Part shown: positions 1 through 64,000 of the stretch, piece after piece
How positions within the stretch are numbered: the stretch's first letter is position 1
Layout of the letters: every line of letters starts with the position of its first letter
Assembly (NCBI RefSeq): GCF_000518725.1
Contig: NZ_KI912486.1
Location: 2,916-66,915, forward strand
Source of the DNA: Mesoplasma seiffertii ATCC 49495
GTDB taxonomy: Bacteria; Bacillota_I; Bacilli_A; Mycoplasmatales; Mycoplasmataceae
Direction of reading: 5' to 3'
Length of the DNA: 64,000 bases
Made by a program: the position numbers and the translations under genes
The notes under the pieces: generated by a model
The model's input: only the letters and a program-made list of their open reading frames with translations
Database searches by the model: none
What the model was told of the DNA's origin: nothing

Positions 1-590
1 TCAGCTTTACCAATTGATAACTCAATTGTTGTTTGACCCTCTTCAATACCTTCAGCCAAAACATAACCTGACTTTGCTTCAACGATCACATTAAAAGTAT
101 GCTGTTCAAACGCCTTAGTTAATTTTGAAGCTTCTTTAACTTTAAAAGCATCAGTTTCAATTGCTTGAATTGCTGCTATTGCCAGTTCATCAGTTTCATA
201 TGTTTTTTCTTTAACTAATAGTTTGGTTAATTCAGCATCAACTAATTCTTTTGTGATTTTATTTTCTTGTTTATTATTTTTTATAAATTTTATAATTAGC
301 GGATTTGGTGTTTGATAGCCATCTTGCGCTATAAAAACTACCTTAATATTATTGTTAACAGTTGTAACATTGATACTTTCAATTCCCTCCGGCAAATCTG
401 AAATTATCGCAATTGCTTCTTTTGCTTGGTCAATTGTTTGGTGTCTACCTTGAGCTTCAAATATTACTTTTTTTTCAAATTCAGTAATATTTACTAATTT
501 ACCTTTTTCACGATTCCCACAAGCAACAACAGTTGTTGTTGCAATGGTAATCAACCCAACTGCTCCTAATAATGTTAATAACTTTTTCAT
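1..590 (-). CDS. Surface lipoprotein, N-terminal part (runs off window)
   Basis: The product starts MKKLLTLLGAVGLITIATTT and has a lipobox VVACGN, so it should be exported and lipid-anchored at the Cys near residue 24. The part inside the window (about 196 residues, C-terminus missing) holds two similar modules of roughly 80 residues. Each has a helix-like stretch (IDQAKEAIAIISDL; DELAIAAIQAI) followed by a beta-rich 'xGYxxxxxxIxxxI' end (QDGYQTPNPLIIKFI; KSGYVLAEGIEEG). Modular repeats of this kind are common in Spiroplasma and Mesoplasma lipoproteins of unknown function. The start has AAGAAAAGGAAAAACAATG. A 23-nt poly-T tract (coding strand) lies just upstream of its likely -10 region. The ligand is unknown. 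Confidence 0.85.
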   Translation of the reverse strand, partial: MKKLLTLLGAVGLITIATTTVVACGNREKGKLVNITEFEKKVIFEAQGRHQTIDQAKEAIAIISDLPEGIESINVTTVNNNIKVVFIAQDGYQTPNPLIIKFIKNNKQENKITKELVDAELTKLLVKEKTYETDELAIAAIQAIETDAFKVKEASKLTKAFEQHTFNVIVEAKSGYVLAEGIEEGQTTIELSIGKA

Positions 591-638
591 TGTTTTTCCT
601 TTTCTTGGTTATTTCCTATGCAGGATTTATTTACTCAC

Positions 639-661
639 AAAAAAAAAAAAAAAAAAAAAAA
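639..661 (-). repeat. 23-nt homopolymer in lipoprotein promoter
   Basis: An unbroken run of 23 A on the plus strand (T on the lipoprotein coding strand) ends about 49 nt before the lipoprotein ATG. It is followed by GTGAGTAAATAAATCC, where TAAATAAAT could serve as the -10. The tract would then occupy the -35 to -10 spacer. It also forms the U-run of the hairpin at 661-698. Such tracts change length by slippage. Confidence 0.7.
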
Positions 662-698
662 GCAAATAAAATGTAGGGTCTTCTACATTTTATTTGCT
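639..698 (-). terminator. Perfect 16-bp hairpin plus 23-T tract
   Basis: AGCAAATAAAATGTAG (661-676) and its exact reverse complement (683-698) enclose the loop GGTCTT. On the minus strand the stem runs into 23 T. It would stop any transcript entering from the secY side before the lipoprotein gene. Confidence 0.8.
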
Positions 699-700
699 CC

Positions 701-789
701 TTTTGGTACTTTTTGGACGTTTTTTGGCAATTTTTGAACGTTTTTTGAATTTTGGCTTGTTTGCTTAAATCTTTTTTTCGACGTTTTTT
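701..789. promoter_or_regulatory. Helically phased T/A-tracts (probable bent DNA)
   Basis: T-runs are centred near 702.5, 712, 722.5, 733, 743.5, 775 and 786.5. Steps are about 10.5 bp, with the last two still close to phase after a gap. The core is a degenerate repeat of about 21 bp (TTTTTGGACGTTTTTTG, then TTTTTGAACGTTTTTTG). Phased A-tracts are known to curve DNA. This block sits upstream of the lipoprotein promoter. The rest of the 591-1031 gap (790-956) shows no gene. Confidence 0.55.
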
Positions 790-956
790 AAATTTAGCAG
801 GCTACTAATTTACTAGCTATTTTGTTTAAAACCAAATCTCATTATTATTTTTAAAGATATTCAATACATCATTTTAATGCCCTCTATAATATTTTATTAA
901 GCTAATAAGTTAATCTATTTGATCATTTTCTTCCACATTTGCTACATCAATTTTTC

Positions 957-983
957 AAAAAAAAAGTTAGAAACTCTAACTTT
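957..983 (-). terminator. Terminator after secY
   Basis: AAAGTTAGA (963-971), loop AAC, TCTAACTTT (975-983). On the minus strand it is followed by nine T. It lies about 50 nt past the secY stop and ends the S10-spc transcript. Confidence 0.85.
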
Positions 984-1031
984 ATTTTTTCGATTTCAAT
1001 GGTAATTAAGATGTTACAAAATTTTTGATTT

Positions 1032-2477
1032 CTATCAAATACTTGATGGGCGTCAAGTATCATTTTCAACTGTAAATTTTTCTTTTTTCTTGTCAATATA
1101 TGCTTGTTGAATCAAACGTCCTTTTAACTGTTGAACTGTTTGAATGGCAACAGAAATACAGATAATTAGTCCAGTTCCCCCAATCGCTAGATTAGATGGT
1201 AGGGATGTTAATTTTGAAATTACATATGGTAAAATTGCAATTCCTGATAAGAACAAGGCCCCTAAAACTGACAAACGATTAATTGTTCCGGTTAAGTATT
1301 TTTCAGTATCTTTTCCGGGTTTGATCCCTGGAATAAAGGTTCCTGATTTTTGGAAGTTCTCGGCAATCTTTTCCGGATTAATTTGTACTTGAGAATATAA
1401 GAACGTAAAGAGAATAATCATTACAGCATAAATTCCAATTCCTCATCATGTATCAAATGATAAGAAATGATTGGCAAAGTAAACAAACCCATTATCGCTT
1501 GTTCCCTTAGCATCAATAATTTGCGAAATCGTAATTGGTGTTGAGATAATCGCTGACGCAAAGATTACAGGAATAACTCCGGCGTTGTTAATTTTTAATG
1601 GTAAGTATGGTGTATGGTCTTTTGAATCAACTAGTCCTGATCCAGTTTGTTGAATTGGAATTTTTCGTTCGGCTTCATTGGTTAGGACAATTGCAAAGAT
1701 AACTAAGAAAAAGACCCCCACATAAATCATAAATTTTAAAATTCCGTCAAACAGAATTGCTGCTTCTTCATCTGTGTTTGAAACTCAGAATTGGAAAGTC
1801 GCTTTAAAGTTATTTGGCATTGTTGTAATAATTCCAATAAAAATAATAATTGAAACTCCATTACCAACACCTCTAACTGTAATTTGATCAGCAATTCATA
1901 ACATTAGAAATGAACCTGCTAACATAATTAGCGGTACAAGTACATAGTAAAATCCAGTCGATGCAGCTGACGTTGCATCACCTCACCCAGGAGTAATTAA
2001 GCCTTTTGCTTGCAAAGTAAAGATAGTTGCTTCTCCTTGCATAATTGCAAAGGGAATCATTAAGATCTTAGTTAATTTATCAAGTTTTTTACGACCACGT
2101 TCTCCAGATTTTGATCATCGTGATAGCACTGGAATCACATCTGTTGATAACAGTTGAACGATAATCGAAGCAGTAATATATGGAGAAACTCCCAATGCTA
2201 AAATTGAGAACTTCCCAATACTTCCTCCTCCTAAAGTTGAAAGTAGTTGAAAAAACTGAATATCAGAAACTCCACTTGTGAAGCCTTCATTAATTTTTAC
2301 CCCTGGTACAGTTATATAAATACCTACCCTTAAAATCAATAACACCAATAAAGTAAAAACGATTCTAAAAACCAAATCCTTATTTTTAGTAAAGAAATTA
2401 GTCCTTTCAAAATCGTTTTTCCCTTTAGATGTTTTAATGAAATTGGGCTTACGTTTTGTAGCTTTCTTCATTGCCAT
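1032..2477 (-). CDS. secY: Preprotein translocase subunit SecY
   Basis: This is the channel subunit of the Sec translocon in the cell membrane, 481 residues with about ten hydrophobic segments. Recognisable are the N-terminal cytosolic stretch and TM1 (FRIVFTLLVLLILRVGIYI), the plug-region residues that follow, and the loop TNEAERKIPIQQTG before TM7. Several Trp are UGA, so the reading frame is continuous only with code 4. The ATG abuts the rplO stop, and AGGTGATC just upstream is a strong Shine-Dalgarno; a second ATG two codons later is possible. The C-terminus ends ...DTWRPSSIW before TAG. secY is the last gene of the operon here, directly followed by a terminator, whereas adk-map-infA normally come next. 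Confidence 0.97.
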
Positions 2478-2915
2478 CTAGATCACCTCTGCAGTTCCCC
2501 CAAGTTTCTCAATTGCTTCTTTTGCTGCTTGAGAAATTTTGTTAACTTTGACATTAATAACTTTAGTTAAAGTACCGTTTCCTAAAACTTTAACTAATTG
2601 TTTATCATTCTTAATAATTTTAGCACTAATTAGTGTTGAATGGTCAACAGTTGTTAATCCTAATGTTTCTAAGTCTGATAAGTTCAACAATACAAACTCT
2701 TTTTGGTTACGTGAAGTAAATCCAATTTTTGGAAGTCTTCTGAATAATGGAGTTTGTCCCCCTTCAAATCCAGGGCGAACTCCCCCACCAGAACGTGAGT
2801 TTTGTCCTTTGTGACCTCTAGTAGAAGTTTTACCTTTTCCAGAAGCCATTCCTCTACCTACACGAGTAGCATCTTTTTTACTACCTTCAGTATATTTTAA
2901 TTCATGTAATTTCAT
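2478..2915 (-). CDS. rplO: 50S ribosomal protein L15
   Basis: A 145-residue protein of normal L15 length. The glycine- and basic-rich N-terminus ([20 protein letters not shown]) and [17 protein letters not shown] are the family's 23S rRNA-binding extension, and the globular C-terminal half ends [17 protein letters not shown] precedes the start. The stop touches the secY ATG, so the two are probably translationally coupled. Confidence 0.97.
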
Positions 2916-2932
2916 AAATTGTGACTCCTTTC

Positions 2933-3589
2933 TTAAGCTGTTTTAGCTTCTTCTACTTTTGTGATTGTTGGGTTAGCTTGTTTTGGTGCTTTCCCGTAAC
3001 GTAATTCTTGAACTCTTTGAGCAGTTTGCATTTTTGTCAAACCGTCCAAAGTTGCACGAATCATGTTAATTGGAGTATTACGTCCTAATGATTTTGCATA
3101 GATATCTGCAATTCCTGCTAATTCAATAACAGCACGTGCAGGTCCCCCAGCAATAACTCCAGTTCCTTCTTTAGCTGGTTTAATTAATACTTTACCAGCT
3201 CCAAATGTCCCTAGAACTTCATGAGGTACAGTTGTTCCTCTTAATGATACTGTTACAAGGTTCTTACGAGCTTCTTTGATCGCTTTTTTAATTGCTTCAG
3301 GAACTTCGTTAGCTTTTCCAGTTCCCATTCCAACTTGACCTTTTTTATTTCCAACTACAACAACAGCTGCAAATCTAAAGTGACGTCCACCTTTAGTAAC
3401 TTTAGTAACACGTCTAATTGTTACTACTTTTTCTTCAAAGTCGTCTTTTACTTTTTCAAAGCGACGGTTGTTGTTTCTTGGTTTAGCATTTCTTCTATCG
3501 AATTTTTTTCCTTCTGGACGAGCATTAGGAGTTTCGACTGCTGGTGTAGCTGATGCAGCTACTTCAATTGTTTTGTTTTCTGTAGTCAT
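2933..3589 (-). CDS. rpsE: 30S ribosomal protein S5
   Basis: A 218-residue S5, longer than the usual 165 or so. The S5 core begins near residue 52 ([20 protein letters not shown]) with the double-stranded-RNA-binding N-domain, followed by [15 protein letters not shown] and the C-domain [19 protein letters not shown]. The extra first 50 residues are low complexity, basic and Asn-rich ([10 protein letters not shown]). Such extensions occur in mollicute S5. S5 works in decoding fidelity at the mRNA entry site. It lies between rplR and rplO in the normal spc order. Confidence 0.96.
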
Positions 3590-3607
3590 ATTTTTTCCGT
3601 GCCCCTT

Positions 3608-3958
3608 CTAGAATTTCAATCCATTTGCTCTTGCAGCTTCTGCAAAAGCTTTTACTTTACCATGGTATAAGTATCCACCACGATCGAAGACAACTTCTTC
3701 GATATTTTTTGATAATGCTAACTTTGTGATTTCTTCAGCAACTTTAACAGCCGCTTCAGCGTTTGATTTAGATTTTAAATCCATTTTTAAAGTAGATGCT
3801 GATACAAGTGTAACTCCAGTTGTATCATCAATAATTTGAGCATAAAAGTTTGTGTTTGATTTGAATACATTTAATCTTGGTCTTGAAGTAGTTCCAGAAA
3901 TTTTGTTTCTTACTCGGAAGTGTCTTCTTTTTCTTGATTCTGCTTTTGTAAATTTCAT
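3608..3958 (-). CDS. rplR: 50S ribosomal protein L18
   Basis: A 116-residue protein, typical for L18, which binds 5S rRNA in the central protuberance. The basic N-terminus ([15 protein letters not shown]), [10 protein letters not shown] and the terminal [20 protein letters not shown] are family hallmarks. The gene starts after AAAGGAAAAG and stays in standard spc order. Confidence 0.96.
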
Positions 3959-3983
3959 ATTTCTTTTCCTTTAAAGCGTTGGC

Positions 3984-4526
3984 CTATTTACCAGCTGCTT
4001 TTCCTTCTTTTCTAATAATGTATTCATCTTTGTAACGAACTCCTTTACCTTTGTATGGTTCTGGTTTTCTGTATGCTCTAATGTTTGCTGCTACTTCTCC
4101 AACTAATTGTTTATCGATCCCTGAAATGATAACTTCAGTTGGTTTTGGAACTTCAACTGTAATTCCTTGAGGAATTGTATAGTTTACTGGATGTGAGAAT
4201 CCTAAAGCTAAGTTTAAGTTATTACCATTTAAAGCGGCTTTATACCCAACTCCAATGATTTGTAATTCTTTTTTAAATCCTTCACTTACTCCAGTTAACA
4301 TTCCTTGTAATAATGAGTTTGTTGTTCCGTGTAATTGTTTTGTATGTTTTGCTTCGTTTGCTCTAGTTGTTGTAACATTTCCGTCTTCAACACTAATAGT
4401 AATAACTTTAGCAAATTTTTGAACCAAAGTTCCTTTTGATCCTTTAACTGTTACTGTGTTATCGTCTGCTACTGTGATTTCAACACCGGCAGGGATTGCT
4501 AATATTCTGTTTCCTATACGTGACAT
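3984..4526 (-). CDS. rplF: 50S ribosomal protein L6
   Basis: 180 residues, normal length. It has two L6 alpha/beta domains. The start [15 protein letters not shown] and the C-terminal signature [15 protein letters not shown] are diagnostic. L6 sits near the factor-binding site of the large subunit. AAGGGAGGAAATAATTAATG gives a clear ribosome-binding site. Confidence 0.97.
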
Positions 4527-4546
4527 TAATTATTTCCTCCCTTTTC

Positions 4547-4936
4547 CTATCAAATAAATGCTAACACTTCTCCACCAACTTGGTTTGAGCGTGCTTGTTT
4601 ATCTGTCATGATTCCTTTTGATGTTGATACTACTGCGATTCCTAATCCGTTTAATACTTGTGGGATTTCATTTGCTGGTGCATAAACTCTTAATCCTGGT
4701 TTTGAGATCTTTTTAAGTCCTTGAATAACTCTTGTTTTACCTTGATATTTTAATGTTATAGTAATAGTTTTTTTAGTTTCACCATCAACGATGAAATCTG
4801 AAATGAACCCTTCTTCTTTTAAAATTCTTGCGATTTCTAGTTTCATTTTGCTTCCTGGCATACTTACAGTTTTTAAGTATCTTTGGTTAGCATTACGAAT
4901 TCTAGTAAGCATATCTGCAATTACGTCTGTAGTCAT
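4547..4936 (-). CDS. rpsH: 30S ribosomal protein S8
   Basis: 129 residues. It starts [18 protein letters not shown] and has the conserved [12 protein letters not shown]. The last residue is a Trp encoded by TGA, directly followed by TAG; S8 proteins commonly end in Trp, so the standard code would cut it one residue short. S8 is a primary 16S rRNA binder of the small-subunit platform and, in E. coli, the spc operon autoregulator. Confidence 0.97.
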
Positions 4937-4961
4937 ATTTCTCTATTTCCTTTTCTATAAA

Positions 4962-5147
4962 TTATCAAGATGCTTTTCTAATACCAGGGATTTGACCTTC
5001 ATATGCATATTTTCTAAAGCATAGACGGCAAATTCCGAATTTTTTAAGCACAGCATGTGGTCTACCACATTGGTTACAACGAGTGTAACTTCTAACACCA
5101 AACTTTTGGTGTTTAGCTTGTTTAACTTTTAATGATTTTTTAGCCAT
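4962..5147 (-). CDS. rpsN: 30S ribosomal protein S14 type Z
   Basis: 61 residues, the short zinc-binding form. CNQCGRPH and CRLCFRK give the four zinc cysteines. The C-terminus IPGIRKASW matches the family, with the final Trp as TGA followed by TAA. It stands between rplE and rpsH as usual, after AGGGGGATAGAG. Confidence 0.97.
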
Positions 5148-5166
5148 TTTTCTCTATCCCCCTGTA

Positions 5167-5709
5167 TTATTTCTGGAAAGGCATTCCGAATTTTTCAAGT
5201 AATGCGAAAGCCTCTTCATTTGTTTTAGCAGTTGTTACGACAGTAATATCCATTCCACGAAGTTTTTGAACTTTATCATAATCAATTTCAGGGAAAATGA
5301 TTTGTTCTTTGATTCCTAGAGTGTAGTTTCCAAATCCATCAAATGATGTTTTTGAAACCCCTTTGAAGTCACGCACACGTGGTAATGAAACGTTAACTAA
5401 ACGGTCTAAGAAATCATACATTCTTTTTCCTCTTAGAGTAACTTTTGTACCAATTGGCATTCCTTCTCTTAATTTAAATACAGCTAAAGATTTTTTAGCT
5501 TTTGTAACCAATGGTTTTTGACCAGCGATTAATTCTAGTTCAGCAACAGCCATATCTAATTTCTTAGGATCTGTAGTTGCTTCTCCAACTCCCATGTTAA
5601 TAACAATTTTAGTTAATTTGGGAACTTGCATTACTGATTTATATTCTTGCTCTTTAAATAAAGCAGGAACAATTTCAGCAGTATATTTAGTTTGTAATCT
5701 TGATTTCAT
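5167..5709 (-). CDS. rplE: 50S ribosomal protein L5
   Basis: 180 residues, full length. Family features include [41 protein letters not shown] and the [16 protein letters not shown] end region. L5 binds 5S rRNA and contacts the P-site tRNA. AGAAAGGAACATAAAG precedes the start. Confidence 0.97.
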
Positions 5710-5728
5710 ATTTCTTTATGTTCCTTTC

Positions 5729-6055
5729 TTATTTAACAGCTTTAATGTGTTGTTGAGATTTTCTCGCCACACGAACTTTTTTACCATCAACAATTTCATA
5801 ACCAATTTTAGTTGTTAAGTCTTTTGTTTTTGGATCTTGTAATGCTACGTTTGAGATATTAATTTTAGCAGGAATTTCTTTAATTCCTCCTTCAGTATCA
5901 GTTTGTGAAGGTTTAACATGTTTCAAAACATTAATTCCTTGAACTGATACTCATTTTTTATCTTTAGTAATGTGAGTGATTGGTCCTACTTCACCTTTGT
6001 GTGAACCAGCGATAATTTTAACAACATCACCTTTTAAGATTTTTGATTTAGTCAT
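5729..6055 (-). CDS. rplX: 50S ribosomal protein L24
   Basis: 108 residues once read through the TGA Trp near residue 34. The KOW motif region (KILKGDVVKIIAGSHKGEVG) is at residues 4-23. L24 is an early assembly initiator of the 50S subunit. The start follows AGGAGGAACCAGAATATG. The gene lies between rplN and rplE as in other bacteria. Confidence 0.96.
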
Positions 6056-6068
6056 ATTCTGGTTCCTC

Positions 6069-6437
6069 CTATAATACTTCTGGAGCTAGAGATGCAATTT
6101 TAACAAATCCAGCGTCTTTAATTTCACGTGCAATTGGACCGAAAATACGTGTTCCACGTGGGTTTTTATCATCTTTTACTAATACAACGGCATTTTCAGA
6201 AAATTTGATGTAAGTTCCATCTTCTCTTCTTAATTCACGTTTTGTTCTAACAATAACAGCTTTAACAACTTGACCTTTTTTAACAGCTCCCCCAGGAGCA
6301 GCAGCGATAACTGAACAAACAACAATATCACCAATACCAGTGAATTTTCTCACTGATCCACCTAAATTACGAATTACACGAACTTCTTTAGCACCTGAGT
6401 TGTCAGCTACTTTTAATACGGATAAGTTTTGAATCAT
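6069..6437 (-). CDS. rplN: 50S ribosomal protein L14
   Basis: 122 residues, the exact usual length. It starts [19 protein letters not shown] and contains [20 protein letters not shown] and [12 protein letters not shown]. It binds 23S rRNA at the subunit interface. AAGGAAATAAATTTATG is the initiation site. Confidence 0.98.
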
Positions 6438-6460
6438 AAATTTATTTCCTTATCTTTCTA

Positions 6461-6718
6461 TTAAAGAACAGCTTTTTCGACAACTTTAACTAATCTAAAG
6501 TTTTTAGTTGCTGATAAAGGACGTGTTTCCATAATTTCAACTTTATCTCCCATACGAGCGATTTGTTGTTCATCGTGTGCTTTATATTTTTTTGAATATT
6601 TAACACGTTTTTTGTAAATTGGGTGGTTTTTGTATGTTTCAACTAAGACAGTAATAGTTTTATCCATTTTATCAGATACTACTTTACCAACTAGTACTTT
6701 ACGGCTATTTCTTTCCAT
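6461..6718 (-). CDS. rpsQ: 30S ribosomal protein S17
   Basis: 85 residues with an OB fold. [18 protein letters not shown] and [20 protein letters not shown] are standard. It is a primary 16S rRNA binder. The ATG overlaps the rpmC stop by one base (TAATG), with AAGGAGACG upstream, implying coupled translation. Confidence 0.97.
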
Positions 6719-7119
6719 TATTCTGCGTCTCCTTCTGCTTCGGCTGCGTTTGCCATTGCAGCAGCAATTGAATCTTCATCAATTGAAGTTCCAAATTGTT
6801 CTGCTTGCATGTCTTCGATCATTTTGCGTTGTTTAGCTCTTACTTCTTTTCCTGATTTTTCGGCTTCAGCAACTGCTTGACCATAATCAGCTTTAATTGT
6901 TTTGTTTGTGTTTTCACCTGCTAGGCGTTTTTCAGATAATACTAATTCAATTCTTGCAATTTCTTTTTTAATTTCTTTAATACGGTGAGTTTGTTCTAAA
7001 CTCCCAACTGCTGCTTGAAATTTTAAAGCAAATAATTCTGCTCTTTTTCCTTCACCAGTTTTGATTAGTTCTTCAACAGATAAATTTCTTAAATCTGTAA
7101 TTTGATTTGATTTACCCAT
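6718..7119 (-). CDS. rpmC: 50S ribosomal protein L29, long form
   Basis: 133 residues, twice the usual 60-70. Residues 1-65 are L29: [20 protein letters not shown], then [20 protein letters not shown]. The extra 65 residues form a charged, likely helical tail that becomes acidic and Ala-rich ([16 protein letters not shown]). The tail reaches the stop that overlaps rpsQ (TAATG). The start also overlaps the rplP stop by one base. L29 lies by the peptide exit tunnel where SRP and trigger factor dock. The role of the tail is unknown. Confidence 0.95.
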
Positions 7120-7532
7120 TATTCTTCACCTCTTTTAACAAATTTACAACGAATTGGTAGTTTATGCATTGCTAGTCTTAGTGCTTCACGTGCTGTTTCT
7201 TCACTAACTCCAGCAATTTCGAACATTACTGTTCCTGTTTTTACAACTGCTACTCATTTTTCAGGGTTCCCTTTTCCAGATCCCATTCTAACTTCAGCAG
7301 GTTTTTTTGTCATTGACATATGTGGGAAAATTCTCATTCAGATTTTTCCATCACGTTTCATAAAACGAGTCATCGCAATACGCGCAGCTTCGATTTGGTG
7401 GTTGTCAATTCAAGCACCATCCAACGCCATTAATCCAAATTCACCAAAGTTGATTTCTTTTGCTCCTTTAGCTTTTCCTTCATAACTAACTCTATGAGGT
7501 TTACGATATTTAGTTCTTTTTGGCATTAACAT
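7119..7532 (-). CDS. rplP: 50S ribosomal protein L16
   Basis: 137 residues across several TGA Trp codons. It starts [14 protein letters not shown] and includes IRIFPH-type and [19 protein letters not shown] segments conserved in L16. L16 organises the A-site of the 50S subunit. AAAGGAGGT ahead of the start lies inside the end of rpsC. The stop overlaps the rpmC ATG. Confidence 0.96.
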
Positions 7533-7534
7533 AA

Positions 7535-8233
7535 TTATCTTTTACCTCCTTTGTTGTATCTAGGTCTTTCCATAACTCTATCGTAGTTGTGGTTGTTACC
7601 TAAAACTTCTCCGTGGTTAATTCAAACTTTAACTCCGATTTGACCATATGTAGTTGCAGCTTCATATAGTGCGTAGTCAATGTTTGATCTTAATGTTGAT
7701 AATGGAACTGATCCTTCTAAGTAACCTTCAGTACGAGCCATTTCAACTCCTCCTAAACGTCCACTTACAGAAGTTTTAATTCCTTTAACACCAGCTTTTA
7801 ATGCTTTTCTAATAGCTAATTTTTGAACTGTTCTAAATGAAGCACGGTTTGTGATTTGTTCTCCAATTCAACGAGCTACTAATGTTGCATCAGTATCTGG
7901 GTTTTTAATTTCAATAACTTTTACATTAACAACTAAGTTTTTGTCTTTAACTGTTTTTTTAACAGCTAAGGTAATGTTTTGAATATTTTTACCTTCTGCT
8001 CCTAAAACAATCGCTGGACGAGCAGTTTTAATGATTAAAGTTAAATCTGCTGAAGTTCTTTCAATATCAACTTTTGCAACTGCGGCATCTTTTAATAATT
8101 TTAAAACTGTTTCACGAATTTTAATGTCTTGGTTTAATCAAGTTACATATTGTCCTTTTTCAGCATATCATCTATTTTCTCAATCTCTAACGATTCCTAA
8201 ACGTAAAACGTTTGGTGATACTTTTTGTCCCAT
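7535..8233 (-). CDS. rpsC: 30S ribosomal protein S3
   Basis: 232 residues. It begins [18 protein letters not shown]. The KH domain carries [15 protein letters not shown], and the C-domain has [13 protein letters not shown] and [20 protein letters not shown]. Several Trp are TGA. S3 forms part of the mRNA entry helicase region. Two bases separate its stop from the rplP ATG. Confidence 0.97.
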
Positions 8234-8247
8234 AATTCTGCTCCTTC

Positions 8248-8586
8248 CTAGTTTCTAACATCACTTACGATTAATGTAATGTGACTTGTTCTTTTTAAAA
8301 TTTCATATGCTCTACCGTGAGCTCTTGGTCTAAAACGTTTTAAAGTTGGACCTTCATTTACGTAAACTGTTTTAACAAACAATTTATCAGCTTCCATTCC
8401 GTTGTTATTAACAGCGTTAGCGATTGCTGAGTTTAATAATTTTAAAATTGGCTCAGCTGAAACTTTATCTAAGTTTTGTAAAACTGCTACAGCTTGTGCC
8501 ACTGATTTATTTCTGATTGTATCGACAACTAGTCTAACTTTTCTAGGTGAGATACGAATCATATTTAATTGTGCTTTTGCTTCCAT
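8248..8586 (-). CDS. rplV: 50S ribosomal protein L22
   Basis: 112 residues, the usual size. Signatures are [34 protein letters not shown] and [20 protein letters not shown]. Its loop (RPRAHGRA) lines the peptide exit tunnel, where macrolide-resistance changes are known. The start follows TAGGAAATAAATC. Confidence 0.97.
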
Positions 8587-8606
8587 GATTTATTTCCTAT
8601 CTCTTC

Positions 8607-8867
8607 CTATTTTTTCTTGTCATCACCGTGACCACCAAATTTACGAGTTGGAGCAAATTCACCTAATTTGTGTCCAACCATATCTTCAGTCACGTATACT
8701 GGAATAAATTCTTTTCCATTGTACACACCGAAAGTTCTTCCGATGAATTCAGGGAAAATAGTTGATCTACGTGATCAAGTTTTAATAACTTCGTTTTTCC
8801 CCATTGTTTCCACTTTTTTAAATAAGTGTTCGTCAACAAAAGGTCCTTTTTTTAATGATCTTGCCAT
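8607..8867 (-). CDS. rpsS: 30S ribosomal protein S19
   Basis: 86 residues: [19 protein letters not shown], then [20 protein letters not shown] and [17 protein letters not shown], as in other S19 proteins of the small-subunit head. It contains a TGA Trp (IKTWSRRS), a Trp conserved in the family. Confidence 0.97.
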
Positions 8868-8885
8868 ATCTTCTTTTCCCCTTTC

Positions 8886-9725
8886 CTATTTAGTACGTCT
8901 TCTTACGATTAGTTTTGTACTTGCTTTTTTCTTGTTACGAGTTTTAACTCCTAATGCAGTTTTTCCTCATGGAGTTACTGGGTTCTTACGTCCAATTGGT
9001 GTACGTCCTTCTCCCCCTCCGTGTGGGTGGTCATTCGGGTTCATAACTGATCCACGAACAGTTGGACGAATTCCTCTTCAACGGTTACGTCCAGCTTTAC
9101 CTCAATTGATTAAGTTGTACTCTTCGTTACCAACTTCCCCGATTGTTGCAAAACATTCAGCTAAAACTTTTCTAACTTCTCCTGATGCTAAACGTAAAGT
9201 TACATATTTACCTTCTTCGTCTTTACCAAGAATTTGAACTTTTGATCCAGCAGAACGAGCCATTTGTCCACCTTTACCAGGTTTTAATTCCACGTTGTGA
9301 ACTAATGTTCCTTCAGGAATGTTTTTTAATGGTGCAGCGTTACCGATTTTAATATCAGCATTTTCTGAAGCCACGATTTTCATTCCTACTTCCATTCCTT
9401 TAGCAAATAAGATGTAACGTTTTTCTCCGTCCATGTATTTTACTAATGAGATGAATGCGTTTCTATTTGGATCGTATTCAATAGTTGCGATTGTTCCAAC
9501 TACATCTAATTTATTTCTTTTGAAATCAATAATACGGTATTTACGTTTGTGTCCTCCACCCTTGTGGCGAGTTGTAATTACTCCGCGGTTATTTCTTCCG
9601 GCTTTTTGGCTTAATGAACTAACTAATGATTTTTCAGGTGTATCTGTGGTTAAGATTTTGCTGTAATCAATTGTAGTCATATTTCTACGACCATTTGTCG
9701 TAGGTTTATATTTTTTAATTGCCAT
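8886..9725 (-). CDS. rplB: 50S ribosomal protein L2
   Basis: 279 residues. It starts [17 protein letters not shown] and has [18 protein letters not shown] and the C-terminal [15 protein letters not shown]. The His in that last segment is next to the peptidyl-transferase centre. Conserved Trp residues (LINWGKAGRNRWRG) are TGA. GAAAGGGATAAATATG starts it. Confidence 0.98.
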
Positions 9726-9790
9726 ATTTATCCCTTTCTATATAGCTTCTAACGATTATGCTTACAATAATTTACCTTGGGAAGGTTTTT

Positions 9791-10075
9791 CTATAAGTCA
9801 TTTAATACGTCTAATGTTTGACCATCTTTTAAAGTGATGATTGCTTTTTTGTAAGCGTTTGTTTTACCTACAAATTTACCCATTCTTTTTTCTTTTCCAT
9901 CACAGTTCATTGTTCTTACTGAAGCAACTTGTGTTTGAAAAATTTCTTCAAAGGTTTTTTTAATTGTTACTTTGTTAGCTTTTTTATCAACGATGAATGT
10001 ATATACACCATTTGCATGACCAACAAAAGATTTTTCAGTTAAAATTGGTTTTTTAATTACTTCTGTTAAATGCAT
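9791..10075 (-). CDS. rplW: 50S ribosomal protein L23
   Basis: 94 residues, normal length. The start is [33 protein letters not shown] and [12 protein letters not shown] follow. L23 is the trigger-factor and SRP dock at the tunnel exit. The ATG overlaps the rplD stop (TAATG). The 65-nt gap to rplB has only a short ACCTT-AAGGT hairpin (9774-9786). Confidence 0.96.
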
Positions 10076-10701
10076 TATGCGTATACCCCCTCAACTGCTA
10101 AAGCAGCTTCTTCTGTCATTACTAATTTATTAGCATTTAGAATATCAAACATGTTAATTTGGTTAGCTGGTAATGTTTTCACTTTGCTAATGTTATTTGC
10201 AGATTTGATTACTAACATTTCTTTTTCTTTAGTAATAATTAATGTTTTTTGGTTGTCAATTTTTAGGTTTTTCATAACTTCTAACATTTCTTTAGTAGAC
10301 GGTTTTGAAAAGTCAAATTTATCGACGATTACAAGATTGCTTTCTTTAGCTTTTAAAGATAAAGCTGATCTGAAAGCTAATGCTTTAACTTTTTTGTTTA
10401 CAGATTTTTTGTAGTTAATGTCTGGTGTTGGCCCAAACGCAACCCCTCCACCTCTTCATTGAGGTGCTCTGATTGATCCTTGACGAGCACGACCTGTACC
10501 TTTTTGTTTTCAAGGTTTACGTCCCCCTCCTGATACTTCAGCACGAGTTTTTGTTTTCTTTGTTCCTTGTCTTAATGCAGCTTGTTGTGATACGACAGTA
10601 TCGTAAATTGCTTGTTGGTGAGGTTCAATTCCTCAAACATTGTCATTTAAAGTGATGTCTTTTACTTCAGCACCTTTAACGTTTAATACTTTTAAGTTCA
10701 T
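10075..10701 (-). CDS. rplD: 50S ribosomal protein L4
   Basis: 208 residues after reading through three TGA Trp. The internal loop with [20 protein letters not shown] and [10 protein letters not shown] enters the exit tunnel. Globular L4 sequence follows ([18 protein letters not shown]). In E. coli L4 represses the S10 operon; no such site can be shown here. The stop overlaps rplW. Confidence 0.96.
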
Positions 10702-10712
10702 TTGGCCCTCTC

Positions 10713-11414
10713 CTATGCTTCTTCAGCTACTGTTTCAACTACTGGAGTTTCAACTTTAGCATTTCTGTTTAATAATGTAGCTGCTGTTAAAGCTTTTAAT
10801 CCTTTAACGTTTTGTTTAATTTGAACAAATTGGTTTTTTGGCCCTGGGATTGATCCTTTAATTAACATTAAGTTATTTACTGAATCGATTGCTACAACTT
10901 CTAAATTTTGAATTGTAACTTTTTGGTGTCCCATGTGACCAGCCATTTTTTTAGATTTGAAGATACGGTTAATAATCGCACCCATTGATCCAATACCACG
11001 GTGGTATCCTGATCCGTGTCCCATTGGTCCACGTGAGTAATTATGTCTCTTGATTGCTCCTGCAAATCCTTTTCCTTTTGATATACCTGTAACGTCAACG
11101 TATTCACCAGAAGTGAAGATATCTTCGGCTTTAATTTCTTGACCGAATGTGAAACCTTCCATGTTTCTGATTTCTTTTACGAAGCGCTTAGGTGCTGAAC
11201 CAGCTTTTTTAAAGTGTCCTGTTTCAGGTTTATTTACTAAATTAGCTCTTTTGTCTTGAACTCCTAATTGAGTTGCAACGTAACCGTCTGACTCTAAAGA
11301 TTTAACTTGTAAAACTGTATTTGGTAGAACTTCAACTACTGTAACTGGAATTAATTTCCCGTTTTCAGTAAAGATTTGTGTCATTTCTACCTTACGTCCT
11401 AAGATTCCTTTCAT
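10713..11414 (-). CDS. rplC: 50S ribosomal protein L3
   Basis: 233 residues, starting [19 protein letters not shown]. It has [32 protein letters not shown] and [15 protein letters not shown]. It binds near the 3' end of 23S rRNA. The C-terminal 20 residues form a slightly extended acidic tail ([13 protein letters not shown]). AGGAGGAAATTAAG gives a strong ribosome-binding site after an 89-nt gap from rpsJ. Confidence 0.97.
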
Positions 11415-11503
11415 CTTAATTTCCTCCTAATTTTTGATAACCATGTATATCTTGGTTTTGTATTTTGTGTTTGTTTTTAATTTGCTTTTAAGAATTGTAA
11501 TTA

Positions 11504-11812
11504 TTAAAGTTTAATTTCAATATCAACACCACTTGGTAGTTTTACTCTTTTTAAAACATCCATTGTTGTTGGTGTTGGGTTTAAAATTTCTAATAATCTT
11601 TTGTGAGTTCTCATTTCGAATTGTTCACGAGCATCTTTATACTTATGAACAGCTCTAAGAATTGTAATGATTTGTTTATCTGTTGGTAAAGGAATTGGCC
11701 CTCTAACTTTGGCTCCAGTTCCTTCAGCAGCTTCGATGATCTTTAAAATGCTTTGATCCACGATTGCGTGGTCATAACCTTTAAGTTTGATTTTCATTTT
11801 TTGATCTGCCAT
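11504..11812 (-). CDS. rpsJ: 30S ribosomal protein S10
   Basis: 102 residues with the S10 core [34 protein letters not shown] and [19 protein letters not shown]. It is first in the operon, after a TATAAT box (11895-11900) and AGGAGG. In other bacteria S10 also acts in transcription antitermination as NusE. The short gap to rplC (11415-11503) holds no gene. Confidence 0.97.
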
Positions 11813-11840
11813 GCTAACCTCCTATTTTAATATTTTCTTG

Positions 11841-11900
11841 ACAACTCTTTCCAGAGTGTTGTAATTGCGCACACAAAATATACATGCAAGGTTAATTATA
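11841..11900 (-). promoter_or_regulatory. S10 operon promoter and leader hairpin
   Basis: On the minus strand TATAAT (11900-11895) is about 85 nt before the rpsJ ATG. No good -35 is visible. The leader can form ACAAC(AC)UCU-GGAA-AGAGUUGU (11862-11841, two-base bulge). No U-run follows, so it is not a plain terminator. Confidence 0.55.
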
Positions 11901-11942
11901 CTCATAAATTGTTTAGAATAAAAGACCCTTTTTCAAAAAATT

Positions 11943-11978
11943 TTAAATAAAAAATAATGGCTGCTTTGCCATTATTTT
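11943..11978 (-). terminator. Terminator of the 339-residue gene
   Basis: AAAATAATGGC (11951-11961), loop TGCTTT, GCCATTATTTT (11968-11978). On the minus strand an AT-rich run with T-tracts follows. The gene's TAA lies inside the stem. Confidence 0.75.
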
Positions 11979-12991
11979 GGTTGTTTTTTATAGCGCACCA
12001 ACAAGCTATTAAAAAGTTGTTGTTCTGCTTGATTAGATACATAAGTTTGCAGTTTTGCTACAATGAGTTCTTTTTCTAACATATAGTTTAAGTAATTCAA
12101 TTTTAAACTTCGAAAACTATCTTCTAATTTTTTTATTCCCTCTATAAAAGATATTGATTTGAAATTTTGCTCAATTCCTTGCAATAAGTGAGTTTCATTT
12201 CCCGATATGTTATATAAATGTCAGTAAAGATTTTCATCTGCTAAATATTTCTCAATAAGACTGATAATTTTTGTTAATAAAGTTTGTCCTAATTTTTGAT
12301 GTTCAAAATAAAACTCTCCTTTGATTTGATGATTTCAGGCTAATTCAGTATTCAAATAAAATAGATTACGATTAAGATCAACATAATCAATTAGCGGTAA
12401 AACTTCACAATTTAGTTCTTGAATAGGCAAGTGATAAATTCTTTGATTTTTATTAGTAATTTCTAAATAAAATTTATCATCTAAAATAAACAAATCTTTA
12501 AAGCGATATTTTCCTAAATCCAGGACTTGAGAAACTAGGTTACGGTGTAAACTAAAATTTCGATTACTGTGTTTAAGATTTTGTAAGTTATAAGTTTCAA
12601 CAAATGCCTTAGTAATTGGTTTGATAACATCAACTTTTTTATTACGATTTTTAAATTTAAAAATATTTTTCATGAAAGCTTTTTTAAAGCGATCCTGTTC
12701 AATAATTTTTTGAAAGAAAAATATTTTTGTTAAAAGTTTGATATCTTGAGAATTAAAGTCTAAGTAAATATCAAAATCAATCATGTAATATCCAGTTTGC
12801 AATACACCACCTATTTCAGGATTAGCAAAATATTTCAAAGCGCGATTTCAGTTCGCACTAACAAACGCTAAATCCAAAATTGATTGGGGGACATTCTTAT
12901 AAATTTCATCACCAATTAAATAAACCTCTTCGCCATTAACTTGTAAGACTTTAATTTCAATTAAGACTGCTTGATGGTCAAAATAAAACAT
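11972..12991 (-). CDS. Unknown protein, 339 residues
   Basis: I do not recognise this family. The product starts MFYFDHQAVLIEIKVLQVNG and looks cytosolic: no signal peptide and no clear membrane segment. The first 50 residues suggest a beta-rich domain (EEVYLIGDEIYKNVP). The rest is long, Lys- and Leu-rich and probably alpha-helical. There are four or more TGA Trp codons. It lies directly after alaS (47 nt, with the alaS terminator in between) and ends in its own terminator, so it is probably transcribed with alaS read-through or from a weak promoter in the gap. Confidence 0.7.
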
Positions 12992-13005
12992 TAGTTCCTT
13001 TCTAT

Positions 13006-13033
13006 AAAAAACTTGTGAGGATTCTCACAAGTT
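13006..13033 (-). terminator. Terminator after alaS
   Basis: AACTTGTGAG (13010-13019), loop GATT, CTCACAAGTT (13024-13033). Only a short T-run follows on the minus strand, so read-through into the next gene is likely. Confidence 0.65.
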
Positions 13034-13038
13034 AATTT

Positions 13039-15720
13039 TTAATACTTCCCTTGAGCTAGGTTAGCATTTCCTCCACCTTTTGGGTTAAGATCTTTCATTG
13101 CTTTAAAAATGTCAATTGCTTTAAAGCGATCTTGAAGTGATTCACTAACTCCAACTACAAGATAATTTTCTCCATTAGTAGTTGATGTTAAAATTACAAT
13201 TACATCAGCGAATTTATTTCTAAATTGATCTGACAATTCTTTTAAATCTTTAATTGTTAATCCAGTTGTGTGAAGTTTAATTTCTTTAACTCCATTTTGA
13301 TTAATAACTGGTTCAACATTTTGAAATTCAGCTAACTTGGCAGCAGTGATTAAGTCATTTGCTTGTTTTTCATAACCTTTAAAAATTTCTTTTAAGACTT
13401 CTAATTTTTCTTTAACTACATCTAAATTAGTTTTCAAAATCTCAGTTGTTTTTAAATCTTGATAGTTTGCTTCTAAGTTGGCATCTTTCAAAATTTGCTG
13501 CGATAGATTATACTTATCCATAATTTTATCAGCCTCGTCAAAATATTTTTTAAACTGAGTTTGTAAATATTCATTAACTGTTTCATTTGACGTTAAACAT
13601 TTAATACGGAAAGTCCCTGACCCTTTAGATTCAATTCCAGTAATAATGAAATCTTCAATATCTTTAGTATTGTCAACGTGAGTCCCTCCACATAATTCTG
13701 AAGAAAAATCCCCAAACTTAACTACTCGAACTTCTTCATCATACTTTTCAGTAAAGAACGCTAAAGCTTGATATTTATTGATGGCATCATCCATATTACA
13801 GAAGTACACTTCACGGGGATGTGCTTCTTTAATACGCTTAAGAACTTCTGCTTCAGTTGCTCGTAGTTCTTCTTCAGTAATATTACGATTAAATGTAAAG
13901 TCCATTCTTAATCCATGTTCGTCATTATAAGAACCTGATTGCATAACCGTATCCCCAAGAACATGACGCAAAGCATAATGAACCATATGAGTTCCAGAGT
14001 GGTTTTTCATTGTGTAAATACGTTTATCTTCATCAACAATTGCTTGAACTTTATCTAATACTTTTAAAGTCCCTTGAACAGAAATTCGGTGAATATTTTG
14101 TTTTTGTGGTCCTTGTTGAACATCGACAACTGTTGCTTTAAAGTTGTCTCCTACTAAAACTCCTGTATCAGCTGCTTGACCACCTTTTTCAGCATAGAAC
14201 GGAGTTTTATCAAGAATTACAAATGCTTCACCATTAGTTACTTCCTGAATTTCTTGGTCATTGGCAAACATAAAGACAACTTGACTATCTTCATGAGTTG
14301 TTTCTTCTCAACCAGTAAATTCTGATTCTACAGTTAATTTTGTAAATAATTCATTTTGCTTATCTCAAGCTTTTAAATCTTTTCGAGCATCACGAGCTGC
14401 TGCTTTAGTAGCTTCTAATAAATTTTGAAACCCAGCATAATCAACTTCAACTCCACGGTCAGCTGCTAATTCTAAAGTTTGTTCAATTGGAAATCCAAAT
14501 GATTCAAATAACAATAAGGCATTTTTAGCTGAAACTTTCTGTTCTTCGCTAATGATTTTTTCTAAAGTGTCATAACCTTTTGTTAGTGTTTTTAAGAATT
14601 TTTCTTCTTCAGTTTTAATTGCTTCTACGATCATATCGCGTTTAGCTTTTAAGTATGGGTAAAATTTTCCCATTGCCGCAATTACATCATCCACTAATTT
14701 ATATAAAAATGCAGTTGTTATTCCTAACTCACGCCCATATACCGAGCTACGACGAATTAAACGACGAATAATATATCCACGATCCTTATTCCCCGGAAAT
14801 ACTCCATCGGCAATCGCAAATGTTGTTGCTCTAACATGATCGGCAATAACTTTAAAAGCAGTATTAATTCGAGTTTGTTCTTTATCAGGATTATGATAAT
14901 TTTCAATTGAATATTTAAACTTAGGATTACATAATGTTTCAACTTTTTTAATTGTTGGTCAAAAAATATCTGTTTCAAAGTTTGTTGGAGTATTTTGGAA
15001 AATTGAGGCAATTCGCTCTAGTCCAGCTCCCGTATCAATATTTTTTCTTGGTAACTCAGCATAATTGTTATTTCCATCATTATTAAATTGTGAGAAAACA
15101 ACATTTCAAATTTCAATATAACGGTCATTTTCAATATCATCAGCAATTAAACGTGGTCCAATATTTTCAGGATCTCATTGGGCTCCACGGTCAAAAAACA
15201 TTTCTGTATTTGGTCCACATGGTCCTTGCCCAACATCTCAAAAGTTAGTGTCACGACCTAAAGAAAAGATACGATCTTCAGGTATTCCAATTACTTCAGT
15301 TCAAACACGATAAGCTTCTGCATCTTCATTAAAGACTGTTATATATAATTTTTCTGGTGGAATTGCAAATCATTCTGGAGAAGTTAATAATTCTCAAGCA
15401 AATTCAATTGCTTCTTTTTTAAAGTAATCTCCAATTGAAAAGTTTCCTAGCATTTCAAACATTGTTTGGTGACGAGCAGTTACTCCAACATTTTCAATAT
15501 CGTTGGTACGAATTGCTTTTTGAGAGTTAGTTAAGCGTGGTGCTGGTGGAGTTTTTCTTCCATCAAAATATGGTTTTAATGTAGCAACTCCCGAATTAAT
15601 TCATAGCAAAGAAGGATCATCGACAGGAATCAATGAAACTGGTGCTAAAAAGTAATGTTGTTTTGCTTGAAAAAAGTCTAGTCACATTTGACGTATTTCA
15701 TTAGTAGTAAGTTTTTTCAT
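13039..15720 (-). CDS. alaS: Alanine--tRNA ligase
   Basis: 893 residues, full length. It charges tRNA-Ala with alanine. The N-terminal class II aminoacylation domain starts [17 protein letters not shown] and includes [18 protein letters not shown] and NTDIFWPT-like motif 3 context. The editing domain has [16 protein letters not shown] (HxxxH), and CGGTHVDNT supplies the remaining zinc/editing residues. The C-terminal domain ends [13 protein letters not shown]. Numerous Trp are TGA, which would shatter it under the standard code. The promoter is likely TGTATAAT at 15754-15761. Confidence 0.97.
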
Positions 15721-15796
15721 TTTAATCCTTTTTTATTAATTTCTATATTTTTAATTATACAACTATAAGTAAATATTCTTAAAATATTTTAAAACC

Positions 15797-15810
15797 AAAA
15801 ACCGGTTTTT
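15797..15810. promoter_or_regulatory. 14-bp perfect palindrome between alaS and HAD gene
   Basis: AAAAACCGGTTTTT is self-complementary and stands in the 167-nt divergent gap, upstream of both start regions. It is one of few GC-containing elements there. It may be an operator, but no regulator is known. Confidence 0.3.
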
Positions 15811-15887
15811 CCACAAATAGATACCATTTTCATTTATTAAATGTGAGAAAATTATTCTACATGAAAGAATCATGAAAGGATATTATT

Positions 15888-16769
15888 ATGAAACTAAAAA
15901 ATTTGGACCGCAAGCGTTTGATTATGATTGACTTAGATGGAACTACATTAATGAACAAAGATGATAAGATTCATCCGCTAACAAAATCGGCTTTAATGAA
16001 AGCTTCAGCTGATGGTCATAAAGTTTGTATTGTAACCGGACGACCATTCCGAGCAATTAAACATATTTATGAAGAACTTGAATTAACAACTTTATTGTGC
16101 AACTTTGATGGTGCTCATATTCACGATCCTTACAAAAAAGAATTTAAGCGTATTGTCTTAGCAATTAATAATGAAATTATTCAAGCAATCATTAACGAAC
16201 CTAATATTGCCAATTCTGTAGAAAATATTTTAATCGAGTATTATGATAAAACTTTAATTTGAAAAGAGGACAAAGACTTGGATGAGTTTTTCCATTTATC
16301 TGATTTACGTGATAGCTTAAACGAACCTTTAATTGTTGGAAGTCCTTATACAGAATGAAAAGGTCCTTCAACAAATATTGTTTTAAAGCTAAAAGATAAT
16401 TCTTATAAAAATCGTGTTCTTCGTGTTTTAGGAAAATATCAAGACGCTGTTAAAATTCAAAGTGATATTTTATATGGAGTCGTTAGCACATCTGAAAAAC
16501 CTGTGATTACCTTAACTAACAAAAATGCTTCTAAAGGGTTTGCTGCTGATATTTTAGCGCAATACTATAATCAAGACTTACGCGATGTAGTTGCTTTTGG
16601 AGATCAATTAAATGATTTTGAAATGATTCAAAAAGTGGGTCATGGAGTAGCTATGAAAAACGGTGCGGATGCTTTAAAATTTGTGGCTAACGGAATTACA
16701 TATAAAACTAATGACGAAGGTGGTTTGGGACAATATCTTGAACAATTGTTAATTGGAAACGAAATGTAA
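15888..16769 (+). CDS. HAD-superfamily phosphatase, Cof type
   Basis: 293 residues. Motif I is MIDLDGTT (Asp nucleophile and acid), motif II includes VTGRP, motif III the Lys near ASKGFAA, and motif IV GDQLNDFEM. The C2-type cap lies between motifs II and III. Cof enzymes dephosphorylate sugar phosphates and other small phosphates; substrate specificity cannot be read from sequence. Two TGA Trp codons lie in the cap. AAAGGATATTATTATG starts it, a TATTCT box is at 15853, and a strong hairpin ends it. Confidence 0.9.
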
Positions 16770-16770
16770 A

Positions 16771-16816
16771 ATCTAAAAACGAGGTTCACTAGTAACCTCG
16801 TTTTTAGATTTTTTTA
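16771..16816 (+). terminator. Terminator of HAD gene
   Basis: ATCTAAAAACGAGGTT (16771-16786), loop CACTAGT, perfect complement to 16809, then T-run. It is one of the strongest hairpins in the window. Confidence 0.9.
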
Positions 16817-16844
16817 CTTCTTATCTTTTACCATTTGCAATTGC

Positions 16845-16850
16845 TATAAT
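16845..16850 (+). promoter_or_regulatory. -10 box of GNAT gene
   Basis: TATAAT, 46 nt before the ATG and downstream of the preceding terminator. The -35 is weak (TTATCT about 18 nt upstream). Confidence 0.5.
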
Positions 16851-16895
16851 CTTTTTAGTGAACTAGAATTACATTTTAATGGAGACCTAAACTTT

Positions 16896-17390
16896 ATGAA
16901 ACTAACTTATCGTAAAATGAATCCAACCGATTTTGAAGCAATTGCAGCAATGTTGATAAATCCTGAAATTGTTAAAGCTTGAAATATTACGTTTACTTTG
17001 CCTGATGTTTCAGCATGAATTGAGCGCCAAAAAATTCGTTATCAAGATCGTGATTTAGGATATTTCCTAGCAATTAATCCTCTAACTCAACAAATAGTCG
17101 GTCAGGGTGGAATTACTATTCAACACGTTTCAGGAGAAGCTATTTATGAAATTGGGTGCATCGTAAATCCTAAATTTTGAAATCAAGGTTATGCCTCACA
17201 AATGGTTAAAGACTTCTTAGAAATTGCTAAAACAAAATATCGCTTAAAAACCGTATATGCATTAATCAAAACTGATAACTACGCTTCAAAAAAAGTTTTT
17301 TTGAAAAATCACTTTGAAAAAACTCATTCAATTTTTAAAGAATATGATGGTTTATCAATTGAACATGATGTATTTAAAAAAGATTTTTAA
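16896..17390 (+). CDS. GNAT N-acetyltransferase, RimJ/RimL-like
   Basis: 164 residues. It starts MKLTYRKMNPTDFEAIAAML. The acetyl-CoA loop region is IGCIVNPKFWNQGYASQMVKDFL, matching the 'P-x-x-x-G-x-G/A' core, followed by VYALIKTDNYASKKVFLKNHF as in RimJ/RimL and ribosomal protein or small-molecule acetylating GNATs. The substrate is unknown. Three TGA Trp codons occur. AATGGAGACC precedes the ATG. It faces the ABC exporter, its stop 5 nt from that gene's end, with no evident terminator between. Confidence 0.85.
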
Positions 17391-17395
17391 TTTTG

Positions 17396-19417
17396 TTAAC
17401 TATTTTCAATTAAATAAAGCTCTCTAAATAATCCTTCCATCTTGATAAGCTCTTCAAATGTTCCTTGTTGAGCAATTTCCTGATGAGCGTTAAAAACAAA
17501 TATTTGATCATAATTTTTAACAGTATTTAAACGGTGGGCAACTGTAATAACGGTTTTCCCAACAAACAATTTATTTAATTCTTTAATAATCTCTTGTTCG
17601 GAAATATTATCAAGGGCACTCGTTGCTTCATCTAAAATTAATAAACTCGGGTTTTTTAAAAACATTCTTGCAATTACCAAACGTTGTTTTTGCCCTCCAG
17701 ATAATTGTGACCCTTGTTCTGATAAAACTGTATTGTAACGATCTGGTCAACTCATTATTAATTCATGAATACTTGCTTTTTTACAAGCACTAATTACTTC
17801 AGCTGTTGTGGCTGTTTTTTTAGCATATAAAATATTTTCTAAAACTGTTCCTGATAAAATCTGAGGCTCTTGATCAACATATCCAATACTATCAACTCAA
17901 GTTTTAGTATCAATAGCATTTAAGTCTTGGTCACCATTAACAATAATTTTTCCTTCATAGTTTTTATAAAATTTTAATAACAATTTTGTAACTGTTGATT
18001 TACCACATCCTGAAGGTCCAACAAAGGCATAGGTTTTATTTTGTTCAAACTTAATTGTTAAGTTTTTAATAATAGGTTTTTCTGGGTTATTTGGATAAGC
18101 AAAACTAACGTTTTTGAAACTAAGTTTTTCAATATTAATTTTTGCATTATCATTTGCTAAAGAAGTTTCCATAGATTGTTCATTATTGGTATCGCAAATA
18201 TCACTAATGTTTTTTGCCGAATTATTTGTGGTATTAATACTTTGCAAAATTGTATTTAATTGGAAAATTGGTGTAATCATAACAATAACTCCAGCTGTAA
18301 ATGACGAAAATACAGTAATTAATTTTGTTGTGTCTTGATTGTAAACAAAGACTCCAAAAACAATTGATGACAATGCTAAACATCCTACCGCACCAACAAC
18401 AATGGCGGGAATAATTGAGATTCCAAAATTTAGTTTTTTATCATACTGATTTAACTGATTGTTGTTAGTTTGAAAATTATTAATTTCTTCATTTCAAGTT
18501 CCACTTGTTTTAATTAAACGAATTGCTAAAATTTTTTCAACAATTTTAGCATCAGTTTTTGAGCGATTTTGAAGACTTTGTTTAACGGGATTTGCAATTA
18601 AGAATACTACTAAAAGTAATATACAAAAAATAATTAACATTAACCCAATCATTAATGAGGTCACAATCATATCAATATAGAACAACATTCCAAGTGCTCC
18701 TAGAGAAGCAAAAATCATATAAATAATAATGATTGGAGCGACTTTAAATTGATCAGAAATATTTTTGGAATCTTTTGTAATAATTTCGATCAATTCAGAG
18801 CTTGTACGATTTTCATAAAAATCGATATTTTTAAGAAGTAATGATGCTATTAATTTATTTTTTAAATCAGTGTGGACTTCTTCACTAATTAACCCACACA
18901 ATGAATAAGCTGCATACATAAATAAAATTAAGAAAACAATGTTTGATATCAAAATGTAGATTCATTGCATTCTTGAAATATCCATTCCTAAAAACATTGT
19001 GGTAATTTGTGAGCCATCATAATAAATAAAAGAAAAATAAAAAATATTTAAAATTTGATTAATTACTTGATAGTCTAGCGATTGTTGTTGAGAGTTTAAA
19101 AAATTTATCAATGCTTGATAAATATCTGGATCATTAACATAATGACCAATAATTAAAGCAAGCAACTCTTTATTATTTAATGTATTAATTAGCGACTCAG
19201 CTGTTAAAATTGCTGTAATCTGTTGAGCTATAAAAATATTAAAGACCGAAAAAGCTGACACTAGGAAAATAAACAGAACACAAAAAAAGGCCTTAATACG
19301 ATGTTTAACTCAGTAATGAAATCACAAGCTCCAAAATCCTTTAGATCGCAGTTTTAAACTTTCAGTAAAATCTTTATTTTTAGGTAAACTTGTTGATGTG
19401 TTTTGTATAGCTCTCAT
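17396..19417 (-). CDS. ABC exporter, fused membrane and ATPase domains
   Basis: 673 residues. The N-terminal half is an exporter-type transmembrane domain with about six segments and an inserted periplasm-side stretch of some 90 residues between TM1 and TM2 (LTAESLINTLNN to YYDGSQITTMFLG). The ATPase has Walker A GPSGCGKST, Q-loop VDQEP, signature LSGGQKQR, Walker B LLILDEATSALD and switch His VAHRLN. This is the MsbA/LmrA layout, which moves lipids, drugs or peptides outward as a dimer. The inserted TM1-TM2 loop is unusually long. AAAGGAGAATTATG starts it. The cargo is unknown; no peptidase C39 domain is present. Confidence 0.92.
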
Positions 19418-19506
19418 AATTCTCCTTTGATAACCTTATTTTAAAATAGAACTATTGAGTTGGTTATTTTAAATTTGAATAGCGGTTCCTCTTATTGAGA
19501 TTACAC

Positions 19507-19550
19507 AAAAAAAAAAAAAAAGCCTTTTTTCAAAACAAATTGAAAAAGGC
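19507..19550 (-). terminator. Terminator downstream of the decayed gene
   Basis: GCCTTTTTTCAA and TTGAAAAAGGC pair around AAACAAA (19522-19550), followed on the minus strand by 15 T (19507-19521). Confidence 0.8.
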
Positions 19551-19584
19551 CAAATTTTTAAAAGAAAAATAGCTGTAAAATCTA

Positions 19585-20061
19585 CTATTCAAAAGAATTT
19601 ACATATTCTTTTATTTTATATATTTGAGTATAAATTGTGTAATTTTTAGAGTTATCAAAATCTTTTTCATTAATAACGTTATTTAAATTTGTTTACTTAT
19701 ATTTAATATCATAATTTCAGCTTATGTAGTTTTTTATTTTTGTAGATTGTTCTAATGAAATTCTTTTATTTTCTTTCAGAGACATTAGTTATCATACAAG
19801 TTTAAGCCACTTTGAATATTTAAAATTCGCAAACTGTCATATTTTTTTGTTTATCACCCGAATAAATAAGGGCACTATCCATTGGTTCATGCTCATTTTT
19901 GGCAATGTATCCGTCTAAATAAATATCATTAGTAGTAAACTCATCTAATTGAAATCTATGAAATCCATTAGTTCCATATTTATAAGCAATTAAATTTGAT
20001 CATACAAGATCTGCAGGAACTGATCATAAATAACCACCTGAAAAGTTCTTCCTTGAAGAAT
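19585..20061 (-). pseudogene. Decayed C-terminal remnant of a protein gene
   Basis: Reading the minus strand from about 20061, one frame gives protein-like sequence (FSGGYLWSVPADLVW, then TNGFHRFQLDEFTTN and GYIAKNEHEPMDSALIYSG) and stops at 19820. A one-base shift there continues as KYSKWLKLVW, TAA, MSLKENKRISLEQSTK, TAA, then NLNNVINEKDFDN to TAG at 19585. That is one frameshift and two nonsense codons, with no start, promoter or N-terminus. Two TGA codons in the first part read as Trp in a plausible GGYLW/DLVW context. The terminator at 19507-19550 is still present. I cannot name the family. Confidence 0.65.
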
Positions 20062-20127
20062 AAAAGAAGCAATAAAAGTATTTAATACTTCTAAAAATTG
20101 GCAAAAAAAATGAACTTTTAAGCAAAT

Positions 20128-20154
20128 AAAAAAATTAGCAAAACTCTGCTAATT
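20128..20154 (-). terminator. Terminator of the 228-residue gene
   Basis: AATTAGCA (20133-20140), loop AAACTC, TGCTAATT (20147-20154), then seven T on the minus strand. Confidence 0.8.
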
Positions 20155-20187
20155 TTGAAAATTATTTAAAAAATAAGTTCTAAAAAA

Positions 20188-20874
20188 TTACTTTTTCTCA
20201 ATTTGTTTTTTCAATTCGATAATTTCTTCATGTTGTTTTCCAATTAAACCATCCATTTTACGTAAAGTTTCTTCAAAGAATAAAATTAAATTTCCTTGTA
20301 AAGTAGATAAATTTAAAGTCTTTTGAATTTTTTCAGTTTCCGAAATTTGGGGATTACGTAGTTCATTTAGTTTTCCATAGTAATCATTCATTCCTGAATT
20401 AATTGTATTTAGTAGTTGATTAATTGACATTGATTTTAAATTTAGTTCAGTAAATTTTTCATTTGCAGCTTCTAGTTTATCAACTGTATCAAATTCATTT
20501 GAATCAAATTCGATAACTTCAGCCTTAACAAAAACATTGTATGTATCAATAATTGTTTTAATGTTTTCTTCTCTAATGGGAGTTAATGACATATTTTCGT
20601 CTTTGATAATTAATTCCTTAATTGTTGATGCTTCAACAACCCCTATTTTATTTGTAAATATATCAGCTACATTTTGATCTGTTAAAATACGATTTTGCAA
20701 ATCAACTACTTTAGTAGTTCCTAATTCTTTTTCAATTCCAAATCCTAAAATTCGGTTGGGTTTTAATATGTCCGGGCGTAAACAAACTAAAATAAATTCT
20801 CCTTTAATTAATGAGTTTCCTTCTACATCTAATAAGTCGTTTGCCAAATAAAAGCTTCAATTTTTAAATTTCAT
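20188..20874 (-). CDS. Unknown cytosolic protein, 228 residues
   Basis: I do not recognise this protein. It starts MKFKNWSFYLANDLLDVEGN (TGA Trp at position 6) after AGAGGTACATT. The first 100 residues are beta-rich with a GEFILVCLRPDILKPNRI stretch that looks like a small globular domain. The rest is helical and ends in a charged coiled-coil-like tail (EEIIELKKQIEKK). There is no signal peptide or membrane segment. The coiled coil suggests oligomerisation. It has its own terminator, and a promoter in the short gap to pepA is possible. Confidence 0.7.
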
Positions 20875-20911
20875 AATGTACCTCTTTACTATTACTCTAA
20901 TTTTAACAAAT

Positions 20912-20931
20912 AAAAACACTCTTACGAGTGC
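20912..20931 (-). terminator. Weak terminator after pepA
   Basis: CACTC-TTAC-GAGTG (20917-20930), followed by five T on the minus strand. The stem is only five pairs. Confidence 0.5.
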
Positions 20932-20941
20932 TTAATTTTTA

Positions 20942-22291
20942 TTATTTATTTAACATTTCGAATAAAGTTTTTAACATTACTCCAGTTCCACGTTCAGCAA
21001 TATCAGCTGTTCCAGCGATATCTAAGTGTACAAAAGGCTTACCTTCAGCAAATTCATTTAAGAAGGCTGCTGCAGTTGAAGAACCAGCTTCTCTTCCTTT
21101 AGCTGCATTAGTTAAATCAGCAATAACTGTGTCTTTTTTAACTTTTTCTAAATGCTCAGGGAAAATTGGCATTCTTCATAATTGCTCACCTGTGAATTTT
21201 GAAATTCCTTCAAGTTCTTGTCATAATGCGTCATCATGAGTAAATGTTCCTGTTGCTCAATGTCCTAAAGCAATAGTAATTGCTCCAGTTAATGTTGATG
21301 CTTCAATAACTCTTGTAGCATGTTTTTCACGAATTGCATATGTAATTCCATCAGCTAATACTAAACGCCCTTCAGCATCAGTGTTATTGATTTCTACAGT
21401 TAATCCATTCATTGAAGTAATTACTGATTCAGGCAATGTTGCAGTTGCTCCAATACGGTTGTCAGTAAAACATCCTACAGCAACAACATTTGTTTTTGCC
21501 TCAGCTTTAGCTAATGCCATAACTGTTGATAGCATGATTGCTGCTCCAGACATATCAAATTTCATTCCTTCCATAAATTGTGAAGGTTTTAAGTTATAAC
21601 CTCCAGAATCGAAAGTAATTCCTTTTCCAACTAAAGCTGTTTTAGGTTTTGATTCGTCACCAACATATTCAGCAACAACTACTCTTGGTTCAACACTTGA
21701 TCCAGCGTTAACAGAAAGTAATAATCCCATTCCTAATTTTTCAATATCTTTTTTAGTTAAAACAGTAACTTTTAAGTTTTTGATTTCCTTAGCTGCGTCA
21801 GCAATTTTGTCTGCTAAATCAACAGCAGTTCCTAAGTTTGGTGGTGTATCTTGTAAGTCACGAGCAAAGTTGATGAATTCAGTTTTAATTTTTGCCATTT
21901 CAAAAGTCTTACCAAAATCTTCAGCACTTACGATGTTGTAAATTACATCTGTAGTATCTTTGTCTTTTTTAAAGTTAACTTGTTTATGAGAAACAAATGA
22001 AAGTGTTTCAACAACAGTGTTAAATAATTCAATTTTATCTACCCCTGTTACTTTTAAAATTGAATCAAAATCAACGTTTACGTTGTATTTATTTGACCCA
22101 ACAAATTTTGTTAATGCGTTAATAACTTGTTTTCTAGGATTAGCGTTTCCTGGTTTTAATACTAAGTAAATTTTATTTTCATTAGCAATTAAAGTTGTTG
22201 CCCCTTCATTAGCAACTACAAATTTAGGAGCTTGTTCTCCATTAATCGCTACTAATGTTAGTTCTTCGTGTTTTTGGTTTAAAGTAATCAT
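20942..22291 (-). CDS. pepA: Leucyl aminopeptidase, M17 family
   Basis: 449 residues. This cytosolic two-metal aminopeptidase trims N-terminal residues from peptides. The catalytic domain carries LVGKGITFDSGGYNLKP (metal-binding Lys and Asp) and the M17 signature NNTDAEGRLVLAD, with the catalytic Arg in it. The end GTGVMLKTLFEML is typical. The N-terminal domain (residues 1-150) is the divergent M17 regulatory domain. AAAAGGGGTAATAATATG starts it. It is useful to an amino-acid auxotroph. Confidence 0.95.
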
Positions 22292-22381
22292 ATTATTACC
22301 CCTTTTCTACTTATTGATATTTATTATATCACTTTGTCATTTTTAATATAAGGTTTCTGGTGTTGCAAACTTTTAAACTTT

Positions 22382-25300
22382 TTACAATGTTGAAAAAGCA
22401 TCTTTAGGATGTTGTTTTTTAGTATATCCAATAATTGATGATATTACTAAAATTACAAAAAACATTAGCATAATAATTCCGGTCACTACTAATTGGGTTG
22501 ACCATACAAAGACTAAAGTAACTGAAATTGCTTGTTGTATGATCGGTGAAGCAATTCCTATTAAGGAAGTCGATATTACAAAGCTAACAGATAAAGCTAA
22601 AATCCCTGAAAGAATATAACCTCCAACTAAGTAAGTATTGACTTCTTTTGATCGATACCCCATTGCCTTGAATAATAAAATTATTTGACGGTTCTCTAAT
22701 AAAATCAGCATTACCACAATAATTGAAATTGAGATTGTAATAGCAATTGCAATATAAGAAAATCTTTCCATAATTTTTGTGTACTCTTGGGCGCTTTCCT
22801 TAATTCGTTGTTGCATTATTGGATAAACAATCGTGTTTTTAGCAAAACTCCCAAAGTATTGAGTTAATGTTTCTTTATCATAATAGTTGACTACACTTCT
22901 CCCAAAGTTTTTATAATCGCTTGATTCTTCAATCTTTAAATCATTTCTTAGTTGAAGATTATTAATTTTGGGAAGCGTAATATATTGAATATTTCATGGC
23001 AAATTTGTTTTTGAAAATACCGTATTATTTAAAAACGTTCCTGTACTATCAACTTTTGATTTTTCAATTAAGTCTGTAACTCTTGCTAATGCTAAAACTG
23101 CTTCTCGTTGTTGATCTTGAAGTTGCCTAATTAAAACTTCTTTCACCATTAATAAGTAGTCATCCTTATCAAAGTACACAATTGGCTTGGCAACTTCAGT
23201 TTTTTGAATATTAACGATTCTAGCTGGAATCGAAATTGGCTGACCCAAATCATCATAGATACCGTCCATACTAAAATTAATATAATTCCCTACACGATAA
23301 TTAAATTCTTTTGCTAGTCTTAAAGAAACTTCAACATCCAAAGTTTTTCCCATTTTTTTATTTTCTTGAGTTAAATGTAATTCTTCAGACATGTCTAAAA
23401 TTGATATTGATGAAGGTTTCTTAGACACTTCTGGCAAAGCAAATTGATAACTATCTTGACGTTTTCTTGACGCACCTTGACCAATAATTCAGTCTTGCTT
23501 TTCACCTGTTAAACTAGCCCCATTAGTTCAATAACTACGGCTATCTAACGGAACATAATTCTTTCCAAATAATATATTAAGATCTAATTGTTTACTTCCA
23601 GTTAATTTTAAACTTTCTACAATCTTATCAACTTGTTCTTTAAAAATTTTAAAAGAATCCATAATTGTTGATCGCTTGCTTTCGTAAAGCTTTGCCAGTT
23701 TAGGATAATTGGCAATTATACTGATTATTTTTTTATCGAGTTTTTCTTCATTTAAATTAACTACCTGATTAATCGCCTGAGCAGATAAATAATACTTGCT
23801 AATATCTGTAGTCAAAGGATTTGTAATATCAGCGTTAACAATCGATGCCAAACTAATTTGAATAAACTCGTCAATACTATCAATTGAATGTAAATCTGTT
23901 AAGTCATGAATAACTTCTGTAGAATAATTCAGACCATAGGTTTCATTATAATTGGGACTATAAAAAATTTCTTCTTCAGTTGAATATTTCACTGACTTAT
24001 ACGGAGCATTATGGATGACTCCAATTTTTGAAGCGTAATCAACTGATTGATTAAACTGAATTGAAAATAAGATTACAGTAAAACTTAATGTCAAGATTAC
24101 AAACGTCACCATATTTTTATAAACATTTTTAATTGCAAATGATAATCCAATTCTTGCCTTACTTGAAATTAACGGTAAGTTGGATTTGATTTTCATAACA
24201 ATCGGGGCTGGAGTTTTTACAAGATTCATTCCTGCTAAAGTAAGTGTTTTACCGTTTATGATTCATAAGTTAATGGCAAAGAAAGCCAATAATAAAATTA
24301 AAATTAAAGCACTTGTTCCCAACAACATTGCTAAATTTAAACTTAACTTGGGAAAAGCAATTAAATACGATGACGCCACTGCATTTGTCATAAAAGCGTT
24401 TACCAAAATTGCTCCTAATAAAGAAACTGCTAACGCAAGTATTAAGGGGATTAAGACAGCAAATGTCGTTAACAATGCTAACTTAATTTTTCTTTCACCT
24501 AATGACTTTAAGAAAAACAGTGTCTGACGTTGCATTTTGATGAATTGGTCAGTAATAAAGAAAAACACCAAAATTGTTAACAAAACTACTAAGCCCCCAA
24601 CGCTATAACACATAAGCGACATAATAGTTAAGGCTTGTCTTGTTACAAACGGCGAACTTCAATCCTTGTATTGATCATTAAATGACAAAACAATTTTAGA
24701 ATTTAAAGAATTTTTAAAAATATGATTAATATCTGATTCAATAATTATTTGAGCATGATTACCAATATTATTATCAGCATCATAAAAAAACATCTGATTT
24801 CATCCATAAGATAGTGTCGGATAATTTCGTTCATAACCTTGAGCAGACATATATAAATATCCCTCTAAGTTTGCTGCCGCTTGATCACTTTTTTTAACAA
24901 TTGAAAAACGATCCATTGCTGTTCCTGCAATTAAAAAACTAGTAGTTTTATTAGTGTTTGTTCGCAACTTAATAAATTCTCCAACTTTGTATCCTTGCTC
25001 TTTGAAATATTTTGGAGACATATACACAAATCTTCCTTCATCTAAGGCAAGCTTTTGGGCTTCATCCAAGGAGTTAAAATCGATTTCACTTTCAATATAA
25101 ATATCATTCATTGAATTTAATTGAAAATGTTTTTGAGCCTGCTCATATGCTGTTTCATCAGCAAATCATTCACGATGATTTGCCGTAACTTTGACTCCCA
25201 ATGCTGAAGCTTTGGCAATAGGCTTAGTTGTTATGTCATAGTTCAATGTTCCATAAGAATCAGAAAATCCCGTCCTATTAAATTGATCATTATAACGGTG

Positions 25301-25849
25301 ATAAAAAAACTTGGTAATTAAGTTATTTGATATTCTACTAGAATTAACCAAAAAGTTTCGACTTAAAAGACGTAAATCGCTGATTCTTGACAATGTCAAA
25401 TCTTGATACCTGTCAAGAATTTCTTGATCCTGATAAATATATGTCCAACTAGGTGTAACCCCTTCAAGGTCAACAAAGTCTGCTGCTAAAGCTTTTTGAG
25501 ACTCAGTGGTTTGATAATCGCCTTTAAGCTGAGAGTTTTCAAAAAACTTTGCTTCATCAAGAATATTAAAAACATAATCTCTAACTTGATTTTCTTCATC
25601 AATTCAAAGGTTGGCAGTTTTTTCCAACTTTGTTCCTTGTTTGGCAACTCTAAACTTATTTTGCAAATGAATATTGTGATTGTGGTCACCTAAAATTTTA
25701 TTACTGATACCACTAAAATATGTAATAAACGAAAACAACCCCAAAACCAATGACAAGGCAATTGATAAGAATAACGTAAATGAAAGGTATAAAACTTTTT
25801 TACTTCAAAAGTCATTTAAAGATTGTTTTAATAATAATTTAAGTTTCAT
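22382..25849 (-). CDS. Very large FtsX-like ABC permease
   Basis: 1155 residues in one code-4 frame with many TGA Trp. TM1 is near residues 15-45 (VLYLSFTLFLSIALSLVLGL). A soluble domain of roughly 360 residues follows, then TMs with a FtsX-type core (VFFFITDQFIKMQRQTLFFLKSLGERKIKL) around residues 410-540, a second TM set near 580 (MVTFVILTLSFTVILFSIQF), a second ectodomain of about 400 residues, and a C-terminal FtsX core (NRQIILLFKAMGYRSKEVNTYL). This two-half arrangement matches the MacB/LolC-like permeases of mollicutes. The ATPase partner is not adjacent. It may work with lipoproteins or envelope stress. It starts after AAAGGGCAATTATG. Confidence 0.85.
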
Positions 25850-25908
25850 AATTGCCCTTTCATAATTGTTAATTTATTTATTAGTAAGATTTTAAAGGTT
25901 TTTAGCAA

Positions 25909-25933
25909 ATAAAAAAAGGCACAAAGCCTTTTT
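25909..25933 (-). terminator. Terminator after tuf
   Basis: AAAAAGGC (25913-25920), loop ACAAA, GCCTTTTT (25926-25933), with T-run on the minus strand. Confidence 0.85.
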
Positions 25934-25962
25934 GTTATAACAATTTCAATTGTGAAAGGTTA

Positions 25963-27150
25963 TTAAGCAATAACTCCAATAACTGTTCCAGCTCCAATTG
26001 TTCTTCCACCTTCACGGATTGAGAATTTTGTTCCTTCTTCAATCGCAACAGGTTTAATTAATGTTACTTCTAATTCAACGTTGTCTCCAGGCATAACCAT
26101 GTCTGTTCCAGCTGGTAAAGTAACTTCTCCAGTTACGTCAGTTGTACGGAAGTAGAATTGAGGACGGTAATTGTTAAAGAATGGTTTATGACGTCCACCT
26201 TCTTCAGATGTTAAAGCATAAACTGATGCTTTTAATTTTGTATGTGGTTTAATTGTTCCAGGTTTAGCTAAAACTTGTCCACGTTCAATAGTATCACGGT
26301 CAACTCCACGTAGTAATGCTCCAACATTATCCCCTGCAGCAGCAAAGTCTAATAATTTTCTAAACATTTCTAATCCAGTAACAACTGTTTTAGTTGCATC
26401 TTCGTGTAATCCAACGATTTCAACTTCTTCGTTAACTTTAACTGTTCCACGTTCAACACGTCCAGTAGCAACTGTTCCACGTCCTGTAATTGTGAATACG
26501 TCTTCAACTGGCATTAAGAAAGTTTTGTCAGCATCTCTAGTTGGTGTTGGGATGTATTCATCAACTGCAGCCATTAATTCATTAATTGCTCCAACTCATT
26601 TAGCATCACCATTTAATGCTCCTAAAGCTGATCCACGGATAACTGGTGCTCCATCTCCGTCAAATTCGTAAGCAGATAATAAATCTCTAACTTCCATTTC
26701 AACTAAGTCGATCATTTCTTCATCATCAACCATGTCACATTTGTTTAAGAAAACAACGATTTTTGGTACTCCAACTTGTCTTGAAAGTAAGATGTGTTCT
26801 CTTGTTTGAGGCATTGGCCCATCAGTTGCAGCTACTACTAAGATAGCTCCATCCATTTGAGCAGCTCCTGTAATCATGTTTTTAACATAATCGGCGTGTC
26901 CAGGACAGTCTACGTGTGCGTAGTGTCTGTTTGCTGTTTTGTATTCAACGTGAGATGTATTAATTGTAATTCCACGTTCTCTTTCTTCAGGTGCGTTATC
27001 GATGTTTGCGTAATCTTTGAATTCTGCTCCACCTTGTTCTGCTAATACTTTAGTAATTGCAGCAGTTAAAGTAGTTTTACCGTGGTCAACGTGTCCAATT
27101 GTCCCAATGTTAACGTGAGGTAAACTACGGTCGAATAATTCTTTTGCCAT
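25963..27150 (-). CDS. tuf: Elongation factor Tu
   Basis: 395 residues. This GTPase delivers aminoacyl-tRNA to the ribosome. Motifs: P-loop GHVDHGKT, switch I with [24 protein letters not shown] and GSALGAL. Domains 2 and 3 follow from [20 protein letters not shown] single TGA Trp at the conserved position after GDAK splits it in a standard reading. AAAAGGAGACC starts it. It is last of the str operon but has its own leader with a GC-rich hairpin. Confidence 0.98.
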
Positions 27151-27187
27151 ATTTTTGGTCTCCTTTTAATTCTTTTAAATTAATATA

Positions 27188-27235
27188 GCGGTATTAGATT
27201 TACTTTCTAGTACCTTTACCGCCCCCGTAGGGGCG
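27188..27235 (-). promoter_or_regulatory. tuf leader with two competing hairpins
   Basis: On the minus strand CGCCCC-TACG-GGGGCG (27235-27220) is a 6-bp GC hairpin. Its 3' arm shares the bases GCG with GCGGTA (27222-27217), which can pair instead with TACCGC (27193-27188). The two stems exclude each other. GC blocks like this are rare in this genome. Confidence 0.5.
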
Positions 27236-27291
27236 ACTGCTTAATAATATAATTTTAATATATTTTAAACAGATTTGAGTTTTTTAAAAAA

Positions 27292-29361
27292 CTATTTTCC
27301 TGATTTCTTAATAATTTCTTCAGCAACTGATTTAGGTGCTTCAGCATAATGACTAAAAATCATTGTATAGTTTCCACGTCCTTGTGTAAATGAACGTAAT
27401 TCTGTTGCGTATCCAAACATTTCTGTTAATGGAACTTTTGATTTAATTGTTTGAGCGTTTCCTCTTTGTTCTGATCCTTCAATTAATCCACGTTTAGATG
27501 AAATGTTTCCCATTACATCTCCGTAGTATTCATCAGGAACAGTAACTTCAACGTTCATGATTGGTTCTAAAATAACTGGGTTCATTTTTTTAACAGCTTC
27601 TTTTAAAGCCATTGAAGCAGCAATTTTATAAGCCATTTCATTTGAATCGACATCATGCATTGATCCATCAACGATTGTTGCTTTAACGTCAATCATTGGG
27701 AATCCAGCTAAAATACCATTTTGTAAAGCATTTTCTAAACCAGTACGTGCAGCATTGATATATTCTTTTGAAACACGTCCTCCAGTAATTTTGTCAACTC
27801 ATTCAAACCCTTTTTCATGGTTTGGTTCGAATTCAATAACAACGTGACCATATGATCCACGTCCTCCTGATTGTTTAACATATTTACCGTCAGCTTTTGC
27901 TGGTTGTTTAACTGTTTCACGGTAAGAAACTTGAGGTGCTCCAACGTTTGTTTCAACGTTAAATTCACGTCTCATACGGTCAACAATAATGTCTAAGTGT
28001 AATTCACCCATTCCGGCAATAATTGTTTGTCCTGTTTCTTCATCAGTATAAGTTCTAAAAGTTGGATCTTCTTCTGATAGTTTGTTTAAAGCAATTCCCA
28101 TTTTTTCTTGATCAGCTTTAGTTTTTGGTTCTAAAGCTAATTGAATAACTGGTTCTGGGAAAACCATTGATTCTAAGATAATTTCGTGTTTTTCATCAAC
28201 TAAAGTATCTCCAGTTGTAGTATTTTTTAATCCTACAGCTGCAGCGATATCCCCAGCATAAACAACTTCAATTTCTGTACGGTTGTTAGCATGCATTTGT
28301 AAAATACGTCCAACACGTTCTTTTTGACCTTTTGTTGAGTTCAATACATAACTTCCTTTTTCAAGTACACCTGAGTATACACGGAAGAATGTTAATTTCC
28401 CTACAAATGGGTCTGTCATAACTTTAAATGCTAAAGCTGAGAATGGTTCATTATCATCAGCATGTCTTTCTGATTCTTCTCCATTTGGTAATACCCCTTT
28501 AATTGCAGGTACATCTAATGGTGAAGGTAAGTAATCAACAACGGCGTCTAATAATAATTTAACCCCTTTGTTTTTGAAAGCTGATCCAGCTAAAACTGGG
28601 AAAAATTCAGCTCCAATTACCCCTTTACGAATTGCAGATTTTAATTCTGGAATAGTAATTTCTTCACCATCTAAGAATTTCATCATTAATTCTTCATCAT
28701 ATTCAACAGCAGTTTCAACTAATTGATTTCTTAAGTCTTGAGCTTGTTCTAGTAATTCTGCTGGAATTTCAATTTCTTGAGCAATTTCATCAGCTTTACC
28801 ATCAAAGTGTCATGCTTTCATTTCAACTAAGTCAATAATTCCTGAAAAGTTTTCTTCAGCTCCAATTGGTAATTGAATTGGTGCAGCTTTTGCCCCTAAA
28901 CGGTCTCCAATTGATTTAACTGAATAAATAAAGTCAGCCCCTGTTTTGTCCATTTTGTTAACAAAAACAATACGTGGAACACGGTAAGTTGTTGCTTGTC
29001 TTCAAACAGTTTCAGTTTGAGGTTCAACTCCTGACTGACCATCAAGAACAGCAACTGCTCCATCAAGAACTCTTAATGAACGTTCAACTTCAACAGTGAA
29101 GTCTACGTGTCCAGGAGTATCAATAATGTTGAATCGGTGATCTTTTCAGTGAGCAGTAGTCGCAGCTGAAGTAATAGTAATACCACGTTCTTGTTCTTGA
29201 GCCATTCAGTCCATTTGTGAAGCACCCTCATGAGTTTCTCCAATTTTGTGGATTTTACCTGTATGGAATAAGATACGTTCAGTAGTTGTAGTTTTACCCG
29301 CATCAATATGGGCCATAATCCCAATGTTACGAGTGTCTTTTAAACTATATTGTCTTGACAT
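27292..29361 (-). CDS. fusA: Elongation factor G
   Basis: 689 residues. This translocase GTPase moves tRNAs and mRNA through the ribosome. Motifs: [13 protein letters not shown], switch I with [20 protein letters not shown] and NKMDK. Domain IV ([29 protein letters not shown]) and domain V (YDAVDSS-type region ending in [14 protein letters not shown]) are complete. Trp codons are mostly TGA. AGGAGAAAATTATG starts it. It lies between rpsG and tuf in the conserved str operon. Confidence 0.98.
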
Positions 29362-29395
29362 AATTTTCTCCTATTCTAATATTTCTGATTGATAA

Positions 29396-29863
29396 TTATC
29401 AACGGTAGTGTGCAAATGCTTTATTAGCTTCTGCCATTTTGTGTGTATCTTCACGTTTTTTAACTGATCCACCCATGTTGTTTGATGCATCGATAATTTC
29501 GTTTGCTAATTTAACTGTCATAACTTTTTCATTTCTAAGTCTTGCATAGTTAATTAATCAACGTAATGCCAAAGTAACTTTTCTTTCGTCTGAAACTTCA
29601 ACTGGTACTTGATAGTTAGCTCCCCCGATACGACGAACTTTTAATTCTAAATGTGGCTCAATATTTGTAATTGCTTTATTGAAAACATCAATTGGATTTT
29701 CACCAGTTTTTTCTTTAATAAGATCGAATGCTTCATAGATAATTCCTTGAGCAGTTCCTCTTCTACCATCTAACATAATTTTGTTGATAGCACGTGTAAC
29801 TAATTTTGAGTTATACACTGGATCTGGTAAAACGTCTCTTTTTTCAGCTCTATTTTTACGCAT
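29396..29863 (-). CDS. rpsG: 30S ribosomal protein S7
   Basis: 155 residues. It starts [20 protein letters not shown] and contains [21 protein letters not shown]. It ends FAHYRW, the usual S7 end, with the Trp as TGA before TAA. S7 nucleates assembly of the 30S head and lies at the E-site. In E. coli it represses the str operon. AAAGGGGACACAATC precedes the ATG. Confidence 0.97.
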
Positions 29864-29953
29864 GATTGTGTCCCCTTTCTTTTTTTATTGTTGTGATACT
29901 ATTGTGGTTCGTTTTTTCACGACATTAATAGTTTGATTTAATAATTTATAAAA

Positions 29954-30367
29954 TTATTTTTTAGGTCTTTTAGCTCCGTATAATGAACGAGATTGCATAC
30001 GTTTATTTACAGCTTGAGTATCTAAAGTTCCACGAATAACGTGGTAACGTACCCCTGGTAAATCTTTAACACGTCCTCCTCTGATTAAGACAACACTGTG
30101 TTCTTGTAAGTTGTGTCCTTCTCCTGGGATGTATGCATTTACTTCCATTCCGTTTGTTAATCTAACACGAGCGTATTTACGTAACGCTGAGTTGGGTTTT
30201 TTAGGTGTCATTGTAGCAACACGAGTACATACCCCTCTTTTTTGTGGAGCTGAAACTTTAGTAACTTTTTTCTTTAAAGTATTTACCCCACGGTTTAAGG
30301 CAGGTGCTTTAGTTTTTCAAGTTTTAGCTTTACGGTTAGTTTTTACTAATTGGTTAATTGTAGGCAT
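29954..30367 (-). CDS. rpsL: 30S ribosomal protein S12
   Basis: 137 residues. It starts [15 protein letters not shown] and has the streptomycin-region motifs [20 protein letters not shown] and [17 protein letters not shown]. It ends [11 protein letters not shown], as in other S12. S12 controls decoding accuracy. It is the first gene of the str operon, behind a well-formed promoter and AAAGGAGGAATATTC. Confidence 0.98.
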
Positions 30368-30392
30368 AGAATATTCCTCCTTTCACATTGCC

Positions 30393-30446
30393 GTGTGTAT
30401 CGAACTCACACAATATATATTATATATCAAATAAAATTTAAGACAA
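30393..30446 (-). promoter_or_regulatory. str operon promoter and leader stem
   Basis: On the minus strand TTGTCT (30446-30441), a 16-bp spacer, then TATAAT (30424-30419). It is followed in the leader by GTGTG...CACAC (30411-30393). It is one of the clearest sigma-A-type promoters in the window. Confidence 0.75.
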
Positions 30447-30460
30447 ATAGTTTTTCACGA

Positions 30461-30489
30461 AAAAAATAATCCCTTTAAAAAGATTATTT
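30461..30489 (-). terminator. Terminator of the 30.5-33.9 kb cluster
   Basis: AAATAATC (30464-30471) and GATTATTT (30482-30489) pair around a 10-nt loop, with T-run following on the minus strand. The last gene's TAA is in the stem. Confidence 0.75.
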
Positions 30490-31014
30490 AGTAAGGTGTT
30501 CTAAAAGCAAGTCAATAATTTTTAATCGTTCTGCTAATGAAATATTCATCGCTTCACGACCATTAATTTTTAATGGCGAATCATTGAACTCTTCAAGAAG
30601 TCTTTGATAATCGGCTTCGCTAAGTTGCTTTAACATTGTTTGTTGTTCTTTAAGTTGTCCTACATCAAAGCGAAACAACTTTAAATTTTCGTTAACAACT
30701 TTTTTACATTCACGCAAGCTAACAAATCTTTTGGATGTAACAGCAAATGCTGGAACTTCATCCAAGTTTAATTCTTTAGAATAATGAATTACTTCTGTGA
30801 ACTTAAAAAAGTCTTTGTCAATTTCTAAATAACTTAAATAACATTTCTCACACAAATAATAACGAACACCCACAAATTCAAATTGCGTATGTTCTTGATC
30901 TGTTTTTGCTTCTTCAACTAAATAGATTGGAGCATTGTCTTTTCAAGCATATTCACGAACATTAAAATATTCGCACATCATTTGCCCCCAGTTAATACAT
31001 GATTCTTGTAACAT
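30484..31014 (-). CDS. Unknown protein with possible zinc cysteines, 176 residues
   Basis: I do not recognise it. It starts MLQESCINWGQMMCEYFN and contains YYLCEKCYLSYLEID near residue 55. A CxxC plus the two N-terminal Cys might form a zinc site; this is inference. The second half is helical and charged (SLAERLKIIDLLLEHLTK). There is no membrane segment. Its first Trp is a rare TGG and the second is TGA. The ATG follows the upstream stop by one TAG codon, with AAGGAGAAAAATAGTAG, so translation is probably coupled. Confidence 0.7.
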
Positions 31015-31017
31015 CTA

Positions 31018-31617
31018 CTATTTTTCTCCTTGATTAATTGCCATATTTGTTAAGTTAATTAACAGCTGTAAAATTGGAAGGTGTTTTTCTAGGTCTCAGA
31101 AAAAAGCCTTTTTTTCGTAATTATCCTCTATTGATAATTCTAAAAAACTTACTTTAATAATTTCAGATAATTCCTTGTAGGTTTTCAAATACTCGTTTAG
31201 ATTATTTAACTCAGTTCCTTCATTAAAGGTTGTAGTTATTCAGTTAGTCAATTGCGGAGTTTTAAATTCTAAAAACTGTTGATGGTATTTTCCATAAAGG
31301 CGTACTACGAAATTATTTAAGTAATTTTTATTGACGGTCACTAGATCTGAATATTTATCCAACGTAACCATGATTTCTAAGCAAGATAAAAACGAGTCTT
31401 GTAATTTTTCAAGATTATTTTCAAATCCTGTTTCTTGTGAAAGCAAGTTATCGATAACTTTTAAAAGTTCAAGAATTTGCGAATAGTTACTTATGATCTG
31501 ATTATTTTTGATAAAAGTCTTATAGTTCTTATAAAACTTTAAACCATTTAGCATTTTGAAATCATGATATGTTGAATTAACTGCCTGATAAATTAGTTTC
31601 TTAAAGTTCATAATCAT
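31018..31617 (-). CDS. Unknown helical protein, 199 residues
   Basis: I do not recognise the family. The sequence is Leu-, Lys- and Asn-rich and predicted helical by eye (LEKLQDSFLSCLEIMVTL), with two TGA Trp in the second half. It starts MIMNFKKLIYQAVNS; the ATG two codons later is an equally good start because AGAAAGAAG lies just upstream. It lies 18 nt after cls and 3 nt before the next unknown gene, so the four genes likely share a message. Confidence 0.65.
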
Positions 31618-31635
31618 TCTTCTTTCTCACAATTT

Positions 31636-33177
31636 TTACAATAACGGCGAAATAATATTAAACATTGCTACTAAAGTTTTCTTCCCAAAATGAAGCTCAT
31701 CGTTTGGTAAAAAAGTATATTCAAAGGATTTAGAAAAATCTCATAAGAAACGTGCTTCTAACTCTTTATTAAACGCCTGAGATTTGATCAAAGCCATTGT
31801 TTGTTGGTCAGAAAAGAACGCTCTAAAGTCAAGATTTGTTGATCCAATAAAAGCAATGTTGTCATCAAATAAATATGCCTTAGTATGATTAAAAGTATTA
31901 TTCATTGAATAAATTCTTACTCCTGCTTCAAATAATTGGCGAGTTCAACGTTTCGAAACCTCCAATAGTAATTTTTTATCAGTTTTACCGGGAATTACCA
32001 GTTTAACGTCAATTCCACTTTTGGCAGCTGTACATAAGGCATTAATCAACTCAACTGGTGGCACAAAGTACGGTGATGAAATTCAAATTCGTTTTTGTGC
32101 AGAATTGACTAGACTCATCATTAAGTCAAAATGCATTGGTGTATTATGGTTTGGTCCTGATGAAACAATTTGAACTAAATCTTTTGAATGATTTTCAACT
32201 GTATGCAATGTTCCAACACTTGGTTCTAAATCAGTAATTCGTTCTTGTTGGCGGTGACAAAAGTTTCAGTCACTAGCAAAGATTTTTTCAATTCCTTGAA
32301 CAGCTGCTCCCGCAATTCTTACGTGGGCATCATTTCAAAATCCAAATTTACTACTCATATTAATATACTCGTCACTTAAATTAATACCCCCAATATATCC
32401 AATCTTTCCATCAATTGAGACATCTTTACGGTGATCACGATAATTAGCAGTTCAATTAATTCATGGCAAGTTCAATGGTGCAAACGGTACCAAGCGAATT
32501 CCTGCTGCTTGTAATTTTGTTTGTGTTTCATATTTAAAATCAGTATAACAACCTGTAAAGTCATAAATTATATATACATTAACACCCTGAGCTGCTTTTG
32601 CCATTAAAAGAGCTGCTAAGTTATTTAATAATTCCCCGTCTTTAATAACGTAAAAATTTAATAGGATATACTTTTCTGCTTTTTGAATATCTCTAAAAAG
32701 GCTAACGACAAAATCAGCCCCATTAGTTAGTAATTTTGTATCCGTTTGATCATAAATTGTATCGTTTTGTAAATTATTTCCTAAAACGAAGGCACGTTTA
32801 TATTGAGGTGATTCTTTAGTTAAAGTTTCTAAAGCATGTCTTGATGTCTCACGGTCTTGACTAGTTGCAAATTCGCTGAAGTTTTTATAACGATATTCAT
32901 TATCAGTTTTATATTTATATGAACGACCAAATAAAATATATGAAGCCATTCCAACAAACGGAACTGCAATAATAAAAATTGTTCATCGTAAACGAGTTTC
33001 AAATCGACGATTTTTATTTCTAATAATGACAATTGTGAATAAAACTGACGCTGCATAAACTCCTAAAAAAACTAAAGAGAAAGTTCAGTTTTGGAAAACC
33101 GCTAACAGAATTACTCCCAAAAATACGACAAAAAACATTAATGACATACTTAAAAAAATATTAATTTTTTTCTTCAT
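31636..33177 (-). CDS. cls: Cardiolipin synthase
   Basis: 513 residues. It joins two phosphatidylglycerols (or PG and CDP-DAG) into cardiolipin in the membrane. Two N-terminal TM helices ([29 protein letters not shown] context) are followed by two phospholipase D domains with HKD motifs HRKDVSIDG and HTKAYLFDD (H-x-K-x4-D). The Trp in the first motif context (NWTANYRD) is TGA. Its start overlaps the end of the upstream unknown gene by 17 nt, and two more unknown genes follow. Confidence 0.95.
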
Positions 33178-33889
33178 ATTCCTGAGCCTCCTTAATTAGT
33201 TTTCGACTACTAATATGGTTAATCCACTTATTATTTTTAATAATAAACAAGTTAAAGAAATCTGGCGTAATATCTGAAATTGCTTCAATGACCTTTTTGT
33301 TAACAAGTATTTTAATTAAAAACATATCAACATTTTCATGAACAGAGTTTTTATTAATAAAGTTATGCAAATTCAAATACATTGCTAAATAGTAACCATA
33401 CTCATAATAACTTTTACGTTCTTTAACTGAAAAAGGTGCTGCAAAAACATTGCCAATTAACGCATAAATTTTATGAAAGTTAAAATACTTATTATATTCT
33501 GCTTTTGAAAACTCAAACTGATTCTCTATTAAAACTTTTTCTTCAAGATTTTCTACAAAATAAGTATAGTTATTTTCTAAAACTAATTTTCAAATAGTTG
33601 ATTCTAAATTTTGAATTAGTTCTTCATTATCTTGCTTAATTGTTGTGGCAAATAAATAACGAGAACATATTTTAACAAAGTTAATATGATCCATTTGAAT
33701 TTCTTCATTTAATTCTTCCAGGCGTAACAAGTGAATAAAGTTTTTTAAAAGAATATTTTTACTATCGATAACAGAAAAGTTGTTAAATTCTTTGTCATTA
33801 ATTTCATTACGTTGTAAAAACTTATTAAACTTTTTATTTCTAGTTTTGATGTAAGAAATTCGCGCTGTAATATTACGTTTAATTCTCAT
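33161..33889 (-). CDS. Unknown protein upstream of cls, 242 residues
   Basis: I do not recognise it. MRIKRNITARISYIKTRNKK begins a basic N-terminus; the rest is aromatic- and Asn-rich and mostly helical (SIDSKNI-type and KNFIHLLRLEELNEEI). No signal peptide is evident. The ATG was chosen for AAAAGGGAGAATAAAG upstream; a TATAAT box lies at about 33913-33918. The stop lies 17 nt inside cls, which suggests cotranslation and perhaps a membrane-lipid role. Confidence 0.7.
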
Positions 33890-33923
33890 CTTTATTCTCC
33901 CTTTTAAGTAATTATATCTCTTT

Positions 33924-33952
33924 ATAAAAAAAATAAGCAAAAAGCTTATTTT
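33924..33952 (-). terminator. Terminator after the 305-residue gene
   Basis: AAAATAAGC (33930-33938), loop AAAAA, GCTTATTTT (33944-33952), with T-run on the minus strand. Confidence 0.8.
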
Positions 33953-34863
33953 CCTCTTCCCAAAACTGGGAAAAATATTTTTTTACCTTCAAGGGCAGTT
34001 GTAATTTCTTTCATATATAAATATGATGGAACATTGCCTTCAGGTGTTTCAATAAATGATAATTTCCGAATGTTAACTCCACAATTTAAATTTGGAATAA
34101 ACATAAATTCGACTCTTTCAATTCCATCAGGAACTAAAATTTTCAAAATATCCATAATGTCAATTTTGTTAGACGAATAAATCGCTACTAGTGTAAATCG
34201 TTTCTTAGCTTGATTAATTGTAAATACTACAACTGCATCAATTTCAGAAATATAGTACACATTACGACGATAAAATTTTAATATATTATAAAGTTTTACA
34301 CTTGAATCTCCATTAGTTGCAATCATTGATGGAGTTTTAGTTGCATGTTTAATATGATCTTGAATAAACTCAATGTCTTTGATTGAATCAGTATCAAGTT
34401 TTTTAATTGCTGTCTTTTCAGTGTCAAGTGATGAATTTCAAGGAATGTAATAAATAAATTCTTGCACTTTTTGAAATTCACTATTCATGAATAAAGCATC
34501 AGTTTCTGAATCGCTAAATGAATAAATCAAATCAGAAACATTTGAGTATTTTTCAACAACAAGGTCCAAAAGTTTTTTATCAACTTGATCGTGTTCATAA
34601 CTATCTTTAATAAAAATTCTTCCCACTTGAATTGCATTACATTTAACTTCGTTAATTGATAAGTTAAGTCTAATAACACAGACAGCCGCTACAATATCAT
34701 TTTTTTCATTGATTAGCGCCATTGGATAATAATTTTCATCCCAGTGGCCTTTTAACATTCAATCTTCAAAATAAGATTTTGAAGACTTTTTGATGATATT
34801 ATAGAGTTCATTATTATAGTGCTTGTTTTCTTTAAAATCATAAATTAATTCATAAGAGTTCAT
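33946..34863 (-). CDS. Putative GNAT-like protein, 305 residues
   Basis: Residues about 55-120 look like a GNAT core: ALINEKNDIVAAVCVIRLNL, then QVGRIFIKDSYEHDQVDKKL, which resembles the acetyl-CoA-binding motif A (V-x-P-x-x-R-x-x-G) but with the glycines replaced. The C-terminal 150 residues (YRRNVYYISEIDAVVVFTI) could be a second GNAT-like half, as in Eis-type proteins. Catalytic ability is doubtful. It uses both TGA (first Trp) and TGG (GHWDENYYP). No clear Shine-Dalgarno is seen close to the ATG. Confidence 0.6.
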
Positions 34864-34953
34864 ATTGCCCCCAGCGACTATTCATTTGAATAATCTTTCT
34901 AAATTATACAACTCATGGGGTATTTTTGCAAACATAAAAAATTTCAAAAATCT

Positions 34954-35655
34954 CTATTTTTGTGCAAATTTGGTTTCAAATAACTTAAAAAGTTCATAAT
35001 TCGAAAGGATATTAGATTCAACAACAACCCGTTCTTCTAGGGGATTAAAAATTAACATTTTGGTAATTTTATATTTTGTATTTGATTCAATTAACTGCTT
35101 TTGTAAATAAAGCTCTGCGGAATACTTTTGATTAAAACCTGAACGACTATTTTTAAAACTACATAAAAATCATTCTTTACCATTAGTCGCTAAAAAATCA
35201 ATTGTTCCAATAAACAAGTTGTTAACATCATTATTAATTAACACTAAGTTGCAAAATGAATGTTTAATTTCATATTTATATAAAAACTTATTTAAATCAT
35301 GAACAATTGATTTAGCTAGTTTAATAATAAACTTATCTTTCTCAGTTAACTCGTCAAATTGGAATTCAGCTCCGCGCTGATTATTAATTGCATGAAACAC
35401 TAGCGCCTTAATTCGTCTTGTTCGATTAATTAAATTTTGCACAATTTCTGAACTTTGCTTGTTAATGAAGGGATATACTTGATTAACAATTTCACTAATT
35501 GTCGGAACATTTAAAGTATCACCTTGTAAGTTGTCGGTAATAAGTTGAGCAAGATAATAATCAAGATCATCAGTTGGGGTTGCTAAGTTGTAAGCAAAAG
35601 TTTTTTCATTATAAGTCAAAATCTGACTTAGGTCTTCAATTTGATATTTTGCCAT
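34954..35655 (-). CDS. Unknown protein with PD-(D/E)XK-like end
   Basis: 233 residues. The C-terminal third reads NNLFIGTIDFLATNGKEWFL, then CSFKNS, then YSAELYLQKQLIE. This spacing (GxxD, then xxK, then QxxY-like helix) resembles RecB/Cas4-type nuclease folds, but the expected acid before the Lys is Ser. It could be a degenerate nuclease or a chance match. The start (ATGGCAAAATAT) overlaps the sua5 stop as TAATG. It is the last gene of a seven-gene overlapping run. Confidence 0.5.
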
Positions 35656-36158
35656 TAGCGAACTCATTTCTTAGTCACAGAATTATAAATTTTTGAGGGT
35701 TCTCCATATAATGGTTCATCGAAAAAAACTTTAACTTGATCACTAAATCGTTTTAGTTCTGCTTCATCTCTTAATGGTTCTTGTCCATGGATATTAACTG
35801 AAGTTGAATAAATTACTCCTGCTTGATCAATGATTGTTTGAAGATCTTTTCGAATGACTTTGCGGAGAGCATAAGTCTGTTGATTATGTTGAATAATTAC
35901 AGTTGTTGGAATTGGACTATTCATCAGCTCATAAAGATTGCGATCAAAAATATCAAAATCTTCAATTTGCTCAAAACGTGAAAATAAAATAATTAGTGGT
36001 TTATTTGGCTCTGCTTGTTTAAGTTCGTTAATTCTTATTTGATTTGAAGTTTGTACAATTGCTGAAAGTCCATAAATTGTATCAGTTGGTAAAATAATTA
36101 TTTCGTTATTTTTTAAAGCAGTTATTGCTTGATTAATTTGAGTTGAACTAAGCATCAT
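35655..36158 (-). CDS. tsaC: Threonylcarbamoyl-AMP synthase (Sua5/TsaC)
   Basis: 167 residues, YrdC domain only. It makes threonylcarbamoyl-AMP from Thr, bicarbonate and ATP for t6A37 of ANN-decoding tRNAs. The conserved start NNEIIILPTDTIYGLSA, KPLIILFSR and YALRKVIRKD are present; the SxN motif is STSVNIHGQ. The stop needs TGA to be read as Trp (KKWVR, then TAA). The start is ATGATG after AAAAGGTGATA, inside the last codons of the membrane gene. Confidence 0.88.
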
Positions 36159-37671
36159 TATCACCTTTTCTAATTTCTTCAAGACGAGCAATTCTTTTAG
36201 CAACAAATTGTTTTTTCAAATAACTTTTGAACTCTGCTGATTTTCATATTCCATTGCTTAAAATTCCAAAAGAGCTGAACATAAATGAGTAAACAATAAT
36301 TGCTTCTGCAATTATTCCATATTTACCTAGTCAGACAAATGTTCCGTTAGCTTCATCAATACCATTTAGTGGATACATTTCTATTAGCTGTTCTCAATCA
36401 TACATTGACTCTCCATTATTTGTCACAACGTTTTTAATTTCATTTAGTAATGTAATTCCAATTGTTTGGTCTCCCGAAGCATAAATTTGATTTCATAAAT
36501 TTGTTGTACGGTTGATTTCAGCTTTTGAATAAGTTGTTAGACAAAGTAATAAAATTAATTCAAAAAACAACACGATATATTGAGTAATGAAAATTCGGTT
36601 TGATACGTTTTCTCCTTTAATACTTACTGATACAAAGAAAAACATTGATGAAATAGTAATTCCTAAAGCAATTAATGGTAATGAAGTAATAAATAAAGGA
36701 TTTAGCTGATAACTTTTAAATGCACTATCAAATAACTCATTAATACGATGAGCTGCTTCATAATCACCAACTAAATTAACAACATTGTAAGTTCAATTAA
36801 CAATTGAACCCATTCCCGTTGTTGAAGCTGAGCTTAAAATAATATAAATAATTTGTGGTAGGATAATTGTCAAAGTAATCACAATTGTTCATAAAGATAA
36901 TGTTTTGTCATCAATTCTGAACAAACGGTTTCACAATGTTTTGAATTTTGAACCGGTAATTTTTTTGTTCTTAGAAATTCATTTAACATAACGATCAATT
37001 CCTGCTGATTTAGCATTTCCAAAAGCCATATTTTGCAATGCTATCCCAATTGAAAATAAAATCATAATTTGTAGGAACATTATTCATCAAACAATATCTG
37101 AAGTTTGTCACATAAAATTTGGAACAAATTCTCCTTTACCAGCTCTATTGGAATATCAATCACTAATTTCAGCCATTGCTGCATGTTTACCTTCACTACC
37201 AGTTTTAGATTCATAAATGTAAAAATCTTGATATGCGGCATAAAAATATTGTGATAGTGCTGCTAACAACAAGACCAGCATTCCAACTCCAACAATTGCT
37301 GTTAAATAAGCTAATTTGCTATTTTTGCGAATTGCTCTTGATGTCATTATTGGTTTAAATAATATAAACATTCCGATGACTAAAAAAGTTAATAATAATG
37401 AGCCCGATAGTGTTCCCATTATTGTTGCCTTACTTGGCACATCAATAAATTGAGAAATTACTTGATAATGTTCAAAGTAATAAGTTAACGCATCATTATT
37501 AAAAGTAATATATACATACACGTAAAAAGGTAATAAGGTAACTAAAAAAATAAATGCAAATCAAAACGACATCAAATATAAACGAATATTACGACGCTTC
37601 AAATCTTCATTTTGGTCATTAATTTTAAAATTCAGACGTTTTTTTAAACTAAATTTTTGTTTTTGTTCCAT
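36148..37671 (-). CDS. Conserved mollicute integral membrane protein, 507 residues
   Basis: It has about eight to ten TM helices (MSFWFAFIFLVTLLPFYVYV; LSGSLLLTFLVIGMFILF; TIVITLTIILPQIIYIIL; ALGITISSMFFFVSV; ITQYIVLFFELILLLCL), with long loops between them. The N-terminus is basic and cytosolic. I do not recognise a transporter family; similar proteins are annotated as hypothetical in Mycoplasma and Mesoplasma next to prfA-prmC. AGAAAGGTAATAAT starts it. The end overlaps sua5 by 8-11 nt. Confidence 0.75.
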
Positions 37672-37683
37672 ATTATTACCTTT

Positions 37684-38538
37684 CTATACATTAGTAATTA
37701 TTACACATCTTCAATTATCTGAGTAATCTCTAACAAATTCTCATGTAATTTTTACTTGAGAATTTTTCAAAAGTTTTTCAATTTCGGCTTTTTGTTTTCA
37801 TCCAAACTCCATGATGACTGCAAAAGGCTTACTCAAATCCATTACTTTATCTAAATTATCAATCATTGTTTGATAAAAAGCCAATCCGTTATTATCGGCA
37901 AATAATGCCAAATGCGGTTCAAAACTTTGGACATTGACACTAAGATCTTGGTCTTGATAATCTATGTAGGGTGGGTTTGAGACTAACAAGTTAACTTTAA
38001 GATTTTGCTCAATTAATGGCTTTAAAAAATCTCCCTGATAAAATTTAACATTTTGGGTCTTCAAGTTTTGACTATTGATTTGGGCTACAGCTAACGCTGC
38101 ATCAGAAATGTCTGTACAAATTACTGAATTGTTAGTTTCTAAATTTAGAGTAATCCCAATAACTCCTGAGCCTGTGCAAATATCGGCTATCAAAATATTT
38201 TGTTGATGGTTAATTCATCTCAAGGCAGTTTCTATTAAAATTTCAGTTTCTGGTCGAGGAATTAATACTCTTTCATCAACAGTAAATTTTCTTTTAAAAA
38301 AATATTTTTGTTGCAAAATATATGCTAAAGGCTTTTGCATTTCTAATTCTTTGATAAGTTCATTTAAAAGCTTTTCATTAACTTCAATGGTCATTTCAAA
38401 GTTACTAATGATATCAGAATATTCCATCTTTAATAAATGCTCTAATATTTGATAAACATCAGCTGTTTTAAGGCTGATGTTTAAATTTATTAATTTATAG
38501 TATAAATCACGAATTGTTAAATTAGGCTTGTGACTCAT
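37684..38538 (-). CDS. prmC: Release-factor glutamine methyltransferase
   Basis: 284 residues. It methylates the Gln of the release-factor GGQ motif. The SAM site is [15 protein letters not shown] and the catalytic motif NPPYIDY is intact. An N-terminal helical domain binds RF. It ends with TGA-encoded Trp residues and TAG. The ATG lies 17 nt inside prfA, its substrate's gene, the usual pairing. Confidence 0.93.
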
Positions 38539-39616
38539 TTAATTGTTCAGCTACTTTTTGACGTTGTTCTTCATTAATTAGAGCAGTAATGAACTCGTCA
38601 ATTTTACCTTCCATAACTTGATCTAGTTTATTTAAAGTTAATCCCACGCGGTGATCGGTTACCCGATTTTGTGGATAATTATAAGTACGGATTTTTTCCG
38701 ATCTTGCTCCAGTTCCCACTGCTGACTTTCTTGTAGCATCAGCTTCAGCTTGTTGCTTTAGAGTTTCAGCTTCATGAATACGAGCACGTAACATTGTCAT
38801 TGCAATATCTTTATTATCATGTTGTGAACGACCATCTTGCGAAGCAGCTACAACTCCTGTAGGAATATGGGTAATACGAACCGCAGAATCAGTTGTATTA
38901 ATATGTTGACCTCCAGCACCTGATGCACGATAAGTATCAATTCTTAAATCAGCTGTTTTAATTTCAATTTCCACATCTGTCATTTCTGGTAGTACAGCGA
39001 CTGTTGCAGTTGAAGTTTGAATTCGACCCTTTGTTTCAGTTTTAGGGACACGTTGGACACGGTGTGCTCCTGATTCAAATTTTAGTTTAGAATAAACTCG
39101 TTCTCCCTTAATCATGAATGATACTTGTGAATATCCTCCAGCTTCTGATAAAGAGGCATCTAAAACTGTGATTTTTCAGTTTTGTTCTTCAGCATATAAT
39201 TTATACATTCTGAATAAATCACCAGCAAAAATATTTGCTTCATCCCCACCAGCTGCTCCACGAATTTCAACAATAACGTTTTTGTCATCGTTAGGATCTT
39301 TTGGTAACAACAATTCTTCAATCAATGAAATTAATGGTTGTAACTGAGCAGTATTTTCTTCTAACTCTAATTTTGCCAATTCCACCATTTCAGGGTCTTT
39401 TTCGTTTCCTAATATTTCTTTGGCTTCTTCAATCGCTTTAACAACAGCCTGATATTGTTCAAATTTTTCAACAACCTCTTCAAGTGAAGCACGTTCTTTA
39501 TTTAATTCTGTAAACTTTTTAATATCTTTTAATAATTCTTCACTTTGCAAGTCATGGTTAATTTGGCCTAATCTTTTTTGCATTGTTTCCAATGCTTCGA
39601 TTGTTTTAGGATTCAT
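38522..39616 (-). CDS. prfA: Peptide chain release factor 1
   Basis: 364 residues. It reads UAA and UAG. The GGQ motif is [18 protein letters not shown], and the codon-reading PxT tripeptide is in [14 protein letters not shown], the RF1-type PKT. RF2 would read UGA and is not expected with this code. The two TGA Trp codons are at EEQNWKITV and near 39.1 kb. AAGAGGTAAAAATG starts it. Confidence 0.96.
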
Positions 39617-39632
39617 TTTTACCTCTTACTTT

Positions 39633-40244
39633 CTATTCTGGTTTTTGATAACACTTACGACATCTTGCTTCATAACTATCTTTTCCATCAACTAAGACAA
39701 TTGGTGAATCAGCAGCAGCTGGTTGACCATTAATAATTCTTTGTGTACGGTTCGCAAAGTTTCCACATTTGTGACAAATAGCTGTTAATTTTTCAACAAA
39801 CTCTGCCAATGGTAATAATTTATCAACATTTTGAAATGGTTGACTTTTAAAGTCTTTATCTAATCCCGTTACAATTACAATAATACCTTGATTTGCTAAT
39901 TCATCAATATAATCAACAACTGCTGCATCTAAAAATTGAACCTCATCAATTCCAACAACATCAATTTTTTGCTTTTGATTTTCTCTTTCAAAGATATTAC
40001 GAATGTCATTAGTCGAAGCTACTGGAAATGAAGGTAGCATTGTTCCAGAGTGAGAAGCAATCGAATTAACTGAATAACGTTGATCAATTAATGGTTTAAA
40101 CGCAATAACATTATGTTTAGCGTAATCATGACGACGTAGACGACGAATAAACTCTTCAGTTTTTCCTGCAAACATACATCCTGTAATTAATTCAATTCAA
40201 CCCAAGTTTGATTCTTTATAAATTTTTTCTTGTCCTGTAAGCAT
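39633..40244 (-). CDS. tdk: Thymidine kinase, type II
   Basis: 203 residues. It phosphorylates thymidine (salvage). The P-loop is ITGCMFAGKTEEF, followed by VVGIDEVQFLD and the zinc cysteines CHKCG and CRKC. The start is MLTGQEKIYKESN, one nt from the nrnA stop, after GGGGTGAAATAAC. One TGA Trp occurs near residue 16. Confidence 0.95.
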
Positions 40245-40245
40245 G

Positions 40246-41193
40246 TTATTTCACCCCTTTTGTAACTAACTTATCTAATGCTTTAACTAATTTTGGCACA
40301 TCTGTTAGCGATGAAAGTTGTGCTCCACTTGCTAAACGATGTCCTCCACCTTCAAATTTTTCAGCAACTTCATTAACACTAAAGTCACGACTTCTTAATG
40401 AAACTTTAATCATATCGTCTAATTCAACAATTAAAGCTCATACTTTAATTTCATCCATTCCTGCCATTGTTCCCAAAGCAGATTTAACTTCAGAATACTC
40501 TAAATCTCAACCTTGTTGATCTGCTTTAGTAATCACAATGTACCCAACGCCTTTTTTTGTTAATTCTAGTTTACTAAATGCAAAGTTAGTTCACTTACGC
40601 ATTTTTAAACTTGATACAAAGATAAAGTCATGAGCTGCTTTTAAATCAGCTCCAGCTTCAATTAAAGACGCTGCAACTCTAAATGTTACTTCGTCTGTTC
40701 TCGGAAACAAGAATCTTCCTGAGTCAGTAATTAAACCAAGGTATAAGTTATGTGCAGCTGCTTTATTAATTTTTAATTTCATTAATTGAGCTCATAGCAC
40801 TACAACTTGTGTACAAGCAATTGCATCTTCAACAACAATGTCATTTGTTGCATAAGGGTCCACATTTAAATGGTGATCAATCTTAAATGATTCTTTAGCC
40901 ATATCGAAACGATCAAAGTCCAATCGCGCTTTATTTCCTGTATCAACTGTAATAATTAACGCTTGACTAACAAATTCGTCTGTCAACGGTTTTTTTGATA
41001 AGAATGTTTGATCATCAGTTAGACGGTCACCCACAACAAATACATTTTTATTTTTGAAGTTTTCTTCAATAATGTTTGCGATTCCGATTGCACTTCCTTG
41101 AGCATCTCAATCGGGCATTTTGTGTTTAACAATAATAATGTTTTGGTATTCTTTGATTTTTTTTAATAATAATTTAGCTGCTTGTTTATTCAT
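40246..41193 (-). CDS. nrnA: Oligoribonuclease / pAp phosphatase, DHH family
   Basis: 315 residues. It degrades nanoRNAs and dephosphorylates pAp; mollicute NrnA is known to do both. Motifs: KHKMPDWDAQGSA (metal), DTGNKARLDF, the DHH-type FKIDHHLNVDP, and the DHHA1 signature FEGGGHRLASGA. It starts after CCATAGGAGAAAAT. Mollicutes lack Orn, so it is likely essential. Confidence 0.93.
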
Positions 41194-41209
41194 ATTTTCT
41201 CCTATGGTT

Positions 41210-43087
41210 TTATATTATTTTACTAATTGAATCACGATTTATGTAGACAATAACTTCTTTATTTTCAAGATATTCGCCTTGCTCATCGTAAAAAAAGATA
41301 AAATGTTTAAATTTGTTAAATCCTAAATATACTTTAGGATCATTATATTTATTTTGTTTGATAATTTTTAAGATAACTGGTAGCTCATCATCACGCTCAG
41401 GAGATGGCTCCAAATTAACTTTAAATAAGTTAATAAAAATTTTTCCTTTGTCATTTAATGATCAATCGGTAATATTTCAATATTTGTTTTCAACTTCAAT
41501 TCCTTGGCGTACTTTACGATAATTTAAAATATTTGATGAATTATGAATTTTTGAAAAAATATGATTAGCGTTAACTTCAAAAATCTCTGAGGCTGTCATT
41601 TTTTTCAATTCGTTTTTTTCAACGGAATAAATTGGTTCTCGTAAATCTCAAATTGTTTCTAACCCATTATTCAAAGTAATAAACGCCAAGTCAGGATAAA
41701 CCTTTTGAATTTTCTGAATTGTATTCATTAAATCATGAAAGTCTTTTTGACTTAAGTAATCTAAAATATTTGAAAAGACAATATTTTTTTTCTGCAAGTT
41801 AATTGCCTTTAGAATTTTTAAGTAAATGATGTTTAACGACGAAATTTTAAATCCTTGCTTAATGAACCAATCAAACTTCATATCTAACTTTTCTAAGTGT
41901 TGCTCAGTTCACTCTAACGCTTGAGAAAACGTTGAGTGAATTTCTTTTTTATAATGCTTTTTCAAAACTAAAAATTCATTTTGATTTCCATACTTGACAT
42001 TTCCACTTAATAATTTTTTATGATAATCATGAATTAAGAATGTAATTTTCTTACCAATCATATAACCTTCAGAAGGTAGTAATTGGAAAAGAATTTCTTT
42101 TTGTTGTTCTTCAAATTCTTTACGTTGATCTGAAACCACACGTTTTCATTTTAAATGTTGTTCAGCAATTTCTAATTGCGATTCTTTAGAAATATTTTCA
42201 ACTTCATAAAATTTTCTAAGTTCTAAATTAAATTGTCTAGTCAATTGCTTATGCAATTTTTTATTTCTTCAGATACTGTATCGTAGTTCTGATAAGTTAA
42301 AGTTCAAAAACTTTAGTTGTTTAATAATCATATACTTAGTTTGAGTATATGAAAACTTTTTCCAGTATTTACGAACATACTTATTTGATGATTTACGAGC
42401 GTTGTATTCACAAGTACATGAATCACGAAGCTCATTTAAAGCAAAAATGTTATCTCATAAGACTTGAGAAAAAGTAAGCATTGCTTGACTTTTTTCAAGC
42501 ATTGCCTCAATTCGGGAAATTTCTTTGGCAAGGACTCCTACTTGAGGTGGAAATTTTGAATACAATTGTTTGATCTTTGAAACATCATACTTATAAATTT
42601 CTGAATTGAATTTATTTAGCAGTTTATTTTCAGCAATATTTGTTGTATCGATAAAATGCGAAATAACCGAATCAATTTTACGACGCAAACGCATATCAGT
42701 AACATCATTTTTTGAATTAATAAAAGACAAATAATCATACTTTTTATCAATTGTTTTAATTCTTGCTTTACGTAAAAATTTTGGGTCAAATAGCAGTGAT
42801 AAAAATAGGACTAGTTTCGCAGGAATTAGTCGTTCAAATCAAGTATCATTACGAATAAATTCAATACGATTTTTTACAAACTTTTTATTAATGATATCAA
42901 TATTATTTACTTGAAAACGACCGCTACGATTTTTTTCTTGTCCCTTCAAAACTCGTTTCATAAACGTCATTTGATTTTTATTATAAATTAAAATATTTGT
43001 TATCTTACCCGGTTGAGCTTGTAGATTAACTTTATCTAACTCTGCTACTTTATTGGCGAAAGTAACATTTTCAATTTTGTATGACAT
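41210..43087 (-). CDS. ABC-ATPase-like protein without Walker A
   Basis: 625 residues. The N-terminus follows an ABC ATPase (YKIENVTFANKVAELDKVNL, then PGKITNILIY, then RVLKGQEKNRSGRFQVNNI), but the P-loop position reads ILIYNKNQMTFMKR instead of GxxGxGKST. No LSGGQ is seen. Residues 80-390 are a long Lys-rich, probably coiled-coil helical insert. The segment LQKKNIVFSNILDYLSQKDF then looks like the Walker B/D-loop region, again without the acid pair. The end (YLGFNKFKHFIFFYD) recalls a TOBE domain. It is probably a non-hydrolysing relative of mollicute sugar-ABC ATPases. GGAGGGGTAATAT starts it. Confidence 0.6.
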
Positions 43088-43147
43088 ATATTACCCCTCC
43101 ATAAAGCATCTAATATATATTTTAAATCATTTTTTTACAAACAAAAA

Positions 43148-43171
43148 TAAAAGACCCAAAAAGGTCTTTTA
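43148..43171 (-). terminator. Terminator after rpmE
   Basis: TAAAAGACC (43148-43156), loop CAAAAA, GGTCTTTTA (43163-43171). Confidence 0.75.
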
Positions 43172-43187
43172 AATTAAATTATTTAAA

Positions 43188-43469
43188 CTATTTAGCTGCT
43201 TTAGAATTTTGAGCTTTTTGAGCTTCAGATTCTTTTTCAACTGTAGCTTTAATTGCTTCTTTACGAGCAAATTTAGATTTAAATTGTTCAACACGTCCAG
43301 CATTATTTGTAAATGATTGGTTTCCTGTGTAGAATGAGTGACAGTTTGAACAAACATCAATTCTCACTTCTTCTCCTCTTACAGTTCCACAAATAAATTC
43401 GTTATCACAAGTTGTACAAACAAATTTTGCTTCTTCGAAGTATTTTGGTTGAATATCTTTTCTTGGCAT
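43188..43469 (-). CDS. rpmE: 50S ribosomal protein L31
   Basis: 93 residues. It has the zinc-type cysteines FVCTTCDNEF and VCSNCHSFYTG, then QSFTNNAGRVEQFK. The C-terminus is a Lys/Ala/Glu-rich extension of about 25 residues. It sits alone between terminators. AAAGGAGAAATAAC starts it. Confidence 0.95.
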   Translation of the reverse strand: MPRKDIQPKYFEEAKFVCTTCDNEFICGTVRGEEVRIDVCSNCHSFYTGNQSFTNNAGRVEQFKSKFARKEAIKATVEKESEAQKAQNSKAAK

Positions 43470-43560
43470 AGTTATTTCTCCTTTACTATGTTGTCATATT
43501 AGATACTTAATAGTACTAAATAATTTTAACTCAAAAATAAACTTTTTGTTATAAAAAATA

Positions 43561-43584
43561 AAAAAACTGCATCTGCAGTTTTTT
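43561..43584 (-). terminator. Terminator after fba
   Basis: AAAAAACTGC (43561-43570), loop ATCT, GCAGTTTTTT (43575-43584). The minus-strand T-run is good. Confidence 0.85.
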
Positions 43585-43599
43585 TTGAATTTATTTGAC

Positions 43600-44505
43600 C
43601 TATTTTTTAATTTCGTCAGCTTTACCTTTTACTCCAAATCAAGTAATTAGGTTTGTCATTTCTGAAACAATTGCATCATAACCAGGTTTTAATAATTTAC
43701 GAGGATCAAATCCTTTTTTAACCATATCTTGGTCTGCTCCAGTTTCAATATAAGCTCTAGTTGCTTTTTGGAATGACAATTGTAATTCAGTATTAACGTT
43801 AATTTTTGAAATTCCTAAAGAAATTGCTTTTTCAACTTGTGCTTGAGGAACACCTGATCCTCCGTGCATTACCATTGGGAAGTTAATTGCATCTTCAATT
43901 TTTTCTAATTGTTCAAATGCTAATCCTTCTCAGTTTGCTGGGTAAGGACCGTGAATATTACCAATTCCTGCTGCTAAGAAGTCAATTCCTAAATCTACCA
44001 TTTTTTTAGCTTCTTTAGGATCTCCCAATTCACCTTTACCAACAACACCGTCTTCTTCTCCACCAATTGTACCAATTTCAGCTTCAACAGAAACTCCGTA
44101 TTGTTTAGCGAATTCAACTACTTCTTTAGTTTTTGCATAGTTTTCTTCAAATGAGAAGTGTGATCCATCAAACATTACTGATGAGTATCCAGCTTCAATA
44201 CATTTTTTAGCAACTTCAACTGATTGACCGTGGTCTAAGTGTAATGCTACAGGAACTGTAATGTTTAAGTCTTCTAATAATCCGTTTACCATTCCAACTA
44301 CAACATTTGCTCCACCCATGTATTTAATTGCTCCTTCTGAAGTAGCAATAATAACTGGAGTATTTGTTTTTTGAGCTGTTTCTAAAACAGCTTTTGTTCA
44401 TTCTAAGTTGTTAATGTTAAAGTGTCCAATTGCATACTTACCTTCGTAAGCAGCATGAACCATGTTATGAGCATTAACTAATCTATTACCGTAAATTTTT
44501 GGCAT
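43600..44505 (-). CDS. fba: Fructose-1,6-bisphosphate aldolase, class II
   Basis: 301 residues. It splits fructose-1,6-bisphosphate into DHAP and glyceraldehyde-3-phosphate. The zinc/phosphate motifs are VALHLDHGQSVEVAKKCIEA, YSSVMFDGSHFSFEEN, AEIGTIGGEEDGV and VMHGGSGVPQAQVEKA. Trp codons are TGA, and the last ones give NLITWFG. The -10 is TATAAT at 44544-44539. It feeds the lower glycolysis used by the PTS sugars. Confidence 0.96.
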
Positions 44506-44538
44506 GTGATAATTCTCTCTTTCTTATATATACTTTTA

Positions 44539-44544
44539 ATTATA
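44539..44544 (-). promoter_or_regulatory. -10 box of fba
   Basis: TATAAT on the minus strand, 34 nt before the ATG, in the divergent gap with the reductase gene. Confidence 0.5.
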
Positions 44545-44611
44545 GTATCTTTATCACTTTTTGGTAGTCATATTATTAAATATCAAAGATTTTTTTTATT
44601 TGTTTTAAGAC

Positions 44612-44617
44612 TATAAT
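44612..44617 (+). promoter_or_regulatory. -10 box of aldo/keto reductase gene
   Basis: TATAAT, 20 nt before the ATG, downstream of a T-rich stretch. Confidence 0.5.
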
Positions 44618-44636
44618 AATAAGTGAGGTGAAAAAT

Positions 44637-45467
44637 ATGAAAAATTTATTAAAAAGCACTCGTGTTTTAAACAATGGTGTAGAAATACCTATCATTGGAT
44701 TAGGAACATACCGTATGGAAAACGAACAACAAGCAGTTGATTCAATTAAGTACGCATTAGAAATTGGTTATCGTCATATTGATACTGCTGAATATTACCA
44801 AAATCATAAGCATATTGCCAAAGCAATTAAGGAATCAAAAGTTCCTCGTGAGGAAATCTTCATTACTTCAAAAATTTGAAATGATTATCATGACTATGAT
44901 CAAACAATTGCTCATTTTGAGCAAATACTTGAGGAATTAGAAACAGACTATCTAGACTTGTGTCTTGTGCATTGACCTACTCCCAAAGCCCTATCATGTT
45001 ATCAGGCTTTACAAGACTTATACAACGCTGGTAAAGTTCGTGCTATTGGAGTTTCAAACTTCACTGTAACAGATCTTGAAGCATTTTTACCACAAGTAAA
45101 CATTAAACCGGTAATGAATCAAATTGAGTTGAACCCATCAGTTCCCCGAAACGATGTTGTAGATTTTTGTAATGAACATAATATCGCTGTGACTTCATGA
45201 CAAACTATTATGAAAGGGCAAGTTGGGGATTTTGAATTAATTCAACAACTAGCTAAAAAATATGATGTTAGTCCTGCACAAATTGCTTTAAAATGAGCCT
45301 TGCAACGTAACGTTATAATTATTCCTAAATCAGTTACGCCATCAAGAATTTTTGAAAATCAAGATTTAGATAAGTTTGAGTTAACAACTGAAGAAATTTC
45401 AAAAATTAATACTATGACTAAAGATTTAAATTTGAATTATGAACCAGTAGATCCTTTTAGAAAATAA
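44637..45467 (+). CDS. Aldo/keto reductase
   Basis: 276 residues. This NADPH-dependent carbonyl reductase has Asp and Tyr in YRHIDTAEYYQN, Lys in FITSKIW and His in CLVHWPTP, the AKR tetrad. NADPH-side motifs are AIGVSNFTVTDLEAF and IIPKSVTPSRI. Several Trp are TGA. The ATG was taken at 44637 because GAGGTGAAAAAT lies just upstream; an in-frame GTG at 44628 overlaps that site. The natural substrate is uncertain. Confidence 0.9.
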
Positions 45468-45490
45468 AAAGACCTATTGGTCTTTTTTTT
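45466..45490. terminator. Shared bidirectional terminator
   Basis: AAAAAGACC (45466-45474), loop TATT, GGTCTTTTT (45479-45487), with T-run rightward and A-run leftward. It serves the reductase (plus) and the small membrane gene (minus), whose stops both touch it. Confidence 0.85.
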
Positions 45491-45881
45491 CAAACTCTTC
45501 TTCAACTTTTGCTTGATTTTGCTTTTTTTTATCAATAATTGAAAAAACCAAAGCAACATCTGCTGCAATATTAAAAGGTATTGGATTAAATGGTGGAATT
45601 CCAGTAACAATTAAAGCAGATAACAATCAGTAATACATTTTTTTAGACAACAAACCTTTTTTATATCTGACGATTGACATAATTATCAAACTATAAGTAT
45701 TAGTAATTGCCAATACTATTAAAAGTACCCAAAAGATTACTGTAAGTTTAACTTCGATTGGTGTAAATATAGTAAACATCATTGAAAACCCCATAATAGT
45801 TGCTGCAAAACCAAACATAGCTCAAGATGATATGTACGCAACTTCTAATGCATCTCTTGTTTTTTTACTTAACTGAAGCAT
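45474..45881 (-). CDS. Small membrane protein, 135 residues
   Basis: It starts MLQLSKKTRDALEVAYIS after GGGGGTTACAATTTT. Three hydrophobic segments are visible: SSWAMFGFAATIMGFSMMF, KLTVIFWVLLIVLAITNTYS and the YWLLSALIVTGIPPFN region (positive residues, RYKKGLLSKKM, lie between the second and third). The tail is charged (DKKKQNQAKVEEEFEKKDQ). I do not recognise the family. TGA Trp codons occur at two places. The 45882-46096 gap has no gene. Confidence 0.65.
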
Positions 45882-46096
45882 AAAATTGTAACCCCCAAAA
45901 CACATCTGTAATGATACTATCCAAGGATCTTATATCCCTTATTATCAAAATTACTATTTCAAACTTTTTCCCATATTGGTTCTTTCAAAAATACATATAA
46001 AAAATGACAACTTTTATACAATTTAATTATAGTGCTGCCTTTAATGAACTCTTATTTATTTAAAGACTTGAAAACCTAAATTGATATCTTAAAAAT

Positions 46097-46120
46097 AAAA
46101 AGCCACCTGATTAGGTGACT
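46097..46120 (-). terminator. Terminator of ABC-2 exporter operon
   Basis: AGCCACCT (46101-46108), loop GATT, AGGTGACT (46113-46120), with one G-U pair in RNA and a short T-run. Confidence 0.7.
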
Positions 46121-46131
46121 CTGACGAATAA

Positions 46132-46989
46132 TTATTTTTTAGCTGACCATTTAAAAGTTAAAGTTGTTGCAACAAATAAAGTCACAATAATTAAAATTGA
46201 TCCTAAAACTGGCTGTCAAGTAGCTGTAAAGTTCTGCATGTTTATTTCCGGATACTTATTAAACGATGAATCTCAACCAGCAGCTTTTCCTTGTACAGCA
46301 AATAAAAATAAAAATACTGCATATTTATGAGGTACAAAATAAGTAAAAATTATCATAAACTTTGAATTCATTAATACTTGAGGAGGAATCATAATTCCTG
46401 AGAAAAAGATTGAGAAGAAATAAATCATCATAACTATTCCTTGCATTCCCCCTTCAGAGCTAAATAAACCACCCAATAATGTTGCGATTCCAATTGATGT
46501 TAATGCTACAAATATAGTTGCTAAAATCATTAAAGGCCAATTAACATTTTTCATTGAACTTATAAAAGTCATTTGAGAGTTTCCAGAACCAACAGCCATC
46601 GCTACTAAGATCATAAATACTAAGGCTCCTAACGAAACAACCAAGTAAAATAATCAAATGGCTCCAAGAAACATTCCCTTTTTAACTCCTGTTGTATCAA
46701 TTCGTTTTAAAAAGACTGAGTTCTTTCATTCAACAATAGCTGGAGCTAGTGAAGTTAAAATTGTTAATGCTGGTAATAATGTATAACCAAATAACGAACT
46801 CGCTCCAATATTTCCTTGTTGAGGTAATACAAAGTAAAACAAAATCATAAAGAATACCGGAACAATAAACATAAATAATGGACCCCGAGGATTTCTAAAA
46901 AATGACTTTGAAACTAATTTAAAAAGATTAGTAAAAATTCCGGTATTTTTCTTTAAATTGATATCACTTTTTTTAAGTTTAGTTGTCAT
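46132..46989 (-). CDS. ABC-2-type permease
   Basis: 285 residues, about six TM helices. These include GPLFMFIVPVFFMILFYFVL, VSLGALVFMILVAMAVG, NWPLMILATIFVALTSIGIA and VMMIYFFSIFFSGIMIPPQVL, the last typical of ABC-2 permeases. It is the membrane half of an exporter with the ATPase just upstream; it overlaps that gene by 11 nt. The last Trp is a TGG (KWSAKK). The substrate is unknown. Confidence 0.85.
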
Positions 46990-47692
46990 ACTTTAGGCTC
47001 CCTTCAAAATATTCATCCATAACATTTCTAACTGATTTATATTCAGCAATTGCTTTGCTAATTTGACGATCAAAAACAATTCGTCCTTCATGAATAATAA
47101 CCATACGGTTACATAACAATTCAACTTCTTCGGGACTATGAGACACCAAAAGTAAAGTTTTTGAATTTTCCTGAATTTGCTTTTTAAAGAACTCTATAAT
47201 CTTAAATTGTAACTGCATATCTAATCCAGTTGTTAATTCATCTAAAATGACAATTTCGGGATTATTCATCATTGAAATCATCGCATTAAAGCGTTGCTTT
47301 TGACCTCCCGATAATTTCTTTAAAGCACGAGTTTTAAATTCTTCAATATCAAAAACTCCGGCAAGTTCTGCTTCTCAAGCAGCCGTAAATTTAGGATATA
47401 CGACACGATAAAACATTAACATATCCGCAGCAGAAATCCCTGGAGGTCATTCCCCTTGTTGAAACTGAATTCCAATTTCTTTACGCAAGTCTCCCTCAAT
47501 ATTAATTTTGATAGTTCCCGAACTTGGGCGAGAAGTTTGGGCAATCATTTCTACTAAAGTAGTTTTCCCACACCCATTAGCTCCTAAAATTGCCAAACGC
47601 TCTCCGCGATTAACGGTTAATGACAAATTTTTTAAAACTTCTTTTTTGCCAAACGCTTTATTTAGATTTTCAATTTCGATAATTTTTGACAT
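46979..47692 (-). CDS. ABC transporter ATPase (exporter)
   Basis: 237 residues. Walker A ILGANGCGKTTL, Q-loop IQFQQGEW, signature LKKLSGGQKQR, Walker B IVILDELTTGLD, His VSHSPEEVE. The start MSKIIEIENLN follows GGAGGATAAA; an upstream in-frame ATG is part of that ribosome-binding site. It drives the permease that overlaps its end. Confidence 0.92.
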
Positions 47693-47734
47693 TTTATCCT
47701 CCATTTTATATTAAATTTAATTGTATATTACATC

Positions 47735-47758
47735 AAAAAAGTCCTAAAAGGACTTTTT
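47735..47758 (-). terminator. Terminator after pyrG
   Basis: AAAAAAGTCC (47735-47744), loop TAAA, GGACTTTTTT (47749-47758). Confidence 0.85.
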
Positions 47759-47768
47759 TAAACTTTTT

Positions 47769-49364
47769 TTATCCTTTAATGATTGCTTCAACAAAACCTT
47801 TAAACAACGGATTTGGTTTATTTGGTCTTGAAGTAAACTCTGGGTGATATTGTGAAGCTATAAAAAACTTATGCTTTGGCAGTTCGATAATTTCAACTAA
47901 ATCTTGTTTTTCATAAATTCCTGAAAATACTAATCCAGCATCTTTTTCAAATTTTTCGCGCAATTCATTTTTAAACTCATAACGGTGACGGTGACGTTCA
48001 AATGCAGTATCACTACCATACAATTTAGCAGCCATTGAACCTGGTTTTAACTTCGCTGGCATTTTCCCTAAACGCAAAGTTCCTCCGATATTGTCTCGAT
48101 CAATTCCGGCAATGAAATCAAATATTGGATTTTTAGTTTCACTATTAAACTCAGTTGAGTTTGCATCTGTTAATTTTAAAATATCACGAGCAATTGAAAT
48201 TGTTGCAATTTGCATTCCTAAACAAATTCCTAAATACGGAATATTATTTTCACGCGCAAATCTTGAAGCTAACATCATTCCTTCAACTCCACGACTACCA
48301 AATCCTCCGGGAACTAAAATTCCTTGAGAAACAGCAAATTTTTCTTGATAATTTTCTTCTGTTATTTCATCTGCTTGAACTCAGCGAATTTTTAAATTGC
48401 GACCATATTCTCATCCTGCAATTTTAAGTGACTCAATTACAGATAAATAAGCATCTTGCAACTCGATATATTTTCCAACAAAAGTTACTTCGAAGTCTTC
48501 AACTGCATCATTAATTTTTTTAGTAAAAATATCTCATTGTGTTGATTGTGTTTCTTGCGCCTTTAATTTTAAATGCTCAATCGCAATTTTATGTAAATCT
48601 TGACGTTTCATTTCAGCTGGCACCTTATAAATTGAATCCATATCAATTGCTTCAATAACGTTTTGAATTGGTACGTTACAGAATAATGATATTTTATCTT
48701 TAATTTCTGCGGGTGCACGCTTATCACTTCTTGCGACAATAACATCTGGTTGAATTCCCATTCCTAATAATTCCTTAACTGAGGCTTGGATTGGTTTAGT
48801 TTTATATTCTTTAGACGCATTTAAGTATGGTAATAATCCAACATGAATAAACAAGACATTATCGCGACCTTGTTCTCTTCTTACTTGACGTAAAGCTTCA
48901 ATAAACGGTTGTGATTCAATATCTCCAACTGTTCCTCCAATTTCAGAAATAATAACATCAGCTTGACTACGCTCAGCTGCAGCATAAATTTTAGCTTTAA
49001 TCGCATCAGTAATATGAGGAATTACTTGAATTGTTTTTCCTGCTCAATCTCCTCGGCGCTCAGCTTCAATTACATCTAAATAAATTCGCCCTGCTGATGT
49101 TGATGATATTTTTGAAAGATTCTCATCAATAAAACGTTCATAGTGACCTAAATCTAAATCAGTTTCTCCACCATCATCTGTTACATAAACTTCTCCATGC
49201 TGATACGGTGACATTGTTCCCGGATCAACATTTAAATAGGGATCAAATTTTTGCATGTAAACTTTTAAGCCACTGCTTTTTAATAATGTTCCTAATGAAC
49301 TCGCAGTAATCCCTTTTCCTAATCCCGAAACAACTCCTCCGGTTACAAATATATATTTACTCAT
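47769..49364 (-). CDS. pyrG: CTP synthase
   Basis: 531 residues. It aminates UTP to CTP using glutamine. The synthetase domain starts [20 protein letters not shown] and has [13 protein letters not shown] and [14 protein letters not shown]. The class I glutaminase domain has the Cys nucleophile in YLGICLGMQ, His in ASQYHPEF and the following Glu. Four or more Trp are TGA. AAAAGGAGATTAAC starts it. It lies next to rpoE, the neighbour order also seen in Bacillus. Confidence 0.96.
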
Positions 49365-49390
49365 GTTAATCTCCTTTTCTAAAATAAAAA

Positions 49391-49417
49391 TAAAAAGTCG
49401 CAAAAACTTGCGTTTTT
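49391..49417 (-). terminator. Terminator after rpoE
   Basis: CGCAA (49399-49403), loop AAAC, TTGCG (49408-49412), flanked by A5/T5 arms. Confidence 0.65.
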
Positions 49418-49421
49418 ACAA

Positions 49422-49823
49422 CTAATCCATATCTTCGTCATCGTCAATAAAATCGTCATCTTCTTCGATGTCTTCTTCATCTTCTTCGATGTCTAATTCA
49501 TCCACTTCCAAAGCGTCTTCTTCAGCTTCTTCGGCTTCACTCAACTTTGTTTTCTTTGATTTCCCAAGTTCATCAACGTAAGCGTATTGTTTTTTAATAT
49601 CTTCAAACTTTACGTTTTCTCTTAAAGCTCATGTTCCTTCTGGAGTCAATGAAAATCTGTTATCCAAAACTAGGTCACTGTATAGTTCTGCAATTACAGA
49701 GTTTTTATTCTTACCAGCAGCTCCGATTACTTCTGCAACAGAGTTTCAAATTTCATCAAATTTTGATGCGTCATTTTTCTGTTTCAGAAATTCGTAAGCT
49801 ATATCAATGTTGGATAATTTCAT
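49422..49823 (-). CDS. rpoE: RNA polymerase delta subunit
   Basis: 133 residues. The N-terminal RpoE domain (NIDIAYEFLKQKNDASKFDE, then LYSDLVLDNRFSL, then WALREN) is followed by an acidic tail of Asp and Glu ending DDDEDMD. In Firmicutes delta increases promoter selectivity and recycling of polymerase. Both Trp are TGA. It lies just upstream of pyrG, the usual place. Confidence 0.93.
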
Positions 49824-49851
49824 CTCGCACCTCACCTTACAAAAATCTATT

Positions 49852-51060
49852 TTACACTATTTCTTTTGGAAATAAATATTTTTTTTCTAATTTAATTTCA
49901 TTTATTTCTTTCATAGAATCAGTCAACAAACTTAACTTCTGAATTGACTGAATTTTGTTATGATTTTGAATATAAATTCGCTCATCTTTACCATCAATAA
50001 TTCCATCCTTATAAATCAAAGATTGTTTAGGAGTTATTGAGATAAAGTAGTAGTCAAGGTTATATCCAGCCTCTTTTAATTTTGCTTTCATCTCGCCTAC
50101 CTTAATGTCTGAAAATTCACAGTAGGCAAAAATCCGACGATTGACCAAACGGTCTGATAAATCTGCTAAAATTTGGTCATCTTCAGCAGCACACATTTTA
50201 AATATTTCAAAAATAAAGTAGTCATCAAAGTTTAGATATTTATCCAACGGAATTTCCTGATTATTAAAAATTTCTTTAAACATCTCGACAATTTGTAAAT
50301 GCTTAAACTGATAATTTTTGTCAAATAAATATTTTAATCGTTTGAATCAAACCATAAACATAGCATCAAAAGCAATTGATAGCTTATGATTATAAACTTG
50401 CTTGTACATATGATAACGACCCAATAAATATGACTCAATTGCATAAACTAGTTTTTTTGGAAAAACTATTTTATCATCAACTACTTGCGCATGACGTACC
50501 ATTCACTTAATGTCTAGTGCAGCATAGTTAACTCCACAATTGTAAGAATCACGCATTAAATAATCTAATCGATCAGCATCTAATTGCGAACTAACCAATA
50601 AATTTACAGCTTTATTAGGATAAACTCCTTCAATAATTTGAATAACTTCTTCAGGATCAATTTTGAAACGTTTTAAAATTGGAGCGATATTTCCCTGAGG
50701 ATTACGAATAATATCTGCTGTATAGGCTTCATGACTTTTTGTCGTTATTTTTTCAAATGTATGCGAAAATGGTCCATGCCCAAAGTCATGCATTAACCCT
50801 GCTAACTTAACCAAAACACGATCTTTATGATTAACTTCTTTAAAACCAGGAGCATCTAAAAACATACCAACAATATGATATACCCCAATTGAATGCGAAA
50901 ATCTTGTATGCGATGCTCCGGGATAAGCAAATTGTGCCCCTCCCAATTGGAGGATTCGACGCATTCTTTGCATTTCAGGAGTATTGATAATTTCATAAAC
51001 AACTTCTTCATTAATATAAATATCGCCATGTACGCTGTCTCTAATTACCTTTTCAAACAT
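49852..51060 (-). CDS. HD-domain phosphohydrolase (dNTPase-like)
   Basis: 402 residues. The metal site is HSIGVYHIV plus LMHDFGHGPFSHTFE, with the opening MFEKVIRDSVHGDIYI and GASHTRFSHS typical of the family of Bacillus YwfO and dGTPase-type proteins. LDADRLDYLMRDS is also conserved. The C-terminal half is divergent and aromatic. It might hydrolyse dNTPs or other nucleotides; unproven here. AAAGAGGTATATATG starts it, and the start is 28 nt past gltX-side gap. Confidence 0.85.
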
Positions 51061-51117
51061 ATATACCTCTTTAATTCATTTTAAATCTATTATAGGGAAA
51101 TAATCTTTGAAATCAAT

Positions 51118-51142
51118 AAAAAAGCGCTTTTGGCGCTTTTTT
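51118..51142 (-). terminator. Terminator after gltX
   Basis: AAAAAAGCGC (51118-51127), loop TTTTG, GCGCTTTTTT (51133-51142). Confidence 0.8.
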
Positions 51143-51146
51143 TGAC

Positions 51147-52595
51147 TTAAAAACTATTTATGTTTTTTAAAACCGTTGTTTTACCTAGTAAAAAGATAAC
51201 ATCAGCTAACGAAGGACCGTGTTGTGATTTGGAAGCATAAATTCGAATAGGCATGAATAAGTTCTTACCTTTAACATCTGCTTCAGCTCCTGCTTCTTTG
51301 ATAACAGTTTTAATGGCTTCAACATCTCAAATTGTTAAGTTAGTAATTTTATCTTTAAAAATAGTAATCAAATTTTGATAATTTTCTAACTCTGCTAATT
51401 GATCACGAGTTTCTTGATCAACTTCAATGTCATTAAAGAAAATATCCAAATGATCATTAATTTGCATTCCAAATTCAACTTCTTTTTTGAACAACAATAA
51501 AACATGATTAATTCATTGTTCAGGTTTATTAGTTAAGTCAAAACGGGTTTGATCAATAAATGGCTTAATAAAACTTAAGTACTCTTCGTCAGTCAGTTTT
51601 TTCATATATTGAGAATTAATTCATTTCATTTTTACCATATCAAATGTTGATGGTGATTTTGAAAAACGACGTTCATCAAATAAATCAATTAGTTCTTGTT
51701 TAGACAAGATTTCTTGTTCTCCTGGTGGTGATCAACCCAACAATGCAATATAGTTGAACATTGCTTCTGGTAAATATCCTTGGTTACGGTATTGTTCAAT
51801 AAAGAACAACGCATTACCACTACGTTTTGATAATTTTTTTCCAGTTGCATCAACAATTAATGTTAAGTGACAAAATTCTGGATAAGCTCAATTGAAAGCA
51901 TCAAAGATCATCATTTGACGAGGTGTATTAGAAATATGTTCCTCTCCACGAACTACATGAGTAATTTCCATGTCATGGTCATCTATTACCACAGCAAAAT
52001 TATAAGTTGCAATTCCGTTTGACTTAATAATTACAAAGTCACCTAAATCTTTAGCTTCAAAAGTAACTTGTCCACGTACTAAATCATTAATAGTTCAAAC
52101 ACCATTTGCAGGAACTTTAAAACGAATTGAATACTCAGTTTGTGCCGCTTCTAATTTAGCGATTGTTTCACTATCTAAATTAGCACATTTTCCTGAATAT
52201 TTAGTTGCAACAATTCCACGAGCAACTTGTGCTTCATAATCTTTTTCTAGTTCTTCACTTGTACAAAAACATTTGTAAGCAAATTTATTATTAATTAATG
52301 TCTGAGCATGTTCACGGTAAACATCTAACTTTTCCGATTGAATGTACTTACCATACTTAGAATCTCCAGGATTAAAAATTGATTCATCAGCAATAATTCC
52401 TAGTCAGTTTAAATTGCTAAATTGAGACTCGATTGCGTCTTCAACATTTCTTGCAGTATCTGTATCTTCAATTCTTACAATGAAATCACCATTATAATGT
52501 TTTGCAAATAAATAGTCCATTAATGCTGTTCTAGTATTTCCAATATGTAGGTACCCTGTTGGTGACGGGGCATAACGTAATCTATATTTTTTCAT
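51147..52595 (-). CDS. gltX: Glutamate--tRNA ligase
   Basis: 482 residues. A class I synthetase charging tRNA-Glu. HIGH is HIGN in [17 protein letters not shown], and KMSKS is GKKLSKRSG. Zinc-knuckle-like CFCTSEE lies between. [12 protein letters not shown] and [11 protein letters not shown] are family motifs. Many Trp are TGA. AAGGAGAAAAATG starts it. Mollicutes also make Gln-tRNA by transamidation, which may widen its tRNA set. Confidence 0.95.
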
Positions 52596-52634
52596 TTTTC
52601 TCCTTATAAATAACTTTTTTAATTATAATACTTT

Positions 52635-53558
52635 TTATTTAAATATCTTGGTATTTTCGACTTCTTGTTGGGAAGGAATTGAAGATTGTGCTCCGTTTTT
52701 AGTAACCACGATTGCGCTAACTTTTGCTGCATAATCCAGGGCTTGTTCTAGATCACATCCTTGAGATAGTTTGACTGCAAATGCTCCTAGATAGCTATCT
52801 CCTGCACTTGTAGTATCAATCGCATTAACTTTATAAACATTAATAAACTTAGAAGTCTTATTAGTTATTAAGTAAGAACCATAATTTCCTAAAGTAACAA
52901 TTAAAGTTTTCAAAGCTTTTTGATTAACAAATTCTTGAGCTGCTGCTAAAAATTGCGCTGGTGAAATGAACTTTTGTTGCATAAGGACTTCAAGTTCAGT
53001 TTCATTGGGAATTAAATAATCGATCTTCCCTAAAATTTCATCTTTAAGTTGACAAATCGGGGCTGGATTTAAAATAATGACTTTCTTTTGCTCATATGCA
53101 TAGTTTATAAGTTCTTCAACAACGTTAATTGGAATTTCTAGTTGCAAGATAACAATGTCTTTAGTATCAATAATTGCTTTAACTTTTGCAATATATGCTT
53201 CATCAAAGTCAAAGTTTGCCCCAGAGTGAACAATAATCTGATTATTGCCATTGTCATCAACAACAATGTTAGCCATTCCTGTTGGTAGTGTTGAACTAAC
53301 TTTAATTTCATCAACTTTAACTTTTGCAGTTTGCTTCAAATGTTGAAGAATTTTCATTCCATATTCATCATTTCCGACAACTCCTAAAAGTTCAACATCA
53401 CCTTCAAGTTTTCCAATTGTATAAGCTTGATTAGCTCCTTTACCACCAAAATGATATTCAAAAGATTCTGAAAAAATTGTTGCTCCTGGTTTTGGCAACT
53501 TGGCAACTTTAAACACAAGATCAATATTCAGTGAACCAATAACTACTATTTTGCGCAT
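52635..53558 (-). CDS. rbsK: Ribokinase-family sugar kinase
   Basis: 307 residues, PfkB fold. It starts MRKIVVIGSLNIDLVFKV; FEYHFGGKGANQA is the sugar-side glycine-rich motif, and IDTTSAGDSYLGAFAVKL holds the catalytic Asp and anion hole. The match is nearest to ribokinase, but fructokinase activity cannot be excluded from sequence. It stands 39 nt downstream of gltX on the same strand and 61 nt from the carrier gene. AAAGGAGTTTTATG starts it. Confidence 0.85.
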   Translation of the reverse strand: MRKIVVIGSLNIDLVFKVAKLPKPGATIFSESFEYHFGGKGANQAYTIGKLEGDVELLGVVGNDEYGMKILQHLKQTAKVKVDEIKVSSTLPTGMANIVVDDNGNNQIIVHSGANFDFDEAYIAKVKAIIDTKDIVILQLEIPINVVEELINYAYEQKKVIILNPAPICQLKDEILGKIDYLIPNETELEVLMQQKFISPAQFLAAAQEFVNQKALKTLIVTLGNYGSYLITNKTSKFINVYKVNAIDTTSAGDSYLGAFAVKLSQGCDLEQALDYAAKVSAIVVTKNGAQSSIPSQQEVENTKIFK

Positions 53559-53593
53559 AAAACTCCTTTAAAATAATTATATAGATAAAACAA

Positions 53594-53611
53594 AAAAGGC
53601 TTGCGCCTTTT
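53594..53611 (-). terminator. Terminator after the YfcC carrier
   Basis: AAAAGGC (53594-53600), loop TTGC, GCCTTTT (53605-53611), with A-run beyond. Confidence 0.7.
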
Positions 53612-53619
53612 CTTTCAAA

Positions 53620-55377
53620 TTATGCTAAGACAGAACTTATGTTTTCGGAAACATAAACTCCGATACATAACATAGTCATAATAATTAATAACACTCCTAC
53701 AAAGAATGGGAACATTTTTTTCAAGAAAGTTCCATAGTCAACTCTTGATAATGCTAAACCACCCATCAATGCTGCTGCCATTGGACTAAATAAATTAATA
53801 AATCCATTAGCATTAACAAAGGCAGCAATTGACCCTGAAGCTAACGCCGGATCTGCTACTCATGTTCCTGGTGTTTCACCTTCAATTGCAACAATTGGAG
53901 CAATCAATGGGAAAATTAGTGTTGAAAATCCTGATGTAGAAGGAATCAAAAATGAAATTGGAATAAAAATTAAGAACAATAAAATAATTTTTACATATGA
54001 ACTTTGAATTCCTGATAAACCGTTTTTAACAACTTCAGTAATTAAATAACGTAAATTAGAGTTTTCAATTCCGATTGATACTCCAGCTGCAGTTGCCATA
54101 ACAAAGATAACACCAATATAATCAGCTGCTCCTTCAGTAAATTGTCCTAAGAATTTTTCTTGACCAAGGCCATTTACTAATCCTAAAATAATTGTCGCGA
54201 TTAAAAAGAAGGTTGCTACTTCTATTAAATAACCAACTCCAATTCCAGGAATTTGACTAGAGAAAAATCATACATGTTTATGGAATCATTCTGAAGCGGT
54301 TGCAAATCATGTAATTCCAAAAATGCTATCTCATTTAACAAGATATACCAGCATTAATAAAAATGTCAAACAAAAAACTCACACAGTAAACTTACGTTTT
54401 CAGTTCATCTCAATTTTTTCATAAGAGTTTGCTAAGAAGAACTTTTTATCACCTTCTAAAGTTGCAAACACAACAGACTTTTGCGGATTATTTTTAACTT
54501 TTTTAGCGTATCTAACTGTAAAGACAATCGCAAATATTGTTAGGATTGCTCAAGTGATAAATCTTCATACTAACCCATCTCCTGAAGAAATAAAGTTAGG
54601 ATCTTTTGCTCACTCATTTAGTTCGTTAACCGCAACTGTTACAGCAAAAGGATTTAAAGTTGAACCTACAACTCCAATTCCTGCTCCCAAAAAGACGATT
54701 AAAAAAGCGGTAAAAGTATCAAAACCTGCCATCAACATTAATGGAATACAAATTGCATAAAATCCTAATGACTCTTCACACATTCCTTCAATTGATCCAC
54801 AAATTGAGAAAAATAACATTAATGGAACAATTGCTCAAATTTCTTTACCTTTTAAAGCTAATGTAATGTTTTGCGCCATTCCTTCCAACGCTTTTGAACG
54901 AACAACAACATTAATAAAAGCTCCAATCATTAAAATGAAAATTACAATTTCAACTTGACGTTCAAATCCCTTTAATGGCAAGTAGAAAATATCGGCAATT
55001 CCTAAAGCCTTAATTGGTACTCAAATTTCATTACCGTTTTCGTCAACTCCGGAAACCACTTCTTTTCCAGTTAATTGTAAAATTCATGAAACAAACACCA
55101 CTGCTGCAACAATTAATAATAAAATAACAACGGCGGCTCACATTTTACGAGCTTTTTTAACTTTTGGTTTTTTAACAACCCCATTAATTGATGATGAAGG
55201 ATTAGTTTGGTAGTACTCATCAATACGCTTATTAATTTCTTGTAAAGAAATATTTAATAATTCCAATTTTTTAAGATGCTCATGATTATTAGTATTTGGT
55301 GAACTCGTCTCTTGCTGAATTTTGTGTTCAACATTTTTCTTAAGATCATTTAATCTTTCTAGTTGATTCTGATCCAT
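53620..55377 (-). CDS. YfcC/DcuC-type carrier, 585 residues
   Basis: About 12-13 TM helices. The first 80 residues are a charged cytosolic coiled-coil-like stretch (LKKLELLNISLQEINKR). TM regions include MWAAVVILLLIVAAVVFVSW, EIVIFILMIGAFINVVV, GAGIGVVGSTLNPFAV and IPSTSGFSTLIFPLIAPI, the last two being family signatures of the C4-dicarboxylate/amino-acid carriers. A role in arginine or ornithine exchange is suggested by relatives, and fits carbamate kinase at 63.6 kb, but is unproven. AAAGGTAAAAT starts it. Confidence 0.8.
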
Positions 55378-55557
55378 ATATTTTACCTTTCTAACGTATC
55401 GTATTTTATGACTTTTTATAAAATTATACTTTAATATTTATAATATTAAGAAAATAAATAAAAAAAATAACTTGGGAAAATCAGACTTTTATCTTGTTTA
55501 ATTAACTTTTTACCATTATTATATAAGCAGCAAAAAAATTCAAGGAGAGTTAATTAC

Positions 55558-57516
55558 ATGGCAAAAATACTAGTATTATTAGAATCACCTTCTAAAGTTA
55601 CCAAAATTCAGCATTTTTTAGAGGAGGCTTTTCCCGAAAATGAATATGAAGTATTAGCAAGTGGAGGTCACATTACCAAAATAGCTGATACTGGAACTTG
55701 AGGTTTGGGAATTGATTTAGACACAATGACTCCCAAATTTGTTAATGAGCGAACTAAAGCTAAAAATATTGCTGCAATTAAAAAAGCTGGTAAAAATGCC
55801 GACATGATTGTACTTGCTTCCGATCCTGACCGTGAAGGAGAAGCGATTGCTTGACACTTAGGAAATATTTTCGAAGGAACAGACAAAATTATTAAGCGAG
55901 CAACTTTCAACGAAATTACAAAAGATGCAGTTGTCGAAAGTTTTAACAACTTACGTGAAGTTGACTTAGATTTAGTTAAAGCTCAATTATCACGTCAAAT
56001 GCTAGACAAAATTATTGGATACTTAGTTTCTAAATCATTACAAAAATCAACAGGTTTAATGAGTGCTGGTCGAGTTCAAACACCAGCTTTAAATATTCTA
56101 GTTACTCGTGATAAATTAATTAAGGCTTTTAAAGAAGTTATTTATCGTAAAATTTCTGTTGTTAATGAAGCCGAAAATATTTTTTTAACATTAAACAAAG
56201 GATTAGACAAAAAAGTTGTTAATACTGAAAAAACATCATTTATTTCTTCAGAACAAGCTGAAGAAATCATTAACAGTTTGTCAACTTCTTACCAATGTAG
56301 TGAATACGTAGCAAAAGAATTTGAAACTCGTAGCTTTAAACCTTATTCAACAGCTGGATTGCTTCAAGATGGATTTTCAAAATTACGTTTAAGTGCCGCT
56401 CAAATTACTGTTGCCGCTCAAAAACTTTATGAAGCAGGATTAATTACTTATATTCGTACAGATTCAACTAGATATAGTGCCCAATTCATTAAGGAAGCTA
56501 AAAATTACATTGATACTAATTTTGAAAATAATTTATACAAAGATCCAATTGTTATTAAAACTAAAAAAGATGATAAATCACAAGATGCCCATGAGTCAAT
56601 TCGTCCCACAGATTTATTTATAACTCCTGAAAAAGTTAATATTGAAGATGAACTTCAAAAACGTATTTATAACTTAATTTGATGAAATACAGTTAAGTCT
56701 TTAATGCGTGGTCCTTCAGGATTAAATCACCGTTGAACATTTATGAACAATGGTTATGAATTTAAACAATCATGACAAGAAATTACAGACTTTGGATATC
56801 AAGCAATTAAACGTTCAAGTTCTGATGAAGGAATTGAGTTAAATGAAAATGACGAAGAAGTTGTACAAAACACTAAAAATCCTAAACCAGACTTGGAATT
56901 TAAAACAGGATTTGTAAAAGAAATTTCTAAGGACTTTATCCGTAATGATGAAGCAAAAACAATGCCACCTAATATGTTTAATCAAGCCAGTTTAATTAAG
57001 GAATTAAAAAATTTAGGAATTGGTCGCCCTTCAACATATAACCCAATTTTAGCTAAACTAAAAGAACGTGAATATGCAATTTACCATAAAGGGAAAGCAA
57101 TTGAAATGACTGAAAAAGGTTATATTGCAAATGACTTCTTGTACGATAAATTTGAAGACTTCTTCAATTTAAACTACACTGCTAAAATGGAAGAAACTTT
57201 AGATGAAATTTCGGATGGAAACTACGATTATGTTAACTGATTAAAAGACATTTATACTAAACTAAATGACCGTGTCTTGTTAGAAACTGAAAATGCTAAA
57301 ACAAGTGATATTCCTTGTCCAAAATGTGGTGAAGGAACTTTAGTATTTATTAAATCAAGATTCAACCGTGGTCGTGGATGTTCTAACTTTACCAAGACTA
57401 AATGTGGTTATCGTGAATACGAACAACCTGATGGTTCTTGAAAAGAATATATAGCTCCAGAAAAAACAGAAGAAACACCAAAAACAGCAAAACCAAAAAA
57501 AGCAATTAAGAAGTAA
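55558..57516 (+). CDS. topA: DNA topoisomerase I
   Basis: 652 residues. It relaxes negative supercoils. The Toprim domain has LLESPSKVTKI and ASDPDREGEAIAWHL, and the active-site Tyr is in AGLITYIRTDSTR. A single zinc finger (CPKCGEGTL, then CSNF and CGYREY) ends it before a Lys-rich tail. Trp residues are TGA throughout, such as GTWGLGI. CAAGGAGAGTTAATTAC starts it. A possible -10 is TATATA near 55521. Confidence 0.96.
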
Positions 57517-57546
57517 AAAAAACTAGAACAAAGTTCTAGTTTTTTT
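57517..57546. terminator. Shared bidirectional terminator of topA and GH32 gene
   Basis: AAAAAACTAGAAC (57517-57529), loop AAA, GTTCTAGTTTTTT (57533-57545). It has T-runs in both directions. The GH32 stop overlaps its edge. Confidence 0.88.
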
Positions 57547-58993
57547 ACTTTTGATAATTAATTGTTTTAACATTTGATACTGTCACAGATGTTGCTTTGC
57601 TAAAAGTAATTTCATCAAAATTTTCTACAAAGAATCTTGAAGTAAAGATTGTTTGATAATTATCAGCGAAAATTTCAATTGATGAAGCATCAAGATAAAT
57701 TTCTACTGTTTGTTGGTGAAGTTTTCTTAAAGCTTTTCGCGGTCCTTCAAAGTCTCAAGTTGGATGTGCTGTTTCTTTTGAACGATCTAAAATAATTTCT
57801 GTCTTAGCAAATTCTATTTGTAGCTTTTCACCCTTGGCGTTAGCAACTTCAATTATTAACTCATCATTTAGGTCAAATTCTAAATGTAAAGCTTTATTAA
57901 CTTTAAGAGTTTGAATTTCTGCAGTTTTAGAATTTTCTAAAATATTGTGTTTAAACTCACTAAAAGGTCTTTGTACAAGAATATTCTTATTTCATGAAAG
58001 TTCACGAGGAATTGTTAACATTGAATGTCATGAATATTTGTCAGTTGGATATTGTACATCAACTGCACCCAATCATCCAATCATTAACAATTTGTTATTA
58101 CATCAATATGTTTGGGGAGCATAAAAGTCATGACCATAATCCATAGTTTTCATAATTGCACTTTCACCCAGCTGATTATGTTCTAAATCTAAGCTTTTGA
58201 TGGCAGTATAAACAACATTACGAGAGTTATTTAATTCATACTCATCTTGAGGATTAAATCATCCCTCAGCAGAAATCATGAATAGTAACTGGTCTCCTAA
58301 CAAATCTAAGTTTGGACATTCTCACATATAACCATAATCTTGATTTTCTAAAGTCGGTTTTAAAATGCGATCAAAAACAAATGTTTCATAGTCTTCGGTT
58401 TTGTAAAGTGCTAAGCCTCCTAATTTGTCTGCTTGGCATTGAACTCCGAATATCATATAAATTTGGTCTTGATATTTAAAGATCTTAGGATCGCGAGCAT
58501 GGGGAGTAAATAACTCTGGGTCATGTTCAACTGCAATGCGCTTATTGACAATTTTATCATCAACTAAGTCTGCGCTAATTTGTACTTCACGAAGCATGTT
58601 TCCCATACCATCTTCAATGTTTCCAGTGTAGTAAATTTTAACTCCTTTTGGGGTTTCAAAAGCTGACCCTGAAAATGCTCCAGTAATTTCTCCCTCATGT
58701 TCAGGAATAATTGATACTCCTAAATCTAGATAGTTAACAAAATCTTTTGTTTTCAAATAATATCAGTGTTTCATTCCATGATATGGTTGAATTGGACTTC
58801 ATTGATAATGTACATGGTGGTAACCATCTTTATAAATTAACCCATTAGGATCATTTAGCAACCCATGAGGTGGGGCAATATGATACAACGGACGATATGA
58901 CTTATCTTGAGCTACTAGTTCTTCTGCAGCTTTTAAATCTTTTAAATCATGTTGATTAATTTTATTCATTAATATTTTTTTATTTACTTTCAT
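57545..58993 (-). CDS. scrB: Sucrose-6-phosphate hydrolase, GH32
   Basis: 482 residues. It cleaves sucrose-6-phosphate to glucose-6-phosphate and fructose. Catalytic motifs: nucleophile Asp in [10 protein letters not shown], the RDP motif PHARDPKIF, and acid/base Glu in WECPNLDLL. The beta-sandwich domain ends in [15 protein letters not shown]. The PTS stop is one base before this ATG. An ATG eight codons later is possible since no good ribosome-binding site precedes the first. Trp codons are mostly TGA. Confidence 0.92.
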
Positions 58994-58994
58994 T

Positions 58995-60533
58995 TTAATT
59001 TACCGAAAAATCTCTTTCTAAAACTTTATCATTCATTTGTTTGAATACTTTCAATTTTGATAATCCTATTGTACTTACGAATGTTACTACAAAGGTAACT
59101 CCTATAGCGACTGCCATTCATAAGTATGGACCACCAGAAATGGTTTGAACATTTAGGCGATCTAATGTTGCTGGATCTGATGTTACAGATAAGAAAACTA
59201 ACAATGATGCATTTCCTAAAGTACAAACAACTCCAGAAAAAGTAGTAATTAAAATCCCGACTGTAGCTCCAATGCTTGCAGCAATAACTGGGAACATAAA
59301 GCGTAATGTTATTCCAAATAATGCAGGTTCTGTTGAACCACTAATATATGCTAACGCTGATGATGGAATTCCGGTTTTACGTAATTCTTTATTACTTCGG
59401 TTAATAAACATCAATGCCAATAAACTTGTGGCAACAGCAATGTTTAGTTGAGTAAACATTGGCATAATTGTTGTTCCTCCAAAGTTCGTAAATTGTTGCA
59501 TGTTGATAACCACAAAGATTTGAATAAATCCTGTAACAACCATTCATGGTAACAATAATCCAAATGCGGGATTAAAGATATATTTTGCAACACTATTGGT
59601 TGTTGCTCAAACAATACCTAAATTCATTCCATATGTAAGCATTAATCCAATTGGACCTACAACTAACATCGCAATAAAGAATGTTAGAATTGTTATCATT
59701 GGAATTGCAATCATTTCTTTAACAACTGGATAGTTCATTTTTTTGTTGGCAAATCTTTCAATGTAAACGGCAACAAAACTCATTAGAACTATTGGTAAGA
59801 TTTGACCTTCATATGAGATTTTTCATGGATATGCTCCGATAATGCTACCAAATGAAGCATCTCATTTAAAGATTGGATCTTCTAATCCCATAATTTGGTC
59901 AGTCAACATTAAGTCTTTACAACATAATACGACTCCAATGGTAATTCCAATTGCTTGACTACCCTTCATAACTTTGAAAATTGATCAAGGAATTAAAATT
60001 GTGAATGCTAAGTTAACCCCAGATTGCAAAACTTTTAGCATATTTCCAATTGTTTGAGCAACTTCACTAGTAGAAGCTAAAGTTCCCCCACCAAAGTCAA
60101 TTCCATTAAAGACGTTGGCTAATGTCGAAACAATTGCTAACGTAATTAGCAGTGGAATAATTGGATTCATAATAATTGCAATTCCATCAGTTAATCATTT
60201 GAAAAAACTTTTTTTACCGCTGCCTAATAGGTTTACTTCAAAGGTATTTGGTAAACTACTATAAGAAATTCTTAGACTTTTAAGAAAGGCAATAAAGATA
60301 TTTTCAACATCATGTTTAATGATTAATTGAACTGTATTTTCCTTAATTAAATAGTTTTGAAAGATAGTAGTTGTTTGTAGTGCTGTTTGATTGACTTTGC
60401 TAATATCTTTAAGTGTGATTCGAATTCTTGTTGAACATCGATTAATGGTTTCAATATTTTTAGAGCCCCCTATTGACTCTTTTAAAATTGAACAATCCTT
60501 TATATAAGGACCATCTTTTCTTATAAATTTCAT
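58995..60533 (-). CDS. scrA: PTS sucrose-type IIBC component
   Basis: 512 residues. The IIB domain is residues 1-90 with phospho-Cys in [13 protein letters not shown]. The IIC domain follows from ITDGIAI-type start with about ten TM helices, including [17 protein letters not shown], and the IIC signature region [15 protein letters not shown]. It imports and phosphorylates the sugar; the adjoining GH32 enzyme points to sucrose rather than trehalose. No IIA is fused, so it must use a separate IIA. AGGAGAGAGTATG starts it. Confidence 0.9.
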
Positions 60534-60550
60534 ACTCTCTCCTATTTAGA

Positions 60551-60601
60551 ATTATTTCCGAAAATAAATAAACATTTTGGAAATAATATATTTTCATTAT
60601 A
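60551..60601 (-). promoter_or_regulatory. scrA promoter with inverted-repeat operator
   Basis: The minus-strand -10 is TATAAT (60601-60596). Just downstream, over the likely start site, ATTATTTCCGAAAAT (60551-60565) faces ATTTTGGAAATAAT (60574-60587): a full match but for one extra G. This looks like a repressor operator; no regulator gene is adjacent. Confidence 0.6.
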
Positions 60602-60704
60602 AAAATATATTTTGCTCTTTTGTAAATTCGAGTAAAAAAATCTAGAAAAGTTATGATTATAAGTAATTTTATTTTTAACGAAGCAAAACAAAAAACGGAC
60701 TATA

Positions 60705-60739
60705 ATAAAAAGCCTTTATGTGTGTTCACATAAAGGCTT
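60705..60739 (-). terminator. Terminator of ABC exporter operon
   Basis: AAGCCTTTATGTG (60710-60722), loop TGTT, perfect complement 60727-60739, with T5 on the minus strand. Confidence 0.9.
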
Positions 60740-60761
60740 AGCTTATTAAGTTAATAATCTA

Positions 60762-62702
60762 TTATCTAATAATTCTGCGACGGAATATTCAAAATCCTAA
60801 AGCTCCTAATAAGATATATACTATTAGCATTGCAAAATAACTTAAGGTTACATTAAAAGTTTTTCCGACTAATACAATTTCTTCATAATTGCGACCACCC
60901 GCAAACTTTCTAAAACCTTCAGAATAATCTTTTTCTTTGTATCCTTTAACATCATAAATATATAGTGGACTGCTTGAAGCAGCTGAACTAGATAAGGAGA
61001 ATCGACTTCAAGCTAAATTGAAAGTTTGATTTGCTTGTACATTAAACATTTGTTTTCACATAATTTCAAATGGATTAATAGCATTCATAAACGCTAAGTT
61101 TTTTTGCACTTCTTTAGCTGTTAACTCTGCATCATTTCTAGTATCTGCTTGATATAGTGCTTCATCAACATCAACTGTCAGTTCTAACAATTTAAAAGCT
61201 ATTTTCTGAATAGTTCTTTGTCCTAAAGATGTTCGCATTCCTTCAGCTCAACTAAAATCAGTTACTTTTTGTTGAATTCAAGTACCACCAATAGTACCAT
61301 TAATGGATTGATCAACAATAAATGAAAAGTTCGGATCATCATATCAATTGTATCTACTAAAAGGATTATTTTCAGTTAAATATTTTGATTTTGCAAAGTC
61401 ATCAAGAATTTTTAAAAAATCTCTAACTTCTGAACTAGATGCTTTTCAAGCTTTTTGATAATCCTTATTATAGTTAAACTGTCCTTTGAAAATGTTTTTG
61501 CGATTTAGATTGTATGCCTGACCATAAAAACTAGATGACCCTGAAAATACAAACATTGAATTATGAATTCCTTCAGCTCCAAAATCATTTTCTTCATTAA
61601 AATAAGTTTGGTCGAAATTAATAATTTTAGTTAATTCTTCCATTAATTTATAAGTTTTTAGTCCTTTAACTTCAGGTTTTAAAACCGGTTTAATTTCTAT
61701 GTACTGATAGTTCATTGTGGCGTTTCCATCCTCAGTAATATACTTTAATGGCTTGTTTTCAATTTCAGTAAATAAACCTTCACTTAAAAGATCATAGATA
61801 TACTTATTTTGAAGATCATTATACGAATATCTATCACCTTTTCCTATTTTTAGGTTTGCTTCAACTACGTCAAAACTATAAAAACTAGCTTTTTCAAGTT
61901 TTTCTTTAGAAACTTCATTATTTTCTTTATCTACAAATTTTTCAATACCATTTTCAAATTGTGGAATGTCTTTGATCATTTCTTCAATAACTGAATCTTC
62001 TCCATACTTTGCGGCAGTTTTATTAACTCGACTAGCTAAGTTATACTTCAAACTTCTGTCGGCCAAATTTGAAATATTTTTACCATTAATTAACGTCGCA
62101 ACGCTTCCCATAATCGGACTAATAGCAACAAATGAAAAGAGAACAGTTCCAAATACACCCATCAAAACTGAACTTTTTAAAGTCACAATTAGCAATAAAA
62201 CTGAAGTTAAAAACATATCGAACAATAGAACAAAAAATAAACCTGCTGTTGATTTTATGGCAATTAGTTTACTAGACTCATACGGTGAAATAATATGAAT
62301 CAAAAAGAATAGTAGAATAAAAATTACGATTGCGATAAGTGAAAATGCCTTATTTGCTAAAAGACGTTCATAAAAAAGTCTTGATTTGGAAATTCCACTA
62401 CGAATCTCTAAATTCATAACTCCGTTTCGCATTTCTTTGGCAAATGACGAAGAAATATAATGAATTTCAAAATATGCTAAATAGAAAACCATAATTGCGA
62501 TTGGTAAGAATACGGCCGCTGTTTTGCTTGGATTTGCAGCCTTAACAAAAACAAATGCCGATCCAATATTGATCATTAATATTGCTACAAAACATAAAGT
62601 AGTCATTATAATTCAAGTTTTTGATGTTAAAAAACTTTTGACAATTCGTTTAAAAATGGGGAAATTTATTGTTGTTTCAAAATTATTCACTTGTTTTTGC
62701 AT
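60762..62702 (-). CDS. Large ABC-2-like permease with a big ectodomain
   Basis: 646 residues. Five TM segments lie in residues 28-200 (LCFVAILMINIGSAFVFV; LPIAIMVFYLAYFEIHYI; LIAIVIFILLFFLIHII; LFFVLLFDMFLTSVLLLIV; VFGTVLFSFVAISPIM). About 400 soluble residues follow with no TM, then one last TM (VTLSYFAMLIVYILLGALGF) and a basic end. ABC-2 permeases normally lack such a long loop; its role could be in handling a surface substrate. It overlaps the ATPase gene by 20 nt. Trp are mostly TGA. Confidence 0.8.
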
Positions 62703-63495
62703 TTTTCTTAGTCTCGCTTTCTTCTTTAACTATCGATTTAATTTTTTCATAATTAATCGTTGTTTCTTTGTCACCAATTGCTTTCATGTAGACATCTCGT
62801 AAATTTTCTTTAGTTTTGTCAAAGTCATTTTCGTAAATGATCTCACCACGGTTTACTAAAACAACTTTATCAATTAATAAATTTAGTTCATCAATATTAT
62901 GACTGGTAATCATAATTGTTTTGCCATACTCACGAGCTAAAAATCGTAAAACTTCCATAAACTCTAAACGTGACTTAACATCTAAATTAGCTGTTGGTTC
63001 ATCAAGAATAATCATTTCCGGATCTGTCACTAATGTTGCAAGTAACAATGCTCGCTTTTGCATTCCAGCTGATAATTCATCAAAACGGCTTTTGCGAAAT
63101 TTTTCTAAACTTAAGGCTTCTAAAAAACGGTCAAAATATTGATCAACATATTCTTTCGTAATACCTTTTAAACTAGCACAATAATAAGCATATTCCTTAA
63201 TTTTATATTGATGTGGGTAATTATTTTGGTCTGGGAAAAAGGCAATCTTAATAAGCGCTTCACGTTGCTCAGTAGAGACTCCCTTTAAGAATACCTCTCC
63301 GGTATCTTTTTTATGTTCTCCAAAAATAAGCTTAATAGTTGTTGTCTTCCCAGCACCATTGTCTCCAATGAATCCAACAATTTGTCCTTTATTAATTGTA
63401 AAACTTTCGTTTTTTACTCCTGCTCCAGTTTTAAAGATTTTTGTTAAATTTTTGACTTCAAAATACGGAATTTGCTGATTTTTTACTTGTTTCAT
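62683..63495 (-). CDS. ABC transporter ATPase
   Basis: 270 residues. Walker A IGDNGAGKTTTI, Q-loop PDQNNYP, signature ELSAGMQKR, Walker B MIILDEPTANLD, His TSHNIDEL. This 'SxGM' signature is typical of DRA/ABC-2 type exporters. The C-terminal 30 residues are a charged tail (KEESETKKNAKTSE). AAGGAGTCTTC starts it. It pairs with the overlapping permease. Confidence 0.92.
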   Translation of the reverse strand: MKQVKNQQIPYFEVKNLTKIFKTGAGVKNESFTINKGQIVGFIGDNGAGKTTTIKLIFGEHKKDTGEVFLKGVSTEQREALIKIAFFPDQNNYPHQYKIKEYAYYCASLKGITKEYVDQYFDRFLEALSLEKFRKSRFDELSAGMQKRALLLATLVTDPEMIILDEPTANLDVKSRLEFMEVLRFLAREYGKTIMITSHNIDELNLLIDKVVLVNRGEIIYENDFDKTKENLRDVYMKAIGDKETTINYEKIKSIVKEESETKKNAKTSE

Positions 63496-63537
63496 GAAGA
63501 CTCCTTATTTGCGATATATGTCTCAATTGTATATAAA

Positions 63538-63560
63538 AAAAGAGAACCAAGTTCTCTTTT
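63538..63560 (-). terminator. Terminator after arcC
   Basis: AAAAGAGAAC (63538-63547), loop CAA, GTTCTCTTTT (63551-63560), with A-run to the left. Confidence 0.85.
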
Positions 63561-63586
63561 CCCAAACAATATTTATTTTTTATCAT

Positions 63587-64000
63587 TTATAAAACAAATT
63601 TGGTTCCTGACTTACCATCTAAAACTGCTTCAACTTTTTCCAGTGACCCTACATAAGCTGGCTTACCATTTGTCATTTCGACAAATGATAGTGCTGCTTC
63701 AACTTTTGGTAACATTGAACCTGGAGCAAATTGTTTTTCACCAATATATTGCTGTGCCATGGCTTTAGTCATAACTTCTATTTCAGTTTGATCTGGTTTC
63801 AGATAATTGATAGCCACCCGGTCAATTGCCGTTAAAATTACTAATGCATCGGCATTTGTGATTTCTGCTACTTTAGCTGCCGCAAAATCTTTGTCAACAA
63901 CAGCTGCAATTCCTTCATAAATTCCTTGTTTTTTAATAACTGGAATTCCACCTCCGCCAGTTGAAATTGTAATATATCCACTATTAACTAAAGTATTAAT
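63587..64000 (-). CDS. arcC: Carbamate kinase, C-terminal part
   Basis: About 137 residues are inside the window. GYITISTGGGGIPVIKK, AAVVDKDFAAAKVAEI and LVILTAIDRVAINYLKPDQ are carbamate kinase motifs. It makes ATP from carbamoyl phosphate at the end of the arginine or agmatine deiminase pathway. Gene neighbours beyond 64000 would show arcA/arcB, which are not visible. The end is followed by a terminator. Confidence 0.9.
   Translation of the reverse strand: MNTLVNSGYITISTGGGGIPVIKKQGIYEGIAAVVDKDFAAAKVAEITNADALVILTAIDRVAINYLKPDQTEIEVMTKAMAQQYIGEKQFAPGSMLPKVEAALSFVEMTNGKPAYVGSLEKVEAVLDGKSGTKFVL

Follow-up and report, generated by a model that had tools for sequence, protein, structure and literature searches.

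Among the described systems closest to the locus studied here are the vlp promoters of Mycoplasma hyorhinis, which carry a poly-A tract according to Citti and Wise (1995) as cited in PMC10502178, and the Vmm and Vmc promoter-spacer switches of the M. mycoides cluster together with the vlhA GAA repeats of M. gallisepticum, in which the repeats are tied to expression (PMC10502178, PMC6258824). The T-tract of H. pylori sabA likewise has a length-dependent output (PMC4081817). Mapped Mollicutes promoters consist of TAWAAT with a TRTG or TGN extension, the -35 being degenerate in M. florum (PMC7745072, PMC5138195), and intrinsic (Rho-independent) terminators are known among Mollicutes in M. florum and M. 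hyopneumoniae (PMC7745072, PMC4411717).

The window, a stretch of 64,000 nt from Mesoplasma seiffertii ATCC 49495 (G000:C2:2916-66915; 31% GC, TGA translated as Trp), contains a T23 homopolymer at 639-661 on the minus strand (A23 on the plus strand). In a genome-wide run scan all other A/T homopolymers in the 978-kb genome were shorter, homopolymer lengths being assembly consensus values here and below; the bases read in the genome were the stretches around tracts and around lipoprotein starts. Within the window, runs of 5, 6, 7, 8 and 9 nt number 452, 182, 65, 12 and 1 and the only longer ones measure 15 and 23 nt, a fall-off against which a length of 23 is far beyond chance. The original prediction had placed a 23-T run on the coding strand about 49 nt before the ATG of a lipoprotein gene, and both the run and the gene were found; the approximate position stands while the exact distance is 48 nt, the ATG being at 590 on the minus strand and preceded by a Shine-Dalgarno-like AAAAGGA. 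The gene (1-590, minus strand, 728 codons in total) encodes a surface lipoprotein with an internal repeat and with LP_plasma and Vmc-like lipoprotein signal. It runs past the window edge, and its sequence is partial because the 355 bases just beyond that edge are N. Pfam matches on the lipoproteins were set aside, as they were weak or arose from repeats. Paralogues of this gene cluster at contig ends (L118, which is G000:C1:1-4500, L119 and L011), and those at C1:156, 1716 and 3127 have near-identical signal peptides and carry an upstream inverted repeat, TTGATTGCTAATAATCTCAGCAATCAA, in place of the T-run.

Directly upstream of the tract, on the same strand, the sequence folds into a hairpin at 662-697 with a 15-bp stem (662-676 paired with 683-697) and a 6-nt loop (677-682), the A/U pairs extending into the flanks, for a stability of -24.6 kcal/mol (z = -8.2 against shuffles). 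Since a stable hairpin followed directly by a T-run on one strand, as found at 639-697, makes an intrinsic terminator, the hairpin and T23 are together a predicted terminator of this type, in agreement with the earlier proposal that the tract completes an upstream terminator. An Rfam scan of the hairpin returned a match to mir-268 only, which scored below the gathering cut-off and was judged spurious. Just past secY (1032-2477, minus strand), the gene that closes the upstream ribosomal-protein cluster, lies a weaker terminator (957-1000, minus strand; -8.8 kcal/mol) whose tail is T9. This weaker terminator has no counterpart in the sister species G003, where a single terminator stands between secY and the lipoprotein gene. 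The secY and T23 terminators are separated by ~ 210-300 bp (window 700-1000, minus strand) that are missing from G003, and the only content of this interval is a short ORF of ~ 19 codons near 880-815 on the minus strand. The second long tract of the window, at 19507-19521 (A15 on the plus strand), is a terminator tail too, and its orthologous site in G003 has T16.

The same layout was found throughout the genome. Indeed, every T-run of at least 15 in G000 was read and 25 of 25 directly follow a terminator-type hairpin, as do, by eye, both runs of 14, giving 27 of 27 tracts of at least 14. In G003 the layout is the same for 20 of 20 long tracts; one of these terminators, L142, has a weak fold of -7.4 kcal/mol that the stricter scan did not pick up, but its ortholog is the T15 terminator of the window (19507). 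T-run lengths are two-state, from 5 to 9 and then at least 14 with almost nothing between. The long tracts of G000 measure 14 (two), 15 (seven), 16 (eight), 17 (three), 18 (three), 20 (three) and 23 nt (one), the classes from 10 to 13 being empty, and those of G003 15 (one), 16 (fifteen) and 17 nt (four), while genome run counts gave zero tracts of at least 10 for the two remaining species of the genus. In 60 genomes of the family, tracts of at least 10 number 1307, of which 1019 (78%) reach at least 15, and among the genomes with at least 10 such tracts, 25 of 40 have more than 80% of them at 15 or above. Several T15-18 tracts of other genera (G006, G016, G019) stand without an evident upstream hairpin (L169, L173, L181, L183, L184, L187 and L188), so long tracts there are not always terminator tails; the tracts at L185 and L188 sit just before lipoprotein-like genes. 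A G follows the long tract in 33 of 44 cases in G000 and G003, compared with roughly 20-40% after short T-runs. A recurring terminator, AAGAGA...(loop)...ACTCTTG followed by T14-16 and GTTA, was seen at L013, L015 (two sites), L025, L154 and L158; it is often found before lipoprotein genes and looks like a duplicated cassette. In the literature on homopolymers of Mesoplasma or Spiroplasma, on phase variation and on terminator tails, we found no account of the long T-tail class, which, given the open-access scope of the search, is weak evidence.

The SecY protein of G003 is 96% identical to that of M. seiffertii (70% for Mesoplasma lactucae), and G003 carries after secY the orthologous lipoprotein gene, preceded by a diverged, homologous hairpin and encoding a protein with 8.1 copies of a 243-bp unit that are 99% identical. 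Its tract is T17, at an identical spacing of 48 nt from the ATG, the 23 versus 17 being a between-species difference with one genome compared per species. About 11 long tracts of G000 have a long counterpart at the orthologous site of G003, with G000/G003 lengths of, for example, 23/17, 20/16, 17/15, 15/16 and 16/16. At these sites, the long state is common to both species and the exact length is divergent. Furthermore, a search with the MutS_V profile gave no match to a MutS-family protein in six family genomes, in which the positive controls were detected, and slippage would therefore escape correction by that route. The locus has two features of a contingency locus, namely a repeat long enough to slip fast without mismatch repair and, as described below, an association with surface or variable genes; the length difference of the tract is one between sister species. 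The high chance of length instability expected from the beginning is supported by the missing MutS match and by T17 in the sister species: the length of T23 is probably unstable and length polymorphism at the tract is likely, whereas ON/OFF switching by tract length is unproven.

Long tracts lie within 200 nt upstream, on the same strand, of 12 of the 42 lipoprotein genes in G000 and of 6 of the 25 in G003, a strong enrichment in both species. Assuming gene totals of 850 and 800 respectively, Fisher p values are ~ 4e-10 (808 other genes) or 3e-6 (an assumed 350 transcription-unit heads) for G000, and 1e-5 (all-gene background) or 1e-3 (an assumed 350 other transcription-unit heads) for G003, with the loci not fully independent since some duplicated cassettes share hairpins. 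Other genes found after long tracts, assigned by eye, comprise a C5-methyltransferase-like gene and further surface proteins, as well as the housekeeping-type mraZ, a threonine-dehydratase-like enzyme and ABC and PTS transporters. The enrichment suggests that something past passive drift, such as promoter insulation or expression tuning, may act; taken together with the empty gap between 9 and 14, it is not explained by passive drift alone. Both the enrichment and the two-state lengths were unexpected and leave room for a switch.

Concerning the promoter, a possible -10 had been proposed right after the tract. A candidate extended -10, TGTG-A-GTAAAT, is present at 639-629 on the minus strand, in keeping with the EXT/-10 layout of Mollicutes and with a TRTGAGTAAAT common to the paralogues, but it is weak, with 4/6 positions of TAWAAT by inspection, and no TATAAT-like hexamer of 5/6 occurs within 36 nt after the tract. 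With this candidate, the lipoprotein transcription start would fall near 619-622 and the tract at about -18 to -40. A sigma-70 scan called no promoter at the tract, its promoter-like matches being not above those in shuffles. The TRTGAGTAAATA element precedes lipoprotein genes both with and without a T-run. Indeed, TATGAGTAAAT is found before paralogous lipoprotein genes at C1:193890, where it follows a T17, and at C2:986, C2:101585 and C3:74655, where no long run adjoins, and a variant, TATGAGTAAG, is found at C10:4371, 31 nt past a T16. Hence the element is shared by the paralogues and the run is not. A further motif, TGAGTAAATA, was rejected as genus-wide (15 matches versus 4 in the reversed control for G000, 4 versus 4 for G003); its matches away from lipoprotein genes mostly look coding, one of them, in the window, being the first codons of another gene.

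The original prediction viewed the homopolymer as a -35/-10 spacer whose slippage, as in vlp, would toggle the lipoprotein gene ON and OFF. The position of the tract directly upstream of a repeat-bearing lipoprotein gene is indeed like that in vlp (PMC10502178), and the length difference between sister species and the enrichment before lipoprotein genes would also agree with such a switch, but the geometry at this locus makes it very unlikely. In a vlp-type arrangement the homopolymer lies between -35 and -10, at a spacing near 17 nt, and in every promoter of the family. Here T23 and the 4 nt or more that separate it from the -10 would put any -35 beyond the tract at a distance of at least 27 nt (at least 21 nt at T17), and the only upstream -35 candidates are in the hairpin stem with a 3/6 match. 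For any candidate -10 within 11 nt of a tract of at least 19, the -35 at 16-18 nt is TTTTTT within the tract itself, and slippage would consequently leave the -35/-10 spacing unchanged. Moreover, there is no constant -10 offset after long tracts, as a fixed -10 showed no excess after the 44 tracts of G000 and G003 (32% versus 34% shuffled, with 26-29% after short-tailed terminators). Of the 42 lipoprotein genes of G000, 12 have a long tract within 200 nt, and paralogues carry the same element without the run. The tract is one of the genome's terminator tails, as every other long tract is, and such tails also stand before mraZ, an ABC transporter and other genes; its membership in this class means that it is not special to the lipoprotein promoter, and the spacer role is thus not borne out. 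We regard as even less probable that the T count is a consensus error. Homopolymers are error-prone in sequencing, and lipoprotein repeats or long tracts stand at the ends of several contigs, but an independent genome in a single contig has T17 at the orthologous position, and tracts of this class are found again in most genomes of the family. The exact value of 23 may nevertheless be off by a few.

We consider it probable, in view of the hairpin, the sister-species tract and the genome-wide class, that the T23 run belongs to an intrinsic terminator as its over-long U-tail, adjoins a weak extended -10 lipoprotein promoter and is prone to slippage, any effect on expression being small or graded. 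The tail would end transcription arriving from upstream, and its 3' end would abut the weak extended -10 (TRTG-n-GTAAAT) driving the repeat-bearing surface lipoprotein. The tract would have grown by uncorrected replication slippage until, past the slippage threshold, it reached a long equilibrium length, which would still be varying. Its slippage origin, within-strain variation and effect on expression are what we infer. In intrinsic termination, lengthening the U-tail past ~ 9 should change termination little. Given an extended -10 promoter and a tract that covers the -35 region at ~ 19 nt or more, a change in length should not switch the -35/-10 spacing either, and lipoprotein expression would respond, if at all, slightly or by degrees, by way of DNA shape or of contacts made by RNA polymerase ahead of the -10. 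The weakness of the -10 at 629-639 is a point against this explanation, as are the T15-18 tracts of other genera that lack a hairpin, the lipoprotein enrichment and the empty length gap. In a stronger form of the graded effect, tract length itself would set lipoprotein expression through the shape of A/T-rich DNA or its contact with RNA polymerase, as a rheostat of the sabA kind. The tract lies beside the core promoter if the candidate extended -10 is right, with A-rich DNA further upstream of it, and the sabA precedent (PMC4081817), the lipoprotein enrichment in two species and the differing lengths at orthologous sites would all fit. Lipoprotein genes differ, however, in how far the tract stands from the ATG (31 to 147 nt), hence no fixed promoter geometry, and many long tails precede housekeeping genes; we therefore hold this possible but rather doubtful. 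A lower likelihood is given to selection of very long U-tails as extra-strong terminators shielding lipoprotein and other promoters from co-directional read-through, which we think unlikely. Most long-tailed terminators do lie between co-directional genes (a raw share, with no background rate), the hairpins are strong, and orthologous sites retain a long tract although its exact length and the hairpin sequence have changed; yet the two other species of the genus live without any tract of at least 10, so that long tails are dispensable, and other terminators manage with T5 to T9.

With the over-long terminator tail as the preferred explanation, a wider proposal can be made, although we advance it tentatively and think it improbable as a whole: the poly-T tracts of ~ 15-20 nt in Entomoplasma, Mesoplasma and Spiroplasma could be a maintained two-state element, mostly terminator tails in this genus and serving contingency or tuning upstream of surface lipoprotein genes, that is, a multi-locus length-variation system at terminator-promoter junctions in MutS-less bacteria. 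If length matters, these mollicutes would have a contingency system for surface lipoproteins that is built into terminators, in contrast to the promoter-spacer switches of animal mycoplasmas. If it does not, the two-state lengths still across many family genomes offer a natural case for slippage thresholds without mismatch repair. The locus also calls for caution, since not every poly-T before a lipoprotein gene is a vlp-type switch.

Compared with the intrinsic terminators of Mollicutes (PMC7745072, PMC4411717), the predicted terminator has the same hairpin followed by a U-tail closing a transcription unit, but long tails here measure 14-23 nt instead of 5-9 and T23 adjoins the promoter of the next gene. 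With Vmm, Vmc and vlhA it shares a simple repeat upstream of mollicute lipoprotein genes, and the signal peptide is Vmc-like; the repeat unit and its position differ, and the repeats of those systems are expression-linked whereas the present one is a candidate. As in M. hyorhinis vlp, a long A/T homopolymer stands right in front of a surface lipoprotein gene with repeats, but here the tract is a terminator tail, too long for a spacer and with T, not A, on the coding strand, and any switching by it is putative. The likeness to sabA (PMC4081817) lies in a slippage-prone poly-T run that precedes the core promoter of a surface-protein gene, although sabA has a length-dependent output and a terminator hairpin is no part of its model. 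Should length matter at this locus, the place of the tract upstream of the -10 would resemble the graded T-tract of H. pylori sabA more than the vlp switch, and an upstream effect of that kind would be the better fit.
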